DNA from: an uncultured Eubacterium sp.
GTDB taxonomy: Bacteria; Bacillota; Clostridia; Lachnospirales; Lachnospiraceae
Direction of reading: 5' to 3'
Assembly: GCA_947385775.1 (NCBI GenBank)
Contig: CANDMI010000012.1
Span: forward strand, 1-61,264
Length of the DNA: 61,264 bases
Shown here: positions 1 to 61,264 of the stretch, piece after piece
Numbering within the stretch: position 1 is the stretch's first letter
Layout of the letters: each line of letters begins with the position of its first letter
Notes under the pieces: generated by a model
Seen by the model: only the letters and a program-made list of their open reading frames with translations
What the model was told of the DNA's origin: nothing
Database searches by the model: none
Made by a program: the position numbers and the translations under genes

Positions 1-2
1 GG

Positions 3-296
3 AAAAATGTGTCTTTGACAGGCGTTCCAAGGATGGTCATGGAAGTGCTGTCAAATGCAACGGAAAAATATGACCGGGGTGAAAAAATGGAAGCCTACAG
101 GAAGGCTGGCGTTTCCGAATATTGGCTTGTGGATTGGAGAGAGAAGCAGGTTGAAATTTACTTAAACGATGGCAGGGAGGACGGCACGACGGAATTTTAT
201 TTATATAAAGTCGTGAACGAAAGCAATAAGGAGGAGCTTCGGCTTATCATGTTTCCAAATATAAAAATGGATTTTGAAGAATTATTCCATATTTGA
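3..296 (+). CDS. Uma2-family nuclease-fold protein, 5'-truncated by the window edge
   Basis: The open frame runs in from the left edge, so the N-terminus lies outside the window. The visible part carries the C-terminal half of the Uma2 fold (PD-(D/E)XK superfamily): MVMEVLSNAT, then DRGEKMEAY and EYWLVDW, with the conserved Glu, Lys and Asp in the usual order. The next gene is a close paralogue with the same motifs (VMEVLSPST, EYWIVDW), so this is a tandem duplication. Uma2 proteins are predicted endonucleases that are often multicopy; their function is not established. The GTG at 9 is probably an internal codon, not the start. Confidence 0.75.
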   Translation, partial: KNVSLTGVPRMVMEVLSNATEKYDRGEKMEAYRKAGVSEYWLVDWREKQVEIYLNDGREDGTTEFYLYKVVNESNKEELRLIMFPNIKMDFEELFHI

Positions 297-369
297 TTTT
301 AATTTTATTCTGATTTTAATCAAAATCTTTATCTGAATTTGAGATTGTCTGAACCTATAGGAGAATGAA

Positions 370-888
370 ATGGAAAGTATTATGGATACCGTATTAACGG
401 ATATGGCGGGCGCTTATATCGAGCATTCCATTGTGATCACAAACTTTGTCGCTACACTGTATAGTCAACTAAAGGACAGCGTTTGTAAGGTTTTTCCCGA
501 TAATGTGCAGTATAAATGGCTGATAAAAGGGGAAAGCCACACTTTAATGCCTGATGCAACGATTAACTGTCGCGTTCAGGCAAGGAAAGGGAATTCTTTT
601 TTTGACATTCCACGTTTTGTGATGGAGGTGTTAAGCCCGTCAACAGAAGAATATGACCGTGTGGAAAAAAAGGAAATGTATCGCCTGATGGAGATTTCCG
701 AATATTGGATTGTGGACTGGCAGAAAAAGAAGGTGGAAATCTATACGCTGGATTATGATGAAAAGGAAGAAGCGCAGTATTATTTATGGAATACGATTAC
801 GGAAAAGAATAAAGAGGAGCTTAAAATTGTGCATTTCCCCAATATACGCATTACATTTGACGGACTGTTTGCAGACATTGGCATGTAA
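370..888 (+). CDS. Uma2-family endonuclease-like protein
   Basis: This 172-residue protein shows the Uma2 PD-(D/E)XK core: MPDATI (probable first acidic residue), VMEVLSPST with the central Glu, DRVEKKEMY with the Lys, and EYWIVDW. An AGGAG motif sits about 8 bases before the ATG. It is 73 bases downstream of a paralogue. It is slightly shorter than the usual ~185-190 residues, and the N-terminal helix appears shortened. The family is widespread in cyanobacteria and Clostridia. Nuclease activity is inferred from the fold only. Confidence 0.75.
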   Translation: MESIMDTVLTDMAGAYIEHSIVITNFVATLYSQLKDSVCKVFPDNVQYKWLIKGESHTLMPDATINCRVQARKGNSFFDIPRFVMEVLSPSTEEYDRVEKKEMYRLMEISEYWIVDWQKKKVEIYTLDYDEKEEAQYYLWNTITEKNKEELKIVHFPNIRITFDGLFADIGM

Positions 889-1132
889 TCAGCAACGCCC
901 GAAAAAAGCGCTCATTCATGCAAGCATGATTCGCCCATCTTACAGCCGATGGTTGAACTGTTACCTGTAAATTATAAAAATAACTGGTAAAATGGACATG
1001 AATGCGATAGAATGTATATATTGGTTGTAAATTATACCCGGGGCATATGGGTATAAAGCGAAACGGTAACAAAAAATGTGGCAATAAAAACGAAGATTTT
1101 ATGGAAGCGAAACGCGGAAATGAGAGGAAACA
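889..1132. other. Intergenic region with small dyads, no gene
   Basis: No credible coding frame. It holds short dyads: CATGCAAGCATG near 918, and TATACCC/GGGTATA near 1034-1053. Near 952-965 it has TTGAACTGTTAC, the reverse complement of the GTAACAGTTCA module that borders the palindromic repeats elsewhere in the window. It may be a worn copy of that repeat family. Confidence 0.4.
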
Positions 1133-2080
1133 ATGAGCGAACAGACAAATGAAGTAGACAATTCAATGTTGGAGCAGGCGGTGCAGGCGTTTTTACAGGA
1201 GCCGGGAGAAAAAAGATTTATAAAGATCGTAAATGAGATAAAAGACACGGCGTTATTTGTCCCGGCGATGGCGGTTCCGGAAAAAGGCGGATATCAGCCT
1301 TATGTAATGAAAAATCCGGATGGGGATATGTTTATGCCCGCGTATACGGCGGAGGATAAATTTCCAGACAGCGAGACATATCAGGCGATGTTAAGGCTGC
1401 CGTATAAACAGTGCGCGGCGATGATGCTTGACCAGGAAACGCCGGTTAAGGGGATTTTATTAAACCCGGGGGCGGAGGGCGGAAGCCTGATCTTAAAAAA
1501 GGAGCTGATCGAGCTGGGAAGACAGATCGAGCGGGACCAGGAGGCGAATCCAAACATAGTCACCTTAAAAACCGAGGATTTCCATATGGTGACAAGGCAT
1601 GTGGCGGAATTTCACCAGATTCCGGCCAAGCTGTATGAAGAAAAGGTGGATTTTATCAAAAGCCTTTCGAAGGAAACGCTGTGCGCGCTTTATAAAAATC
1701 CTTATGTCGAGCTGGAGCAGGAGGGGAGGTTCCCTTATACAGAGGATGATTTTGACATGATGGAATTAAGCATTCGTGACGACTTGAATATGGTTCAGGT
1801 GAGCGCCCCTTCGAAAAATTTAGTAAAGACAACCTGTCGTGAATTATATTTTGTATGGAACCCACAGACCCAAAGGGTGGGCTGCTATGGGATTGAAAAG
1901 GGGGCAGGCCCGGACCAGCCGGAATTCTTTTTGGATGAGATCACAGGAGGGGGAGAATATAAGCAGCTGGAGGAAGCCCCGTCGGAAGGAAATGTGATAA
2001 ACCGCGTAATGGAGCTGTTCGAAGAGATGCAGGCGCAGGACGAAAATGAGGAAAAAGAAGAGGATAAAGGCAAGTTTTAG
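1133..2080 (+). CDS. SseB-like domain protein
   Basis: This 315-residue soluble protein has an N-terminal domain (roughly residues 10-130) resembling the SseB N-terminal domain: LFVPAMAVPEKG, then YTAEDKFPD and ILLNPGAEGG, typical of the strand-rich region of that family. The C-terminal half is less conserved and ends in a Glu/Lys-rich tail. GAGGAAAC precedes the ATG. It is followed after 20 bases by an HD hydrolase gene and then by an rRNA methyltransferase gene, probably one operon. SseB-domain proteins occur in many bacteria outside virulence contexts; the role here is unknown. Confidence 0.65.
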   Translation: MSEQTNEVDNSMLEQAVQAFLQEPGEKRFIKIVNEIKDTALFVPAMAVPEKGGYQPYVMKNPDGDMFMPAYTAEDKFPDSETYQAMLRLPYKQCAAMMLDQETPVKGILLNPGAEGGSLILKKELIELGRQIERDQEANPNIVTLKTEDFHMVTRHVAEFHQIPAKLYEEKVDFIKSLSKETLCALYKNPYVELEQEGRFPYTEDDFDMMELSIRDDLNMVQVSAPSKNLVKTTCRELYFVWNPQTQRVGCYGIEKGAGPDQPEFFLDEITGGGEYKQLEEAPSEGNVINRVMELFEEMQAQDENEEKEEDKGKF

Positions 2081-2100
2081 GCCGCAAAAAGGGGGAGAGT

Positions 2101-2724
2101 ATGCCAGAAAGTGAATGGCAGGACAGCAAAGACAGAGGGGATAACAAGGAACGCCAGAGCATGTTTGAGCGAGCTTTGGAGTTTGCGATGAAAGCGCACA
2201 GGGGGCAGGTGCGAAAGGGGTCTTCTGTGCCGTACATCGTTCATCCGATTGAAACCGCATTGATCGTAATGACGCTAAGCGATGACCAGGATGTGATCAT
2301 TGCGGCTTTGTTCCACGACGTGATAGAAGACACAAAATATGGGGCGAAGGAAATCGAAATGGCTTTTGGCGAAAGGGTCGCCCGTCTTGTGCAGGCGGAA
2401 AGCGAAAATAAGCGCAGGGGCGAGGATAAATCCGCCACCTGGAAAATCCGCAAGCAGGAATTTATCGATAGCCTTTCGGATAAGCCGAAGGAAGAAAAGG
2501 TCATCGCGTTAGCGGATAAGCTGTCAAATATGCGGGCGACCTATCAGGGGTATCGCAAAAACGGGGAGGCGTTTTGGGATCGCTTCCATGAAAAACGAAA
2601 AGGGATGCACGCATGGTATTACCGCAGCGTTGCGGACAGGCTTCGGGAGTTTGAGCATACCGACGCCTGGAAGGAATTAGACGGGCTGATAAGCAAGGTA
2701 TTTGCAGACACGGCTCCGAGTTGA
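2101..2724 (+). CDS. HD-domain hydrolase, RelA/SpoT-hydrolase or MESH1 type
   Basis: This 207-residue protein consists mostly of one HD domain. Metal ligands are visible: KAHRGQ (H33), YIVHPIE (H48), ALFHDVIEDT (H72, D73, E76, D77) and ALADKLSNM (Asp). The order and spacing match the (p)ppGpp hydrolase half of Rel proteins and the small alarmone hydrolases. It has no synthetase, TGS or ACT domain. A full-length Rel is encoded separately at 55.7 kb, so this is an additional single-domain hydrolase. Substrate is inferred; other nucleotides are possible. Its stop overlaps the longest possible reading of the next gene. Confidence 0.75.
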   Translation: MPESEWQDSKDRGDNKERQSMFERALEFAMKAHRGQVRKGSSVPYIVHPIETALIVMTLSDDQDVIIAALFHDVIEDTKYGAKEIEMAFGERVARLVQAESENKRRGEDKSATWKIRKQEFIDSLSDKPKEEKVIALADKLSNMRATYQGYRKNGEAFWDRFHEKRKGMHAWYYRSVADRLREFEHTDAWKELDGLISKVFADTAPS

Positions 2725-2762
2725 CAAGCGATTGTTTTTTATATGTGGAGTGGAGGAAAACG

Positions 2763-4181
2763 ATGCAGTTTCCGATAGCTTTTAAAGAGCGTATGGAACG
2801 AGAGCTTGGGGATTCCTATGGGGAGTTTCTAAAAAGCTATGAAAAAAGCCGTACCTTTGGCCTGCGCTATAATCCGCTTAAGATTTCAAAAGAAAGGCTG
2901 CGTTCCTATTTTAAGAGCCAAAAGGCTAAGCTGGAGCCGGTTCCATGGGCGGAGGAAGGGTTTTATTATCCAAAAGAAATAAAGCCGGGCAGGATGCCTT
3001 TGCATGAAGCTGGGGGCTATTATATCCAAGAGCCGAGCGCGATGTCCGCCGTGGCATTGTTAGATCCGATGCCCGGGGAGCGGGTTTTGGATCTTTGCGC
3101 CGCGCCGGGCGGGAAAAGCGCCCAGATTGCCGGGCGCATGAACGGGGAAGGGACGCTTTTTGCAAATGAAATTGTTTCCTCCCGGGCAAAAATACTTTCG
3201 CAAAACATCGAGCGCATGGGGATTGGAAACGCGGTTGTATTAAATGAAACGCCAAAGCGCCTGGCGAAACGTTTCCCGCTTTATTTCGATCGGATCGCGG
3301 TGGATGCGCCCTGCTCCGGGGAAGGGATGTTTCGAAAGGATGAGCGCGCCTGCCTGGAATGGAGCTTAGAGCAGGTTGGGCGGTGCGCGGACAGGCAAAA
3401 GGAGATTTTAGCGTGCGCGGTTGAAATGTTAAAACCGAAAGGGACGCTTGTTTATTCCACCTGCACGTTTTCCAGACAGGAAAATGAGGATATCGCTTCG
3501 TGGCTTTCTGGTCAGTACCCGCAGATGGAAATGGAGAAACAGATGCGTATCTGGCCCCATCTGCATCGCGGGGAAGGGCATTACGCGGCGCAGTTTGTAA
3601 AGACGAAAACGGGGGAGGTAAGCCTGTTAAAGCCGCCGGATCATGAGACAGAAAGAGTGGATGAAAAACGAAGCATATCTGCCTCGGAAGATGGATCTGC
3701 GCAAAAAGTCAGGAATTGGAATAAAAAGCGGGAGCAAAGGCAGGAGCAGAAACAGGCGATGGAACAGTTTCATTTGTTTTTGCAGGAAACGCTTACACAG
3801 GACGCTTATGCTTATTTTAAAGGGCAGATGGAATCCGGGCGGCTGGAAGCGTTTGGGGAACAGCTGTGCCTGCTTCCTGTTGGAGTCGAAAGCCTGGACG
3901 GGCTTAAGGTGGAGCGCGCCGGCTTACAGCTTGGATGCTGCAAAAAGAACCGGTTTGAGCCAGCCCATGCGTTTGCGATGGCGCTTTTGCCGGATCAGGT
4001 GAAACGGACGCTTGAATTAAAAGAGCCGGAGCGTTACCTGCGAGGGGAGACGCTTGATTGCGGCGGCATGGCGGACGGTTGGACGCTCGTTACGGTACAG
4101 GGATGTTCGCTTGGATGGGGAAAGGCGGTGCGGGGGACGCTTAAAAACCATTATCCGAAAGGGCTTAGATGGCGTTTTTAG
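2763..4181 (+). CDS. rsmF: rRNA m5C methyltransferase, RsmF/YebU-like (NOL1/NOP2/Sun family)
   Basis: SAM-dependent RNA cytosine-5 methyltransferase of about 472 residues. The Rossmann core shows VLDLCAAPGGKSAQIA for SAM binding, DAPCSGEGMFRK, and STCTFSRQENE with the catalytic Cys. The C-terminal third carries the extra domain typical of RsmF-like Firmicute proteins. The ATG at 2763 is chosen because TGGAGG lies 6-8 bases upstream; an in-frame TTG at 2721 would overlap the upstream gene. It is the last gene of the SseB-HD operon and is followed by a strong terminator. Confidence 0.85.
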   Translation: MQFPIAFKERMERELGDSYGEFLKSYEKSRTFGLRYNPLKISKERLRSYFKSQKAKLEPVPWAEEGFYYPKEIKPGRMPLHEAGGYYIQEPSAMSAVALLDPMPGERVLDLCAAPGGKSAQIAGRMNGEGTLFANEIVSSRAKILSQNIERMGIGNAVVLNETPKRLAKRFPLYFDRIAVDAPCSGEGMFRKDERACLEWSLEQVGRCADRQKEILACAVEMLKPKGTLVYSTCTFSRQENEDIASWLSGQYPQMEMEKQMRIWPHLHRGEGHYAAQFVKTKTGEVSLLKPPDHETERVDEKRSISASEDGSAQKVRNWNKKREQRQEQKQAMEQFHLFLQETLTQDAYAYFKGQMESGRLEAFGEQLCLLPVGVESLDGLKVERAGLQLGCCKKNRFEPAHAFAMALLPDQVKRTLELKEPERYLRGETLDCGGMADGWTLVTVQGCSLGWGKAVRGTLKNHYPKGLRWRF

Positions 4182-4220
4182 ATTTCGAAAATAAAATTGT
4201 TTGTATAAATAAAGGAAAAA

Positions 4221-4262
4221 AGCCACGGAGGATTTGCGCTGGACAAATCTCCCGTGGCTTTT
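4221..4262 (+). terminator. Rho-independent terminator
   Basis: Stem AGCCACGG-(A)G-GATTTG pairs with CAAATC-TC-CCGTGGCT around a 7-base loop and ends in TTTT. It lies 40 bases after the methyltransferase gene and would also work for the convergent AraC gene. Confidence 0.85.
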
Positions 4263-4265
4263 ATG

Positions 4266-4310
4266 CGGGCCGCGCGGCGAGTAGAAAAGAGACTTTCCCA
4301 CTCGATTTAT
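4266..4310. repeat. Small hairpin with GCGCGGCGAGTAG flank
   Basis: CGAGTAGAAAAG pairs imperfectly (10 of 12) with CTTTCCCACTCG around AGA. The flank GCGCGGCGAGTAG recurs next to another hairpin at 47490-47530, also just after a terminator. This looks like a shortened member of the same small repeat. Confidence 0.5.
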
Positions 4311-4319
4311 GCGCATCCT

Positions 4320-5204
4320 TTATATTTGAGTTGTATTGTCAATCCGATACTGTTTTGGGCTGGAGCCGAATTTCTTTTTAAACGCCTTGGAAAACGTCAG
4401 CTGGTCCGCGTACCCGATGGCGTGGGAGATCTCTTTGATCGTAAGCGTTGTGCTGACCAAAAGGTTGGCGGCTTTGTGCATGCGAAAGCTGATTAGGCAT
4501 TGCTGGATAGACTGGCCTAACTCGTTTTGAAACACATAATTTAAATATGCCCTGCTGATGCCAAGGTGAGTGGCGATATCCGATACGTTGATTCCGTCCT
4601 TGTAGGAAGCGGTAATGTATTCCATCGCAAGGTTGACGTAGGATTTCGGATGGTACGGATTTTCCGAAGGTGGGGGGGTGCATTTTTTTTCTTTGCTCTG
4701 GTTGTGTCTGTCGATCAATTGGGAAAACAGCAAAAGCATCCAGGCTTCTTTACGCAGGCGGCTGCCTGAATTTCTGGTATCCTTGTCTAAAATGCGATCG
4801 AAGTATTCCATCAAAACTGTCGTCGTCCCTGGCAGGGGCAGTACGCGTGTGTTCGAAGAAAACCCGCATTGTTTTAAAAGCGAATCGGCCCGCAGGCCGT
4901 CAAATCCAATCCAGGCGTACTGCCAGGGGTGGTTTGCGTCTGACCCGTAAAAAACAGGCTTGTTGGGGGAGATTAAAAACATCTGCCCTTCCGATACCGG
5001 GTAAATGCTGTTTGTTTTCGGGGAAAAGAACCCCTTGCCAGATAAAACAAAATGAAGGATATATTCATCACGTTCACCGGAGCAGACATGCGAAGGCAGG
5101 CACTGTTCAACTCCTGCGTGGATAAAGTTTAAATCCATAGACTGCTTGTTTAAATATTCAATATAACGGACGTTCATATTTTCAAAGTGTTTTACGTTTT
5201 GCAT
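4320..5204 (-). CDS. AraC-family transcriptional regulator of the alpha-galactoside locus
   Basis: A 294-residue regulator. Residues ~25-150 form a cupin-like sugar-sensing domain (LHFVLSGKGFF, GQMFLISPNKPVFYG). Residues ~195-290 form the twin helix-turn-helix domain (VSDIATHLGISRAYLNYVF, then IKEISHAIGYADQLTFSKAF and SPKQYR). The start at 5204 is chosen because AGGAGG lies 7 bases upstream; an in-frame ATG at 5258 lacks a site. It is divergent from the solute-binding protein gene and resembles MsmR/RafR-type activators of alpha-galactoside operons. The inducer (raffinose, melibiose or a metabolite) is inferred from context. Confidence 0.85.
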   Translation of the reverse strand: MQNVKHFENMNVRYIEYLNKQSMDLNFIHAGVEQCLPSHVCSGERDEYILHFVLSGKGFFSPKTNSIYPVSEGQMFLISPNKPVFYGSDANHPWQYAWIGFDGLRADSLLKQCGFSSNTRVLPLPGTTTVLMEYFDRILDKDTRNSGSRLRKEAWMLLLFSQLIDRHNQSKEKKCTPPPSENPYHPKSYVNLAMEYITASYKDGINVSDIATHLGISRAYLNYVFQNELGQSIQQCLISFRMHKAANLLVSTTLTIKEISHAIGYADQLTFSKAFKKKFGSSPKQYRIDNTTQI

Positions 5205-5501
5205 CACAAGACCTCCTGCTGATTGTGAAATGCGTGTATGAAAAGTTTTTTTGTGCATATAATGGAAACATGTAACGTTTTATAGCGCTGTAATTATTGT
5301 ATAGATACCGGAATTGCATTGACAGATCTAATTATACTAAATTCGAATTGTTAAGATTTATCATACCATAAAATTTGTGATTTTACCATATCGAAAATAA
5401 CATAAATACAATATATTATTCTATTTATAAAATTTCTATAAAAAAGTACAATATGAATTGGTAAAAATAGTAATTATTTAAAAAAGGAGGATATGAATAG
5501 T
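5205..5501. promoter_or_regulatory. Divergent A+T-rich control region
   Basis: About 300 bases separate the regulator and the transporter operon. The half near the operon is very A+T-rich. It contains a possible -10 TACAAT at 5447-5452 with a poor -35, as expected of an activator-dependent promoter. An AATTCGAATT palindrome lies near 5340. I could not find a convincing catabolite-repression (cre) site. Confidence 0.45.
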
Positions 5502-6833
5502 ATGAAGAACAAAAAAAGACTCATCGCTCTTGGCCTGGCCGTAGCAATGACAGCTGGAACCGTTATGGCATGTGGCAAAGGCGGAAACGGCGGCGGACAG
5601 GACACGTCAGATAACGCAGACAATGCGGGTGACAGCGACAGCAAGGGCGGCGATGCCGGTGGTGAGCTAAACGTTGCCATTTGGGATACGAACCAGCAGG
5701 ATGGGCTAAAGAAGATTCTGGACGAATTTACTGCGGAAACGGGGATTAAGACCACGCTTCAGGCAATGGATTGGAGCAGCTACTGGACGCTTTTGGAAGC
5801 TGGCGCAACCGGCGGGGAAATGCCGGACGTATTTTGGATGCATTCGAACGAAGCGGTAAAATATATGTCGAATGATATCCTGCTTGATTTAACGGATTAT
5901 ATCGAAAAAAGTGAAAAGCTGGAAATGGATAAGTTTCCAGAGGATTTAAAAGATATGTATGTCTGGAAGGACAAAACCTATGCGGTTCCGAAAGACAGGG
6001 ATACTATTGCAATGTGGTACAATAAGAAAATGTTTGATGACGCGGGAATCCCGTATCCGGATGGAAGCTGGACCTGGGATGAGTTTTATGAAATTGCTGA
6101 AAAGCTGACAAAGGACGACGGAAGCCAGTTCGGGTTTGCGGCGCAGCCGTCAAATGAACAGGATACATGGATGAATATCGTATATTCCATGGGCGGCACA
6201 ATTGTAAAAGATGATAACACATCTGGCTTTGACGACCCAAATACGGTCAAAGCGATGGAATTTGTTGAAAAATGTGTACAGAATGTAATGCCGGATGCAA
6301 ATACTATGTCAGAGACAGGTACGGACGTATTGTTCCAGTCCGGGAAGGTGGCTATGATCTCCCAGGGTTCCTGGATGGTTGCAGGATTTAAGGAAAATGA
6401 GTACTTACAGGAAAATGCAGACATCGCAAGGCTTCCAAAGGACGCGGAGACCGGCAGAAGCGTTTCCTTATATAATGGGCTTGGTTGGGCAGCGTCCGCA
6501 GGCACGAAAAACCCGGATGCGGCGTTTAAGCTGATCGAGTGGTTCGGTTCAAAAGAAATGCAGGAAAAACAGGCGGAGCTTGGCGTTACAATGGCGGCGT
6601 ATGAAGGCGCGTCCGACGCATGGGTAAACAATACAGACGTATTTAACCTTCAGCCATATCTGGACGCTATGGACGATACGGTATTCCGTCCGCATACAAA
6701 CTCTACACTGGCTTGGTGGAACCCGATGTGCGAAGAGCTTGTAAAGGTATGGAACGGCGAAGAAAAGATGACGGACGCCTGCAAGAACATTACGGATATG
6801 ATGAACGAGAAAATTTCAGAGGAAAGTTATTAA
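5502..6833 (+). CDS. Sugar ABC transporter substrate-binding lipoprotein (family 1)
   Basis: Extracellular solute-binding protein of about 443 residues. The N-terminus is a lipoprotein signal: KNKKR, a hydrophobic stretch, then VMAC with the lipidated Cys at about residue 24. A Gly/Asp/Ser-rich linker follows, then a MalE/UgpB-type domain (LNVAIWDTNQQDGLKK near the start, MPDVFWMHSNEA, AVPKDRDTIAMWYNKKMFDDAG). The ATG at 5502 is preferred over 5493 because AAGGAGG ends only 2 bases before 5493. It is the first gene of the alpha-galactoside operon. A strongly repeated spacer separates it from the permease gene. Confidence 0.9.
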   Translation: MKNKKRLIALGLAVAMTAGTVMACGKGGNGGGQDTSDNADNAGDSDSKGGDAGGELNVAIWDTNQQDGLKKILDEFTAETGIKTTLQAMDWSSYWTLLEAGATGGEMPDVFWMHSNEAVKYMSNDILLDLTDYIEKSEKLEMDKFPEDLKDMYVWKDKTYAVPKDRDTIAMWYNKKMFDDAGIPYPDGSWTWDEFYEIAEKLTKDDGSQFGFAAQPSNEQDTWMNIVYSMGGTIVKDDNTSGFDDPNTVKAMEFVEKCVQNVMPDANTMSETGTDVLFQSGKVAMISQGSWMVAGFKENEYLQENADIARLPKDAETGRSVSLYNGLGWAASAGTKNPDAAFKLIEWFGSKEMQEKQAELGVTMAAYEGASDAWVNNTDVFNLQPYLDAMDDTVFRPHTNSTLAWWNPMCEELVKVWNGEEKMTDACKNITDMMNEKISEESY

Positions 6834-6887
6834 TTCCAATTTCGCAAATACAGCGGATTGAAATCGTAAATTTCGTCTGATTGAATT

Positions 6888-6972
6888 AAAGAGAAATTTC
6901 AGAATCTAAAGAGAAGTTTTAGATCTAAAGAGAAATTTCAGATTTAAAGAGAAATTTCAGAGGAGATTTCAG
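6888..6972 (+). repeat. Tandem ~19-bp direct repeat between solute-binding and permease genes
   Basis: Four consecutive units of about 19-20 bp starting AAAGAGAAATTTCAG (6888, 6908, 6927, 6946) are followed by a partial fifth, ending just before the permease ribosome site. Each unit contains the near-palindrome GAAATTTC. The repeat lies in the spacer where binding-protein operons often hold an mRNA-stabilising or attenuating element. Confidence 0.75.
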
Positions 6973-6991
6973 AAAAGAATTAGGAAAAGGG

Positions 6992-7891
6992 GTGGGACGC
7001 TTGAAACCAAAAAAAGGGACTTCACAGGAACGGAATGAATTTATCTGGGGATGGCTGTTTATCCTTCCGACGATGATAGGGCTGATTGTCCTGAATATTT
7101 ACCCGATCTTTAAGACGATTTATGAAAGCTTTTTTAAGACCGGGGATTTTGGCAGGGGAAACATTTTCATAGGGTTTGAAAACTATACGAAAATGTTTGC
7201 CGACGCCGAAGTATGGCAGTCGTTGATCAACACGTTTAAATATGCGATCGTAGAGGTGCCGTTTTCAATTGTAATATCACTTGTGCTGGCAGTCCTTTTA
7301 AACCGCAAGATGCGTGGGCGCGCGATTTACCGTACGATCTTCTTCCTGCCTATGGTAGCTGCGCCGGCGGCGATCGCTATGGTATGGAGATGGCTGTTTA
7401 ACTCAGAGTTTGGATTGTTAAACCATATTTTTGGCACGAAGACAAACTGGGTATCCAATCCGAGCATTGCCATTTATTCGATCGCGGTTATCGGTATCTG
7501 GTCGATCATCGGCTATAACATGGTGCTCTTTATTTCCGGCCTTCAGGAAATACCGGGCGACTATTACGAAGCCGCGCAGTTAGATGGCGCGACCGGGATC
7601 AAGCAGTTCTGGCATATTACATGCCCTCTGCTTTCCCCGACGATTTTCTTTGTTATGATTACGAGGGTGATTGGCGGCTTGCAGGTATTTGACCTGATCT
7701 ACATGGTCATTGACCGGAACAACCCTGCTTTGAAAAAGACGCAGTCCCTTGTATACTTATTCTACCAGAATTCATTTGTGGAGAATAACAAAGGATATGG
7801 CTCAACGATTGTCGTTCTTCTGCTTGCCATTATCATGGTCATTACCGTGATCCAGATGTATGGCCAGAAGAAATGGGTTCATTATAGTTAA
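6992..7891 (+). CDS. Sugar ABC transporter permease (MalF-like)
   Basis: About 299 residues with six predicted membrane segments, starting with FIWGWLFILPTMIGLIVLN. The ABC-permease EAA loop is present (YYEAAQLDGATGIKQFWHITCPLL), which docks to the shared ATPase. No ATPase gene is in the locus, so an MsmK-type ATPase elsewhere probably energises it. The start is uncertain between GTG 6992 and TTG 7001; both have G-rich sequence upstream. Confidence 0.9.
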   Translation: MGRLKPKKGTSQERNEFIWGWLFILPTMIGLIVLNIYPIFKTIYESFFKTGDFGRGNIFIGFENYTKMFADAEVWQSLINTFKYAIVEVPFSIVISLVLAVLLNRKMRGRAIYRTIFFLPMVAAPAAIAMVWRWLFNSEFGLLNHIFGTKTNWVSNPSIAIYSIAVIGIWSIIGYNMVLFISGLQEIPGDYYEAAQLDGATGIKQFWHITCPLLSPTIFFVMITRVIGGLQVFDLIYMVIDRNNPALKKTQSLVYLFYQNSFVENNKGYGSTIVVLLLAIIMVITVIQMYGQKKWVHYS

Positions 7892-7903
7892 GGAGGGGAT
7901 GGC

Positions 7904-8728
7904 ATGGCAGCAAAAGAGAGGACTACGGCGGTTATCATCCATATTGTGCTGATCTTAATATCCATCACGATGCTGGTTCCGTTTATCTGGATGATACTGA
8001 CGGCATTTAAGACATTGTCAGAGTCTACATCTGTGAATCCGTTTGTCATTTTCCCATCGAAATGGATTACAGATAACTTTACAAAAGTAATTGACAACAT
8101 GGATTTTGTGCAGTTGTATATTAATACGCTGCTTCTGATCTTAGGCCGTGTGGTAGCGGCGGTACTTACGGCAACCTTGGCTGGTTACGCATTCGGCAGG
8201 CTGGAATTTAAAGGGAAAAATTTCATGTTTTCTCTGGTGTTATTCCAGATGATGGTGCCAGGGCAGATTTTCATTATCCCGCAGTACTTAATGGTCAGTA
8301 ACCTCGGTATGCTGAATACGATATTCGCGCTGATCTTCCCGGGCCTTGTTACTGCTTTTGGCACGTTCCTGTTAAGGCAGGCTTACATGGGCCTTCCAAG
8401 GGATCTGGAAGAAGCCGCAAGGCTGGACGGCTGCAATATCGGGCAGACATTCCTGTTTATCATGGCTCCGCTTACCAGGTCTTCTATGGTGGCGCTCGGT
8501 ATTTTTACCGCAGTGTTTGCTTACAAAGACCTGATGTGGCCATTGATCTGTAATAAGGACGTTATGCCATTGTCAGCGGCTCTTGCGAAAATGCAGGGCC
8601 AGTATGCAAGCAATTACCCGCAGTTAATGGCGGCTTCCCTGCTTGCATGTATCCCAATGATCGTGTTGTACCTGATTTTCCAGAAACAGTTTATCGAAGG
8701 TATTGCGACATCTGGCGGTAAGTTATAA
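7904..8728 (+). CDS. Sugar ABC transporter permease (MalG-like)
   Basis: A 274-residue inner-membrane permease with six predicted segments and the EAA loop LEEAARLDGCNIGQTFLFIMAPL. AAGGAGGGG precedes the ATG, and the gene follows its partner by 12 bases. It pairs with the upstream MalF-like subunit to form the channel for the oligosaccharide delivered by the lipoprotein. It is followed by a hairpin that may reduce transcription into the downstream genes. Confidence 0.92.
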   Translation: MAAKERTTAVIIHIVLILISITMLVPFIWMILTAFKTLSESTSVNPFVIFPSKWITDNFTKVIDNMDFVQLYINTLLLILGRVVAAVLTATLAGYAFGRLEFKGKNFMFSLVLFQMMVPGQIFIIPQYLMVSNLGMLNTIFALIFPGLVTAFGTFLLRQAYMGLPRDLEEAARLDGCNIGQTFLFIMAPLTRSSMVALGIFTAVFAYKDLMWPLICNKDVMPLSAALAKMQGQYASNYPQLMAASLLACIPMIVLYLIFQKQFIEGIATSGGKL

Positions 8729-8744
8729 TAAAGAAAAAGTGATC

Positions 8745-8772
8745 AGCCGCGGGGGCTATATTCCCGCGGCTT
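8745..8772 (+). terminator. Hairpin after the permease genes, possible partial terminator
   Basis: AGCCGCGGG pairs with CCCGCGGCT around a short loop, but only TTC follows instead of a T-tract. It may act as an attenuator or 3' stabiliser between transport and hydrolase genes, not as a full stop. Confidence 0.6.
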
Positions 8773-8821
8773 CATACTCTATTCAAAACGGCGCTGTTTT
8801 TTCAAAAGAAGGGGGAATGGT

Positions 8822-9490
8822 ATGTTTCAGGAGGATGGCCTGTTTTCCAGGATATTCGGTTTTTTAGGTCAGCTGATCGCGCTGAACCTGCTTTGGATCG
8901 TATTTACGGTTCCGGTCATTACAGCCGGGGCGTCCACGACGGCATTATTTTACTGTACGTTAAAAATCCATAAGGATGGGGAGTGCAGGCCGTTTCATGA
9001 TTTTTGGAAAAGCTTCCGGCAAAATTTCAGGCAGGCGACGGCAATCTGGCTGCTTTTGTTCCTGGCCGGGGCGGTGGTTTATTTTGAATTTAAAACGATC
9101 CCTTCTATGCCGGGGATATTGTCTGCGGTGTTTTCCTATGTGGTTTATGCGGTGTGCGTTCCGCTTTGGCTGGTCGCGCTGTATATTTTCCCGACGCTGG
9201 CGGCTTTTCAAAATAAGATCCATAAGCTTTTGCTGAACGCGTTTTATTTTTCAGTAAAAAATCTTTTGTATGTGATTGCGGTTGCGCTGATTACAATACT
9301 GCCGATGTTTTTTACATTGGTGGACGCTGAGCTTTTCCCGGTTTACCTGCTGATTTGGATGCTGTGCGGGTTTACGCTGACCGCGCTGGCGGATTCCTGG
9401 TTTTTCTGGAAGCTGTTCCGCCCGTATTTTTCGCAGGAGGATACCGAAGCCGCGGCAAAGGATACCGGAACCGACCGGTATGTGTTTTAA
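8822..9490 (+). CDS. YesL-family (DUF624) membrane protein
   Basis: A 222-residue protein with about five membrane segments. It opens with the family hallmark around GLFSRIFGFLGQLIALNLLWIVFTVPVITAGAS (residues ~6-38), including the N-L-W-x-x-x-x-x-P-V-x-T-x-G-A-S pattern, followed by ALFYCTLKIHKD. YesL proteins accompany carbohydrate ABC transporters in Firmicutes, and their biochemical role is unknown. The position between the permeases and the alpha-galactosidase supports an accessory role in glycan uptake or sensing. Confidence 0.85.
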   Translation: MFQEDGLFSRIFGFLGQLIALNLLWIVFTVPVITAGASTTALFYCTLKIHKDGECRPFHDFWKSFRQNFRQATAIWLLLFLAGAVVYFEFKTIPSMPGILSAVFSYVVYAVCVPLWLVALYIFPTLAAFQNKIHKLLLNAFYFSVKNLLYVIAVALITILPMFFTLVDAELFPVYLLIWMLCGFTLTALADSWFFWKLFRPYFSQEDTEAAAKDTGTDRYVF

Positions 9491-9622
9491 TTTCGCTATG
9501 CATATATGGAAAAATATGTTACAGTGTTAGAAAGGGCGGCAGTAACGCCAATAAGATGTAATAATTCAAGGTTTAGGGAACGGTTACAATAAAATTTTTA
9601 GCGCAAGGAAGGAGACATGCTT

Positions 9623-11818
9623 ATGAAGTATATTTCTTATGACGAGGCAACGAAAGTGTTCCAGCTCCATACGAAAAATAGTGTTTACCAGATGCAGGTG
9701 GCGGATTACAATACGCTGGTGCATTTGTATTACGGGGCGGATATCGGGGATACACAGGCTTCACACCGCATTATCCGCCTGGACCGGGGATTTTGTGTAA
9801 ACCCTTATGAGGCGGGGGACGACCGCACTTTTTCGTTGGACGTGCTGCCGCAGGAATATTCCGGCTACGGAAACGGGGATTACCGTATCAACGCGATGGA
9901 GGCGGAGCATGAGGACGGAAGCGACGCGCTCCATTTACGCTATGAGTCCCATAAAATGATGGAAGGAAAATATTCCCTGGATGGGCTTCCTTGCATGTTT
10001 GGAGGAGCGGACGAGGCGGAAACGCTGGAAATCGTTTTGTATGATAGGATTACAAATTTAAAGGTGCACCTTTTATACGGTGTATTTTATGAGCTGGACG
10101 TGATCACAAGGGCGGTGCGCATCCATAACGAAGGGGAGCGGGCGGTAAAAATCCAGCGCGCCATGTCCATGGAGATGGATTATCCAAACAAGCATATGGA
10201 TCTGATCCATTTTTACGGGCGCCATGCGATGGAGCGTCTGACGGAACGGCTGCCGCTGTACCATGGGATACAGTCTGTGGAAAGCAAACGCGGCACTTCC
10301 AGCCACCAGCACAATCCATTTGTCATTTTATGCGATAAATCCGCCAGCGAAAAACTGGGGGACTGCTATGGGTTTGCGCTTGCCTACAGCGGCAATTTCC
10401 GGTGTGAGATTGAAGTAGACCAGATGGAGCAGACCAGGATTGTAATGGGCATCCATCCGTACCATTTTTCGTTTAAATTAAATAAAGGGGATGTATTTGA
10501 AACGCCGGAGGCGATTATGGCGTATTCCTCCGAGGGTTTATCGAGGCTGTCCCATATTTACCACGACGCTTACCGCTCCAATTTAATCCGCAGCAAATAC
10601 GTTACGATGCCAAGGCCGGTGCTGGTAAATAACTGGGAGGCTACGTATTTTGGCTTTGATGAGGAAAAGCTCTACCGCATCGCCCAGGACGCAAAGGAGA
10701 TTGGGCTGGACATGTTTGTGCTGGACGACGGCTGGTTTGGGAAACGGGATAACGACAATGCAGGGCTTGGCGACTGGGTAGTTAACGAGGATAAGATCAA
10801 AGGGGGCCTGCCAAAGCTTGTCAAACGGATCAAAGACCTGGGGCTTAAATTCGGCATCTGGATCGAGCCGGAGATGGTGTCGGAGGACAGCGACTTGTAT
10901 CGCGAGCATCCGGACTGGGTGCTTCGTATCCCGGATCGGAGCATGACAAGGGGGCGTTTCCAGCTCAACCTGGACATTACGAGAAAAGAAGTGCGCGACC
11001 ATGTGATGCAGCAGATTTTCCGTGTGCTGGACAGCTGCCAGGTGGATTATGTGAAATGGGACATGAACCGCAGCGTGGCAAACGTCTATTCCAGCGCGCT
11101 GCCAAGCGACAGGCAGGGCGAGGTGTTCCACCGCTATGTGCTGGGGGTTTACGAGATGATGGAGCAGCTTGTTACCAGGTACCCGGATCTTTTGTTTGAA
11201 AATTGCAGCGGCGGCGGCGGGCGTTTTGACGCAGGGATGCTTTATTATTCCCCGCAGATTTGGTGCAGCGACAATACGGACGCGATTGACCGCTTAAAAA
11301 TCCAGTACGGCACGTCCTTTGGCTATCCGATCAGCGCGATGGGCTCCCACGTCAGCGTATGCCCGAACCACCAAAACGGGCGCGTCACTCCGTTTGAGAC
11401 AAGAGGGGTCGTAGCGAGCGCGGGCACCTTTGGCTATGAGCTTGACCTTGGGCGGCTTACGCCGGAGGAAAAAGAGATGGCGAAAAAGCAGATCTTGGAT
11501 TACAAGCAAATCGAGCATCTGGTGCAGACCGGGGATTATTACAGGCTGTCGGATCCTTTTAAGAACAATGATTATGTAGTCTGGCAGTTTGTGTCGAAGG
11601 ATAAAAAGGAAACGGTTGTCAATGGCGTGCAGCTTCGGAATGAGCCGAATCCGCATATCCATTTGATTTATTTGGAAGGGCTTTTGCCGAAGGAGCATTA
11701 TAAGGACGCACAGACGGGGGCTGTTTATACGGGGGCGGCGCTGATGAAGGCAGGGATACCGCTTCCGGTGGGGCTGGGGGATTACCAGCCGCTTAAGTTC
11801 CGGTTTGTTATGGTGTAG
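9623..11818 (+). CDS. Alpha-galactosidase, glycoside hydrolase family 36
   Basis: A 731-residue cytoplasmic enzyme that releases galactose from melibiose, raffinose and related alpha-galactosides. An N-terminal beta-sandwich is followed by the (beta/alpha)8 barrel. The nucleophile Asp is in YVKWDMNR (residue ~480) and the acid/base Asp in WCSDNTDAIDR (~550), the GH36 arrangement. FVLDDGWFG, GIWIEPEMVSEDS and ENCSGGGGRFD are also present. No signal peptide is seen, so substrate must be imported by the upstream ABC system. The ATG at 9623 is preferred: GGAAGGAG lies about 8 bases before it, against 1-2 bases before the ATG at 9617. Confidence 0.95.
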   Translation: MKYISYDEATKVFQLHTKNSVYQMQVADYNTLVHLYYGADIGDTQASHRIIRLDRGFCVNPYEAGDDRTFSLDVLPQEYSGYGNGDYRINAMEAEHEDGSDALHLRYESHKMMEGKYSLDGLPCMFGGADEAETLEIVLYDRITNLKVHLLYGVFYELDVITRAVRIHNEGERAVKIQRAMSMEMDYPNKHMDLIHFYGRHAMERLTERLPLYHGIQSVESKRGTSSHQHNPFVILCDKSASEKLGDCYGFALAYSGNFRCEIEVDQMEQTRIVMGIHPYHFSFKLNKGDVFETPEAIMAYSSEGLSRLSHIYHDAYRSNLIRSKYVTMPRPVLVNNWEATYFGFDEEKLYRIAQDAKEIGLDMFVLDDGWFGKRDNDNAGLGDWVVNEDKIKGGLPKLVKRIKDLGLKFGIWIEPEMVSEDSDLYREHPDWVLRIPDRSMTRGRFQLNLDITRKEVRDHVMQQIFRVLDSCQVDYVKWDMNRSVANVYSSALPSDRQGEVFHRYVLGVYEMMEQLVTRYPDLLFENCSGGGGRFDAGMLYYSPQIWCSDNTDAIDRLKIQYGTSFGYPISAMGSHVSVCPNHQNGRVTPFETRGVVASAGTFGYELDLGRLTPEEKEMAKKQILDYKQIEHLVQTGDYYRLSDPFKNNDYVVWQFVSKDKKETVVNGVQLRNEPNPHIHLIYLEGLLPKEHYKDAQTGAVYTGAALMKAGIPLPVGLGDYQPLKFRFVMV

Positions 11819-11861
11819 TTATGTAGATATGGCAGAGATTTTGGCGTTTGCTGGATGATGG

Positions 11862-11902
11862 AACCAAGTCGGAGACCGTCTGGATGCTCCGGCTTGGTTT
11901 TT
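11862..11902 (+). terminator. Rho-independent terminator of the alpha-galactoside operon
   Basis: AACCAAG-T-CGGAG pairs with CTCCG-G-CTTGGTT around a 12-base loop, followed by a T-run. It lies 43 bases after the alpha-galactosidase stop. Confidence 0.9.
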
Positions 11903-11989
11903 ATCTGCTTCCATATCATTTATAGGGCCCGCACGTTTCGTGAAAAGTAACGAACGGTACCTTTTTATACAATATTTCCCTCTCGGTTC

Positions 11990-12018
11990 TTGACAGCCCT
12001 ATTCGATGGAGTTAAACT
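11990..12018 (+). promoter_or_regulatory. Strong sigma-A type promoter for ilvE
   Basis: A perfect -35 TTGACA, a 17-base spacer and -10 TAAACT. The predicted start near 12025 leaves a ~95-base leader. The leader has hairpins GAATGTGC/GCGCATTC (12028-12046) and GCCTTT/AAAGGC (near 12069-12087). It is too short for a T-box and I saw no T-box sequence. Confidence 0.75.
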
Positions 12019-12119
12019 AATACAGGAGAATGTGCGTCGCGCATTCTGACAGCAAGTAAACTGTAAAAGCCTTTTTCAGGAAAGGCCGTAAAGATTCGAT
12101 TTGTGCGATAAGGAAGGTT

Positions 12120-13157
12120 ATGGTAAAAATGGAAAAGAAAAATATTGACTGGGAGAATATCGGATTCGGCTATCAGAAAACGGAGAAACGTTTTGTGGCG
12201 AATTACAAAAATGGCGAATGGGAAGAAGGCGTATTGACAGAAGATGAAACAGTCACGATAAATGAGTGCGCTGCGGTGCTCCAGTATGCGCAGACTTGTT
12301 TTGAAGGGTTAAAGGCATATACAACCGAAGACGGCAGGATTGTGACGTTTCGCCCGGACCTTAACGCGGCGCGTATGGAAGACAGCTGCAAGCGGCTGAT
12401 GATGCCGGTGTTCCCGCAGGAAAAATTTCTGGAAGCCGTAGACGCGGTTGTAAGGGCAAATGCCGCTTATGTGCCTCCGTATGGATCCGGCGCTACCTTA
12501 TATATCCGCCCGTACATGTTTGGAAGCAACGCGGTCATCGGCGTAAAACCGGCGGACGAGTATCAGTTCCGTATCTTTACGACTCCGGTCGGGCCGTATT
12601 TTAAAGGAGGGGTGCGCCCGCTTACCATTCGTGTCAGCGATTTTGACCGCGCAGCTCCACATGGAACGGGAAATATTAAAGCAGGACTTAATTATGCTAT
12701 GAGCCTTTATCCGATTGTAACCGCCCATGAGGAGGGCTACGATGAAAATATGTATCTGGACGCAGGCTCCAGGACTTATGTAGAGGAAACTGGCGGGGCG
12801 AATTTCCTGTTTATCACAAAAGACCATACCGTCGTAACCCCGTTATCAGACAGCATCCTGCCATCCATTACAAGGCGTTCCCTGATGGCGGTGGCGGAAA
12901 AATACTTGGGGCTTAAAGTAGAGCACCGCAAGGTAAGCTTAGAGGAAGTGAAGGATTTCGCAGAATGCGGGCTGTGCGGGACGGCGGCGGTTATTTCCCC
13001 GGTGGGCAAAATCGTAGACCATGGGAAAGAAATCTGCTTCCCAAGCGGCATGGAGGAAATGGGTGAAATTACCAAGAAGCTGTATGATACGCTGACTGGA
13101 ATCCAGATGGGCCATATTGAGGCGCCGGAGGGCTGGATTAGGGAAATCAGCCTGTAG
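12120..13157 (+). CDS. ilvE: Branched-chain amino acid aminotransferase
   Basis: A 345-residue fold-type IV PLP enzyme that interconverts leucine, isoleucine and valine with their 2-oxo acids using glutamate. The PLP lysine is K187 in TGNIKAGLNYA. Other family marks are QTCFEGLKAY, ATLYIRPYMFG, TYVEETGGANFLF and GLCGTAAVISPVG near the C-terminus. AAGGAAGG precedes the ATG. It is a single-gene unit between a strong promoter and its own terminator. Confidence 0.95.
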   Translation: MVKMEKKNIDWENIGFGYQKTEKRFVANYKNGEWEEGVLTEDETVTINECAAVLQYAQTCFEGLKAYTTEDGRIVTFRPDLNAARMEDSCKRLMMPVFPQEKFLEAVDAVVRANAAYVPPYGSGATLYIRPYMFGSNAVIGVKPADEYQFRIFTTPVGPYFKGGVRPLTIRVSDFDRAAPHGTGNIKAGLNYAMSLYPIVTAHEEGYDENMYLDAGSRTYVEETGGANFLFITKDHTVVTPLSDSILPSITRRSLMAVAEKYLGLKVEHRKVSLEEVKDFAECGLCGTAAVISPVGKIVDHGKEICFPSGMEEMGEITKKLYDTLTGIQMGHIEAPEGWIREISL

Positions 13158-13168
13158 GCGTTTAGGAT

Positions 13169-13197
13169 AACCTCAGAGCCAACGCTCTGGGGTTTTT
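13169..13197 (+). terminator. Rho-independent terminator after ilvE
   Basis: AACCTCAGAGC pairs (one mismatch) with GCTCTGGGGTT around CAAC, followed by TTTT. Confidence 0.85.
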
Positions 13198-13256
13198 GTG
13201 CTTGAAAAATCGGGCATATTTAAATTTGGAAAAATTTTAGGGACGACAGCAGGATT

Positions 13257-14561
13257 ATGAAAAATGAGAAAAAACGCAAAGCGTTCCGGCGAAACCGCGA
13301 GCCGAAATGGGATCGGTTAGACAACACAGCCCATTTATTTCCGGTGATCGCCGGAGAGGATATGACAAATGTATACCGGATCAGCGTGACTTTAAAAGAG
13401 CCTGTGATCGGGGCGACGCTGCAAAGGGCGCTGGATATGCTGCTTCCAAAGTTTGACGGGTTTAATGTGCGGCTGCGCCAGGGAATTTTCTGGTATTATT
13501 TTGAGGAAAACGGAAAACCCGCGCCGGAGGTAAAAGAGGAAAGCTTTTATCCGTGCCGTTATATACTGCAAAACCAGAATAACAGCTATTTATTCCGCGT
13601 AACTTATTATAAATGCCGGATAAATTTAGAAGTGTTCCATGTGCTGACCGACGGCATGGGCGGGCTGAATTTTTTAAAGGAGCTTACGTACCAATATTTG
13701 CGGCTTTCGCATCCAAAGCTAAGAGAGCAGGAGGGCGACCATTTAAGCGCGGATACTTCGCTGAATTTAGAAGACAGCTTTTTGCAGAATTATAAAAAAA
13801 GCCATTCCAAAAATTACCATACGGGAAAGGCGTACATTATGAAGGCGCCAAGGCTTAGGTCGCAGGAATTTGGGGTGATTCATGGGTATATGCAGATCCC
13901 GCAGCTAAAGGCGGTGTGCAAAAGCTATGACATGAGCATCAATGAATATCTGACGGCGGTGTTTGCCTGGAGCATATACCAGGGCTTCTTACATGGCACG
14001 CCGTCCAAAAGCCCGATCCGCGTAGCGGTGCCGGTGAACCTTCGGCCCTATTTTGGCTCTGTAACGACAAAAAACTTTTTTGCGATGGTATCCGCCGAGT
14101 TTTTGCCAAAAAAAGAAAGCTATGAATTTGGAGAGGTTTGTCAGATTATAAGGGACAGTCTGCGGGAGCAGATCGCGAAAGAAAACCTGGAGGACATTTT
14201 TTCTTATAATGTATCCAATGAGAAAAATTTTATGATGCGCGCGGTGCCGCTGCCGTTAAAAAACCTTGCGATACGCTCGGTATACACAAAGACCGCGCTT
14301 GCCAATACTACGACAATGACCAACATTGGAAACGTCAAGGTGCAAAAGCCTTATGAGCCTTATATTGAAATGTTTCATTCCTTTCTTGCAATGAGCAAGG
14401 GCCAGCTTTTAAAAGGGACGATCTGCTCTTATCAGGAAACGCTTGTATTTTCGTTCAGCTCGATTTTTGCGGAAACGACCGTACAACGGCTGTTTTTTCA
14501 GACGCTGGCACAGTCGGGCGTTGCGGTTACAATAGAGACGAACGGGGTGTATTATGATTAG
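13257..14561 (+). CDS. Alcohol acetyltransferase-like, CoA-dependent acyltransferase fold
   Basis: A 434-residue protein of the condensation-domain/chloramphenicol acetyltransferase superfamily. The HxxxDG active-site motif is visible in EVFHVLTDGMGGLNFLKEL (residues ~127-145). A DFGWG-like region is not obvious, but TNIGNVKVQKPYEPYIE near the C-terminus resembles the corresponding area in PapA5-like ester-forming enzymes. It begins a compact three-gene set with a zinc-ribbon membrane protein 27 bases downstream and an alpha/beta hydrolase. The acyl donor and acceptor are unknown; ester formation is inferred. Confidence 0.7.
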   Translation: MKNEKKRKAFRRNREPKWDRLDNTAHLFPVIAGEDMTNVYRISVTLKEPVIGATLQRALDMLLPKFDGFNVRLRQGIFWYYFEENGKPAPEVKEESFYPCRYILQNQNNSYLFRVTYYKCRINLEVFHVLTDGMGGLNFLKELTYQYLRLSHPKLREQEGDHLSADTSLNLEDSFLQNYKKSHSKNYHTGKAYIMKAPRLRSQEFGVIHGYMQIPQLKAVCKSYDMSINEYLTAVFAWSIYQGFLHGTPSKSPIRVAVPVNLRPYFGSVTTKNFFAMVSAEFLPKKESYEFGEVCQIIRDSLREQIAKENLEDIFSYNVSNEKNFMMRAVPLPLKNLAIRSVYTKTALANTTTMTNIGNVKVQKPYEPYIEMFHSFLAMSKGQLLKGTICSYQETLVFSFSSIFAETTVQRLFFQTLAQSGVAVTIETNGVYYD

Positions 14562-14588
14562 AAACGGTCAAAATTTGCAGGGGGCAGT

Positions 14589-15260
14589 ATGAATAAATGT
14601 GGAAAATGCGGAGTTTCTATTTTAGATGAAACGGAAGTCTGCCCGCTATGCCGCTGTGTCGTGGAGTCAGACGGCGCTAAGATGGGGGCGCGGTACCCGG
14701 ATGTCCGGTTTATTGAAAAAAAGCTGGAGCTGATCGGGCGGATCGTGTTATTTTTGTCGATTGTGGCAGGCGCGGCGGCGGTCTGGCTCAATTATATGCA
14801 AAAAACGGACGTATGGTGGAGTGTAGCGGTCTGCGGAGGCCTTTGTTACGTACAGTTGGTTGTGCTGTATTTAATTAAAAACAAACACGCCGGGTACCGC
14901 AACAAGGTGGTTACCGGCACCGCCTGCGGCATTGCGTATGTCATACTTGTGGATTATTTATTTGGATTTACGCGCTGGTCTGTGAACTACGTGGTTCCGG
15001 CGGCGCTTTTGGCTGTGGATGTCATGATCATTGTCGCTATGATAGTAAACCTGCGAAGCTGGCAAAGCTACCTGTTGTTTCAGATTTTTGTAATCCTTTG
15101 CAGCGGAGTATGCGTGCTGTTAAGCCTGGCAGGAGTTATTACGAAACCGGCCATGAGCTATGCGGCCTTTGGCTGCTCCTGCATTTTTTTCTTAGCCGCG
15201 TTTATCATCGGCGGCAGGCGCGCGGGCAACGAGCTAAGGCGCAGGTTCCATGTAAGGTGA
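14589..15260 (+). CDS. Zinc-ribbon membrane protein, DUF6320-like
   Basis: A 223-residue protein that starts with a rubredoxin-like zinc ribbon (CGKCGVSIL, then CPLCRCVVE, about residues 4-25). About six closely packed membrane segments span residues ~50-210, and the end is basic. From memory it matches the family named DUF6320, which sits between acyltransferase and esterase genes in Lachnospiraceae; this was not checked. CAGGGGGC precedes the ATG. Function is unknown, but the fixed neighbourhood suggests a membrane partner of the flanking enzymes. Confidence 0.65.
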   Translation: MNKCGKCGVSILDETEVCPLCRCVVESDGAKMGARYPDVRFIEKKLELIGRIVLFLSIVAGAAAVWLNYMQKTDVWWSVAVCGGLCYVQLVVLYLIKNKHAGYRNKVVTGTACGIAYVILVDYLFGFTRWSVNYVVPAALLAVDVMIIVAMIVNLRSWQSYLLFQIFVILCSGVCVLLSLAGVITKPAMSYAAFGCSCIFFLAAFIIGGRRAGNELRRRFHVR

Positions 15261-15391
15261 TGACTGCGGGCAGGCTATGGTTTTGCATTTGTGGCAATGC
15301 AAAGTTTTGAGTTTTACGGTAACGCGGTAAGGACTGATGGAATGATAATTCAAGCATTATCCGGTCTGTTATCGGGTGGAAAAGGAGAATC

Positions 15392-16531
15392 TTGAGAAAA
15401 ATCGAAGAAAATATGGAAGAAAAACAGGAACAACTGCAAGAGAAAGAAAAAATCGAAGGAAACGAAGCGCAGGAAAATAAGGAAGCAAAAAAAGAAGAGA
15501 AAATAGAACAGAAAATAGAAGAGAAAATAGAAGGAAAAACAGAAGAAAAGGCAGAAAAGCCGGAAGGGAAAAAAGACAGGAAAAGCAGCATCCAGGCGGC
15601 GATCGTTCGGGATATGATCGCGCGGATGACCGCAGACCGGCTGCTTGGGCCGAAGCTGCAAAAAGGGGAGATCCGAAAAAAGCTGGTGGAGCCTGCCTGG
15701 AAATGCCCGGCATGCTTTCATGTGACGCAGTTTACCCTGCCTTATTGCAGCGCGGAAATGCTAAGCCGCATACAGGATCCAAATATGGAGCGGGTAGTCT
15801 TGCAGCTCCATGGGGGCGGCTATATTGGGGCGATGCGCAATAAGTACCGTTCCTTTGCGGGGCTTTATAATGAGCTGGGCAGGGGCATCAATGTATTTAC
15901 GCCGGATTACCGCGTCGCGCCGGAAAATCCGTTTCCGGCAGCTTTAGAGGATGCGGTGTCGGCATATGAGCGTTTGCTGGAAATGGCATATAAGCCCGCG
16001 CAGATTGTTGTGGCGGGAGATTCTGCGGGAGGCGGACTTTCACTTGCGCTTTGCCTGTATTTAAAGGATCATGGGATAGAGCTGCCAGAGGGATTGATTT
16101 TAATGTCGCCCTGGACGGATCTGACTGCAAGCGGGGAGTCTTATGAGACGAACTTTACGCTGGATCCCCTGTTTGGAAATACGAGGGACAGCATGATTTA
16201 CAATCTGGATTATATAGGCGAGGATGATCCGAAAAACCCTTATATTTCCCCGATATTTGGAGAGTATGAAGGATTTCCGCCAACGCTTGTGCAGGTGGGC
16301 TCCATCGAGATGCTGCTTAGCGACTCCGTCTCTTTGGCAAAGAAGGCAAAGGCCGCGGGGGTAAAGGTGCGGCTTAGCATTTATGAAGAAATGTTCCATG
16401 TATTTCAGATGGGTGAGCTGATGCTGCCGGAGTCCAAGCGGGCGTGGGAAGAAGTCGGCAAGTTTTTACGGGTCTTAGACCGCAGGCGTAAGGAGACGTT
16501 TACCCAGCAGGAAGAAGAAGAAATGTATTAG
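15392..16531 (+). CDS. Alpha/beta hydrolase, hormone-sensitive-lipase type
   Basis: A 379-residue esterase. Its catalytic domain (about residues 70-370) has the oxyanion motif LHGGGYIGAM, the nucleophile elbow VAGDSAGGGLSLAL (Ser), TPDYRVAPENPFPAALEDA, and a His in YEEMFHVFQ. The first ~60 residues are a Lys/Glu-rich low-complexity helix, encoded by purine-rich near-repeats, with no signal peptide. The TTG at 15392 has AAAGGAGAA 3 bases upstream; an ATG at 15413 would give a slightly shorter protein. It is the last gene of the acyltransferase trio; substrate is unknown. Confidence 0.8.
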   Translation: MRKIEENMEEKQEQLQEKEKIEGNEAQENKEAKKEEKIEQKIEEKIEGKTEEKAEKPEGKKDRKSSIQAAIVRDMIARMTADRLLGPKLQKGEIRKKLVEPAWKCPACFHVTQFTLPYCSAEMLSRIQDPNMERVVLQLHGGGYIGAMRNKYRSFAGLYNELGRGINVFTPDYRVAPENPFPAALEDAVSAYERLLEMAYKPAQIVVAGDSAGGGLSLALCLYLKDHGIELPEGLILMSPWTDLTASGESYETNFTLDPLFGNTRDSMIYNLDYIGEDDPKNPYISPIFGEYEGFPPTLVQVGSIEMLLSDSVSLAKKAKAAGVKVRLSIYEEMFHVFQMGELMLPESKRAWEEVGKFLRVLDRRRKETFTQQEEEEMY

Positions 16532-16558
16532 GCAATATCATAAAGGAAGAGGATGATT

Positions 16559-18016
16559 ATGGAAGAAAACAATCACAATACAGGTGGCGGCAATGGAAAT
16601 GCGCCGGACGATAAAAACGACGGATATGAAGAAATCTGTTATATCTGTCACCGTCCGGAAAGCAAGGCAGGCAAGATGATCAAGATACCGAATAATATAT
16701 GTATCTGCCAGGATTGTATGCAGCGCACGTTTGACAGCATGAATAAATCGGGATTTAACTTAAATGATATTTTAAGCCCGATGTATGCAAGCGGCAAGAT
16801 GCCAAATATCAGTATGATCAATTTATCGGACTTGCAGAATATGATGCCAAAATCCCGCAAGGTCAAACAAAAAAAGCCGAAAGAAAAAAAGGAAGCGCCT
16901 GCGTTTGACATTCAAAAAATCCCGGCGCCCCATAAAATCAAAGAAGAGCTGGATCACCATGTAGTCGGCCAGGAGCACGCCAAAAAGGTAATGTCGGTAG
17001 CCGTATACAACCATTATAAACGGGTGGCTAATGACCAGGGGGAGAAAAAAGACGGCATTGAAATTGAAAAATCCAATATGCTGATGGTGGGGCCGACCGG
17101 GTGCGGCAAGACCTATCTTGTAAAAACGCTGGCAAGGCTTTTGGACGTCCCGCTTGCGATCACGGACGCCACCTCTTTAACGGAAGCCGGGTACATCGGC
17201 GACGATATTGAAAGCGTGGTGTCCAAGCTGCTTGCTGCGGCGGACAATGATGTGGAGCGCGCGGAGCATGGCATTATATTTATCGATGAGATTGATAAGA
17301 TCGCAAAAAAAAGGAACACAAACCAGCGGGATGTCAGCGGGGAGTCGGTACAGCAGGGCATGTTAAAGCTGCTGGAAGGCGCCGAGGTGGAAGTCCCGGT
17401 GGGAGCCAGCAGTAAAAACGCGATGGTGCCAATGACAACGGTAAATACAAAGGACATTTTATTTATCTGCGGCGGGGCGTTTCCAGAGCTGGATACGATT
17501 ATTAAAGAACGATTAAACAAAGAATCTTCAATTGGGTTTAAGGCGGATTTAAAGGATAAATATGATAAAGAAGAAAATCTGCTGATGCAGGTGACAGTGG
17601 AGGACGTGCGAAAATTTGGCATGATCCCGGAGTTTATTGGCAGGCTTCCGATCTTGTTTTCCTTAGAAGCGCTGTCCGAAGATATGCTGGTGCGGATTTT
17701 GCAGGAGCCAAAAAACGCGATTATCAAGCAGTACCAAAAGCTGCTGGATTATGATGAAGTAAAATTAGAATTTAACCAGGACGCGCTTCATGCGATCGCG
17801 AAAAAAGCGAAGGAGAAAAAAGTTGGGGCAAGGGCGTTGCGCGCGATTTTGGAGGAATTTATGCTGGATATTATGTATGAGGTTCCAAAGGATGATAATA
17901 TCGGCATGGTAACGATTACAGGCGATTATGTGGAAGGCAAAGGCGGGCCGTTGATCACAATGCGCGGCTGCCTGGAGTTAGAAGACCATACGGCAGGGCG
18001 CATAACGGAAAGTTAA
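16559..18016 (+). CDS. clpX: ClpX-type AAA+ unfoldase (long form)
   Basis: About 485 residues, longer than the usual ~420-430. The N-terminal zinc domain has Cys pairs at about 29/32 and 52/55. Walker A is GPTGCGKT (~180-187), Walker B is IIFIDEIDKIAKK, the pore loop reads AGYIGDD where AGYVGED is usual, and sensor 2 is in GARALRAILE. The IGF loop that docks on ClpP is present (SSIGFKADL). No clpP or tig is adjacent, unlike the usual housekeeping clpX locus, so it may be a second ClpX paralogue. The ATG at 16559 has better ribosome-site spacing than 16553. Confidence 0.85.
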   Translation: MEENNHNTGGGNGNAPDDKNDGYEEICYICHRPESKAGKMIKIPNNICICQDCMQRTFDSMNKSGFNLNDILSPMYASGKMPNISMINLSDLQNMMPKSRKVKQKKPKEKKEAPAFDIQKIPAPHKIKEELDHHVVGQEHAKKVMSVAVYNHYKRVANDQGEKKDGIEIEKSNMLMVGPTGCGKTYLVKTLARLLDVPLAITDATSLTEAGYIGDDIESVVSKLLAAADNDVERAEHGIIFIDEIDKIAKKRNTNQRDVSGESVQQGMLKLLEGAEVEVPVGASSKNAMVPMTTVNTKDILFICGGAFPELDTIIKERLNKESSIGFKADLKDKYDKEENLLMQVTVEDVRKFGMIPEFIGRLPILFSLEALSEDMLVRILQEPKNAIIKQYQKLLDYDEVKLEFNQDALHAIAKKAKEKKVGARALRAILEEFMLDIMYEVPKDDNIGMVTITGDYVEGKGGPLITMRGCLELEDHTAGRITES

Positions 18017-18085
18017 AGTTTTCTGAAATAATAATAATATTTAATACAAAATAAATATCAAGGATAAAACCGATAGGAGGGACGT

Positions 18086-18592
18086 ATGACAGATTCTTAT
18101 GTAGAAGTGATTGTACAGGATGAAAGGGATTTTAAGGGGCGGCAGCTGAACATGATCTTACTGGTTCTTACGCTTGTTTCTTTCATATATGGCGTGATGT
18201 TTACGTCTATGATCGGGCTGACTGCCGGAATTATTTTAATCCCGATTACATTTTCACAGATCAAAAACCGGTTTCGGGAATATGAATATTTGCTTGTATC
18301 CGATGAAATGGATATTTCAGTTGTAAAAAACCACAAAAGGCGCAAAAAGGTGCAGACCTTTTCCCTGGGGGATTTGCAGTGTATGGCTCCGGCGGACGCT
18401 CCACAGCTTGAGCGGTTCCACAGTCATCCGCAGTTAAAAAAGTACCGCTATTTATCCGGCAATCCCGACCATTCGGTATACAGCATGATCTTTTCCAACC
18501 AGGGAACGCCGTTAGAGGTGCTCGTTGAGCCGACGCAGGCGATGCTGGACTGCATTAAAGAGCGCTGCGCTGGGGTCTTGGTTGGAAATTAA
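18086..18592 (+). CDS. Small membrane protein of unknown function
   Basis: A 168-residue protein with two close membrane segments (about residues 20-55, LNMILLVLTLVSFIYGVMF and TAGIILIPITF) between soluble parts. The C-terminal domain of about 110 residues has PH-like or DUF6106-like character (EYLLVSDEMDISVVKNHKRRKKVQTFSLGDL). ATAGGAGGG precedes the ATG. It follows clpX by 69 bases and is probably co-transcribed. The family name is a memory-level match only. Confidence 0.6.
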   Translation: MTDSYVEVIVQDERDFKGRQLNMILLVLTLVSFIYGVMFTSMIGLTAGIILIPITFSQIKNRFREYEYLLVSDEMDISVVKNHKRRKKVQTFSLGDLQCMAPADAPQLERFHSHPQLKKYRYLSGNPDHSVYSMIFSNQGTPLEVLVEPTQAMLDCIKERCAGVLVGN

Positions 18593-18639
18593 TTACGGAT
18601 ACCGGGAAATCAGAAAATAGAATTTTTATACAAATAAAA

Positions 18640-18659
18640 AGCCGCAAAACATGCGGCTT
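18640..18659. terminator. Bidirectional terminator
   Basis: AAGCCGCA and TGCGGCTT pair around AAACA, with A-rich sequence on the left and T-rich on the right. It serves the convergent clpX-side operon and the BlaR1-type gene. Confidence 0.8.
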
Positions 18660-18667
18660 CTTATTTG

Positions 18668-20545
18668 TTACAATTTTTTGCGCGCATTCCCCAATTCAAA
18701 TGTAATGTCTTCATTTTCATCTACATTCAGATTTACATCAAATTCCAGCGCAGGCATATCATCATACTGCGGCATTGCGCTGCCGTCCACATGATAGCCG
18801 GGGGTGACCTGATAGGTGATGGAGCTTCCTAACTGGAAGGATGAAATAAGCCCCAGCTCGATTCCGGTGATATTTCCATATGGAAGCTTAGCGGATGCCA
18901 ATTCCTTTTTCGTTTTAAGGTCTGTAAGCGTCAACACCTTGCTTTTTTCATCAAACCGGTAGCCAATCCGTTTTTCCAACTGTGCGCGGTAATCGTCCAG
19001 GTCGAAAAGATGCGGCCTTAGAGTGCCGGTATCATAACGTTGCAGCACATATAAGCTGCTTGCGTCAACGCCGGTTCCGCTGTAAATATGAAAAGCGATC
19101 TGAAGCTGGCCCCGCGGTTCATCCCAGTATAAATCCGGCAGAATCCGTCTGGGACTTGTATAAGCCCAGTCAAAATAATTGACATCCCCTTTCATTTCTA
19201 CCGCTACTCCGTGTAAACAGACTTCTTTATCGTTATACCCGTAAATTTTAATGTCGTGCTTTGGAAGTTCGCCGATGCAGACAATATCCGTAGGGTTTGT
19301 GATATCGTCTCCCGTAAACCGGAGTTTTTCTACCTTTTCCCAGTCTATGTCCATAAACCGATCCACCACATCTATTTTCGGCTCTTTCTCTTCACCGGAA
19401 GCGGCATTTGCATTGTTGCTATTTTTACCGGAAGCGGCATTTGTTTTATTGCTATTTTCACCGGAAGTAGTATTTGCTTTGTTGCCGTCTTTTATTGAAG
19501 GTGCAGGTTTCGTTTTATTATGCGGCACGCGGGCATCAGCCTCCCTGGAAATGGAGCCTGCATCCGCCTTGGATTCGCTTGCCGGGTCTGTCAGGAAGCA
19601 GGCCGCTGTAACGATGCAGACGGCAAGGGAGGTAAGGATTACCCATATGGCAGGCTTTTTATAGCGCAGGACGGCCCGGATCCTTTTAGCCGCCCCATTT
19701 CCTCCAAATGACAGCGGGCTTGCTGTGATGGTTTTTGGTTTTATGCTGTAGGTTAGCAGGGCGTTTGCATAATTCTTTTTATCTTGGAGATTAAATGTCC
19801 TTACCACATGCTCGTCGCAGGCGGATTCGATGTCCCTGTTGAATAAAAGGTAAGAAATCCAGCAAAACGGATGGAACCAGTAAATCGAAAGCAGGAAAAA
19901 ACCGATCGTTTTCCACAGGTGGTCAAGCCTTGCGATATGCGCTTTTTCATGGGCGACGACGTATTTTACCTGTGTTCCTTTCAGGCCGGAGGGCAGGTAA
20001 ATGCGCGGCCTAAGTATTCCAAAAACAAACGGCGCGTCAATTCCGTCGCAGATCAGGACGTTCTCGTATAAAGCCATTGAAACGCGCGTGAGCCGATAGA
20101 GCTTGCAATAACCGGCAATGTAGTAAACGACCATCAAAACAACTCCGGCGGCCCAGATCATGCTGAATATGGAAAAAATATCGATTTTCGTATCTGGCTG
20201 TGGGGCGGTGGCGGCGTAAAGCATTCCGTCTTTTCCATTTTTTTTCGGAACGTCCTTTACAGTCGTTGTTTCAATTCCTGTCGTATCAGGCGAATTTGCC
20301 GCGGCATTTGCAGGAAAGGGCGCGCTTTCCTCGCCTGTTTCCAAATGGAGCGGGCGTTTGGGCACGACGCTTAGGGCGCTCTTGATCGTAAACGGGCAGG
20401 CAAGCCGGACAGCCACCAGCCCCCAGAGCATACATATCATCCATTTTGGCGTTTTACGGAGCGCAAAACGAAGGAAAAAAACAGTTATCATCAGAAAACT
20501 TGCCGAAACGCCCAAGTTTAGGATCTTAAGAAAAACAGCATCCAT
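18668..20545 (-). CDS. BlaR1/MecR1-type M56 membrane metallopeptidase sensor
   Basis: A 625-residue membrane protein. Several N-terminal membrane segments surround an M56 peptidase domain with the zinc motif HEKAH (in YVVAHEKAHIARLDHLWKT) and ESACDEHVV. A further membrane segment near residue 310 leads to a Ser/Asn-rich linker with three 11-residue repeats, and then to an outer domain of ~230 residues. That outer domain shows no penicillin-binding SxxK/SxN signature, so it probably senses something other than a beta-lactam. The partner BlaI-type repressor gene is immediately upstream, and cleavage of that repressor is the expected output. Confidence 0.85.
   Translation of the reverse strand: MDAVFLKILNLGVSASFLMITVFFLRFALRKTPKWMICMLWGLVAVRLACPFTIKSALSVVPKRPLHLETGEESAPFPANAAANSPDTTGIETTTVKDVPKKNGKDGMLYAATAPQPDTKIDIFSIFSMIWAAGVVLMVVYYIAGYCKLYRLTRVSMALYENVLICDGIDAPFVFGILRPRIYLPSGLKGTQVKYVVAHEKAHIARLDHLWKTIGFFLLSIYWFHPFCWISYLLFNRDIESACDEHVVRTFNLQDKKNYANALLTYSIKPKTITASPLSFGGNGAAKRIRAVLRYKKPAIWVILTSLAVCIVTAACFLTDPASESKADAGSISREADARVPHNKTKPAPSIKDGNKANTTSGENSNKTNAASGKNSNNANAASGEEKEPKIDVVDRFMDIDWEKVEKLRFTGDDITNPTDIVCIGELPKHDIKIYGYNDKEVCLHGVAVEMKGDVNYFDWAYTSPRRILPDLYWDEPRGQLQIAFHIYSGTGVDASSLYVLQRYDTGTLRPHLFDLDDYRAQLEKRIGYRFDEKSKVLTLTDLKTKKELASAKLPYGNITGIELGLISSFQLGSSITYQVTPGYHVDGSAMPQYDDMPALEFDVNLNVDENEDITFELGNARKKL
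19395..19493 (-). repeat. Three 33-bp tandem repeats inside the BlaR1-type gene
   Basis: Three head-to-tail 33-bp units encode an 11-residue Asn/Ser/Ala/Lys-rich unit (TNAASGKNSN-like). The first two are nearly identical and the third is diverged. They form a flexible extracytoplasmic linker between the last membrane segment and the outer domain. The unit length keeps the frame if copy number changes. Confidence 0.8.
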
Positions 20546-20547
20546 GC

Positions 20548-20910
20548 CTATTCCTCCTTTGCACTGTCGATCATATGATGGATTTTGGAAATCTCATCAT
20601 CGGTCAGCGTCCTGCGTTTTGTAAACGCGGCGATAAATGTGGGGAGGGAGCCTGAAAAATTGTCCTCCACAAACTGTTCGCTTTGCATGGCATAATAATC
20701 TTCCCTTGAAATAAGCGACGTTACGATTTTGTCCTGTAACTGGAAGATTCCGTGTTCGCTAAGCTTTTTTAGGACGGTATAGGTTGTGGTGCGTTTCCAA
20801 TTCAGTTTGTCGGCGCATAGCTTGATCAGTTCGCTGGTTGCCAGTGGCTCATTGGCCCAGATAATGTCTGCAAAGCGGGATTCTACGGCGCCAAGTTTGT
20901 AATTTGTCAT
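20548..20910 (-). CDS. BlaI/MecI/CopY-family repressor
   Basis: A 120-residue winged-helix repressor: LGAVESRFADIIWANEPLATSELIKLCADKLNWKRTTTYTVLKKLSEHGIF is the DNA-binding region and the C-terminal half is a dimerisation helix set. The start at 20910 is chosen because AAAGGAGG lies 7 bases upstream; a longer frame from 20943 would run through the likely operator. The stop is 2 bases before the BlaR1-type gene, so the two are coupled. It should repress its own operon through the dyad just upstream. Confidence 0.88.
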   Translation of the reverse strand: MTNYKLGAVESRFADIIWANEPLATSELIKLCADKLNWKRTTTYTVLKKLSEHGIFQLQDKIVTSLISREDYYAMQSEQFVEDNFSGSLPTFIAAFTKRRTLTDDEISKIHHMIDSAKEE

Positions 20911-20924
20911 AAGCTGCCTCCTTT

Positions 20925-20964
20925 GTCTATTGTTAACAGTCAATTTAGTCTATCATAAATAGAC
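20925..20964 (-). promoter_or_regulatory. Candidate BlaI-type operator
   Basis: A perfect inverted repeat GTCTAT-CATAA-ATAGAC lies at 20948-20964, with a third GTCTAT half-site at 20925-20930 and a TGTTAACA palindrome between them. This is the position expected of an autoregulatory operator. The half-site differs from the staphylococcal TACA/TGTA type, so the link to this repressor is inferred. Confidence 0.6.
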
Positions 20965-21016
20965 AAAAATGTCAAGAAATTCTGCGATGTAATCTGCTGC
21001 TTTGGGGGAGGTTAGC

Positions 21017-21296
21017 GTAACGGTTCAGATATAGCGTTACATTTATGCGAACCGAACGCCGGGGGATGGGGGAGTGGCCTGACTTTCGGCTCCAACTCCA
21101 GAATGTAAGAAGCCCTAAACATTCTGCATTTACGTCAGCGCTACCGGACGGACGCGGAGCCTAATTCGCCCTGGCTGCGCCAGAAGCGAACGGCGCCGCT
21201 TACGGCTTCGCCGCCTGGTTATCAGGCAGAATGCTAACGGCTTCTAACATTCTTTCATACGTCACCGGAAGCCAAGCCACTCCCCCATCCCTCGGC
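21017..21296 (+). repeat. Large hairpin repeat, copy A
   Basis: A nested palindrome. The outer arms 21058-21078 and 21276-21296 pair at 20 of 21 positions. The inner arms 21100-21126 and 21227-21253 pair at 23 of 27. The GC-rich core 21144-21218 is shared, inverted, with copy B. A short GTAACG...CGTTAC hairpin at 21017-21040 precedes it and recurs, inverted, after copy B. No transposase or open frame fits it. It is either a non-autonomous mobile repeat or a structured RNA. Confidence 0.8.
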
Positions 21297-21444
21297 TGGT
21301 TTTCATAAGTTAAACACAATTAACTTTAGCCATTAATCTCAAACTTAAATGTGTTTTCTTACTTCTTTTATAGAAAAAACAAGATATCGACTGTATACTA
21401 GAAATTGCAAACAGCAATTTCGGTAACGCTTGTGAAAAACAGCC
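21297..21444. other. A+T-rich spacer between the two hairpin repeats
   Basis: About 150 bases, clearly more A+T-rich than the two flanking elements. It has no gene and no convincing promoter. A TTGCAAACAGCAA dyad lies near 21405-21418. Confidence 0.5.
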
Positions 21445-21723
21445 TGGAGAGGGAAGTTGCCCGGCCTGACTGGGGCGTATGGAAGAATGTTTAGAAGTTC
21501 TTTGTATTCTGTTTGATAAACAGGCGGCGAAGCCGTAAGCGGGGCCTTTCGCTTCTGGCGTTAGCCGAAGCGATTGAGGCGCCGCGTCCGTCCGGCTGTG
21601 AAAACATGAAATCAGAATACTTAGAACTTCTTACATTCTGGAATGGCCCCAGCCAGGCCAGGCAACGCCCATCTCCAAGCGTCCGCCCCTCTCCAAACGT
21701 AACATCTTATCTGAACAGTTACA
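21445..21723 (-). repeat. Large hairpin repeat, copy B (inverted)
   Basis: The outer arms 21445-21476 and 21646-21677 pair at 27 of 32 positions. The inner arms 21484-21511 and 21613-21639 pair nearly throughout. The core 21521-21595 is the reverse complement of copy A's core with modest divergence. The end module 21700-21723 is the reverse complement of copy A's 21017-21040 module with a few changes. A short open frame across this copy looks like chance. Confidence 0.8.
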
Positions 21724-21731
21724 TACTTGGC

Positions 21732-21760
21732 AAAAAAAGAGGGAGACAACCCTCCCCCTT
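21732..21760 (-). terminator. Terminator of the sodium symporter gene
   Basis: On the minus strand, GGGAGGG and CTCCCTC form a GC-rich stem around a few bases, followed by seven Ts, directly after the stop codon. Confidence 0.75.
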
Positions 21761-23290
21761 TTAACGCTCTAAAGAACGCTTCTTCGTGCTTGTGACTTTT
21801 TCATCGTAACACGTAAAAATCCGGTCAACTTTCCGTTTTTCGATTTTTGGCGTAACCAAGCTTACAGCAGGCACGATCACAAGCCCAGCAACCATGGCGA
21901 TCGCTCCCGCGTTAATTGGCGATGAGATGTAGCCGATAAACATATTCGAAACCGTAATCCCAACGCCCGCGGCAAAGCTTGCCCAGACCGCGGCTTTTGT
22001 AACGCCTTTCCAGTACAGTCCATATAAAAACGGGGCTAAAAACGCGCCCGCTAACGCGCCCCAGGAAATTCCCATAAGCTGCGCGATAAAGGTTGGCGGA
22101 TTTAACGCGATGACTACGGACAATACAATAAAAAATACGATCAAAACCTGCATTGTCAAAACCTGTTTTTTCTCGCTCATGTTTTTCATAACGCGGTCTT
22201 TTAGCAGATCCAGCGTCATTGTGGAGCTGGATGTCAATACAAGGGAGGAAAGGGTTGACATGGACGCGGATAATACAAGCACGACTACCGTTCCGATTAA
22301 AATATCCGGCAGTGTGGACAGCATATATGGGATAATGCTGTCAAAAATAACCAAGCCTGTTTCTTCATTATATATAGAAGGATTGTCAAACAGCCTTCCA
22401 AATCCCCCAAGAAAATAGCTGCCGCCAGCGACGACGATCGCAAAAAAGGTGGAGATCACCGTGCCTGTGTGGATGGATTTTTCGTCTTTAATGGCATAAA
22501 ATTTTCCGATCATCTGCGGCAATCCCCAGGTTCCAAGTGACGTTAAAATCACTACGCCAAGCAGGTTCATCGGGTCCGGGCCAAAAAAGGAAGTAAAGGC
22601 GCCAGGCTGGCCTATCGTAAGCGGCACATCGCTTGGAATCTGCGCCATGGTCTGAAGCGCATGTAAAAAGCCGCCCTGTCCGTTTAGTACAGCCGCGATC
22701 ACGGTCACGATCCCCACCAGCATAATGATCCCCTGTATAAAATCGTTGATGGCGGTAGCCATATAGCCGCCTAAAATAACATAGATCGCGGTAAATATCG
22801 CCATTACAACTACGCAATATGTATAAGGAATGTCAAACGCCATGCCAAACAGCCGGGAAAGCCCGTTATAAACCGAAGCGGTATACGGGATTAAAAATAC
22901 GAACACAATGACCGAAGCGGCGACTTTTAAAGCCTCGCTTCCATAACGTTCCCCAAAAAAGTCCGGCATCGTCTTTGACTGCAAATGCTGCGTCATAACC
23001 TTCGTGCGCCTGCCCAGTACGACCCAGGCTAGCAGGCTTCCGATCAACGCGTTTCCAATCCCGATCCAGGTAGAGGAAATCCCGTATTTCCAGCCAAACT
23101 GCCCCGCATAGCCTACAAACACCACCGCAGAAAAATAGGACGTTCCATAGGCAAATGCTGTCAGCCACGGGCCGACGGAACGCCCTCCAAGTACAAATCC
23201 ATCTACGCTTGCCGTATGCTTTCTCGAATACATGCCCACGCCGACCATAACTGCAAAAAAGATGACTAGTAAAATAATTTTGACGATCAT
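21761..23290 (-). CDS. Sodium:solute symporter (SSS family, PutP-like)
   Basis: A 509-residue transporter with about 13 membrane segments. Family marks include the GGRSVGPWLTAFAYGTSYFSA region near residues 35-54, YVILGGYMATAINDFIQG, and LSASMSTLSSLVLTSSSTMTLDL, with the Ser/Thr residues of the second sodium site. It is closest in character to PutP/PanF-type carriers; substrate (proline, pantothenate or another small organic ion) cannot be assigned. AAAGGAGAT precedes the ATG. It is a monocistronic unit. Confidence 0.88.
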   Translation of the reverse strand: MIVKIILLVIFFAVMVGVGMYSRKHTASVDGFVLGGRSVGPWLTAFAYGTSYFSAVVFVGYAGQFGWKYGISSTWIGIGNALIGSLLAWVVLGRRTKVMTQHLQSKTMPDFFGERYGSEALKVAASVIVFVFLIPYTASVYNGLSRLFGMAFDIPYTYCVVVMAIFTAIYVILGGYMATAINDFIQGIIMLVGIVTVIAAVLNGQGGFLHALQTMAQIPSDVPLTIGQPGAFTSFFGPDPMNLLGVVILTSLGTWGLPQMIGKFYAIKDEKSIHTGTVISTFFAIVVAGGSYFLGGFGRLFDNPSIYNEETGLVIFDSIIPYMLSTLPDILIGTVVVLVLSASMSTLSSLVLTSSSTMTLDLLKDRVMKNMSEKKQVLTMQVLIVFFIVLSVVIALNPPTFIAQLMGISWGALAGAFLAPFLYGLYWKGVTKAAVWASFAAGVGITVSNMFIGYISSPINAGAIAMVAGLVIVPAVSLVTPKIEKRKVDRIFTCYDEKVTSTKKRSLER

Positions 23291-23693
23291 TTTAAAATCT
23301 CCTTTGTTGAAATTGAATAATAGTATGTCGCTTTAAAGCGTTAAAACGATATGGTCTATCTTATCATGTCAGGGCGTTTCTGTCAATTCTTGTTTGGTTT
23401 TGAGTTTCCACATTTTTATAGGCGGATCATCCAAAGGCCCCTGTTCCAAAGTACTGAGCCAGTGTAAGCTGTTTTGATCGTTGCTTTTTTAACAGGTAGT
23501 TTTTGATACCGAAGCTTGACTTGGCAAGGACATGCTCGCTTGGCGGAACAGTATTATTTCTTGGGAAAGAGGATAAACAATTGAACGGCTGTACGTCGTT
23601 CCCTGCCGCAATCTATTGACAGGCAGATGGCCTTTGGCATATAATAGCTTACAGCAAATAAAAGGGAAAAATAAAAGAAAAAGGAGACAAAAA
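23291..23693. other. Divergent intergenic region with one clear promoter
   Basis: A 400-base spacer between the symporter and a rightward two-gene operon. No gene is visible. On the symporter side there is a dyad near CGCTTTAAAGCG (23330-23341). Only the rightward promoter at 23616 is convincing. Confidence 0.5.
23616..23645 (+). promoter_or_regulatory. Consensus sigma-A promoter
   Basis: A perfect TTGACA and a perfect TATAAT with an 18-base spacer, 48 bases before the next start codon. One of the strongest promoters in the window. Confidence 0.8.
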
Positions 23694-24086
23694 ATGGCAC
23701 AGCTGTCTATCCAATATAAAATTTATATAGAAGCAGACGACATTTCCGCGGCGCGGATCAAGTCCAGCACATCTTTTATGAAAGGGCTATTGAATGATAG
23801 CCGCAATGGATATCTGAAAAATGCGGATATCGATGATGAAAGCGAGCTGGACGAGCTTACCCTGCGGTTTTATGTCGAAAAGGAAATCCACGAGGAGGAA
23901 TGCAGCCTGCCAGACGACGCGGAATCTTTTGTGCTGGATCTGGCAGAGCTTTTGGATAAAGCCGCCTCCGCCCAGTCTTATATGGATATGGAAGGAAGCT
24001 TTTTTTGGGAATACGACGGAAAGCAAAAAAGATATCGTTTCCAGTCGGAAAGCGGCATGGACTATTGTGAGATTGTGGAGGAATAA
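23694..24086 (+). CDS. Acidic 130-residue protein of unknown function
   Basis: I do not recognise a family. It is a small soluble acidic protein, predicted alpha/beta (SIQYKIYIEADDISAARIKSS near the start), with DESELDELTLRFYVEKEIHEEE and an EYDGKQKRYRFQSESG region near the end. AAAGGAGAC lies before the ATG. It lies 2 bases upstream of the ABC-class ATPase, so the two are translationally linked and probably act together. Longer readings starting at 23616 would begin inside the promoter and are rejected. Confidence 0.65.
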   Translation: MAQLSIQYKIYIEADDISAARIKSSTSFMKGLLNDSRNGYLKNADIDDESELDELTLRFYVEKEIHEEECSLPDDAESFVLDLAELLDKAASAQSYMDMEGSFFWEYDGKQKRYRFQSESGMDYCEIVEE

Positions 24087-24088
24087 AG

Positions 24089-25801
24089 ATGAAGCGTTCA
24101 GAAGATTTACGGCAGCTATTAAATCGGATCGACCACAAAGGGTACCCGGCGTATAAGGATACGGCGGGCGCTTATCAGTTTGGAAATTATGTGTTGTCGA
24201 TAGACCATGTGCAGGGCGATCCGTTCGCGGCGCCTTCGAAGGTAAGTGTGCGGATTGAAGGCGCAAAGGCTGGATTTCCGGCGGAAATGATGAAAGAGAC
24301 ATATACAAGGACTGCCCTGGAGGACGCGCTGATTAGACGGTTTGGAAAAGAAATCGAGAAATATTCGTTTAAGGCAAAAGGCTCTGGAAAAAGCGGCCTG
24401 ATCTCGGTCAGCCGTCCCGGGCAGGAGACGTTAGAGCGCAGCGCATGTGAGATCGATCCAGATACGGGAGATCTGCTGTTTCGTTTTGAAGTAGGGTTTC
24501 CGGCAAATGGAAGGACGATTAATGCCGGAGAGCTTCAAAAAATATTGTTTACGTTTTTACCAGAATGCGTAGAGAAGTCTTTGTATTATAAAAACGCGGA
24601 CAAAAAGCATTTAGAGCAGGTCAGGCAGCTTGCGCAGGACCAGCATTTTATCCGGATGCGGCTGGATGAATTGGGGCTTGCGGCGTTTGTGGCAAACGGC
24701 GCTGTGCTGCCTAGGGAGTCCGGCATTTCAGACCGTCCGATGAAGCCTGCGGTTTCGTTTCGCTCGCCAAAATCCATGGAGGTTACGCTAACGCTTCCAA
24801 ACGCCGGAAGCATCAGCGGAATGGGCATTCCAAAAGGAGTTACGCTGATCGTCGGCGGCGGCTACCACGGAAAATCTACCTTATTAAAGGCGCTGGAACG
24901 GGGCGTGTATAACCATATTGCCGGAGATGGCAGAGAATATGTGATCACCGATGCGACCGCGGTAAAAATACGGGCGGAGGACGGCAGGAGCATTAAACAC
25001 ACCGATATTTCGATGTTTATAAACGGGCTTCCAAATAAAAAGGATACCAAGGCGTTTCAGACGCAGGACGCAAGCGGCAGCACTTCCCAGGCTGCAAATG
25101 TGATTGAAGCGATGGAGGCCGGAACCCATTTATTTTTAATCGACGAGGATACGAGCGCGACAAACTTTATGATACGAGACGAGCTGATGGCCCGGGTGGT
25201 GCATCAGGACATGGAGCCGATCACGCCTTTTATCGACAGGGTGCGGGAATTATATGAGGATTATGGCATTTCCACGATCCTGGTCGCCGGAAGCTGCGGT
25301 TCTTATTTTTATAAGGCAGACCACATTATACAAATGATGCAGTATGAGCCTTCGGAAATTACAGAGCAGGCCAAGCAGGAAGCCCAGCGTTTTGCCGGAT
25401 TCGCCGAAGAAAAGCCAAAGACGCAAAAAGCCTGCCAGCCTGTGTTTCAACGGCGGTTTGCAATGGATAAAAAGGCGATGCAAAGCGATCGGATGAAGGT
25501 CAAAGGAATGGGAAAAGACGCGGTTTCCATCGACCGGGATACGATAGAGCTTCGCTATGTGGAGCAGCTTGTGGACAGCGAACAGACCATGGCGCTTGGC
25601 TATCTGGTGAAATATGCGAAAAAGCATTTGTTTGACGGAAAGAAGGATTTGCAGGCTGTTGTTTCGCTGCTGGAAGAAACCGTTCAGAAAAAAGGATTTG
25701 GCGCAATCTGTGAAAGCAGGTATCTGCCGTGCAATCTCGCGCTGCCAAGGACGCAGGAGATTTACGCTTGTTTGAACCGGTGCAGGAGCCTTCGGAGTTA
25801 A
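24089..25801 (+). CDS. Predicted ABC-class P-loop ATPase (PF09818 type)
   Basis: A 570-residue soluble ATPase. An N-terminal domain of ~230 residues precedes a nucleotide-binding domain with Walker A IVGGGYHGKSTLL (around residue 255) and Walker B HLFLIDEDTSATNFM (around residue 350). ILVAGSCGSYFYKADHI follows, then a C-terminal helical region. This matches the family of predicted ABC-class ATPases, which have no membrane domain and whose eukaryotic member MRB1590 is linked to RNA editing complexes. Role in bacteria is unknown. It is downstream of an uncharacterised small acidic protein under a consensus promoter. Confidence 0.82.
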   Translation: MKRSEDLRQLLNRIDHKGYPAYKDTAGAYQFGNYVLSIDHVQGDPFAAPSKVSVRIEGAKAGFPAEMMKETYTRTALEDALIRRFGKEIEKYSFKAKGSGKSGLISVSRPGQETLERSACEIDPDTGDLLFRFEVGFPANGRTINAGELQKILFTFLPECVEKSLYYKNADKKHLEQVRQLAQDQHFIRMRLDELGLAAFVANGAVLPRESGISDRPMKPAVSFRSPKSMEVTLTLPNAGSISGMGIPKGVTLIVGGGYHGKSTLLKALERGVYNHIAGDGREYVITDATAVKIRAEDGRSIKHTDISMFINGLPNKKDTKAFQTQDASGSTSQAANVIEAMEAGTHLFLIDEDTSATNFMIRDELMARVVHQDMEPITPFIDRVRELYEDYGISTILVAGSCGSYFYKADHIIQMMQYEPSEITEQAKQEAQRFAGFAEEKPKTQKACQPVFQRRFAMDKKAMQSDRMKVKGMGKDAVSIDRDTIELRYVEQLVDSEQTMALGYLVKYAKKHLFDGKKDLQAVVSLLEETVQKKGFGAICESRYLPCNLALPRTQEIYACLNRCRSLRS

Positions 25802-25864
25802 AGTTTGTATGAAAAGCATCGGCTGTGGGAATCTGGTTTTTAGTGATGTCTTAGCTTGGCAAAA

Positions 25865-25899
25865 AGCCGCCTGTTACTTTGGCTAAGTGACGGGTGGCT
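25865..25899 (+). terminator. Probable terminator after the ABC-class ATPase gene
   Basis: A 15-bp stem (with some G-T pairs) between AGCCGCCTGTTACTT and AAGTGACGGGTGGCT, loop TGGCT, followed after a short gap by TTTT. The 30 bases before it (GTATGAAAAGCATCGG...) resemble part of the repeat at 39342. Confidence 0.6.
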
Positions 25900-25954
25900 A
25901 TTGCCGCTTTTAACGGGTCAATTCTATATTTATCAAGAATAATTTATTTTCAGA

Positions 25955-25983
25955 TTGAGCAAAACCACATGATATGTTAAAAT
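25955..25983 (+). promoter_or_regulatory. Promoter for the 45-residue ORF
   Basis: TTGAGC, 17 bases, TAAAAT; 81 bases before the ATG at 26064. Confidence 0.5.
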
Positions 25984-26063
25984 AGGATGATAAAGAGGAA
26001 TGCCATATAGAACCCCAATCGCAGATGATAAAGGGGAATACATAAGAAATGGGGGTATTCATG

Positions 26064-26201
26064 ATGACAAGATTAGAATTGATGCCGATTTTACTCTCTC
26101 TGGAAGCGCTTCTTGAAGAAGGCAAAGCGGATAAAGCATTAGAAGTGATTCGCAAAGTCTTGAGAGAAGCTGAAACTATTACAAATGATAAAAAAGAGTA
26201 A
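26064..26201 (+). CDS. Small 45-residue helical protein
   Basis: This short frame begins MTRLELMPILLSLEALLEEG and continues as one amphipathic helix rich in Leu, Glu and Lys. GGGGG lies about 8 bases before the ATG (26061 is an alternative ATG). It has its own promoter-like sequence and its codon use resembles neighbours. It ends 50 bases before the GTPase-NYN gene. I do not recognise a family; it may be a regulatory or scaffold microprotein, or a leader peptide. Confidence 0.5.
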   Translation: MTRLELMPILLSLEALLEEGKADKALEVIRKVLREAETITNDKKE

Positions 26202-26251
26202 TTTATTATAAAGCCCCAATACCATCAAACGATTACGAAAGGACACGTCCA

Positions 26252-28981
26252 ATGGGTGATACAGCGAATCGGGAACAAAAAAAACATATCAATATAGGGC
26301 TGTTGGCCCATGTGGATGCTGGAAAGACAACGTTGTCGGAGGCGCTGTTGTATACTAGCGGCGGTATCCGAAAGCTTGGGCGGGTCGATAATCGGGACGC
26401 GTTTTTAGACACGTATGAGCTGGAACGGGAAAGGGGCATTACGATCTTTTCCAAGCAGGCGCAGATTACATGGGGCGAGCTAGAGATCACGCTGTTGGAT
26501 ACGCCCGGGCATGTTGATTTTTCAGCGGAGATGGAGCGGACGCTGCAAGCGCTGGATTATGCCATTTTGGTCATCAGTGGAGCGGACGGAGTACAGGCGC
26601 ATACGCAGACATTGTGGAGCCTTTTGAAGCGTTACGGGATTCCTATTTTTTTGTTTGTAAATAAAATGGACCAGCGGGGTACGGATAAGGACGCTTTGCT
26701 TTTGCAGCTGCAAGAAAGACTGGACGGCGGCTGTGTGGATTTTACAGACCAAAAAAGCGAAGCGTTTTTTGACGCGCTTGCGATGTGTGCAGAAGAGGCG
26801 TTGGAGCAGTTTTTAGAACATGGGAGAGTGGAGCTTTTTTGTATCCAGGATATGGTAAAAAGGCGGGAGACGATCCCATGTTTTTTTGGTTCCGCGTTAA
26901 AGCTAAAGGGCATTGAGGAATTTTTAGATGGGATTAAAAGGTATGTAAAAATCCCGCGGTATGACAAAGCGTTTGCCGCAAAAGCCTTTAAGATCGCAAG
27001 GGACGACCAGGGAATGCGCCTGACTTATTTAAAGGTCACGGGGGGCGCATTAAAGGTGCGGGATGTGATTGAAGCAAAGGACGGGACATCAGGGGATAAG
27101 GCATGGGAGGAAAAAATCAACCAGATACGGATTTATTCCGGCGCGAAATATGAGACTGTGGAGGAAGCGGCTGCGGGGACGGTTTGCGCGGTCACCGGGC
27201 TTACAAGGTCAAAGCCGGGGGATGGCTATGGGGCGCAGCCGGACTCTTCGCTTCCGGTATTGGAGCCGGTGTTAAATTATAAGGTAAAGCTGCCGGAGGG
27301 GATGGATGCTGCGGCGATGTTGCCAAAGCTGCGCCAGCTGGAGGAGGAAGAGCCGCAGCTTCATATTGTATGGAATGAACAGTTGCAAGAAATCCAGGCG
27401 CAGCTTATGGGAGAGGTGCAGCTTGAAATCCTCTCCAGTATGATAAAGGAGCGCTTTGGCGTGGAAGCGTCATTTGGGGATGGAAACATTGTCTATAAAG
27501 AAACGATCGCGGATTCGGTAGAAGGGGTTGGACATTTTGAACCGCTTCGGCATTACGCGGAGGTGCATTTGCTGTTGGAGCCTTTAGAGCGGGGCGGCGG
27601 GATGCAGTTTGCAACAGCTTGCAGCGAGGATGTTTTGGATAAAAACTGGCAGCGGCTTGTGCTTACGCATTTGGAGGAGCGGGAGCATAAGGGCGTTTTA
27701 ACCGGGGCGCCGCTTACGGATATGAAAATTACGCTGCTTACAGGCCGGGCGCACCAAAAGCATACGGAAGGCGGGGATTTCAGGCAGGCGGTTTACCGCG
27801 CGGTGCGCCAGGGCTTGATGCAGGCGCAAAGCGTGCTGTTGGAGCCATATTATGATTTTCGCCTTGAGCTTCCAGATACGATGGTAGGCAGGGCGATGAC
27901 GGACATCGAAGCGATGCACGGGCATATGGGGCCGCCGGCAATGGAGGATGGACATGCCGTTCTTACCGGAAGCGCGCCGGCAGCGACGATGCGGGGCTAT
28001 CAAAAGGAAGTCACAGAATATACAAGGGGGCTAGGCCATCTGCAATGCACGCATGGAGGCTATGCGCCCTGCCATAACACGGAAGAAGTGCTGGAGCAAA
28101 AAAGCTATGACCCGCAGGCGGATTTGGAAAACCCGTCGTCTTCCGTATTTTGCGCCCATGGAGCCGGTTTTTTGGTCGGCTGGGATGAGGTCAGAAAGTA
28201 TATGCATGTGGAAAGCCCGCTGAAAATTCCAGGGGCCAGTGCGCAGGCGCAGTATGAAAGCGCGCTCATGCGGCAAAAAGAAGCGTCTGTTTGCGCCATG
28301 TCCATTGGCGAAGACGAGGTGGAAAAAATTTTAGCGGGGGTGACGGCAAACAGGCGGGATCATTCTACAGGAAAAGCGTCCCATAAAAAAACAATCCTTA
28401 AGAAAAAAAGGGTATACGATGCAAATTTCCGGGATGAAAATGGTGAATATGATGAAAATATGGAAAAGCCGGTTGATAGCGTAAAAGCGTCTGCGCAGGG
28501 GAAAAGACGCTATTTTCTGGTGGACGGGTACAATATTATTTTCGCCTGGCCTGAGCTTAGCCTGCTTGCAAAGGACAATATAGAAGGCGCAAGGGGGCGG
28601 CTTTTGGACATTATGTGCAATTACCAGGCGCTAAAGCAAAACTGCCTGATCGTCGTATTTGACGCTTACCGTGTGGAGGGCCATAAGACCGAATATTTTG
28701 ATTACCATAATATTCATGTTGTCTTTACAAAAGAAGCGGAAACCGCCGACCAGTATATCGAACGCTTCGCCCACGAAAATGGAAGGAAATACCAGGTGAC
28801 GGTGGCTACCTCCGACGGGTTGGAGCAGATCATCATTCAAGGCCAGGGCTGTGCGCTTGTATCCGCAAGGGAGCTTGAGGATGAGATCCGCATGGAAAAT
28901 GAGCGGGTGCATAAGGAGTATCTTTCACAGCAGCCGCATGATTCCAATTTGCCGTTTGAAAAAGCTTTGATGAAATTTTGA
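26252..28981 (+). CDS. TetM-like translational GTPase fused to a C-terminal NYN (YacP/Rae1-like) ribonuclease domain
   Basis: A 909-residue fusion. Residues ~10-640 are an EF-G/TetM-like GTPase: AHVDAGKTT (19-27), RGIT (61-64), DTPGH (83-87), NKMD (137-140), then domains II-V. The domain-IV tip reads AHQKHTEGGDF, not the TetM YSPVSTPADF loop, so drug protection is doubtful. After a linker, residues ~752-909 form a NYN domain with acidic residues D758 (VDGYN), D804 (VVFDAY), D833 (TADQYIE) and D855 (TSDGLEQ), as in YacP/Rae1, a ribosome-dependent endoribonuclease. Inference: the GTPase half places the nuclease at the ribosome. GAAAGGA precedes the ATG. Confidence 0.85.
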   Translation: MGDTANREQKKHINIGLLAHVDAGKTTLSEALLYTSGGIRKLGRVDNRDAFLDTYELERERGITIFSKQAQITWGELEITLLDTPGHVDFSAEMERTLQALDYAILVISGADGVQAHTQTLWSLLKRYGIPIFLFVNKMDQRGTDKDALLLQLQERLDGGCVDFTDQKSEAFFDALAMCAEEALEQFLEHGRVELFCIQDMVKRRETIPCFFGSALKLKGIEEFLDGIKRYVKIPRYDKAFAAKAFKIARDDQGMRLTYLKVTGGALKVRDVIEAKDGTSGDKAWEEKINQIRIYSGAKYETVEEAAAGTVCAVTGLTRSKPGDGYGAQPDSSLPVLEPVLNYKVKLPEGMDAAAMLPKLRQLEEEEPQLHIVWNEQLQEIQAQLMGEVQLEILSSMIKERFGVEASFGDGNIVYKETIADSVEGVGHFEPLRHYAEVHLLLEPLERGGGMQFATACSEDVLDKNWQRLVLTHLEEREHKGVLTGAPLTDMKITLLTGRAHQKHTEGGDFRQAVYRAVRQGLMQAQSVLLEPYYDFRLELPDTMVGRAMTDIEAMHGHMGPPAMEDGHAVLTGSAPAATMRGYQKEVTEYTRGLGHLQCTHGGYAPCHNTEEVLEQKSYDPQADLENPSSSVFCAHGAGFLVGWDEVRKYMHVESPLKIPGASAQAQYESALMRQKEASVCAMSIGEDEVEKILAGVTANRRDHSTGKASHKKTILKKKRVYDANFRDENGEYDENMEKPVDSVKASAQGKRRYFLVDGYNIIFAWPELSLLAKDNIEGARGRLLDIMCNYQALKQNCLIVVFDAYRVEGHKTEYFDYHNIHVVFTKEAETADQYIERFAHENGRKYQVTVATSDGLEQIIIQGQGCALVSARELEDEIRMENERVHKEYLSQQPHDSNLPFEKALMKF

Positions 28982-29090
28982 TTATTGTAGCTTAAAAACA
29001 GTCAGTAGCAGTCGAAAAAGATTATAGTTAGAAAAATTTGGAAATATGCGACAAATTATGCCACAAAATAGAGGCGATATTTCTTTCATA

Positions 29091-29126
29091 TTGCCTAAAG
29101 ACAATTTCAAAAAAATCTGTTATAAT
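29091..29126 (+). promoter_or_regulatory. Promoter for glpK
   Basis: TATAAT at 29121-29126 with AAGACA (4 of 6 bases of the consensus) 17 bases upstream, 72 bases before the glpK start. The leader is short and A-rich. Confidence 0.55.
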
Positions 29127-29182
29127 GTCCACATGCACAAAAAATCTGTAGACAAATAGCTACAGTTTGGCAAAAACAATGA

Positions 29183-30694
<1,512 letters not shown>

Positions 30695-30753
30695 GCATAT
30701 TTCTTAAAGATTGTTTTGATGCTTGGAAGTCAGGCATCTTAAACGGAAATAAA

Positions 30754-30787
30754 AAACGGTATAGCTTTTGATGGCTATACCGTTTTT
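30754..30787. terminator. Bidirectional terminator between glpK and htpG
   Basis: AAAACGGTATAGC pairs with GCTATACCGTTTT around TTTTGATG, with A- and T-runs on the two sides. Confidence 0.9.
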
Positions 30788-30816
30788 AAATTATAAATTC
30801 AAAAGGAATCGTGGGT

Positions 30817-32949
30817 TTATTTTGCAAGCAGCATCATGATCTCGTTGCTTCTGGCAATGAATTTTGTCATAGCCTCTGGCGCCAACGGCTGGTTGCTGAT
30901 CATCGCAAGGTCGTATAACTGCTGGCAGAAGGTTGGCACATGTTCGGAATCTTTATTTTCAAAGATATATTTCACAAGCGCGTTATTGGCGTTTAAGATC
31001 AGCGTAGCGTCGCCGCCAAACATGGATGGGTCCATGCCTCCCATACCGCCCATGGAGTACATTTTCATCATATCCTGCATACGTCTGCCTTCCTCGGACA
31101 GGGTGATGACAGAAGAAATATTCTCATTTTTCAGTTTTTCCACCTTTACGGTCAGCTTGTCATTGCCGACTGCCTTGCGGAATACTTCGGTTAAAGTATC
31201 GGTTTCTTCTTTTAATGCGTTTTCATCTTCCGCTTCACTGTCTTCTTTTAAGGAATCCGTAACATCCGCGTCGATGCGCATGAATTTGTATTTCTCATTG
31301 CGCCGCTCCAGCTGCGTGATAAACGAGGAGTCGATGTTGTGGTCTAAGATGACCGCGTCCATGCCCTGCTCCTTAAACATATTGATGTACTGGCTTTGCT
31401 GCTGCTCATCCGTTACATAATAAATCGGTTTGCGGGTGTCTTTTTCTTCCTCCATATCCTCTGTATCGTCTGTAGCGGAGGTGCCGTCTGCATTTTCCAC
31501 CTCGATATCCTGTGTGGAGTCTGTATCTGCGTTAGCGTCACCATCCTGACCGTCTTCTTTGGAGCTTTCTTCTTTGATCAGGCATTCCGGCAGGGTCAGG
31601 TATTTGTGCTCCAGATTCTTAAATAAGATGTAATCATTCATCTTATCGCAGAATTTTTCATCCCTTAAGCAGCCGTATTTGATAAACGGACTGATGTCGT
31701 CCCAGTATTTTTCGTAGTTTTCCTTTTCCGTTTTGCACATGCCGATCAGCTTGTCCGCAACTTTTTTCGTGATGTATTCGGAAATCTTTTTCACGAAGCC
31801 GTCGTTTTGCAGGGCGCTTCGGGATACGTTTAACGGAAGGTCCGGGCAGTCGATGACGCCTTTTAGCAGCATCAAAAATTCCGGGATCACTTCTTTGATA
31901 TTGTCCGCGATAAACACTTGGTTATTGTACAGCTTGATCGTGCCTTCGATGGAGTCATATTCGGTATTGATTTTCGGAAAATACAGGATACCCTTTAAGT
32001 TAAACGGATAATCCATATTTAAATGAATCCAAAACAGCGGCTCTTTGTAATCGTGGAACACCTTGCGGTAAAATTCCTTGTATTCGTCCTCGGTGCAGTC
32101 CTTTGGCGTTTTTGCCCAAAGCGGGTTTGTGTCGTTTAAAGAAACCGGGCGTTTTACGATTTTTAACTTTTCGGTGCGAGGGGATACCTCTACCGTTTCT
32201 TTTTCGCCGTTTTCATTTTCTTTTTCCTCGGTTTTTGCTTCTTCGATGATTGTTTCAACGACCGTATCGTCTTCGCGCTTATCCGCAGGGTCGATCGTCT
32301 CATATTCGGTTTCCGCGTTTGCCTTGTTTAAATAAATCGGGATAGGCATAAAGGAGCAGTATTTTTCAATAACCTCCCTTGCGCGGTATTCGTTTGAAAA
32401 TTCCAGGCAGTCTTCATTTAAATAAAGCGTAATGGTCGTGCCGACGCTGTCTTTTGTGCCATCCTGCATATCAAATTCCGTGCCGCCGTCGCATGACCAG
32501 TGGACTGGAGATGCGCCTTCCTTATAAGATAACGTATCGATCGTCACCCGGTCTGCGACCATAAATGCGGAATAAAATCCCAGTCCGAAATGCCCGATGA
32601 TCTGGTCCTCGTTGGCTTTATCCTTGTATTTTTCCAGGAAATCAGCCGCGCCGGAAAAGGCGATCTGGTTAATGTACTCTTCTACTTCTTCCGCGGTCAT
32701 GCCAAGCCCGTTATCCGTAACGGTAAGGGTCTTATCCTCTGGATTTACGGTCACCTGGATTTGCGGCTTGTAGTCGTCTGGAAGGGAATATTCTCCCATC
32801 ATATCGAGCTTTTTTAATTTTGTAATGGCATCGCAGCCGTTGGAAATCAACTCACGGTAAAAAATGTCGTGGTCGGAATACAGCCATTTTTTAATGATCG
32901 GAAAAATATTTTCGCTGTTGATGGAAAGGCTTCCGTGTTTGTTGTCCAT
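30817..32949 (-). CDS. htpG: Hsp90 chaperone HtpG
   Basis: A 710-residue Hsp90 homologue. The N-terminal GHKL ATPase has ELISNGCDAITKL, TVTDNGLGMTAEEV and IGHFGLGFYSAFMV. The middle domain has LNVSRSALQND with the catalytic Arg region. Two acidic low-complexity segments stand out: residues ~209-262 between the N and M domains, and ~459-505 farther on (rich in Asp, Glu, Ser, Thr). They make it longer than typical ~620-650-residue HtpG. AAAAGGAG precedes the ATG. A TTGACA/TAGTAT promoter and a CIRCE-type operator lie upstream. Confidence 0.93.
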   Translation of the reverse strand: MDNKHGSLSINSENIFPIIKKWLYSDHDIFYRELISNGCDAITKLKKLDMMGEYSLPDDYKPQIQVTVNPEDKTLTVTDNGLGMTAEEVEEYINQIAFSGAADFLEKYKDKANEDQIIGHFGLGFYSAFMVADRVTIDTLSYKEGASPVHWSCDGGTEFDMQDGTKDSVGTTITLYLNEDCLEFSNEYRAREVIEKYCSFMPIPIYLNKANAETEYETIDPADKREDDTVVETIIEEAKTEEKENENGEKETVEVSPRTEKLKIVKRPVSLNDTNPLWAKTPKDCTEDEYKEFYRKVFHDYKEPLFWIHLNMDYPFNLKGILYFPKINTEYDSIEGTIKLYNNQVFIADNIKEVIPEFLMLLKGVIDCPDLPLNVSRSALQNDGFVKKISEYITKKVADKLIGMCKTEKENYEKYWDDISPFIKYGCLRDEKFCDKMNDYILFKNLEHKYLTLPECLIKEESSKEDGQDGDANADTDSTQDIEVENADGTSATDDTEDMEEEKDTRKPIYYVTDEQQQSQYINMFKEQGMDAVILDHNIDSSFITQLERRNEKYKFMRIDADVTDSLKEDSEAEDENALKEETDTLTEVFRKAVGNDKLTVKVEKLKNENISSVITLSEEGRRMQDMMKMYSMGGMGGMDPSMFGGDATLILNANNALVKYIFENKDSEHVPTFCQQLYDLAMISNQPLAPEAMTKFIARSNEIMMLLAK

Positions 32950-33013
32950 GAAAATGCACTCCTTTTTTCTTTATTTTTGTATGAGATAAATATTTGTTTT
33001 TTGCTTATTAAAG

Positions 33014-33042
33014 ATACTAATACTTGGAGAGGGAAATGTCAA
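33014..33042 (-). promoter_or_regulatory. htpG promoter
   Basis: On the minus strand: TTGACA (33037-33042), 17 bases, TAGTAT (33014-33019), leaving a leader of about 60 bases. Confidence 0.7.
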
Positions 33043-33049
33043 GAGGAAA

Positions 33050-33076
33050 TTAGCGCTCGTTTAAGGTGAGCGCCAA
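33050..33076. promoter_or_regulatory. CIRCE-like HrcA operator
   Basis: TTAGCGCTC, nine bases, GAGCGCCAA. The CIRCE consensus is TTAGCACTC-N9-GAGTGCTAA; the spacing is exact and the two arms pair at 8 of 9 positions. It lies just upstream of the htpG -35 box and 13 bases before the -35 of the divergent nuclease-like gene. Confidence 0.75.
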
Positions 33077-33088
33077 CAATTTTTCGTT

Positions 33089-33116
33089 TTGATTGAGTTC
33101 ATATCTTTTCTATGAT
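33089..33116 (+). promoter_or_regulatory. Promoter for the Rpn-like gene
   Basis: TTGATT, 16 bases, TATGAT, about 70 bases before the start codon. It is divergent from the htpG promoter, with the CIRCE-like site between them. Confidence 0.5.
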
Positions 33117-33187
33117 AAAATAAAAACAGAATAGAAAAATAAAAGCGGCGCTTAAGCGCTATTGCAATAAAAAGCAAAGGAGGAAGT

Positions 33188-34174
33188 ATGCCGGGTTCTT
33201 ATTTATCGCAGGCGGTCGATGCGGCAACTAACGCCGGGGCCGCGTATGATATAAACGCAAAATATCTGCTTGCTGATAAGCAGGTATTGGCATGGATATT
33301 AAAGTATGCGATCGTTGAGTTTGGCGGTATGCAGATTTCTAAGATCATTAGCTGCATTGGTGGCGACATTCAGATTGGTTCCATGCCAACCGATTCGGGA
33401 CTGTCTAATTTAGGACGCGTTCAAGGGATGTCTGCGGAGGACAGCGTTCCGGGTGAGGGCATGATTTTTTACGATATCCGTTTCAGTGCATACTTGATGG
33501 AGCGGGAAATGAAATTTTTGGTGAATGTGGAGGCGCAAAAATCAACAGATCCGGCAAAGTTAGGCTATCATTTGGAGAACCGGATCCTGTTTTATCTGTC
33601 GAGAATGATTTCTGCGCAAAAGCAGACAGAGTTTTTTCACAGTGACTTTGACAGCCTAAAACGCGTGCGAAGCATCTGGATATGCATGGACAGCGGGCCG
33701 GATGGAGATTCGGTAAGGGAGATCGGGCTGTGCGGGAAAACCGTGTATGGAAAGCCAGACAGCCAGTATGAATCAGATTTAATGAGGGCTGTCATTATCA
33801 ATATCCGAAATGGAAAGGAAGTAAAAAATTCCGGGCACGCGTTGATCGCGATGTTGGAAACGCTGTTTGCGCAGACGGATGTGGAAGATAAAAAACGAAT
33901 ATTGACGCAGCGCTATGGGATGACGATGAATGTAGAGATGGAAAGGAGGATCAATCTTATGTGCAATCTGTCTGAAGCGATCAAAGCGGAAGGGATGAAA
34001 AAAGGGATCGAAAAAGGGATCGAAAAAGGAATTGAAAAAGGGAAAAAAGAGGAGCGGCTTGCCGCGGTTGAACGGATGATCCGCGCGGGGGCTTTAAAAG
34101 AACAGATCCTGTCCTATGGATATACACAGGAAGAATATGAAAAAGTGGAAAATTTGTTGCTCATAAGATCATAG
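33188..34174 (+). CDS. Rpn-like PD-(D/E)XK nuclease / putative transposase family
   Basis: A 328-residue protein. The nuclease core is FYDIRFSAYL (D96) followed by FLVNVEAQKS (E115, Q117), the D...ExQ signature of the recombination-promoting nuclease (Rpn) group. The C-terminal region has a tandem GIEKGIEKGIEKGK repeat and a helical tail (AAVERMIRAGALKEQIL), also typical of these proteins. AAAGGAGGAAG precedes the ATG. Such genes are multicopy in Lachnospiraceae; whether they move DNA is unproven. It shares a control region with htpG. Confidence 0.7.
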   Translation: MPGSYLSQAVDAATNAGAAYDINAKYLLADKQVLAWILKYAIVEFGGMQISKIISCIGGDIQIGSMPTDSGLSNLGRVQGMSAEDSVPGEGMIFYDIRFSAYLMEREMKFLVNVEAQKSTDPAKLGYHLENRILFYLSRMISAQKQTEFFHSDFDSLKRVRSIWICMDSGPDGDSVREIGLCGKTVYGKPDSQYESDLMRAVIINIRNGKEVKNSGHALIAMLETLFAQTDVEDKKRILTQRYGMTMNVEMERRINLMCNLSEAIKAEGMKKGIEKGIEKGIEKGKKEERLAAVERMIRAGALKEQILSYGYTQEEYEKVENLLLIRS

Positions 34175-34285
34175 CGGGTATTGAAACTATATAACGCATA
34201 TAACCTTAGATTGCAAGAAGCGCGTTTGGATGGTATATTATATTTATGAAAATAAGCTACAGTGACAGAAAGGTTGGCGCGAGGC

Positions 34286-34975
34286 ATGAACGAAAGAATA
34301 TTGATTGTAGACGATGAGGCCGCGATCGCGGATCTGGTGGAAGTATATTTGGAAAATGACGGTTTTAGGGTATGTAAATTTTATAATGCGGCCGACGCGT
34401 TAAAATGCGTGGAGCAAACGGATCTTAGCCTTGCGATTTTGGATGTGATGCTGCCGGATATGGATGGATTTACATTGTGCCAGAAAATTCGTGAAAAGCA
34501 TTTGTATCCGATCATTATGCTGACGGCAAAGGTAGAGGATATGGATAAGATCACGGGGCTGACTTTGGGGGCGGATGACTATATTACAAAGCCCTTTAAT
34601 CCATTAGAGCTGATGGCGCGGGTAAAGACGCAGCTTCGCAGATATACCCGTTATAATACAGAAAATGCGCATGAGGCGCAAGAATACAATATCCGGGGGC
34701 TTTCCATATCAAAAAGCAGCCATAAATGCACGCTTAACGGCAGGGAGCTGACGTTAACGCCGATCGAGTTTAATATTTTGTGGTGCTTGTGTGAGCATCA
34801 GGGAAATGTGGTGTCTTCGGAAAAATTATTTGAAGCGGTTTGGGGCGAGCAGTATTTGGACAGCAATAACACGGTTATGACCCATATCGCAAGGCTTAGA
34901 GAGAAAATGCAGGAACCGGCGCGCAGGCCGAAATTTATCAAAACCGTATGGGGAGTGGGGTATACAATTGAATAG
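34286..34975 (+). CDS. OmpR-family response regulator, VanR-like
   Basis: A 229-residue regulator. The receiver has DDE at residues 9-11 (ILIVDDEAA), phospho-acceptor D53 (LAILDVMLPDMDGF), LTAK and DDYITKPFN. The C-terminal winged helix includes LTLTPIEFNILWCLCEHQGNVVS and VMTHIARLREKM. It overlaps the kinase gene by 8 bases. Sequence character is VanR-like, but no vanH, vanA or vanX-type gene is in the window. An in-frame GTG at 34262 is possible; the ATG is preferred. Confidence 0.88.
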   Translation: MNERILIVDDEAAIADLVEVYLENDGFRVCKFYNAADALKCVEQTDLSLAILDVMLPDMDGFTLCQKIREKHLYPIIMLTAKVEDMDKITGLTLGADDYITKPFNPLELMARVKTQLRRYTRYNTENAHEAQEYNIRGLSISKSSHKCTLNGRELTLTPIEFNILWCLCEHQGNVVSSEKLFEAVWGEQYLDSNNTVMTHIARLREKMQEPARRPKFIKTVWGVGYTIE

Positions 34976-36104
34976 GGGAATATCCAAGCGGCTGTTTTAC
35001 CAATATATCGCGACGCTGATGATTTTTATTGTGGTGTTGCTTCTGCTTGCTTTTTTTGGATGGGCTTTTTGCAACAGCCGTATCTGGTACGGGACGGAGT
35101 CGCTTTATCGGATACTGGTCTGGGTCAAGCATAATATGATGCTGGCGCTTTCCGTCATCAGTTTGATCGGCGCGGTTGTGATCGCCTGCTTTTTTCTCGG
35201 GCAGCCGATTCGCTATCTGGACGCGGTCGTGCTGGCGGCGGGGCAGCTGGCGCACCCAAGCGACAAGCCGATAGAGCTTCCGGCTTCGATCCGTGATGTG
35301 GAGGACAAGCTGAACCTGGTAAGGGAGCAGGCGCTGCGCAATGCGGCGCTTGCAAGGGAAGCGGAGCAGCGTAAAAATGATCTGATCGTTTATCTGGCGC
35401 ATGATTTAAAGACTCCGCTTACAAGCGTGATCGGATATTTGACGCTTTTGCAGGACGAGCCACAGATTTCGGAAATGCTGCGCAGCCGTTATACGGGAAT
35501 TGCGCTGGATAAAGCGCTGCGGCTGGAGGATTTGATCAATGAATTTTTTGACATTACAAGATTTAATCTGACAAATTTAACTCTGGAGCCGCAGCGGATT
35601 AATTTAAGCAGGATGTTAGCCCAGGTGGTCAGCGAGTTTTTGCCGGTTTTAGCGGAAAAGGATTTAAGCTGGGATACGCAAATTACGCCGGATGTGGAGA
35701 TTTTGTGCGACCCGGATAAGCTATCTCGGGTATTTGACAATTTGATCCGAAATGCTGTAAATTACAGCTATGGGGGGACGCAGATCCATCTTGGGATGCA
35801 GCTTTTTGGGGAAAACGGCGTGGAAATCTGTGTGAAAAACCATGGAAAGACGATCCAGCCCGAAAAGCTGGTGCATATTTTTGAGCAGTTTTACCGCGTG
35901 GATTCTTCCCGCGCGTCCGTAACTGGCGGCGCGGGGCTTGGGCTTGCGATCGCCAGGGAAATCGTAGAGCTGCATGGGGGGACGATACAGGCGGAGAGTG
36001 AAAATGAAAGCATATTGTTCAAAGTGCGGCTGCCGGTGGACGCTTATGTGAAAATGAAGAACAATTATAATGAGGGTGGCGCGCAAACGATAACCCCCTC
36101 TTGA
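34968..36104 (+). CDS. Sensor histidine kinase, VanS-like
   Basis: A 378-residue membrane kinase. Membrane segments are at ~12-34 and ~57-77 with a short outer loop of about 20 residues, which favours sensing in or near the membrane. A HAMP-like linker follows, then the H box VYLAHDLKTPLTSVIGYL with H145, the N box FDNLIRNAVNYS and the G box GGAGLGLAIAREI. Translation starts with TTG inside the regulator gene, preceded by GGAGTGGGG. It pairs with the upstream VanR-like regulator. The inducer is unknown and no target genes are obvious. Confidence 0.87.
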   Translation: MNRGISKRLFYQYIATLMIFIVVLLLLAFFGWAFCNSRIWYGTESLYRILVWVKHNMMLALSVISLIGAVVIACFFLGQPIRYLDAVVLAAGQLAHPSDKPIELPASIRDVEDKLNLVREQALRNAALAREAEQRKNDLIVYLAHDLKTPLTSVIGYLTLLQDEPQISEMLRSRYTGIALDKALRLEDLINEFFDITRFNLTNLTLEPQRINLSRMLAQVVSEFLPVLAEKDLSWDTQITPDVEILCDPDKLSRVFDNLIRNAVNYSYGGTQIHLGMQLFGENGVEICVKNHGKTIQPEKLVHIFEQFYRVDSSRASVTGGAGLGLAIAREIVELHGGTIQAESENESILFKVRLPVDAYVKMKNNYNEGGAQTITPS

Positions 36105-36162
36105 AATTGAAAAGTCCCTGTGGCATAATAAAATCAGAATATTCAGATAGGAAGGTGATAGT

Positions 36163-36675
36163 ATGTCCGTAAAGGATACCAGGATTAAACCATACGAAGG
36201 AGAGAGAATAAAAATTCAGCCATACGAACGTCAGGCGCAGTATTATGAGACAGATCAGATGGGGATCATCCACCACTCTAATTTTATCCGCTGGATGGAG
36301 GAAGCAAGGATGAACCTGATGGATCAAATGGGATTTAGCTATAAAGCAATGGAAGAAATGGAAATCCTAAGCCCTGTCCTATCGGTTCAATGCGAGTATA
36401 AGAGCATGGTGCATTTTTATGATACGGTTATAATAGAAGCAAAGATTGCGGCCTATAACGGCATTAAAATGAAGGTGTGCTACCGGATTACGGACAAGGA
36501 GTCCGGAGAGCTGCGGGCGGCAGCCCAGAGCGAGCACTGCTTTTTGAACCGCAGCGGCAAGCCGATTTCTTTAAAACGGGTATATCCGGAGCTGGATACG
36601 AAATTTTTCACATTATACGACGAAGACGGCGAAGAGATCAAAGATGAACAGGAGTTGAAGCAGGAGCGCCCATGA
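36163..36675 (+). CDS. Acyl-CoA thioesterase, YbgC/4HBT hot-dog family
   Basis: A 170-residue hot-dog-fold enzyme. The catalytic region reads YETDQMGIIHHSNFIRWMEEARM, the equivalent of the YxxTDxxGxVyhsnYl motif of YbgC/FadM-type thioesterases. A strand-rich body follows and a charged C-terminal extension of ~30 residues. GGAAGGTG precedes the ATG. It overlaps polA in ATGA, so it is translationally coupled to it. Physiological acyl-CoA is unknown. Confidence 0.82.
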   Translation: MSVKDTRIKPYEGERIKIQPYERQAQYYETDQMGIIHHSNFIRWMEEARMNLMDQMGFSYKAMEEMEILSPVLSVQCEYKSMVHFYDTVIIEAKIAAYNGIKMKVCYRITDKESGELRAAAQSEHCFLNRSGKPISLKRVYPELDTKFFTLYDEDGEEIKDEQELKQERP

Positions 36676-39317
36676 GCGAAAAATTAGTTTTAATTGACGG
36701 ACACAGCATATTAAACAGGGCATTTTTTGGCATCCCGGATCTGTCCAATTCACAGGGGGTGCACACGAATGCGGTCTACGGGTTTTTAAATATTTTATTC
36801 AAAATATTAGATGAAGAAAAGCCGGAATATTTAACGGTCGCCTTTGATGTAAACGCGCCAACCTTCCGCCACAAGATGTATGAGCAGTATAAGGGAACTA
36901 GAAAGCCGATGGCGCCGGAGCTTCGGGAGCAGGTTCCGTTAATGAAGGAAATGCTTCATGCGATGGGGGTTTTGACGGTGGAAAAGGCAGGCTATGAGGC
37001 GGACGACCTGCTTGGAACCATTGCAAAGCGGGCGGAAGCGCAGGGCATAGAGGTGTCCATCGTATCGGGGGATCGGGATTTATTGCAGCTTGCCACCGGG
37101 CATATCAAGATCCGGATTCCAAAGACGAAAAAGTCCGGCACGGAAGTGGAGGATTATTTTGCGAAACAGGTGGCGGAAAAGTACCATGTGTCGCCGACGG
37201 AATTTATAGACGTAAAAGCGCTGATGGGAGACAGCTCCGATAATGTGCCGGGAGTGCCGGGCATCGGGGAAAAGACGGCTACAAAGCTGATCAGCCAGTA
37301 TGGAAGCATTGAAAACGCCTATGCCCATATTGACGAGATGCCAAAGACGAAAATGCGGGAATCTTTTCGTGATAATTATGAGCAGGCGCAGTTTTCCAAA
37401 AAGCTTGTGACAATCGATATACAGGCGCAGATCGAATTTGATTTGACAGCCGCAAAATTAGGCGGCTTTTATACGCCCGAGGCGTATGAGCTTTGCAGAC
37501 GGCTGGAATTTAAAAATATGCTCTCCCGCTTCCAAAGCCAGGAAAAGACGCAAAAAAGCCCTGCGGCGGACGCGTTTAAGCAGATAAAAGGGTTAAAAGC
37601 GGCGGAGGAATTGTTTGAAAAGATAAACCAGGCAAAGGCGGCTTCGCTGCAATTGCTTGTGGATGGGGATACGGTTTACGGGGCGGCTGCGGCGGTATCG
37701 GAAAAAGAGGTTTATTTTCTAAAAACAGACGTAGAGCTTACGCGGGAATATTTTATCCAAAAAGTGTCCCAGGCGTATACCGGGAAGGCAAAAATTGCGA
37801 TGTTTGGGCTAAAGCAGGCGCTGCGTTTTTTGGATATTCCGGCGCAGCGGCAGCTGTTTGATGTGGAGATCGCGGCTTATTTGCTGAATCCTTTGAAAAA
37901 TGCATATGGCTATTCGGATGTGGCAAAGGATTATTATATAGAAGAAACGCTTCCTTCTAGGGAAGAATTGTTAGGAAAGCTGTCCTTTGCGGATGCCCTT
38001 GCCCAAAAGCCGGAGGAGTTTTTTCAGATGGCGTGCAGCCAGGCGTATACGGCGTATCTTGCGATGGATGTTCTTACGAAAAAGCTGCAAGAAGCGGGCA
38101 TGGAGGAGTTGTTTGAAACGATCGAGATGCCGCTTGTTTACACCCTTTCCGATATGGAAAAGGAAGGGATACTCGTGCAGGCAGAGCAGCTTTCGGCATA
38201 CGGGGAAAAGCTTTCGGAGCGTATTATGCAGCTGGAGGGCCAGATTTACGAAGGGGCGGGGGAGAAATTTAATATCAATTCTCCAAAGCAGCTTGGGGTC
38301 ATTTTATTTGACAAGCTGAAAATGCCCTATGGCAAAAAAACAAAGACCGGGTATTCGACGGCGGCGGATGTATTAGACAAGCTTGCGCCGGAATATCCCC
38401 TTGTGGCAAAAATACTGGAATACCGCCAGGTCGCGAAATTAAAATCCACCTATGCGGACGGGCTTGCGGCGGTGATCGCAAAGGACGGGCGGATACACAC
38501 CACGTTCCACCAGACGATCACAGCCACAGGGCGGCTTAGCAGTACGGAGCCGAATTTGCAAAACATCCCGATCCGAATGGAGCTTGGGCGGCTGATCCGG
38601 AAGGTGTTTGTGCCAAAGGAAGGGTGCGTGTTTATTGACGCGGATTATTCCCAGATTGAGCTTCGGGTGTTGGCGCATATGTCCGGGGATGAAAATCTGA
38701 TACAGGCGTATAAAGGGGCGCAGGACATTCACCGTACGACCGCGTCCCAGGTGTTTCATGTGCCGTTTGAGGAGGTTACGGCGTTGCAGCGGCGCAATGC
38801 GAAAGCGGTCAATTTCGGGATCGTCTATGGCATCAGCTCCTTTGGGCTTAGCCAGGATTTAAGCATTACAAAAAAAGAAGCCCAGGAATATATTGAACAA
38901 TATTTTCTGACCTATCCGGGGATTAAGGCGTTTTTAGATAAAATGGTCCAAAGCGCGAAGGAAACGGGCGTCGCGGCGTCTTTGTATGGGCGGGTGCGTC
39001 CGGTGCCAGAGCTTAAATCCAGCAATTTTAAGCAGCGCTCCTTTGGGGAACGGGTAGCGATGAATATGCCGATACAGGGGACGGCGGCGGATATTATTAA
39101 AATCGCCATGAACCGGGTGCATGACAGGCTGCTTTCGGAGGGAATGAAATCGAAGCTGATCTTACAGGTGCATGACGAGCTGTTAGTGGAAGCCCCGAAA
39201 GAAGAAGCGGAGCGCGCGTCAAGAATCGTGCGGGAAGAAATGGAGCGGGCCGTGGAGCTGTCCGTAGCGTTAGAGGTGGATCTGCATACCGGGTCGGACT
39301 GGTATGAGGCAAAATAA
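36672..39317 (+). CDS. polA: DNA polymerase I
   Basis: An 881-residue repair and Okazaki-fragment polymerase. Residues 1-~290 are the 5'-3' exonuclease (LIDGHSILNRAFFG, YEADDLLGT, GDRDLLQL, LMGDSSDNVPGVPGIGEKTA). The middle domain lacks the first proofreading Asp-x-Glu pair (the equivalent area reads LLVDGDTVYG), as in Bacillus-type Pol I, so 3'-5' exonuclease is probably inactive. The polymerase domain has motif A DADYSQIELR (D656), motif B RRNAKAVNFGIVYG and motif C VHDELLVE (H834-D835-E836). It is followed by a palindromic repeat and then by the coaE fusion. Confidence 0.95.
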   Translation: MSEKLVLIDGHSILNRAFFGIPDLSNSQGVHTNAVYGFLNILFKILDEEKPEYLTVAFDVNAPTFRHKMYEQYKGTRKPMAPELREQVPLMKEMLHAMGVLTVEKAGYEADDLLGTIAKRAEAQGIEVSIVSGDRDLLQLATGHIKIRIPKTKKSGTEVEDYFAKQVAEKYHVSPTEFIDVKALMGDSSDNVPGVPGIGEKTATKLISQYGSIENAYAHIDEMPKTKMRESFRDNYEQAQFSKKLVTIDIQAQIEFDLTAAKLGGFYTPEAYELCRRLEFKNMLSRFQSQEKTQKSPAADAFKQIKGLKAAEELFEKINQAKAASLQLLVDGDTVYGAAAAVSEKEVYFLKTDVELTREYFIQKVSQAYTGKAKIAMFGLKQALRFLDIPAQRQLFDVEIAAYLLNPLKNAYGYSDVAKDYYIEETLPSREELLGKLSFADALAQKPEEFFQMACSQAYTAYLAMDVLTKKLQEAGMEELFETIEMPLVYTLSDMEKEGILVQAEQLSAYGEKLSERIMQLEGQIYEGAGEKFNINSPKQLGVILFDKLKMPYGKKTKTGYSTAADVLDKLAPEYPLVAKILEYRQVAKLKSTYADGLAAVIAKDGRIHTTFHQTITATGRLSSTEPNLQNIPIRMELGRLIRKVFVPKEGCVFIDADYSQIELRVLAHMSGDENLIQAYKGAQDIHRTTASQVFHVPFEEVTALQRRNAKAVNFGIVYGISSFGLSQDLSITKKEAQEYIEQYFLTYPGIKAFLDKMVQSAKETGVAASLYGRVRPVPELKSSNFKQRSFGERVAMNMPIQGTAADIIKIAMNRVHDRLLSEGMKSKLILQVHDELLVEAPKEEAERASRIVREEMERAVELSVALEVDLHTGSDWYEAK

Positions 39318-39341
39318 TAGATGAAATCAGTGGAACCAGGG

Positions 39342-39482
39342 GTTACAGTTCAGCTCAGGACTTTGCATTTACTGCAAAGTCCGTATGAAAAAGCAGAAGT
39401 TGTGGGAATCCGGCTCTTTGCCAAGGCAAATTTCCAATGAGCCGGATTCCGTTACAGTTCAGCCAAAGGCTGAACTGTAACA
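39342..39482 (+). repeat. Modular palindromic repeat, copy 1
   Basis: A ~140-bp repeat built of stacked hairpins: GGACTTTGCA/TGCAAAGTCC (39358-39382), GGAATCCGGCTC/GAGCCGGATTCC (39405-39450, with TTTGCC/GGCAAA inside), and GTTACAGTTCAGCC/GGCTGAACTGTAAC (39451-39481). It opens with GTTACAGTTCAG. An inverted copy lies at 53953-54093. It sits between polA and coaE and could also form transcript 3' structure. Confidence 0.85.
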
Positions 39483-39516
39483 GTCAGGATAAGGCGCAGC
39501 GCCGGGAGATAAGGGT

Positions 39517-42500
39517 ATGAAGTTTATAGGGATCACAGGCGGGATCGGTGCGGGGAAGTCCACGATACTTGCCTATCTGCGGGAAAATTACAGGGTAAAG
39601 ACGCTGATTGCTGACGAGGTGGCCCATGAGATCATGGAGCCGGGCTTTGACTGTTACGTCAATTTGCAAAAGGAATTTGCGACGGAAAAAATCTGGCTCC
39701 GCAGCGGCAGGATTAACCGGCAGCGCCTTGCGGATTTGATTTTTTCAAATGAGAAAAAAAGGGAGCGGTTAAATGAGATCGTGCACCCGGCGGTTAAGGA
39801 ATATATTTTAAAGCAGGTCGAAAAAGAGCGACGCATTGGGGCGGTGGATTATGTTGTGCTGGAGGCCGCGCTTTTGATTGAGGACGGGTATGGCGACATC
39901 TGCGATGAATTGTGGTATGTCTATGTGACGGAGGAAAACCGCAGGCAGCGTTTGATCGAGGAGCGCGGGCTTTCGCCGGAAAAAATAGACAGCATATTCG
40001 CCGCCCAGCTCCCGGAAGGGGAATACCGCAGGCATTGCCAGAAGATCATTGATAATAACGGGCCTGTCTCACAGGTTTATCTGCAATTGGCGCAGCTTTT
40101 AAATGATAAAGGAGAAAAGCAGATGGAAAAAGAAGTCAGCCAGGAGGAAAACGCACAAAAGCAGGAGCCTAAATTTGTATTCGGCCTGGATATCGGGACG
40201 CGCAACGTCGTGGGGACGGTTGGGTACAAGGAAGGCAAGGAATTTATCGTCATCGCCCAGTATTCCATGGAGCATGAGACGAGGGCGATGCTGGACGGGC
40301 AGATTCATGATATTGGGCGTGTGGGACGGACGATTTCGATCGTAAAAGAAAAGCTGGAAGACCAGATCGGCACGGAATTAAACGACGTCTGCATCGCGGC
40401 TGCCGGGCGTGTGTTAAAGACGGTAACGACGGATGTGGAATACGAATTTGCGGAAGAAACGGTTGTGACAAGGGAGCATGTGCATACCTTAGACCTGCTT
40501 GGCATAGACAAAGCGGCGCAGGTGTTAAAGGAAGCCAACGATACGAAATACAAATTTTACTGCGTCGGCTATTCGGTTATGAAGTATTATATCAACGACG
40601 AGCTTTTTTCCAACCTGGAAAGCCATAAAGCGGATAAAATTTCAGAACGGATCATCGTAACGTTTTTGCCGGAAGATGTAGTGGACGGGCTGTATATGGC
40701 GGTTGGGTTCGCGGGGCTTAACGTAGCGAACCTGACGTTGGAGCCGATTGCCGCCATGGATGTGGCGGTGCCGGAAAATTTTCGTATGTTAAACATCGCC
40801 CTGGTGGATGTGGGGGCGGGTACCTCCGATATCTGCATCACAAAGGACGGGAGCATTACGGCCTATGGCATGATTCCGGTAGCCGGGGATGAGCTGACAG
40901 AGTCCATCGTGCAGCATTATCTGGTGGATTTTCGTATGGCGGAGCATATCAAGCTGGCCGCGGGCATGTCCGACGAGGTGGAGTTTGAGGACATTATGAG
41001 CCTGACCCATACGATCAAATCCGAGGAGGTATGGAAGCTGACGGAACCTCTCGTTGACCAAATGACGACGGATGTGGCGGAAAAGATTAAGGAATTAAAC
41101 GGCGGGCAGAGCGTCAGCGCCACCTTTATCGTAGGGGGCGGCGGAAAGATCCACGGGTTTGACGAGATGCTGGCGCAAAAGCTGGATCTGCCGCAGGAGC
41201 GCGTCGCGCTGCGAGGGGCGGAGGTTTTAAAAGAAGTTACGTTTTTACAGGATGAGATCGAAAAAGACCCGCTGCTTGTAACGCCAGTCGGCATTTGCCT
41301 GAATTATTACGAGCAGAAAAACAACTTTATTATGGTGCATTTTAACGGGGAGCGGCTAAAGCTGTATGACAACAACAAGCTGACGATCGTGGACGCCGCG
41401 ATCCAGGCCGGGTTTCCAAACGACCAGCTGTTTCCAAAGCGGGGGCGGGAAATTAATTTTATGGTCAATGGCAGGCCGCGCATTATCCGGGGCGAGCCTG
41501 GGGAGGCGGCAGTCGTTACGATGAACGACCGCCCGGCTTCGATCAACGATCCGATCGAGCCAAACTGCTTTATTACGATCGAGCCTTCCACGGCAGGGGC
41601 TGAGGCCCACTGTACGGTAGGGGAGCTGGATGAATACCACAATTCCACGATCACGTTTGAAGTAAACGGTAAGCTGATCACATGCCCGCGTTACGTGGAG
41701 GTCAACGGGATTTTAGAGCCTCCGTCCTATGGCATTCAAGAGGGCGATTCGGTGGTGACCAGAGGGTTTTATACGGTAGAGCAGCTTGCTCAGTTTATGG
41801 ATGTGGAGCTTGACCCGGACGCGGACATTTTTGTCAATAACCGGGTGGAGGACTTACAGGCGCTTGTCTATGAAAATTTCAGCGTGGACTGGACAGTCAT
41901 CACGTACCGCTCCACCAAGCAGGACGTGTATCTGGACAGCAAGCTGGAACCAAGGATACCGAATTTGGAAGATGACGACGCGGTAAGCGTAAAGGTCGTA
42001 GGCGGTCTGGCAGACGCGCAAGCCGTGGGAGGAAGCGAAGCGCGAATCGGGCAGGAGCTTAATGCAAGCGCAAATAAAGCGAATGCAAGTATAGATCAGG
42101 TAAATATAAACCAAAACGGCTTAAACGCAGAAAATTTAACTGGAGGAAGTATAAAGCCAGAAGGCATAAATCAAAAAGAGTTAGAACCAGAAAATTTAAC
42201 CGGAGGAAGTATAACTCCAGAAAGATTAAACCAAAAAGGTTTCAATGCGGAAAATTTAAATTCAGAAGGTTTCAATGAAGAAAGCTATAACCAAAAAAGT
42301 TTAAATCAGGAAAATATAAATAAAGAAAGTTTAAATATAAAAAGTTTAAACCCAGAAAATTTAAATCAAAACACGACACAGGCAACCGCGGAAAACACGC
42401 AAAACGCCGTTTGGACAGCAAAAGAAAGCTTATCAAAAGAAAGCTTATCAAAAGAAAGCTTACAGGAAAAAGTCCGCGTAGCGCAAAGAGACGCTGAAAA

Positions 42501-42960
42501 CGCGTCAGATCAGGCAAAAGGCGGACAGGATGCGGATTCGGCGAAAGAAGCCGCTTCAGGCGAGCTGGAATTTCCGCTTCGCTTTAGCTTAAACGGCAGC
42601 AGGGGGCCGATCGTGCCGTCGTCGCAGCCTGGGGTGGAAGAAACCGCATCGTCCGCGCAGGAAAACGGAAGCGTTGACAGAAGCATGATTCATAAAAGCG
42701 TGGATGCGTCCGTAAAGAAAGCCGGGGAAAGCGCCCATGCGTCCAAGGACGCGCCGTTTGAGGTCACTGTAAATGGAAAGACGGTTGTGCTGGAAAAAAG
42801 AAAGACAAATATTTTTATCGATGTGTTTGAGCATATCCAGTTCGATACGACGAAGGCGCTAGGGCGTATACTTGTGACCCAGGTAAACGGGGTGGACGCG
42901 CAGTATACGCAGCCGCTTTCTCCTGGCGATCGGATTGATATATATTGGAAGGATAAGTAA
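39517..42960 (+). CDS. Dephospho-CoA kinase fused in frame to an FtsA-like cell-division ATPase
   Basis: One 1147-codon frame. Residues 1-~200 are dephospho-CoA kinase, the last CoA step (P-loop GGIGAGKST, TLIADEVAHEIM, LEAALLIEDGY). From residue 203 an FtsA/PilM-type actin fold begins: FGLDIGTRNVVG, ALVDVGAGTSDICI, FIVGGGGKIHGF. Small beta-grasp-like domains follow, then an Asn-rich five-residue repeat (~861-951), three KESLS repeats, and a last beta-grasp domain. In most relatives these would be separate genes. Here no stop lies between them, but AAAGGAG 8 bases before the ATG at 40123 could start the FtsA part alone. Both products are possible. Confidence 0.85.
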   Translation: MKFIGITGGIGAGKSTILAYLRENYRVKTLIADEVAHEIMEPGFDCYVNLQKEFATEKIWLRSGRINRQRLADLIFSNEKKRERLNEIVHPAVKEYILKQVEKERRIGAVDYVVLEAALLIEDGYGDICDELWYVYVTEENRRQRLIEERGLSPEKIDSIFAAQLPEGEYRRHCQKIIDNNGPVSQVYLQLAQLLNDKGEKQMEKEVSQEENAQKQEPKFVFGLDIGTRNVVGTVGYKEGKEFIVIAQYSMEHETRAMLDGQIHDIGRVGRTISIVKEKLEDQIGTELNDVCIAAAGRVLKTVTTDVEYEFAEETVVTREHVHTLDLLGIDKAAQVLKEANDTKYKFYCVGYSVMKYYINDELFSNLESHKADKISERIIVTFLPEDVVDGLYMAVGFAGLNVANLTLEPIAAMDVAVPENFRMLNIALVDVGAGTSDICITKDGSITAYGMIPVAGDELTESIVQHYLVDFRMAEHIKLAAGMSDEVEFEDIMSLTHTIKSEEVWKLTEPLVDQMTTDVAEKIKELNGGQSVSATFIVGGGGKIHGFDEMLAQKLDLPQERVALRGAEVLKEVTFLQDEIEKDPLLVTPVGICLNYYEQKNNFIMVHFNGERLKLYDNNKLTIVDAAIQAGFPNDQLFPKRGREINFMVNGRPRIIRGEPGEAAVVTMNDRPASINDPIEPNCFITIEPSTAGAEAHCTVGELDEYHNSTITFEVNGKLITCPRYVEVNGILEPPSYGIQEGDSVVTRGFYTVEQLAQFMDVELDPDADIFVNNRVEDLQALVYENFSVDWTVITYRSTKQDVYLDSKLEPRIPNLEDDDAVSVKVVGGLADAQAVGGSEARIGQELNASANKANASIDQVNINQNGLNAENLTGGSIKPEGINQKELEPENLTGGSITPERLNQKGFNAENLNSEGFNEESYNQKSLNQENINKESLNIKSLNPENLNQNTTQATAENTQNAVWTAKESLSKESLSKESLQEKVRVAQRDAENASDQAKGGQDADSAKEAASGELEFPLRFSLNGSRGPIVPSSQPGVEETASSAQENGSVDRSMIHKSVDASVKKAGESAHASKDAPFEVTVNGKTVVLEKRKTNIFIDVFEHIQFDTTKALGRILVTQVNGVDAQYTQPLSPGDRIDIYWKDK
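40123..42960 (+). CDS. Internal start for a stand-alone FtsA-like protein
   Basis: Inside the coaE-ftsA-like frame, AAAGGAG (40108-40114) precedes ATG 40123 with 8-base spacing, exactly where the FtsA-like protein would begin (MEKEVSQEEN, then the DIGTRN phosphate loop). This looks like a preserved ribosome site of a formerly or still separately translated gene. The product would be 945 residues. It shares coordinates with the fusion entry and is listed separately because it changes the interpretation. Confidence 0.65.
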   Translation: MEKEVSQEENAQKQEPKFVFGLDIGTRNVVGTVGYKEGKEFIVIAQYSMEHETRAMLDGQIHDIGRVGRTISIVKEKLEDQIGTELNDVCIAAAGRVLKTVTTDVEYEFAEETVVTREHVHTLDLLGIDKAAQVLKEANDTKYKFYCVGYSVMKYYINDELFSNLESHKADKISERIIVTFLPEDVVDGLYMAVGFAGLNVANLTLEPIAAMDVAVPENFRMLNIALVDVGAGTSDICITKDGSITAYGMIPVAGDELTESIVQHYLVDFRMAEHIKLAAGMSDEVEFEDIMSLTHTIKSEEVWKLTEPLVDQMTTDVAEKIKELNGGQSVSATFIVGGGGKIHGFDEMLAQKLDLPQERVALRGAEVLKEVTFLQDEIEKDPLLVTPVGICLNYYEQKNNFIMVHFNGERLKLYDNNKLTIVDAAIQAGFPNDQLFPKRGREINFMVNGRPRIIRGEPGEAAVVTMNDRPASINDPIEPNCFITIEPSTAGAEAHCTVGELDEYHNSTITFEVNGKLITCPRYVEVNGILEPPSYGIQEGDSVVTRGFYTVEQLAQFMDVELDPDADIFVNNRVEDLQALVYENFSVDWTVITYRSTKQDVYLDSKLEPRIPNLEDDDAVSVKVVGGLADAQAVGGSEARIGQELNASANKANASIDQVNINQNGLNAENLTGGSIKPEGINQKELEPENLTGGSITPERLNQKGFNAENLNSEGFNEESYNQKSLNQENINKESLNIKSLNPENLNQNTTQATAENTQNAVWTAKESLSKESLSKESLQEKVRVAQRDAENASDQAKGGQDADSAKEAASGELEFPLRFSLNGSRGPIVPSSQPGVEETASSAQENGSVDRSMIHKSVDASVKKAGESAHASKDAPFEVTVNGKTVVLEKRKTNIFIDVFEHIQFDTTKALGRILVTQVNGVDAQYTQPLSPGDRIDIYWKDK
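42101..42465 (+). repeat. 15-bp coding tandem repeats in the FtsA-like gene
   Basis: From 42101 to 42372 the DNA repeats in 15-bp steps, encoding units of the form x-(N/S/G)-(L/F/I/Y)-N-x, with two longer 60-bp near-duplications (AATTTAAC-GGAGGAAGTATA). At 42421-42465 an AAAGAAAGCTTATCA unit occurs three times, the last altered at its end. Codon use is much more A-rich than the rest of the gene. Confidence 0.8.
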
Positions 42961-42961
42961 A

Positions 42962-43759
42962 ATGGAATTATGCAGTATTGCAAGCGGCAGCAGTGGGAAT
43001 TGCATCTGTGTCGGCGCGCCGAGGAGCCATTTGCTTGTGGACGCGGGCATCAGCGGGAAGCGGATTGAGATGGGGTTAAATTCCATTGGGCTGAAAACCT
43101 GCGAGATGCGGGCGGTATTGCTTACGCATGAACATATTGACCATATTGCGGGCCTGGGGGTCATCGCCCGCCGTTATGGCCTGCCGATTTATGGGACAAA
43201 GGGAACGCTGGACGCGGCGCTTGCGTCGACTTCCATCGGAAAGATCGATCAAGCGCTGCTGCATGAAATTGTGCCGGGGCGGGAGTTTGCGATAGGAGAG
43301 CTTATGGTGCATCCGATCTCTATTTCCCATGACGCGGCAGACCCAGTGGCGTATATGATCTCCCATGAGGATAAAAAGGCGGCGGTGATCACAGACCTAG
43401 GCACATATGACGAGGGATTGGTGGAAAAGCTGCAAGATTTAGATATCCTGCTTTTGGAAGCGAATCATGATGTGCGTATGCTACAGACCGGAAAGTACCC
43501 GTATCCGCTAAAGCAGCGTATTTTGGGAGAACGGGGGCATTTATCAAACGAGCTGTCCGGTCAGCTTTTGGGGCGGCTTTTGCATGACAAGCTGCGGGCG
43601 GTATTGCTTGGGCATTTAAGCAAGGAAAACAATTATGCGGAGCTTGCGTATGAGACGGTGCGCCTGGAGGTTGCAATGGGAGATAACCCTTATAAGGCGG
43701 ATGATTTTCCAATATCCGTAGCAAAGCGCGCCGAGCCGTCCAAGGTATTGTGCGCATAG
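42962..43759 (+). CDS. Metallo-beta-lactamase-fold hydrolase, YycJ/WalJ type
   Basis: A 265-residue MBL-fold protein. It begins MELCSIASGSSGNCICVG, the hallmark of the YycJ group, with the metal motif LTHEHIDHIAG, then ISHDAADPVAYMI and LGHLSKENN near the end. YycJ/WalJ proteins are double-strand 5' exonuclease or cell-wall-regulon associated in Bacilli. The start at 42962 is 1 base after the previous stop; a TTG at 42935 would overlap and has no site. Probably co-transcribed with the coaE-ftsA-like gene. Confidence 0.85.
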   Translation: MELCSIASGSSGNCICVGAPRSHLLVDAGISGKRIEMGLNSIGLKTCEMRAVLLTHEHIDHIAGLGVIARRYGLPIYGTKGTLDAALASTSIGKIDQALLHEIVPGREFAIGELMVHPISISHDAADPVAYMISHEDKKAAVITDLGTYDEGLVEKLQDLDILLLEANHDVRMLQTGKYPYPLKQRILGERGHLSNELSGQLLGRLLHDKLRAVLLGHLSKENNYAELAYETVRLEVAMGDNPYKADDFPISVAKRAEPSKVLCA

Positions 43760-43828
43760 TTTTTTAGATTTTTGTGAATCGTTTTTTATGTTTTCTTAAA
43801 TATAAAAAAGAATGGAAAAGAGGTCAAA

Positions 43829-44113
43829 ATGGATAAGACAGCGGATAAGATCATTATTACGGTGCTTGGGAAAGATACGGTGGGCATTATCGCGAAGGTC
43901 TGCACGTATCTGTCCGAAAACAGCATTAATGTCCTGGACATTTCCCAGACGATCGTCCAGGGGTACTTTAATATGATGATGATCGTGGATATGAACGGCT
44001 CCAAAGTCCCGTTTTCGGTTTGTTCAAAGGATTTAGATACGATCGGGCAGGAGATTGGCGTTGCCATAAGATGTCAGAAGGAAGAGATCTTTGAAAAAAT
44101 GCACCGGGTATAA
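43829..44113 (+). CDS. ACT-domain protein (UPF0237 type)
   Basis: A 94-residue protein that is a single ACT domain: IITVLGKDTVGIIAKVCTYLSENSINVLDISQTIVQGYFNMMMIVDM. It probably binds an amino acid or similar ligand as a dimer. AGAGGT precedes the ATG. It lies 31 bases upstream of the PFL-family gene; this gene pair is conserved in Firmicutes, so the ACT protein likely regulates or senses the partner's ligand. Confidence 0.9.
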   Translation: MDKTADKIIITVLGKDTVGIIAKVCTYLSENSINVLDISQTIVQGYFNMMMIVDMNGSKVPFSVCSKDLDTIGQEIGVAIRCQKEEIFEKMHRV

Positions 44114-44144
44114 AATTGGTAGAGAAAAATATTGGTGAAATACG

Positions 44145-45509
44145 ATGATAAATATTGGTGAAGTAATCGAAACAAATAAAATGATAGACCAGGAAAATCT
44201 GGATGTGCGCACGATCACAATGGGCATCAGCCTGTTGGACTGCATAGATTCCGACCTGGAAAAGCTGAAACAAAAAATATATGATAAAATAACGACTTAT
44301 GCAAAAGACCTTGTGTCCGTCGGGCAGAAAATTGAAAACAGCTATTGCATACCGATCGTCAATAAACGGATTTCCGTCACGCCGATCGCGCTTGTGGGCG
44401 GCGCGGCGTGCAAACGTCCGCAGGATTTTGTGGAGATCGCAAAAACACTGGATGAAGCGGCGAAAAAAACGGGAGTGAATTTTATCGGCGGTTTTTCCGC
44501 GCTAGTATCCAAAGGAATGACCCCCGCGGACGAAATGCTGATCCGGGCGATCCCGAAGGCGCTGGCGCAGACGGATTTTGTATGCAGCTCTGTAAATCTT
44601 GGCTCCTCAAAGACCGGGATCGATATGGACGCGGTGCGGCTGATGGGCGGCATCGTAAAGCAGACCGCGCAGCAGACCGCGGATCGGGATTCGATCGGCT
44701 GCGCAAAGCTGGTCGTATTTTGCAACGCGCCGGATGACAATCCATTTATGGCGGGCGCGTTCCATGGCGTGACGGAGGCGGACGCGGTCATCCATGTGGG
44801 CGTAAGCGGGCCTGGCGTTGTAAAGACCGCGTTAGAGCAGGTGCGGGGCGAAAGCTTTGAGACGCTTTGCGAGACGATCAAAAAGACTGCCTTTAAGGTG
44901 ACCCGCGTAGGTCAGCTGGTGGCAAAGGAGGCTTCCAGGCGGCTTGGGATACCGTTTGGCATTATCGATCTGTCCCTTGCGCCTACGCCTGCCATCGGCG
45001 ACAGCGTGGCGGATATTTTACATGAGATCGGCGTGGAGTATGCGGGCGCGCCTGGGACGACGGCGGCTCTTGCGCTGTTAAACGACCAGGTGAAAAAAGG
45101 CGGCATAATGGCATCTTCCTATGTCGGAGGGCTTAGCGGCGCGTTTATCCCGGTCAGCGAGGACCAGGGGATGATCGATTCCGTTTTAGCAGGCGCGCTG
45201 ACGCTGGAAAAATTAGAAGCCATGACCTGCGTGTGCTCGGTGGGGCTTGACATGATCGCGATCCCTGGCGACACGCCGGATACATCCATAGCGGGGATCA
45301 TCGCGGATGAAATGGCGATCGGCATGGTCAACCAGAAAACCACGGCCGTGCGCCTGATCCCAGTGATCGGAAAGGGCGTTGGGGAATCCGTAGAATTTGG
45401 CGGGCTGTTAGGCCGCGCGCCTGTTATGGCGGTAAACCCATATGGATGCAGCAGCTTTGTCAACCGCGCGGGCAGGATTCCCGCGCCGATCCATAGTTTT
45501 AAAAACTAG
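44145..45509 (+). CDS. PFL-family protein (UPF0210/DUF711)
   Basis: A 454-residue protein of the UPF0210 family, distantly related in fold to pyruvate formate-lyase-like barrels. Typical sequence includes [48 protein letters not shown] and the conserved end [12 protein letters not shown]. No glycyl-radical motif is seen. Enzyme activity is not established. Its stop codon TAG lies within the first four bases of the adjacent MITE, but the family's normal C-terminus is intact. Confidence 0.88.
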
Positions 45510-45671
45510 AGCGTGTTTGAAAAATGCTTTCTGACAGATGTATTCCACAATTTGTGGGAGATTTGTGCCAAATGAAGGGCGCATAGCGGGCTATGCAACC
45601 TGAATTTGGTGCAAATATCACGCAAAGTGGGGGATGCAGATGGCGGGAATGATTTTTCAAACACGCTCTAG
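45506..45671. mobile_element. MITE-like element with 20-bp perfect terminal inverted repeats
   Basis: 166 bp bounded by CTAGAGCGTGTTTGAAAAAT (45506-45525) and its exact reverse complement (45652-45671). Inside are further hairpins: CCACAA/TTTGTGG near 45546, TTTGTGCCAAAT with ATTTGGTGCAAA, and GCATAG-CGGG-CTATGC at the apex (45581-45596). It has no reading frame. It is probably mobilised in trans by a transposase elsewhere; a TA target duplication is possible at the CTAG ends. Confidence 0.85.
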
Positions 45672-45698
45672 GGCTGGAAATCAAATGGCTGGAGGATC

Positions 45699-46913
45699 AT
45701 GGTAAAATCAAAACAATCAAAACTAATCATTTTTTGCGAACATGCGGTAGAGACGCTGACTTATTTTTCCAGGCAGCTTGCCCAGGCGTTTTTGGAATGG
45801 GGCTATGAGATATTCTGGATGGATTTTGACATGCTCTCTCTTGGGGCCTGGAAGCTTGCCCAGGCGGTGAAGGGAAGGGAGGCTGTGCTTGTCACCTTTA
45901 ACTTTATCGGGCTAAGCTGGGAGGAGGAGCTTTGGGAGTTTGACGAGCAGGGCATGCCCTCCACCTGCATTTGGGAGCGGCTTGGCGTGCAATGCTTAAA
46001 CATTTTAGTGGATCACCCGATCTATTATTATAAGGCGCTGTTAAAAACGGTTCCTGGGATGCAGACGTTTGCGGTCGATAAAGACCATGTGGCGTATATG
46101 CATCGGTTTTATCCGCAAATACCTTGTGAATTTTTGCCGTTGGCGGGAAATAAGGAGCTTACGCAGGATACGGATATGGAGCCTTATGCGGAGTGGGAAA
46201 AGCGCCCCTATCCGCTTGTGTTTACGGCAAATTACGTGCCGCTTTTCAATATTGAAAACCAACTAGACCAGTTAGAGCCGGAGTACCGGGACTTTTATTA
46301 TGAGATTATAAATGGGTTTATCCGTAACCCGGACCAGGATCTGCTGTCTTTGATCGAGCCTTATATGCGCCGGGAAATCCCGGAGCTTACCGACCAGGGA
46401 TTATTAGAAGCGATGAACACGATGCAGGCTGTGGATTTATGGATACGGACTTATTTTCGGGAACGGACAGTCCGAATACTCGCCCAAAGCGGGATTCTGA
46501 TACGCATTTACGGGCAGGACTGGGAGCGGGTGTCCTGGAAGATTCCGAAAAATGTGTCGGTCAGCAAAAAGGCGGTTGACTCTGCCTGCTGCGTAAATGC
46601 GATGGCAAACGCCAAGCTTGGATTGAATGTCATGCCCTGGTTTAAGGATGGGGCGCATGACAGAGTGTTTACCGCGATGCTGCAAGGCGCGGCGCCGCTT
46701 ACGGATGACAGCCGTTATCTTAGAGAAAATTTCAAAGACCGGGATACGCTGATCTTTTACAGCCTAAAGGAACTGGAAAAGCTGCCGGACATTGTGACGG
46801 GGCTTTTAAAGGAGCCGGAGACGGTTTATGAGATCGCGTCCCGGGCAAAGGAAATGGCGCGGCAGTTTCACACATGGAAGCATCGGGCGGAGCTGTTGCA
46901 GTTTAATATATAA
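45699..46913 (+). CDS. CgeB-like glycosyltransferase-family protein
   Basis: A 404-residue soluble protein with two Rossmann-like halves. The C-terminal part carries the recognisable motif of CgeB/Glyco_trans_1_2 proteins: VSVSKKAVDSACCVNAMANAKLGLNVMPWFKDGAHDRVFTAMLQGAAPLTDDS. Ribosome site GGAGG precedes the ATG. CgeB-type proteins modify spore or cell-surface layers. It is near, but not in the operon of, the PglF/PglK-like genes. Acceptor and donor are unknown. Confidence 0.72.
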   Translation: MVKSKQSKLIIFCEHAVETLTYFSRQLAQAFLEWGYEIFWMDFDMLSLGAWKLAQAVKGREAVLVTFNFIGLSWEEELWEFDEQGMPSTCIWERLGVQCLNILVDHPIYYYKALLKTVPGMQTFAVDKDHVAYMHRFYPQIPCEFLPLAGNKELTQDTDMEPYAEWEKRPYPLVFTANYVPLFNIENQLDQLEPEYRDFYYEIINGFIRNPDQDLLSLIEPYMRREIPELTDQGLLEAMNTMQAVDLWIRTYFRERTVRILAQSGILIRIYGQDWERVSWKIPKNVSVSKKAVDSACCVNAMANAKLGLNVMPWFKDGAHDRVFTAMLQGAAPLTDDSRYLRENFKDRDTLIFYSLKELEKLPDIVTGLLKEPETVYEIASRAKEMARQFHTWKHRAELLQFNI

Positions 46914-46960
46914 AAAAATCATAAATTACAAATTTTTTCTGGCTATATGGGAAGGAAATG

Positions 46961-46969
46961 TGTTATAAT
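46961..46969 (+). promoter_or_regulatory. Extended -10 promoter
   Basis: TGT-TATAAT, an extended -10 element without a clear -35, 64 bases before the ATG of the small acidic membrane protein. Confidence 0.55.
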
Positions 46970-47032
46970 AAAAAAGATTAAATAAGTGCATTTATTGTGC
47001 TTTCAAATAGAGCGGAAAGGAGAATACGTATT

Positions 47033-47374
47033 ATGAATCGAATTGATGATTTGCACGGGCTGTTGTCTGAAAATGTATCCAAGGTTGGAGAGCTTCTGAA
47101 AAGAGAAAAAGAAGACGAAAAGAAAAAGAGCAAAACCGTAAAGGTTTTTGCGGCGCTTGGCATTTGCGCAGTCGCGGCGGCGGCGATTTACGGCATTTAC
47201 CGTTTCTTTGCGCCAGATTATCTGGAAGACTTTGAAGACGACTTCGACGATGATTTTGACGATGATTTTTTCGAAGACGAAGATGAAAAGTCAGACGATG
47301 CAGATGATTCCAAAGCAGCGGAAGACGCGGACAGCAAAGACGATATTACAGACGATATGACGGAGGATGACTAA
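47033..47374 (+). CDS. Small single-pass membrane protein with acidic tail
   Basis: A 113-residue protein: an N-terminal helix with many Lys/Glu (RIDDLHGLLSENVSKVGELLKRE), one membrane segment (VFAALGICAVAAAAIYGIY), then a very acidic tail of ~50 residues with alternating Asp/Glu and Phe. AAAGGAGAA lies before the ATG; the earlier in-frame start at 46997 lacks a site. Similar short proteins with Asp-rich tails are common hypothetical proteins in Clostridia. Possible calcium or protein binding by the tail is inference. Confidence 0.65.
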   Translation: MNRIDDLHGLLSENVSKVGELLKREKEDEKKKSKTVKVFAALGICAVAAAAIYGIYRFFAPDYLEDFEDDFDDDFDDDFFEDEDEKSDDADDSKAAEDADSKDDITDDMTEDD

Positions 47375-47403
47375 GCGTTTGCTTTTTCGTTTTCCTGTGT
47401 ATA

Positions 47404-47438
47404 AAAACAGGCTGGGGATTTTCCCCGGCCTGTTTTTT
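47404..47438 (+). terminator. Strong Rho-independent terminator
   Basis: AACAGGCTGGGGA pairs with CCCCGGCCTGTT around TTTT, ending in a seven-T run. Confidence 0.92.
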
Positions 47439-47440
47439 TA

Positions 47441-47535
47441 TGCACACGGGCGCCCAAGTGAAATTTGTCAGCGGAAGCTGACGGGCACCCGGCGCGGCGA
47501 GTAGTGGAAGATGGAGCTTCCACTACTCGATCGCA
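47441..47535. repeat. Palindromic repeat with GGCGCGGCGAGTAG module
   Basis: Between the terminator and the convergent Ig-like gene are two hairpins: GTCAGC-GGAA-GCTGAC (47467-47482) and GAGTAGTGGAAG with CTTCCACTACTC (47499-47528), joined by GGGCACCCGGCGCGGCGAGTAG-type sequence. The GCGCGGCGAGTAG module also occurs at 4270-4286 beside a smaller hairpin. No coding frame is evident. Confidence 0.6.
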
Positions 47536-47559
47536 CTGCATTATTTTGTAAATCATGCG

Positions 47560-50124
47560 TTAACGGTTTGTAAAGGTCTTATCGATCCAAAGGTCGGATT
47601 CCACGCTGATCCGCTGGCCTCCCGCGATCGTTACAACGGAACTGACTCTGACATATTCAATGTGGATCATTTCGCCGCTTCGCAACAGGATATTGCCGCC
47701 TGTTTGGGAGGTTCCGGTTGCGGTGCAGTTTAAGATCGTCCCGCCGTCTGGCAGTTGGATGCAGTTTTTCACAAGGTCAAGCGCGTTCGATACCGACACA
47801 TTTGGAGTAAGGCTGCGCAGGTTGTAAGCCGGAGCGGACTGCTTGTCTGTAACGGTAAGGTTCAGCGTACGAGATGTTCCGTCTGTTGCAGTCATTGTGA
47901 TCAGGTAAGTGCCGGTTTCCGCTTTCGTGCATGTGCCATAGGCGTTGCCTATGCCATAGGTAAATTGCAGCGGTTTGATCTTCAAGGTTTTTGCATTCGA
48001 CGCTATGCCGCTTCCAGACGTAGTCGTAGAATTAGCCACAAGATTGCTGCTGCCTGAAGTAATCTGCTGGAGGTTTTCGTTATAGTATTTCACGCCTTTT
48101 TGTATTGTAATTTCTTTACACTTTAAATATTCTTTGAAAATGCCCCCAATGTATTCAGCGAGTCGCACCTCTACATCATGGCTGCTTTCAACAGTATTTT
48201 CATCAATCGACAGATCGACTGTCGAAGGAGTCGCTTCCACCTGGTAGGTCGGTGTGCCTGTCGTTGGCTTTGTCACATAAACGGAAAAGCTCTGGGACAG
48301 GTTCCGGTTATTTGCCGCTATCGTTAAGGTAAAATTATATACCGTTGGAGTTGCATCGCGCGCGGTAATTTCCACACAGTTTGCGTTGCTGTCGTATGTG
48401 GCTGTTGCACCGTTAGATATAGATGTAAACGCAGGCGTGATCGTGCCGGTTTCGTTTACGAGCGTATATTTGCTGCCATACTGGTCATATGCCGTTACCG
48501 GCACCTTAACCGAATAATCCGCATCAGCTGAACTTGACATTGTAATATAAGTGCGCTCCATTTGGATATTCGACGGAAATTTTGCGTCCCGCACGGTAAT
48601 GGAATACGGGTAAGCGATGGAATCGCTGCCCTGCTTTGCCGTCGCCACCACCATGACATTGCCGGATTTGATCGGCGTGATGCGCCCGTCGCTTGAAATG
48701 ATCAGCTTGTCCGGGTCGGAGGACTGGTAGGTTACGCTGTCATAGGTGATCACATTGTCATCTTCATCCAGGCCCTGGAAATGGGCGTACATCGTATCTC
48801 CAATTGTGATCGTACGCACATCCGCGTCTTTATAAAGCGGCTCTTGCGGACTTGTGGTTAACGTAAAGTGGGTGGTCGCCGCCTGCTGCGCTTTTGGCTC
48901 CACGCAGGTGATCTGCTTGGTGTCGGAAAGCTTGATCGAACCGTCCTTGGATGCGTAGGTCATCGTAATCGTGCCCTGGCTTCCTAAGACGTTCATGTAA
49001 ACGCGTTTGGAAGGCTCGTCTAAGTATCCGTTTTTAATGTCTCCAGTACAATAAAAAACGCCGTCCGCGTTGTCGGTTACGTCGATCCCGTTTGCGTCCA
49101 ACAATTGATATTTAATCGTTGTAAACCTTTCCCTCGGTATGGATGTGGTTAAGATCGCAAGCTCTGCCGGCGCGCCCATGCTGGCTTTAAATTCCTTTCC
49201 GCTGCCGTTGCAGTATACGGTATAGGACATGCCGTTTACAAAATTTTGCGTTGTGGTCAGGTATGCGGTTTTTCCATCTTCGGAATATTTTAACCGCTTA
49301 ATCGGCAGAATGGATTCGCCAGACCGTATGCTATAGTCTGTTTCTTTAAAACGGGCGGACACGTCGGAGCCAAAGGTTACGCGCACGCCGTTTGCCGCGC
49401 TTTGGCTGACGGAGGCCAAATAGCATCCAACGCTTGCTTCCACGGACTGCGGGCAAAGCTTTGTGGAGGAATTTTTCTTAAGGGCGTATGCAGTTACTGT
49501 ATAATTGCCCTCCGCGCTTGGAGTCCATTTTCCGTCGGATGTGATCTCTTTGGAGTAATCCTTTCCATCCGCGCCGGTCACCTGCCAGCATAGCTTGCTG
49601 GTCGTATTGGATGGATACATGGAAGCCTGGAACTGGTAGGCGGTTCCTGGAGCCAATTGCTTCAAGTTTTCGATCTTGGATGTATTTAACTGGATGGATT
49701 CCGCTTTGCGGTGCAGCGTAGGCTCAAAGGAAAGCTCTGAGATCAACGCTTTTTTTGCGGTATATACCTTCACGCGTATTTGAAGCGTAGGCGCCGCGGA
49801 ATACGAAGCTTCCTCCATGCTGTCGACGGTCAAAACGTTTGTCACGCTTTTGGACTTTGCGACGATGCGGTTTGTATCAAAAGAAGCGTATCTTTTTCCT
49901 GTTTTGGAGACGCTCCATTTTGTAATATACCCTTTTTTCAAATTTTTGACCTTAAGCTTATAAACGCCTTTGTTTGTGCCGTTTTCATACAGCATGGTAT
50001 AAGTTTTTGAAAATGCAGGAGACGTTGCGCCCTGCGCAGGAAAGGGCATTCCAGTGAGCAAAAAGATTGCCGCGAAAAGGAATGCCAGACCTTTTTTCAT
50101 CTGTTTGTACCTTTTTTTGTACAT
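47560..50124 (-). CDS. Exported bacterial Ig-like (BIG2-type) domain protein
   Basis: An 854-residue secreted protein. The signal peptide (MYKKRYKQMKKGLAFLFAAIFLLTG..., cleavage near AQGA at residue ~33) is followed by a chain of beta-sandwich repeats. A BIG2-like domain is recognisable near TYQSSDPDKLIISSDGRITPIKSGNVMVVATAKQG. No LPxTG, membrane anchor or SLH domain is seen at the C-terminus, so it is either released or held noncovalently. AAAGGAGG precedes the ATG. It starts 67 bases after the flippase gene and may belong to that operon. Confidence 0.8.
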   Translation of the reverse strand: MYKKRYKQMKKGLAFLFAAIFLLTGMPFPAQGATSPAFSKTYTMLYENGTNKGVYKLKVKNLKKGYITKWSVSKTGKRYASFDTNRIVAKSKSVTNVLTVDSMEEASYSAAPTLQIRVKVYTAKKALISELSFEPTLHRKAESIQLNTSKIENLKQLAPGTAYQFQASMYPSNTTSKLCWQVTGADGKDYSKEITSDGKWTPSAEGNYTVTAYALKKNSSTKLCPQSVEASVGCYLASVSQSAANGVRVTFGSDVSARFKETDYSIRSGESILPIKRLKYSEDGKTAYLTTTQNFVNGMSYTVYCNGSGKEFKASMGAPAELAILTTSIPRERFTTIKYQLLDANGIDVTDNADGVFYCTGDIKNGYLDEPSKRVYMNVLGSQGTITMTYASKDGSIKLSDTKQITCVEPKAQQAATTHFTLTTSPQEPLYKDADVRTITIGDTMYAHFQGLDEDDNVITYDSVTYQSSDPDKLIISSDGRITPIKSGNVMVVATAKQGSDSIAYPYSITVRDAKFPSNIQMERTYITMSSSADADYSVKVPVTAYDQYGSKYTLVNETGTITPAFTSISNGATATYDSNANCVEITARDATPTVYNFTLTIAANNRNLSQSFSVYVTKPTTGTPTYQVEATPSTVDLSIDENTVESSHDVEVRLAEYIGGIFKEYLKCKEITIQKGVKYYNENLQQITSGSSNLVANSTTTSGSGIASNAKTLKIKPLQFTYGIGNAYGTCTKAETGTYLITMTATDGTSRTLNLTVTDKQSAPAYNLRSLTPNVSVSNALDLVKNCIQLPDGGTILNCTATGTSQTGGNILLRSGEMIHIEYVRVSSVVTIAGGQRISVESDLWIDKTFTNR

Positions 50125-50190
50125 AGATACCTCCTTTTTGTGATTTATATAGTTAAAGAACTACCATATTTTACCACAATTGGGCTCTAT

Positions 50191-51987
50191 TTACAACCTG
50201 TCTTGCTGAATAATTTTACCATTTTCCACACGGAAGATAAGGTCGCATTCTTCGATCGTCGTAAGCCTGTGGGCGATGATGACAAGCGTCTTTTTCCCGT
50301 GCAGATGGTTGATGGATTCCATAATGGCGGCTTCTGTTTCGTTGTCCAAAGCGGAGGTCGCTTCGTCAAAGATCACAAGCTTTGGGTCGGAATAAAGCGC
50401 GCGGGCAATGCCGATGCGCTGTCTCTGCCCGCCGGAAAGCCGAACGCCGCGTTCTCCGATCTGGGTATGCAGACCGTCCGGAAGGCTTTCCACAAATTCT
50501 TTCAGCTGGGCTTCCTCTAACGCTTTCCATACCTGCGCGTCGTCGATCCGGTCTTTTTTTTGCCCAAACGCGACGTTGGCGCGGATGGAGTCGTCCAGCA
50601 TATAGATCGCCTGCGGGATATAGCTGATATGGGAAAGCCACCCTTTGTAATCGTCGAAGATATTTTTGCCGTCCGCGCTTACCATGCCGGACTGAGGCTT
50701 TAACAGTCCAAGCAAAATATCCACCGCCGTTGTTTTTCCGCTGCCGGACGTGCCGATGATGCCGACGGATTTCCCGGCCGGGATCGTCATATTCGCGCCT
50801 TCCAGCACATTTTTATTCGCGTTTGGATAATGAAAGCAGATATCCGAAAGCGCAAACTGGTTTTCGTAAGTTAAGGAACCGTCAGGAATATGAGTGTCTG
50901 AATCTGGATCATCCTGATTTTTCCATTTATCCTGTTTTTTTGGACTTTGCTGGCTTTGCGCCTGCGTTTCCCAGTCTTTTGCGGCGTTTAAGTTTTTGAT
51001 CAGGTTGTCTAACATTGGCTCCTGGAAAGCGGCGGCGTTGATCGCTCCGCTGATCCTGGTCGTGCTTGGCAAAAGGCGGATCGCCGCGACCCCAAGCGCG
51101 CCAAGCTGGGGAACTAAGCTTTCAATGCTCTGTCCAAGGGAGACCATGATCATAATGACGGCTAAAATCGAGGACATGCTGACGGCTTCGATCAAAAGGC
51201 GCGGCAGCATCGTAACGACGCTGTTTAATTTTTCCGCGTCAATGGCTTTTTTCCCGTGGATCGCATACTCGTCTATAAAATATTCCTCTTTGTGATGGAT
51301 CTTAATGTCCTTAATGCCGTTTAACGACTGTAAGATCCATTTATTTGAAAGAGAAGTGTTTTTCATAAATTTTTCGCTCGCCCTGCCAAGCTTTGGCTTT
51401 ACAGCTTTAAACATTAAAAGCATGATCGCGCCTAAAATAACCCCGATCATAGCGGCGAACGCCGGGTCGATGAGAAACACGATCAGGATCAAAGCCGCGC
51501 TTACCGTGGCTTCCGTAAAGAAAGTCAATACAGTCGTAAGCAGGTTGAACGCGTTTGTCACGTCCGTATTGATCACGCGGGTGATCTCCCCTGTCGTCGC
51601 GTTTAGGAAAAATTCATAAGGGCGGTACATATATACGCGCAAAAGCCGCTTTTGCACGGCAAACCGGTTGTTGCAGACAAACCGGTATTGCAGGTAATAT
51701 TCCACAAACAAAAAGGCGTTTTTAAAAATATAAATAAAGATCAGTATGCCAAGCAAAAGCATCATCACGCCGTAATACGTGTCAATATGAAAAAGCCGCG
51801 CCGCCAAGCTGGCATAGGAGGACTTCATAAAGTCCTTGTCCATGACGGCGGTGATAAGCGGCACGATCAAGGATACGCCAAGCATTTCCAAAATGCCGCC
51901 AATGACCATTAAAAAGCCAAGCAGCAATATCTGAAACTGCTGGCTGCGCGTTAACACGCCGCGGAATTTTTTTACGATTCGAAACAT
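50191..51987 (-). CDS. PglK-like ABC flippase
   Basis: A 598-residue half-transporter. Residues 1-~320 hold six membrane segments; residues ~365-598 are the ATPase with Walker A GTSGSGKTT, the signature LSGGQRQR, Walker B KLVIFDEATSALD and the H-loop IIAHRLTT. A hydrophilic insert (QAQSQQSPKKQDKWKNQDD...) separates the halves. Sequence and gene order (directly after a PglF-like dehydratase, 4-base gap) suggest flipping of a lipid-linked glycan. Multidrug export is the alternative. Confidence 0.85.
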   Translation of the reverse strand: MFRIVKKFRGVLTRSQQFQILLLGFLMVIGGILEMLGVSLIVPLITAVMDKDFMKSSYASLAARLFHIDTYYGVMMLLLGILIFIYIFKNAFLFVEYYLQYRFVCNNRFAVQKRLLRVYMYRPYEFFLNATTGEITRVINTDVTNAFNLLTTVLTFFTEATVSAALILIVFLIDPAFAAMIGVILGAIMLLMFKAVKPKLGRASEKFMKNTSLSNKWILQSLNGIKDIKIHHKEEYFIDEYAIHGKKAIDAEKLNSVVTMLPRLLIEAVSMSSILAVIMIMVSLGQSIESLVPQLGALGVAAIRLLPSTTRISGAINAAAFQEPMLDNLIKNLNAAKDWETQAQSQQSPKKQDKWKNQDDPDSDTHIPDGSLTYENQFALSDICFHYPNANKNVLEGANMTIPAGKSVGIIGTSGSGKTTAVDILLGLLKPQSGMVSADGKNIFDDYKGWLSHISYIPQAIYMLDDSIRANVAFGQKKDRIDDAQVWKALEEAQLKEFVESLPDGLHTQIGERGVRLSGGQRQRIGIARALYSDPKLVIFDEATSALDNETEAAIMESINHLHGKKTLVIIAHRLTTIEECDLIFRVENGKIIQQDRL

Positions 51988-51991
51988 ATTT

Positions 51992-53857
51992 TCACTCCTT
52001 GCCCTGGATAGAATAAGTAGGCGCCAAACGCTGGATAAAGCTTCGGATATCCTCCGGCTCTTCTACGACATAGTCCCGCAACGCTTCCAGCTGCTCTAAA
52101 AAGCGCTCTTCGTCAAATTGTATCGGCTTTCCTATGTAGATCAGCTTGTTCGCGGTCTGCTGCATGCCTTCTTCTTTCATAAGCATTTCTTCATATAATT
52201 TTTCGCCAGGGCGAAGCCCGCTGAACGTGATCTGAATATCCTCTCCCGGTTTGTGCCCGGACAATAAGATCAGGTTTTTGGCAAGGTCTAAAATCCGCAC
52301 CGGCTCGCCCATATCCAGTACAAAGATCTCCCCGCCTTTTGCATAGGCGCCTGCCTGTAGCACGAGAGAAACCGCTTCCGGGATCGTCATAAAATAGCGG
52401 ATGATATCCGGGTGGGTGACGGTGACCGGCCCGCCCTGCGCGATCTGCTTTTGGAAAAGCGGGATTACGCTCCCGTTGCTCCCAAGCACGTTTCCAAAAC
52501 GCACAGCCACATATTCGGTCTTGGAGTGGTTGTTGTAAGTTTGTATGATCATTTCGCAGACGCGCTTTGTGGCGCCCATGATGTTTGTAGGGTTGACGGC
52601 TTTGTCTGTGGAGATCATCACAAATTTGCTGACATGGTGCCTGTCCGCCGCCTGCACCACCTTCCAGGTTCCCAATACATTGTTTTTTACGGCTTCATTC
52701 GGGCTGTCCTCCATTAACGGCACATGCTTGTGGGCGGCGGCGTGATAAACGATCTGCGGATGGTAGGTCGTAAAGATCTGGTCCATGCGCTTTGTGTTTC
52801 GCACGCTTGCGATAAGCGTCACAAGGTTTAGCCCAGGAAACGAATGGAGAAGCTCCTGCTGGATATCGTATGCGGAATTTTCATAGATATCCACAATGAT
52901 CAACTGTTTTGGATGGTGGGAGGCGATCTGGCGGCAAAGCTCGCTTCCGATAGAGCCGCCTCCGCCTGTGACCAATACGACCTTGCCGCTGACATAATCC
53001 ATGATCGAAGCCAAATCCACCGAAACCGGGTCGCGCCCAAGAAGGTCGTTTACATCCACGTCCTTTAGCTTTGTGACGCTGACGTCACCGTTTACAAGCT
53101 GGTATATGCCAGGCAGTCGCTTTAATTCGCATCCGGTTTCCTTGCAGATTTCCAAAAGGTCTTTCATCTGTTTTGCCGGGGCGGACGGTATCGCGATGAT
53201 GATGACATGCACATGCAAGATCTCCACCATCTCAGGTATCATATGCCTGTCGCCGAGCACTTTAATGCCATGGATAAAGTTTCCCTTTTTTAAAATATCG
53301 TCGTCGATTACGCCGACAATGTTCATATTTACATATTTACTCGAAACGATCTCTTTGATCAGGGCGTTTCCAGCCGCGCCCGCGCCGATGATCAGCACGT
53401 TTTTGCGGTCATCCTTTTGCCCGGACAGCTTGATCTTTACAATGCGAACCGCGCGATAGGAATAACGCCCGAGGGTGGTAAAGATCAATAAAAAAATCCC
53501 ATATAAAAAGTAAAAGCTGCGCGGCACCGGATAGGAAGCCTGCCCGCTGTGCTGCCAGTTCATAAACGCCGCAAGAAGGATCGCGTCTATAAAGCAGGCG
53601 CAGCAAATGTACATTAATTCAATCGAGCCGGCGTAAGACCAAAGGCTCGAATAAAGCCGGAACCAGTAAAAGCAAATAAACGTAATGATCGAAGCGATCC
53701 AAAGGATATCTAACGCGGTGTTTAAATAATTGTCCGGGATATTCCGTACGTGGAAGTCAAACCGGACAAGCAGCGCAAGCATGCAAGAACCGATGACCAC
53801 GCATATATCATAGCATATAAGAAAAAATTTCCGTATCCACAATCTCATGTTTTTCAT
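51992..53857 (-). CDS. UDP-sugar 4,6-dehydratase, PglF/CapD/WbpM family
   Basis: A 621-residue membrane enzyme. Four N-terminal membrane segments are followed by a first Rossmann domain (VLIIGAGAAGNAL, ~144-156) and a catalytic SDR domain (VLVTGGGGSIGSE, ~294-306). The active site is the membrane-family variant ISTDKAVNPTNIMGATKR with T417, D418, K419 and M427 replacing the usual Tyr-Lys. It likely makes a UDP-4-keto-6-deoxy-HexNAc precursor for surface glycans. It is the first gene of a leftward operon with the PglK-like flippase. Confidence 0.9.
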   Translation of the reverse strand: MKNMRLWIRKFFLICYDICVVIGSCMLALLVRFDFHVRNIPDNYLNTALDILWIASIITFICFYWFRLYSSLWSYAGSIELMYICCACFIDAILLAAFMNWQHSGQASYPVPRSFYFLYGIFLLIFTTLGRYSYRAVRIVKIKLSGQKDDRKNVLIIGAGAAGNALIKEIVSSKYVNMNIVGVIDDDILKKGNFIHGIKVLGDRHMIPEMVEILHVHVIIIAIPSAPAKQMKDLLEICKETGCELKRLPGIYQLVNGDVSVTKLKDVDVNDLLGRDPVSVDLASIMDYVSGKVVLVTGGGGSIGSELCRQIASHHPKQLIIVDIYENSAYDIQQELLHSFPGLNLVTLIASVRNTKRMDQIFTTYHPQIVYHAAAHKHVPLMEDSPNEAVKNNVLGTWKVVQAADRHHVSKFVMISTDKAVNPTNIMGATKRVCEMIIQTYNNHSKTEYVAVRFGNVLGSNGSVIPLFQKQIAQGGPVTVTHPDIIRYFMTIPEAVSLVLQAGAYAKGGEIFVLDMGEPVRILDLAKNLILLSGHKPGEDIQITFSGLRPGEKLYEEMLMKEEGMQQTANKLIYIGKPIQFDEERFLEQLEALRDYVVEEPEDIRSFIQRLAPTYSIQGKE

Positions 53858-53952
53858 TTGTTGGCGCCCTCCTGCTTCTAATGTATCACTGGCTATTTTA
53901 GCATATAATAAGCGGGTTGAAAATACGAAAGTGTTAATTTCCAGAAATTATG
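53858..53952. other. Leader and spacer upstream of the glycan operon
   Basis: About 95 A+T-rich bases between the dehydratase start and the palindromic repeat. On the minus strand this is where the operon promoter should lie, with TATTATATGC-like sequence near 53901-53910. I see no gene. Confidence 0.4.
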
Positions 53953-54093
53953 GTAACAGTTCAGCCTTTGGCTTCACTGTAACGGAATCTGGCTCATTCA
54001 AAATTTGCCGTTGGCAAAGAGCCGGATTCCCATAACCGTTGCTTTATCATACGGACTTTGCAGTAAATGCAAAGTCCTGGGCTGAGCTGTTAA
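53953..54093 (-). repeat. Modular palindromic repeat, copy 2 (inverted)
   Basis: This is the reverse complement of the element at 39342-39482 with scattered changes. The same modules occur in reverse order: GTAACAGTTCAGCC arm (53953), GGAATCTGGCTC/GAGCCGGATTCC (53984-54030, with TTTGCC/GGCAAA between), and GGACTTTGCA.../...TGCAAAGTCC (54053-54077). One arm of the first hairpin is worn (GGCTTCACTGTAAC). Confidence 0.85.
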
Positions 54094-54225
54094 AAATTAT
54101 GACGGGAAGCTGAATAAAACACAAAAAAAGGGAGATACTTTTATTTAACAATGAATCACTAAATAAAACCAGAATTGGCAGAAAAATGGGTTATCGCAAA
54201 TTGGCGTAGCAGGAAAGGAGCGGAA

Positions 54226-54390
54226 ATGGGTAAGACGATTTACAGGATCTTTTTAGCCTTATTGTTAGCGCTTGCGGCGGCAGGCGGCGCGTATTATTAT
54301 TACGCGTATTTAAAGGACGATGGGATGATCGAAAAAGGCACGTTTGTAAATGAAATGGATTACGAGGAAGAAGAACAGTGGGCGGCGTAA
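54226..54390 (+). CDS. Small 54-residue membrane protein upstream of spoVAA
   Basis: The protein has an N-terminal membrane segment (TIYRIFLALLLALAAAGGAYYYYAYL) and a short acidic C-terminal tail (NEMDYEEEEQWAA). AAAGGAG lies about 6 bases before the ATG. It ends 14 bases before spoVAA and is probably in the same operon. I do not recognise a family. A role with SpoVA proteins at the forespore membrane is only inferred from position. Confidence 0.6.
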   Translation: MGKTIYRIFLALLLALAAAGGAYYYYAYLKDDGMIEKGTFVNEMDYEEEEQWAA

Positions 54391-54404
54391 AGGATAAAAA
54401 AGCC

Positions 54405-55055
54405 ATGGCGCAAACGTCAGATACACTGTATTTAAAAATCGACCGGAATATCCAGGTTCCAAGCGCCCAGGTGTATTTGCGGGATATCGCCAAAATGGAA
54501 TGCGCAAACGAAGCGGTCTTAAGGCAGCTGAAACAAAAAAAAATCTATACGTTCCAGGAAAAAGACGCCGACCGGAAAAAAAAGCGGCCCATCGTTGTGT
54601 TTTCCGTTTTAAAGGTCATCCAAAAGATACACGAGGATTACCCGCAGTTGGAAGTCCAAAACATGGGAGAAACGGATTTTGTGCTGGAGCTTTCCGCGGA
54701 TTTAAAAAATGGCTGGCTGGATATGTTAAAGACCGTCGTCTTATGCGTCGTGATATTTTTTGGGGCGGCGTTTACGATTATGTCATTTAACAACGACGTG
54801 GGGGTAGGGGATGTGTTCACCAAATTATATACCCAGGTCATGGGCGCAAAGCCAAAGGGCGTGACCGAGATCGAAATCTGTTACGCCATCGGAATGCCGA
54901 TCGGGATCTTTGTATTTTACAACCATATCGGGAAAAAGAAGATCACGCCGGACCCAACGCCGATCCAGGTGGAAATGCGAAAGTACGAGCAGGATGTGGA
55001 CGACGCGTTTATCGAAAACGCCAGCCGGGAAGGGAATGATATCGATGTGGATTAA
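54405..55055 (+). CDS. spoVAA: Stage V sporulation protein AA
   Basis: About 216 residues. It has an N-terminal soluble domain (LYLKIDRNIQVPSAQVYLRDIAKMEC), a middle region with membrane segments (MLKTVVLCVVIFFGAAFTIMSFNND and EICYAIGMPIGIFVFYN), and a charged C-terminus. These match SpoVAA. It takes part in dipicolinic-acid handling in the forespore inner membrane. The start at 54405 follows AAAGGAT; a GTG at 54378 would overlap the small upstream gene. It overlaps spoVAB by 11 bases. Confidence 0.85.
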   Translation: MAQTSDTLYLKIDRNIQVPSAQVYLRDIAKMECANEAVLRQLKQKKIYTFQEKDADRKKKRPIVVFSVLKVIQKIHEDYPQLEVQNMGETDFVLELSADLKNGWLDMLKTVVLCVVIFFGAAFTIMSFNNDVGVGDVFTKLYTQVMGAKPKGVTEIEICYAIGMPIGIFVFYNHIGKKKITPDPTPIQVEMRKYEQDVDDAFIENASREGNDIDVD

Positions 55056-55476
55056 CCATGCCTTGTTAGGGCTGCTTGGGCTGATATTTGGCTTGTCCGT
55101 CGCCTCTGGAAGCTTTGCCTTTGCGGTAAAGCTTGGGATCATACCGCAAATGGCGGGCAAATCCAAAACGGCGGGGCATGTTTTAACTTATGAAAACGCC
55201 ACGATACTAGGCGGGATATGCGGCAATATCCTATCCGTGTTTGAGGACATCCGCTTTCCGGCGGGGCATCTGTTTTTAGGCGCATATGGGATTTGCTCCG
55301 GGATTTTTGTAGGCTGCCTTGCGGTCGCGTTAGCGGAGATCATTAACGCGTACCCGATTTTATACCGCAGGCTGAAGCTTAAGATCGGGCTGGAATGGAT
55401 GATCGGAGCGGTGGCGGTTGGGAAAATGTCCGGGTGCTTGTATTATTTTCTCACAGGCTTTCAGAACGTGGATTAA
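55045..55476 (+). CDS. spoVAB: Stage V sporulation protein AB
   Basis: A 143-residue integral membrane protein with four segments, matching SpoVAB: LGLLGLIFGLSVASGSFAFAVKLGIIPQMAGKS, LTYENATILGGICGNI, and FVGCLAVALAEIINAYPIL. The start ATG lies inside the end of spoVAA. The other spoVA genes (AC, AD, AE) are not here, as is common in Clostridia where the locus is split. Its presence supports endospore formation. Confidence 0.9.
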   Translation: MWINHALLGLLGLIFGLSVASGSFAFAVKLGIIPQMAGKSKTAGHVLTYENATILGGICGNILSVFEDIRFPAGHLFLGAYGICSGIFVGCLAVALAEIINAYPILYRRLKLKIGLEWMIGAVAVGKMSGCLYYFLTGFQNVD

Positions 55477-55488
55477 AAATCATAAAGC

Positions 55489-55514
55489 TGCGGGCGAGGT
55501 TTCGCCCGCATTTT
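55489..55514 (+). terminator. Rho-independent terminator after spoVAB
   Basis: TGCGGGCGA and TTCGCCCGCA form the stem, followed by TTTTCGTTTT. Confidence 0.85.
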
Positions 55515-55550
55515 CGTTTTCTAATCTGATTCAAATCGATATACAATCTA

Positions 55551-55578
55551 TTGCAATTTTGAAAAAACTGTGTATAAT
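55551..55578 (+). promoter_or_regulatory. Promoter for rel
   Basis: TTGCAA, 16 bases, TATAAT, giving a leader of ~100 bases. The leader has a weak GCGGGCA/TGTCCGC hairpin (55609-55633). Confidence 0.65.
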
Positions 55579-55682
55579 GTAACTAACTATTCGGCGTTAC
55601 AGCGTTTCCGCGGGCAGACGAAAAAAATGTCCGCAGGGATGATTGGCGCGGGTTCGCTTCAGAGAAAAGTTCAACGTTTAGA

Positions 55683-58058
55683 GTGCAAAAAATGGTGACG
55701 CGTATGACAGAAAAAACAAAAATCGGAATGGCAGGCAAAAATGAATCGGACGAATTAGATGGATTGTACAGCGATCTGGAAGAGATTGAAAAATTAGAAA
55801 AGAAAATTGGCGCAAGGCGAAACAGCATCCGAAAGTTTGCGGATTTTATCGAGCCAGAGGAATTGTACCAGGAGCTGAAAAACAGCATTTACAAATACCA
55901 TCCGTCTACCGATATTTCACAGGTGGAAAAAGCGTATAAAATTGCATTTGAAGCGCACAAGGGGCAAAAGCGCAAATCCGGAGAGGCTTATATCATCCAT
56001 CCGCTTAGCGTGGCGATCATTTTAGCGGAGCTGGAGCTGGATAAAGAGACGATCGAAGCCGGGCTTTTGCACGATGTGGTGGAAGACACGGTTATGACGG
56101 ATGAAGAAATTGCCGCGGAGTTTGGAGAAGAGGTGGCGCTGCTTGTAGACGGGGTTACGAAGCTGGGGCGTTTATCTTATGATGCGGATAAGGTAGAGAT
56201 ACAGGCGGAGAACTTACGTAAAATGTTTCTTGCGATGGCAAAGGATATCCGCGTGATACTGATCAAGCTTGCGGATCGGCTGCACAATATGCGCACTTTA
56301 AAATACATGCGCCCGGGAAAGCAAAAAGAGATCGCCCGTGAGACGATGGACATCTATTCGCCGATCGCCCAGCGGCTTGGGATTTCAAAGATAAAGATCG
56401 AATTGGATGACCTTTCGTTAAAATATTTGGAGACCGAAGCCTATGCGCAACTGGTAGAGCAGGTCGCCCAGCGAAAGACCGCCCAGGACGACTATATCCG
56501 CGGCTTGACCGATGAAGTCCGCCATCATATCGAATGCGCGGGCATCCAGGCGGAGATCGGCGGGCGGGCGAAGCATTTTTTCAGCATTTATAAAAAAATG
56601 GTCAACCAGAATAAGACCATCGACCAGATTTACGACCTGTTCGCGATCCGCATTATTGTAAAAAACGTCATGGACTGCTATGCGGCGCTTGGCGTGATCC
56701 ATGAAAATTATGTGCCGGTGCCGGGGCGTTTTAAAGACTATATCGCAATGCCAAAGCCAAACCGTTACCAGTCCCTTCATACGACGCTGATGGGCTTGGA
56801 CGGGCAGCCGTTTGAAATCCAGATCCGCACCGTGGAGATGCACCGCATCGCGGAATACGGCATCGCGGCGCACTGGAAGTACAAGGAAGCCGCAAACGGC
56901 GTAAAATCCACCGGCAACCAGGAGGAAGAAAAGCTGACCTGGCTGCGCCAGATATTAGAGTGGCAGCAGGATATGTCGGATAACAAGGAGTTTATGAGCC
57001 TGTTAAAAAGCGATCTGGACCTGTTTTCGGACGCGGTTTTTTGCTTTACGCCAAACGGGGATGTAAAAAACCTTCCGAACGGCTCTACGCCAGTGGATTT
57101 TGCCTACAGCGTCCATTCCGCGGTCGGCAATAAGATGATCGGCGCAAAAGTCAATGGGAAGCTTGTGACGATTGACTATAAAATCCAAAACGGCGACCGC
57201 ATTGAGATCATTACGTCTCAAAATTCCAAAGGCCCAAGTCATGACTGGCTAAACATCGTAAAGAGCACGCAGGCAAAGACAAAGATCAATCAATGGTTCC
57301 GCAACGAATTAAAGGAAGAAAATATCATACACGGCAAAGAGCTTGCGGCGGCATACTGTAAATCAAAGGGCATCGACATCTCTTTGCTCAATAAGACGAT
57401 TTACCAGGATAAGGCGATCCGTAAATATGGCTTTCATGACTGGAATTCCTGCCTTGCGACGATCGGGCATGGCGGCATAAAGGAAGCAAGCGTCGTCAAC
57501 AAAATGTATGACGAATACTGCAAAGACCATCCGATGCAGGGCGCGGACGGGCAGTTTTTGTTTGGGGGCGCAAAGCCGGCCGCCGGCAGGAAAAAGACCA
57601 AAAACGGGATCATCGTAAAAGGAATGTACGGCGCCGGGGAGCGTTATGGAAAATGCTGTAATCCGCTTCCGGGGGATGAGATCTGCGGATACATTACCAG
57701 GGGCCGCGGCATCACGATTCACCGCACCGACTGCTACAACATGATAAACATTTCGGAGTCTGAAAAGGAGCGGATCGTCGAAGCGGAATGGCCAAAAGGG
57801 GACAGCGCCGAAGCGGCGACCTATATCGGCGAGCTTTGCGTTTATTGCAGGAACCGTACATGGCTTTTAAACGATATTTCAAGAATCCTATCAGAGCGCG
57901 GCATTGACATCATCGCCTCAAGCTCCAAGGTCAGCAAGCAGGGCATTGCCTCGGTATCGCTTTCCTTTGCGACAGAGGGGAAGGATCATTTAAACCGGAT
58001 CATAGAGATCATCCGCCAGGTGGACGGAGTGATCGATATCGAGCGGGCGAAGGGATGA
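55683..58058 (+). CDS. relA: Bifunctional (p)ppGpp synthetase/hydrolase Rel
   Basis: About 791 residues. The HD hydrolase domain has AHKGQ (H92), YIIHP (H106) and GLLHDVVEDT (H130, D131). The synthetase domain has GRFKDYIAMPKPNRYQSLHTTLMG. A TGS domain follows (VFCFTPNGDVKNLPNGSTPVDFAYSVHS), then a conserved-Cys region (GERYGKCCNPLPGDEICGYITRGRGITIHRTDC) and a C-terminal ACT domain. Both catalytic sites look intact. The start is uncertain among GTG 55683, ATG 55692 and ATG 55704, none with a good ribosome site. This is the housekeeping stringent-response enzyme. Confidence 0.93.
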   Translation: MQKMVTRMTEKTKIGMAGKNESDELDGLYSDLEEIEKLEKKIGARRNSIRKFADFIEPEELYQELKNSIYKYHPSTDISQVEKAYKIAFEAHKGQKRKSGEAYIIHPLSVAIILAELELDKETIEAGLLHDVVEDTVMTDEEIAAEFGEEVALLVDGVTKLGRLSYDADKVEIQAENLRKMFLAMAKDIRVILIKLADRLHNMRTLKYMRPGKQKEIARETMDIYSPIAQRLGISKIKIELDDLSLKYLETEAYAQLVEQVAQRKTAQDDYIRGLTDEVRHHIECAGIQAEIGGRAKHFFSIYKKMVNQNKTIDQIYDLFAIRIIVKNVMDCYAALGVIHENYVPVPGRFKDYIAMPKPNRYQSLHTTLMGLDGQPFEIQIRTVEMHRIAEYGIAAHWKYKEAANGVKSTGNQEEEKLTWLRQILEWQQDMSDNKEFMSLLKSDLDLFSDAVFCFTPNGDVKNLPNGSTPVDFAYSVHSAVGNKMIGAKVNGKLVTIDYKIQNGDRIEIITSQNSKGPSHDWLNIVKSTQAKTKINQWFRNELKEENIIHGKELAAAYCKSKGIDISLLNKTIYQDKAIRKYGFHDWNSCLATIGHGGIKEASVVNKMYDEYCKDHPMQGADGQFLFGGAKPAAGRKKTKNGIIVKGMYGAGERYGKCCNPLPGDEICGYITRGRGITIHRTDCYNMINISESEKERIVEAEWPKGDSAEAATYIGELCVYCRNRTWLLNDISRILSERGIDIIASSSKVSKQGIASVSLSFATEGKDHLNRIIEIIRQVDGVIDIERAKG

Positions 58059-58240
58059 GGGTTTTTATAAAAAGAGCGCGTGTGTTTGAGCAAGAAATGC
58101 TTGAGAAGATAGGATGTTTATTTTATATAGAAAAAGAAAGTCTGCGGATGATGCAGGATGTTTATGATAGAAAAAAAGAAAGTCTGCGGATGATGCAGGA
58201 TGTTTATGATAGAAAAAAAGAAAGTCTGCGGATTATATAG
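58055..58240 (+). CDS. Short repeat-containing ORF after rel
   Basis: A 61-codon frame overlapping the end of rel in ATGA. The first ~25 residues (MRVFIKRARVFEQEMLEKIG) faintly recall the start of D-aminoacyl-tRNA deacylase (Dtd), which often follows rel. The rest is a 14-residue unit (KESLRMMQDVYDRK) repeated almost three times. It may be a degraded gene with an expanded repeat, or a small real protein. Low confidence either way. Confidence 0.35.
   Translation: MRVFIKRARVFEQEMLEKIGCLFYIEKESLRMMQDVYDRKKESLRMMQDVYDRKKESLRII
58135..58237 (+). repeat. 42-bp tandem repeat
   Basis: Two identical 42-bp units beginning AAAGAAAGTCTGCGGATGATG and a third partial unit that turns into a stop codon after a few changes. 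The copies are virtually identical, so the expansion is recent. Confidence 0.85.
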
Positions 58241-58270
58241 ATATTTAGAAAGGCGGGAAGGCACTCGGTT

Positions 58271-58897
58271 ATGATGGAAATAGAGCAGTTTATGGTAGGC
58301 GTGGTTGGAACAAATTGTTATGTGGCGGTCAATGGCGACACAAAAGAAGCGTTTGTGGTGGATCCGGGAGACGACGCGGACGCTTTGATACAATATATGG
58401 AAAAAAATAATAACATTCCCCAGGCGATTTTACTGACCCATGGGCATTTTGACCATTGCATGGCGGCAGAGGAGCTTTCGGGGCATTATAAAATACCTGT
58501 TTACGCGCACGAACAAGACCAGGAGATTATGGAAAATCCATCCTGGAATTGCAGCGGCATGATCGGAAAGCGGCTTACGTTCCACGCAGACCATTTCTTT
58601 CATGGCGAAAAAGACCATATTACATTAGCGGGCTTTGACCTGGAGGTATTTCATACCCCGGGGCATACGCCGGGGGGCGTATGTTATTATGCGCAAAAGG
58701 AAGGCATATTATTCAGCGGCGATACCCTGTTTTTTGAATCCATAGGACGCACCGATTTTCCAAAAGGCAGCATGGGCCAGATCGTGCGCAGCATCAAGGA
58801 GAAGCTGTTAGTTCTTTCGGATGACACAAAGGTTCTGACTGGCCATGGAGAAAACACTACGATTGGCAATGAAAGGGTGCGAAATCCATTTTTATAG
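58271..58897 (+). CDS. MBL-fold hydrolase, glyoxalase-II-like (YcbL type)
   Basis: A 208-residue metallo-hydrolase with the metal motif LLTHGHFDHCMA, further ligands in FHTPGHTPGGVCYY, SGDTLFFESIGRTDF and VLTGHGENTTIGNER. This matches the short glyoxalase-II-like/YcbL group, thioester hydrolases without the C-terminal substrate domain. GAAAGGCGGG precedes the start. The order rel - MBL hydrolase - hemZ is common in Clostridia. Confidence 0.88.
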   Translation: MMEIEQFMVGVVGTNCYVAVNGDTKEAFVVDPGDDADALIQYMEKNNNIPQAILLTHGHFDHCMAAEELSGHYKIPVYAHEQDQEIMENPSWNCSGMIGKRLTFHADHFFHGEKDHITLAGFDLEVFHTPGHTPGGVCYYAQKEGILFSGDTLFFESIGRTDFPKGSMGQIVRSIKEKLLVLSDDTKVLTGHGENTTIGNERVRNPFL

Positions 58898-58942
58898 TCG
58901 TTAGGATAAATGGGATTTGATTGAATTAAAAGGCGGGGCGGT

Positions 58943-60589
58943 ATGGTTTTCGTACATTTAAATAAAGAAGGATTTCAAAATGACATACATTCTCTGGTGA
59001 AAGCTTTTTTTCCATCAGAGAATGTTTCTGTTTGCATTGCGGATAAGCGCCAAAAGTCGGGCGCTTTTCAAGAAACGAATACGGCAGGCTTAGTCCTTTG
59101 GGTGGATCATCTTAAGGAGCGGGTTTCTATGGCTTTGTATGAAAGAAGCTTGAATGAGAGCGGCTCCACGCAGGAGCAAAAAGAGGGGGACAAACAGGCG
59201 GATACGGAATTATGCGAAACAGACAATATGGAGGAGCGAAAGCGGGATTTATGCGCACAAGATTTTAAGAATATATGGAAAGATGCGGATTTTTTGAGGG
59301 AAGAATTAAGAAAAAGTGAAAAATGGGAGAGAAAGGAAGAAATTTATTCTGCAATTAATTATTCAGATAAAAAGTCGGCGAGAAATATAGTAAAGCAAAG
59401 CTTATATCGTATTTTATCTTCCTATACAGGAAAGGAGCTTCCATGGGGGACGCTGACCGGGGTGCGGCCGGTGAAAATCCCAATGGCAATGCTTGAAGCC
59501 GGAGAAACAAAGCGGGATATCGCACAGCATATGATGCGTACCTTTTATACATCGGAGCAGAAAACAGATTTAAGCATACAGATCGCGCAAAGAGAGCTGC
59601 GGCTTTTGCAAAAATTAGATTATCAAAACGGATACAGCTTATACATCGGCATTCCGTTCTGCCCGAGCACATGCCTATACTGCTCTTTTACCTCGTATCC
59701 GGTTTTCGAGTGGGCTGGGCGCGTGGACGAATATTTAGACGCGCTGGAAAAGGAAATCTGCGCTGTCGCAAAGATGTTATCCGGAAAATGTTTAAACAGC
59801 ATTTATATTGGCGGAGGAACGCCGACAACGCTAACGCCAAGACAGCTGGAGCGGCTTTTGACATGCATTGAATCTAAATTTGATTTTTCGGATTTAATAG
59901 AATATACGGTGGAAGCGGGCAGGCCGGACAGCATTACAAAAGAAAAGCTAAAGGCGCTGCGCGCCCATAAAATCAAACGGATTTCCATTAATCCACAGAC
60001 CATGAAGCAGCAGACGCTGGATCTGATCGGAAGGCGCCATACTGTCACCCAGACCCAGGAGAGCTTTTGGCTGGCACGAAGCATGGGGTTTGAAAATATC
60101 AATATGGATCTGATCATGGGATTGCCAAACGAAGCCCTTTCGGACGTGCAAAATACAATGGAAAAGCTGCGTGAAATGCAGCCGGATAACATCACCGTAC
60201 ACTCCCTCGCGCTCAAACGCACCTCCAGGCTGAATATGGAAAAAGAGGCATACGCGGGCTTACAGATCGTAAACACCCAACAGCATTTAGACGCGGCGCG
60301 AAAGGTGTGCGAGCAAATGGGAATGCGCCCGTATTATTTATACCGACAGAAAAACATGGCGGGGAATTTTGAAAATGTCGGGTATGCAAAGGAGGGGAAG
60401 GAAGGGATATATAATGTGCTGATTATGGAGGAGAAACAGACCATAGTTGCCTGCGGAGCCGGTTCGATTTCCAAAAGGGTGTACCCGGGCGGGCGGATCG
60501 AGCGAAGCGAGAATGTGAAGGATGTGGCTCTATATATACAAAAAATAAACGAAATGATTGAGAGAAAACGGAAGCTTCTTGAGGAGTAA
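58943..60589 (+). CDS. hemZ: Coproporphyrinogen dehydrogenase HemZ, radical SAM
   Basis: A 548-residue radical-SAM protein. The cluster motif is IGIPFCPSTCLYCSF (CxxxCxxC, near residues 236-243). Family sequence includes SIYIGGGTPTTLTPRQLERLL, TVEAGRPDSITKEKL and INMDLIMGLPNE. The ~170-residue N-terminal extension ahead of the radical-SAM core is typical of HemZ. The name reflects anaerobic coproporphyrinogen oxidation; actual activity in Clostridia without a full haem pathway is uncertain. GGGGCGG precedes the ATG. The chromosomal gene order ends here. Confidence 0.88.
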   Translation: MVFVHLNKEGFQNDIHSLVKAFFPSENVSVCIADKRQKSGAFQETNTAGLVLWVDHLKERVSMALYERSLNESGSTQEQKEGDKQADTELCETDNMEERKRDLCAQDFKNIWKDADFLREELRKSEKWERKEEIYSAINYSDKKSARNIVKQSLYRILSSYTGKELPWGTLTGVRPVKIPMAMLEAGETKRDIAQHMMRTFYTSEQKTDLSIQIAQRELRLLQKLDYQNGYSLYIGIPFCPSTCLYCSFTSYPVFEWAGRVDEYLDALEKEICAVAKMLSGKCLNSIYIGGGTPTTLTPRQLERLLTCIESKFDFSDLIEYTVEAGRPDSITKEKLKALRAHKIKRISINPQTMKQQTLDLIGRRHTVTQTQESFWLARSMGFENINMDLIMGLPNEALSDVQNTMEKLREMQPDNITVHSLALKRTSRLNMEKEAYAGLQIVNTQQHLDAARKVCEQMGMRPYYLYRQKNMAGNFENVGYAKEGKEGIYNVLIMEEKQTIVACGAGSISKRVYPGGRIERSENVKDVALYIQKINEMIERKRKLLEE

Positions 60590-60599
60590 AAAGAGTTTC

Positions 60600-60758
60600 T
60601 GTTGTACATCAAAATAGGGTTAGTACATCAATTGTACATCAATTTTTTACCCAATGGTACTGAATAATACTTGATGATGTAGAGGAACAACCTAATATAG
60701 CGCCTAAAGGACAATCTTATTCTAACGAATCTACAAGACAAGACGGTGGAGATTCCTT
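60600..60758. other. Junction region with three TACATCAA repeats
   Basis: Three TACATCAA copies occur between 60604 and 60643, in GTTGTACATCAA, TAGTACATCAA and TTGTACATCAA. After them base composition and sequence character change toward the intron remnant. This could be the boundary of an integrated element. I do not see an intact integrase or an identical partner site in the window. Confidence 0.4.
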
Positions 60759-61091
60759 GTGGAAACAGAAAAGAATGCAAAGAAAGATATTTTTCCATTG
60801 AAACTTGCTTTTGAGACTAAAATCCTACGGCATAAGACAATCAAGAGTGAAGCAAACCCGTTTGATGCAGAGTGGAAGGAGTATTTTGAGGAGAGAATGA
60901 CATACAAAATGCTGTTGTCTCTGAAAGGAAGAAAATCTTTGCTTTATATGTGGAATAAGCAGGAAAGAAAGTGTCCGCTATGCGGTCAGCCAATCACTGC
61001 TGAAACACAATGGAATGTACGGGAACAGAAAGAAAATGGGCAGATTGTCCGTTATCTCGTGCATGACAAATGCTATAAACAAAATCGTTAG
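60759..61091 (+). pseudogene. C-terminal fragment of a group II intron reverse transcriptase/maturase
   Basis: A 110-codon remnant. The sequence ILRHKTIKSEANPFDAEWKEYFEERMTYKML, then GRKSLLYMWNKQERKCPLCGQPITAETQWNV and YLVHDKCYKQ, is the maturase C-terminal part with the HNH/zinc region of intron-encoded proteins. The ~450-residue reverse-transcriptase and X domains are absent, and an in-frame stop lies 36 bases upstream. It is followed directly by intron RNA domains V and VI, which confirms the identity. The protein is non-functional. Confidence 0.85.
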
Positions 61092-61209
61092 TTGACTAGC
61101 CGGCATCTATATTGGTAGATGCTTTGAATTGCTTGAGCCGTGTGAGGGGAAACTCTCATGCACGGTTCTTAGAGGGGAAGGCGGTAGTAATACCGCTGAC
61201 CTACTCGAC
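61092..61209 (+). ncRNA. 3' end of a group II intron (domains IV-VI)
   Basis: Domain V is a hairpin at 61135-61168, GAGCCGTGTGAGGGG with CTCTCATGCACGGTTC around GAAA, the highly conserved catalytic stem. Domain VI follows with GGCGGTA-GTAA-TACCGC and the typical ending CTACTCGAC at 61201-61209. A GCATCTA/TAGATGC hairpin precedes domain V. The 5' part of the intron is missing, so it cannot splice by itself. Confidence 0.88.
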
Positions 61210-61264
61210 CAGCTCATTGAGAATAAGCAGAAATTCATCGGGCAGATCATGACGAGCAAATCCC
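61210..61264 (+). pseudogene. 3' exon: fragment of a mobile-element helicase/methylase gene
   Basis: Directly after the intron end the frame reads QLIENKQKFIGQIMTSKS and runs off the window. From memory this resembles the SNF2-helicase/DNA-methylase giants of Clostridial integrative conjugative elements. The 5' exon is not seen upstream, so the gene is interrupted and probably broken here. Confidence 0.55.

Follow-up and report, generated by a model that had tools for sequence, protein, structure and literature searches.

A 706-bp noncoding DNA between a BlaI-type repressor gene and a symporter gene of an uncultured Eubacterium sp. is a copy of a transposon-like element that occurs dozens of times in a genus of mouse-gut Eubacterium, and the arms of its hairpins may be kept complementary by DNA copying from arm to arm and not only by selection on RNA. 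The window is the whole stretch of DNA that was analyzed (61,264 nucleotides); G000 is the window genome, other G numbers are genomes searched, and L numbers are loci that were fetched. The many copies, the terminal inverted repeats (TIRs), and the 8-bp target duplications in the TIR superfamily are best read as signs of a MITE-like element, and the mobile character of the hairpin pair is likely, judging from sequence.

The explanation that we favor, at a probability of about 0.6, is a MITE-like mobile hairpin pair that is moved in trans and whose outer arms are kept complementary mainly by arm copying. The nonautonomous plan would be TIR, hairpin A, AT-rich spacer, inverted hairpin B, and TIR, with the two halves being diverged, outward-facing relatives of the TwoAYGGAY hairpin. 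A transposase would probably act in trans on the common GTWACNGTTCAG termini and generate 8-bp target duplications. After insertion, as the substitution pattern suggests, the outer arms would be held complementary mainly through local templated copying at replication, and the inner stem would probably also be selected as a single strand, most simply RNA.

Architecture of the element

An earlier note on this DNA had described two related elements in opposite orientation between a BlaI-type gene and a symporter gene. This layout is borne out by the complementarity of the two halves (positions 21097 to 21176 against 21563 to 21642, 80 nt, 75% complementary; positions 21178 to 21247 against 21491 to 21560, 70 nt, 86% complementary) and by Pfam annotation of the neighbors, both on the minus strand (Table 1). 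A BlaR1-like M56 protein is also encoded on the BlaI-type repressor side. The halves are approximately 250 nt each, are inverted relative to one another, and face outward from the spacer. The TwoAYGGAY-like orientation of half B is on the plus strand, with a conserved arm motif at 21613 to 21642 (plus); that of half A, assigned through homology to half B, is on the minus strand, with the motif at 21097 to 21126 (minus). Predicted folding energies were −148.7 kcal/mol for half A and −137.4 kcal/mol for half B, and 0 of 200 dinucleotide shuffles equaled either value. The specific arm differences listed previously, GAAGCC/GGCTTC in half A versus GAAGTTC/GAACTTC in half B and CATTC/GAATG versus TATTC/GAATA, are present in the sequence. 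Features added here are the AT-rich spacer, an Rfam match in half B, and an imperfect 28-bp outer inverted repeat (79% complementary) that starts with GTAACNGTTCAGATA. The claim that no coding frame explains the element holds as far as tested, the sole open reading frame (ORF) of at least 80 amino acids (aa) starting within it (21513 to 21764, 83 aa) having matched no Pfam family at an E value of 0.001.

Table 1. Coordinates of the element, its parts, its neighbors, and related loci
Feature	Position	Strand	Remarks
Whole noncoding element, 706 bp	21017..21722		Both outer inverted repeats match GTNACNGTTYAG without mismatch
Left TIR, GTAACGGTTCAGATATAGCGTTACATTT	21017..21044	+	
Right TIR, minus-strand reading GTAACTGTTCAGATAAGATGTTACGTTT	21695..21722	-	
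Half A, nested hairpin	21047..21300	-	Fold z −10.4; aligned with 56 other hairpins
AT-rich spacer, 139 bp, 27% GC	21301..21439		Homologous to spacers in several own-genome copies
Half B, nested hairpin	21440..21700	+	Fold z −10.5
Rfam RF01731 (TwoAYGGAY) match in half B	21478..21645	+	Model positions 1 to 168; 50.5 bits; gathering score, 43
Neighbor outside the element, BlaI-type repressor (Penicillinase_R)	20548..20943	-	Pfam
Neighbor outside the element, sodium:solute symporter (SSF)	21761..23290	-	Pfam
Outward TwoAYGGAY pairs in four other genera	L415, L435, L436; L424, L454; L453; L425		

Copies and distribution

Searching for further copies, as the earlier note had suggested, returned many. 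Half A had 59 matches in the window genome (67 first-look candidates, 40 scored), and a full-length homologue of the 706-bp element with 87% identity was found at G000:C94:564-1277. When the best candidates, up to 13 per genome, were scored over 41 genomes, the whole element had matches in 10, namely, the window genome and 9 of the 12 others of its genus, and in 0 of 28 genomes outside the genus; G001 contained one weak match only, and G002 contained 36 matches. A pattern scan of named genomes yielded at least 117 stretches, and the 80 loci listed were all from uncultured Eubacterium sp. or Eubacteriaceae bacterium. Plasmids gave no match, and the arm motif had 0 matches in viral contigs.

Profile searches of the fetched stretches produced 142 hits, comprising 46 inward pairs (a plus hit followed by a minus hit less than 3 kb away, some pairs resting on weak or partial hits) and 50 singles, some of them near a contig end. 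No outward pair of A/B hairpins was present among these 142 hits, and at L077 two hairpins lay in the same orientation. All 17 pairs in the window genome combined one A-type half with one B-type half; A/B typing in other genomes means little because the profiles were built from the window genome. Spacers were up to 1,701 bp long, the shortest (0 bp) being one truncated case; those of the other genomes for the most part lacked mutual matches at an E value of 1e-4. The long spacer between half-elements at L068 (2628 to 3569) encodes a transglutaminase-like protein (208 aa), and that between fragmentary half-elements at L070 (2501 to 4201) encodes a 302-aa protein without a Pfam match.

The flanks of fetched copies were rarely alike between genomes, with three locus pairs matching. 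At L098 (G008) and L106 (G005), hairpin pairs were found between matching flanks in two diverged species, and their outer arms were very different in sequence and still complementary. These loci may go back to one old insertion shared by the two species, or they may mark a hot spot.

Termini, target duplications, and insertion sites

The terminus GTWACAGTTCAG also delimits many small palindromic repeats in the genus (31, 141, 163, and 194 bp). Among 67 inverted TIR pairs (24 to 800 bp, deduplicated, from the fetched loci), 14 were flanked by an exact 8-bp direct repeat, 6 more by a repeat with one mismatch, and another 6 by a repeat with two. None of the 67 had a 9-bp duplication, and no exact 8-mers were obtained in eight shifted controls in which the flank was moved by 1 to 8. 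At L272, two 31-bp elements (1362 to 1392 and 9074 to 9104) that are barely more than two back-to-back TIRs each had a perfect 8-bp duplication.

Among the hairpin-pair elements with both TIRs recognizable (two mismatches at most), one of seven had an exact 8-bp duplication, the 676-bp homologue at L105 (G007), with AATCATTG on both sides. The window copy had no target duplication, its flanks (AGGTTAGC and ATACTTGG) differing at 5 of 8 positions. Because the window copy lacks the 8-bp duplication and only one of these seven elements has it, the element is called MITE-like and not a proven MITE. TIR scores of 60 hairpins in four genomes were near the shuffled level; these hairpins may end differently and are not necessarily old. 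In TIR-less pairs (e.g., L113, L122, and L131), runs of G were seen just outside the hairpins on the left side, on the inward-reading strand, and runs of C were seen on the right.

The joined flanks of L105 were searched against 12 genomes, and one place spanning both flanks was found in G000, G001, G002, G003, G005, and G006. The element was in none of the four genomes in which this site was aligned: G003 alone came near a clean junction, and G001, G002, and G005 carried other short DNA. The interval was occupied in G010 by a hairpin hit between the flank matches (C79:14418-14669; L117), and G004 had a partial hairpin hit there (L057; C1 near 1376700). Together with the L105 copy on G007:C34, a hairpin element or remnant lies in this one gene interval in three species, and the interval is therefore either a recurrent target or the site of an old shared element. 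L105 also contains, at 2715 to 2775, a separate 46-bp palindromic GTTAC...GTAAC repeat (GTTACTTTTCACA...TGTGAAAAGTAAC) flanked by 8-bp repeats of GAATCATT; a query containing this repeat had, with matches to the flanks counted, 42 hits in G009 and 18 in G008.

Relation to TwoAYGGAY

Whether the element is identical to a described family, a question raised in the earlier note, has a different answer for each half: half B scored above the RF01731 gathering cutoff (Table 1), and half A was not listed at E values up to 1. Across 200 genomes of the taxonomic family, the window genome included, 35 had RF01731 matches and 29 had at least two, copy numbers being lower bounds because scoring was confined to the 13 best candidates of each genome; of 14 control genomes, none matched. 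The window genome also contains, at L080:2603-3147, an outward TwoAYGGAY pair with scores of 113 and 116 bits, and outward TwoAYGGAY pairs were found in four other genera as well (G113, G065, G020, and G050). Single TwoAYGGAY hairpins were common in other genera, with one hit at 17 of 20 scanned loci and two hits at 3 of 20, and G193 had two hits in the same orientation. In G203, G149, and G070, single TwoAYGGAY hairpins were located within quite different inverted ends of the GATTCGGGTGTCAAAAGG type, as judged by eye. Such hairpins within GATTCGGGTGTCAAAAGG-type ends were seen in other genera at L441 to L444 and L445 to L449, and possible 9-bp direct repeats were noted by eye at L446 and L449.

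Neither window half contains the AYGGAY motif; in the window family, 22 of 112 hairpins have it once or twice and 90 lack it. It was also missing from 10 of 26 strong, far higher-scoring TwoAYGGAY hairpins, and the motif alone is therefore not decisive. Among 17 scanned sources with A/B copies, L061 alone had a half that reached the gathering score. From the rarity of the motif and the halves below the gathering score, the window family is judged to be a diverged relative of TwoAYGGAY and not a plain member. A table of Weinberg et al. (2010; PMC2864571) gives TwoAYGGAY as a probable RNA that is probably not cis-regulatory. Among the titles listed for TwoAYGGAY or RF01731, none concerned mobility, and the passages on the family in PMC2864571 and PMC4333381 treat it as RNA and mention neither mobility nor TIRs.

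Covariation in the hairpin arms

Covariation was assessed in 112 near-complete hairpins from eight genomes, 30 of the 142 profile hits having been dropped as partial or weak. An RNAalifold alignment of 57 of these hairpins (both window halves and every second other) contained 68 pairs, of which 47 had changed on both sides. In this alignment 97.8% of cells were paired, compared with 83.6% in column shuffles and 37 to 44% with partners slid, the latter contrast being favored by a structure predicted on the same alignment. Structures predicted from one strand biased the strand test (G-U to A-C ratios of 268:63 with one strand folded and 128:160 with the other), and a strand-neutral pair set was adopted for that reason. 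With this set, 6,943 of 7,359 cells in all 112 hairpins were Watson-Crick, and all four pair types occurred at 14 of 67 pairs. The covariation is strong, and the core claim of the earlier note, that the arm changes preserve pairing and are not simple decay, was therefore right.

Changes were also counted within 11 genome-by-type groups (110 hairpins and 7,089 cells, two hairpins in smaller groups having been dropped). There were 403 two-sided Watson-Crick changes, 17 other two-sided changes, and 285 one-sided changes, and approximately 15 two-sided changes were expected under independence of the sides (summed over the 11 groups). Of the changes private to one copy, 144 were two-sided and 173 were one-sided. 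When all pairs were taken together, the rate of change was lower at paired bases than in unpaired columns in 7 of 11 groups, and G-U cells exceeded A-C cells (102 versus 55, P = 0.0002), mainly owing to the inner helices.

We read the arm changes as two regimes, a templated correction of the long arms and an RNA-like constraint inside. Outer helices 0 and 1 were more divergent than the unpaired columns in 10 of 11 groups, with pooled values of 0.131 and 0.095. Two-sided changes in these helices consisted of 140 transitions and 167 transversions and made up 62 to 70% of changed cells (one-sided plus two-sided Watson-Crick), and G-U and A-C mismatches, at 58 versus 39 pair-by-group cells, had no significant strand bias (P = 0.07). 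The inner stem behaved more like a selected RNA: helix 4 had 21 G-U versus 3 A-C cells (P = 0.0003) and 29 transitions to 3 transversions, and helices 6 and 7 had 7 versus 1 and 6 versus 0 G-U and A-C cells. Helix 3 had 0 G-U and 5 A-C cells, and helices 2 to 8 combined had 44 versus 16 (P = 0.0004). One-sided to two-sided ratios in core helices 5, 6, and 7 were 5:0, 26:10, and 24:3. In 26 TwoAYGGAY hairpins, 24 of them from other genera, G-U and A-C cells were equal (6:6), giving no strand support.

Pairing persisted where TIRs were unrecognizable. In the window genome, the paired fraction was 0.908 in copies with good TIRs (n = 9) and 0.929 in copies with poor TIRs (n = 19), two intermediates being omitted, and the trend with TIR quality was not significant (Spearman coefficient, −0.28; P = 0.13). 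The 60 hairpins in the four genomes without recognizable TIRs had values of 0.948 to 0.979. G007 and G009, with good TIRs, had values of 0.881 and 0.940, and G005, without TIRs, ran against the trend at 0.895.

The fast outer arms, the transversions, the lack of strand bias, and the pairing without TIRs favor templated correction from arm to arm. Such copying would explain the outer-arm pattern without selection, and template switching at quasipalindromes is a known form of templated correction (PMC7202029 and PMC8604942). Selection on the folded form, as earlier proposed, is thus supported only in part, by the RNA-like covariation of the inner helices, and the outer arms are explicable by arm copying. 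Several observations run against arm copying: two-sided changes formed no long tracts, gaps at paired columns were one-sided in 144 cases and mirrored in 1, and a copying event was never directly seen. The G-U excess over all helices, to which even the outer helices lean, favors strand-specific selection, and if the TIR-less copies have other ends and are not old, as is possible, the argument from aging would be weakened. Tandem repeats start directly beside the hairpin in the spacers of L125 (242 to 459; a 43-bp unit, 5.1 copies) and L116 (187 to 389; a 53-bp unit, 3.9 copies), which fits replication trouble there and proves nothing.

Candidate transposases and alternative explanations

No transposase for the element was found among the IS66, Y1_Tnp, and XerC-like candidates examined, and this, with the missing duplication at the window copy, counts against the favored explanation. 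IS66 was rejected as the mover: its transposase family (PF03050) was absent from G000, G007, and G009, and the elements of G004 and G005 whose ends were read terminate in GTAAACGGTA, not GTAACAGTTCAG. G004 has 94 PF03050 matches in one 6.7-Mb genome. A XerC/D-like tyrosine recombinase (309 aa; L195:1591-2520) is flanked by two GTWACAGTTCAG ends at a distance of 1,054 bp (1527 to 2580); it was rejected on two homologues, at 67 to 68%, without TIRs. At G010:C9, two exact TIRs about 2.45 kb apart enclose ORFs read by eye as encoding adenylate kinase and methionine aminopeptidase, with no transposase.

It is very improbable that the element is REPIN-like, mobilized as single-stranded DNA by a Y1/HUH (REP-associated) transposase. 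REPINs (PMC3116915) are likewise inverted doublets of palindromic, hairpin-forming units in which compensatory changes are common, and Y1_Tnp matches were obtained in 8 of 10 genomes searched. The link is inconsistent, however, as G002 with its 36 element matches had no Y1_Tnp and the window genome had only a 29.9-bit fragment with stops, so that the involvement of such a transposase, suggested in the earlier note, is unsupported. The units of the element, at approximately 250 nt, also differ from short REPs, and its TIRs come with 8-bp target duplications, which are not expected from HUH transposition. Equally hard to credit, and if anything less probable still, is a transcription insulator or bidirectional terminator selected at this site between the symporter and blaI. 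The two genes flanking the element do share a strand, the element would fold in the transcript of either, and a separate terminator-like stem is located just after the symporter (21740 to 21759, minus strand). Against this, the symporter was present in 8 of 12 same-genus genomes, and blastn, by which an empty site of the window copy was also sought, gave no counterpart of the left flank or blaI region at these 8 loci, so conservation at the window site cannot be claimed; the flanks of copies also seldom match between genomes.

A pair of divergently transcribed structured RNAs of the TwoAYGGAY type, with selection on the fold and spread being secondary, appears unlikely. The RF01731 match of half B, the G-U excess in helices 4, 6, and 7, and the transition-rich changes in helix 4 are as expected of RNA; CsrA binding by TwoAYGGAY has been proposed (PMC4333381); and a promoter scan gave a single weak promoter-like site on the plus strand of the spacer (21371 to 21399). 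However, the same scan gave none on the minus strand of the spacer, spacers elsewhere are mostly unmatched, AYGGAY is rare in the family, helix 3 has A-C but no G-U cells, and substitutions in the outer arms outpaced those in unpaired columns and included more transversions than transitions; it is also hard to imagine selection acting separately on each of dozens of copies scattered through a genome. Selection of the hairpins of a mobile element at the DNA level, as cruciforms or hairpins that serve transposition or replication, with dead copies simply inheriting paired arms from active masters, is rather doubtful. It would accommodate the outer-arm mismatches without significant strand bias and the split of own-genome copies into A and B types, but 144 two-sided changes were private to a single copy and pairing did not fall as TIRs faded; inheritance from a few masters is therefore hardly enough.

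Comparison with known systems and implications

The MITE-like reading is favored by TIRs, many dispersed copies, the absence of a gene, and 8-bp target duplications in one homologue and the TIR superfamily. Unlike MITEs, the element has very long internal hairpins in an inverted pair and spacers of up to 1,701 bp, and no autonomous partner was found among the candidates examined. Foldback transposons such as FB and Galileo are eukaryotic elements with long inverted terminal halves and a variable middle. The present element shares the long inverted halves and variable middle with them but is bacterial, and each of its halves is itself a palindrome. The likeness to TwoAYGGAY lies in half B, which covers all 168 model positions, and in the outward pairs also formed by stronger TwoAYGGAY hairpins, whereas half A has no match at E values up to 1, AYGGAY is absent from both window halves, and the hairpins of other genera are often single.

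A wider reading, which we put forward tentatively and at somewhat less than even odds, is that this is a natural case of hairpin arms coevolving by templated copying from arm to arm, in dozens of dispersed copies whose outer arms are under little or no selection, and that TwoAYGGAY is a fragment of a mobile element whose role as a regulatory RNA is secondary at most. In that case, RNA function in palindromic mobile families such as TwoAYGGAY, textbook-like as their covariation may look, could not safely be deduced from covariation alone. An orphan Rfam family also gains a genomic context, being multicopy, in an inverted pair in some genomes, and bounded by TIRs in the window genus, and the 112 near-complete hairpins from eight genomes are material for separating selection on the fold from mechanical arm correction, which has a direct bearing on the calling of structured RNAs from covariation. 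Elsewhere in the window, close to its right edge, an Rfam group II intron match (RF00029; 70.3 bits) was located at 61133 to 61209 on the plus strand.
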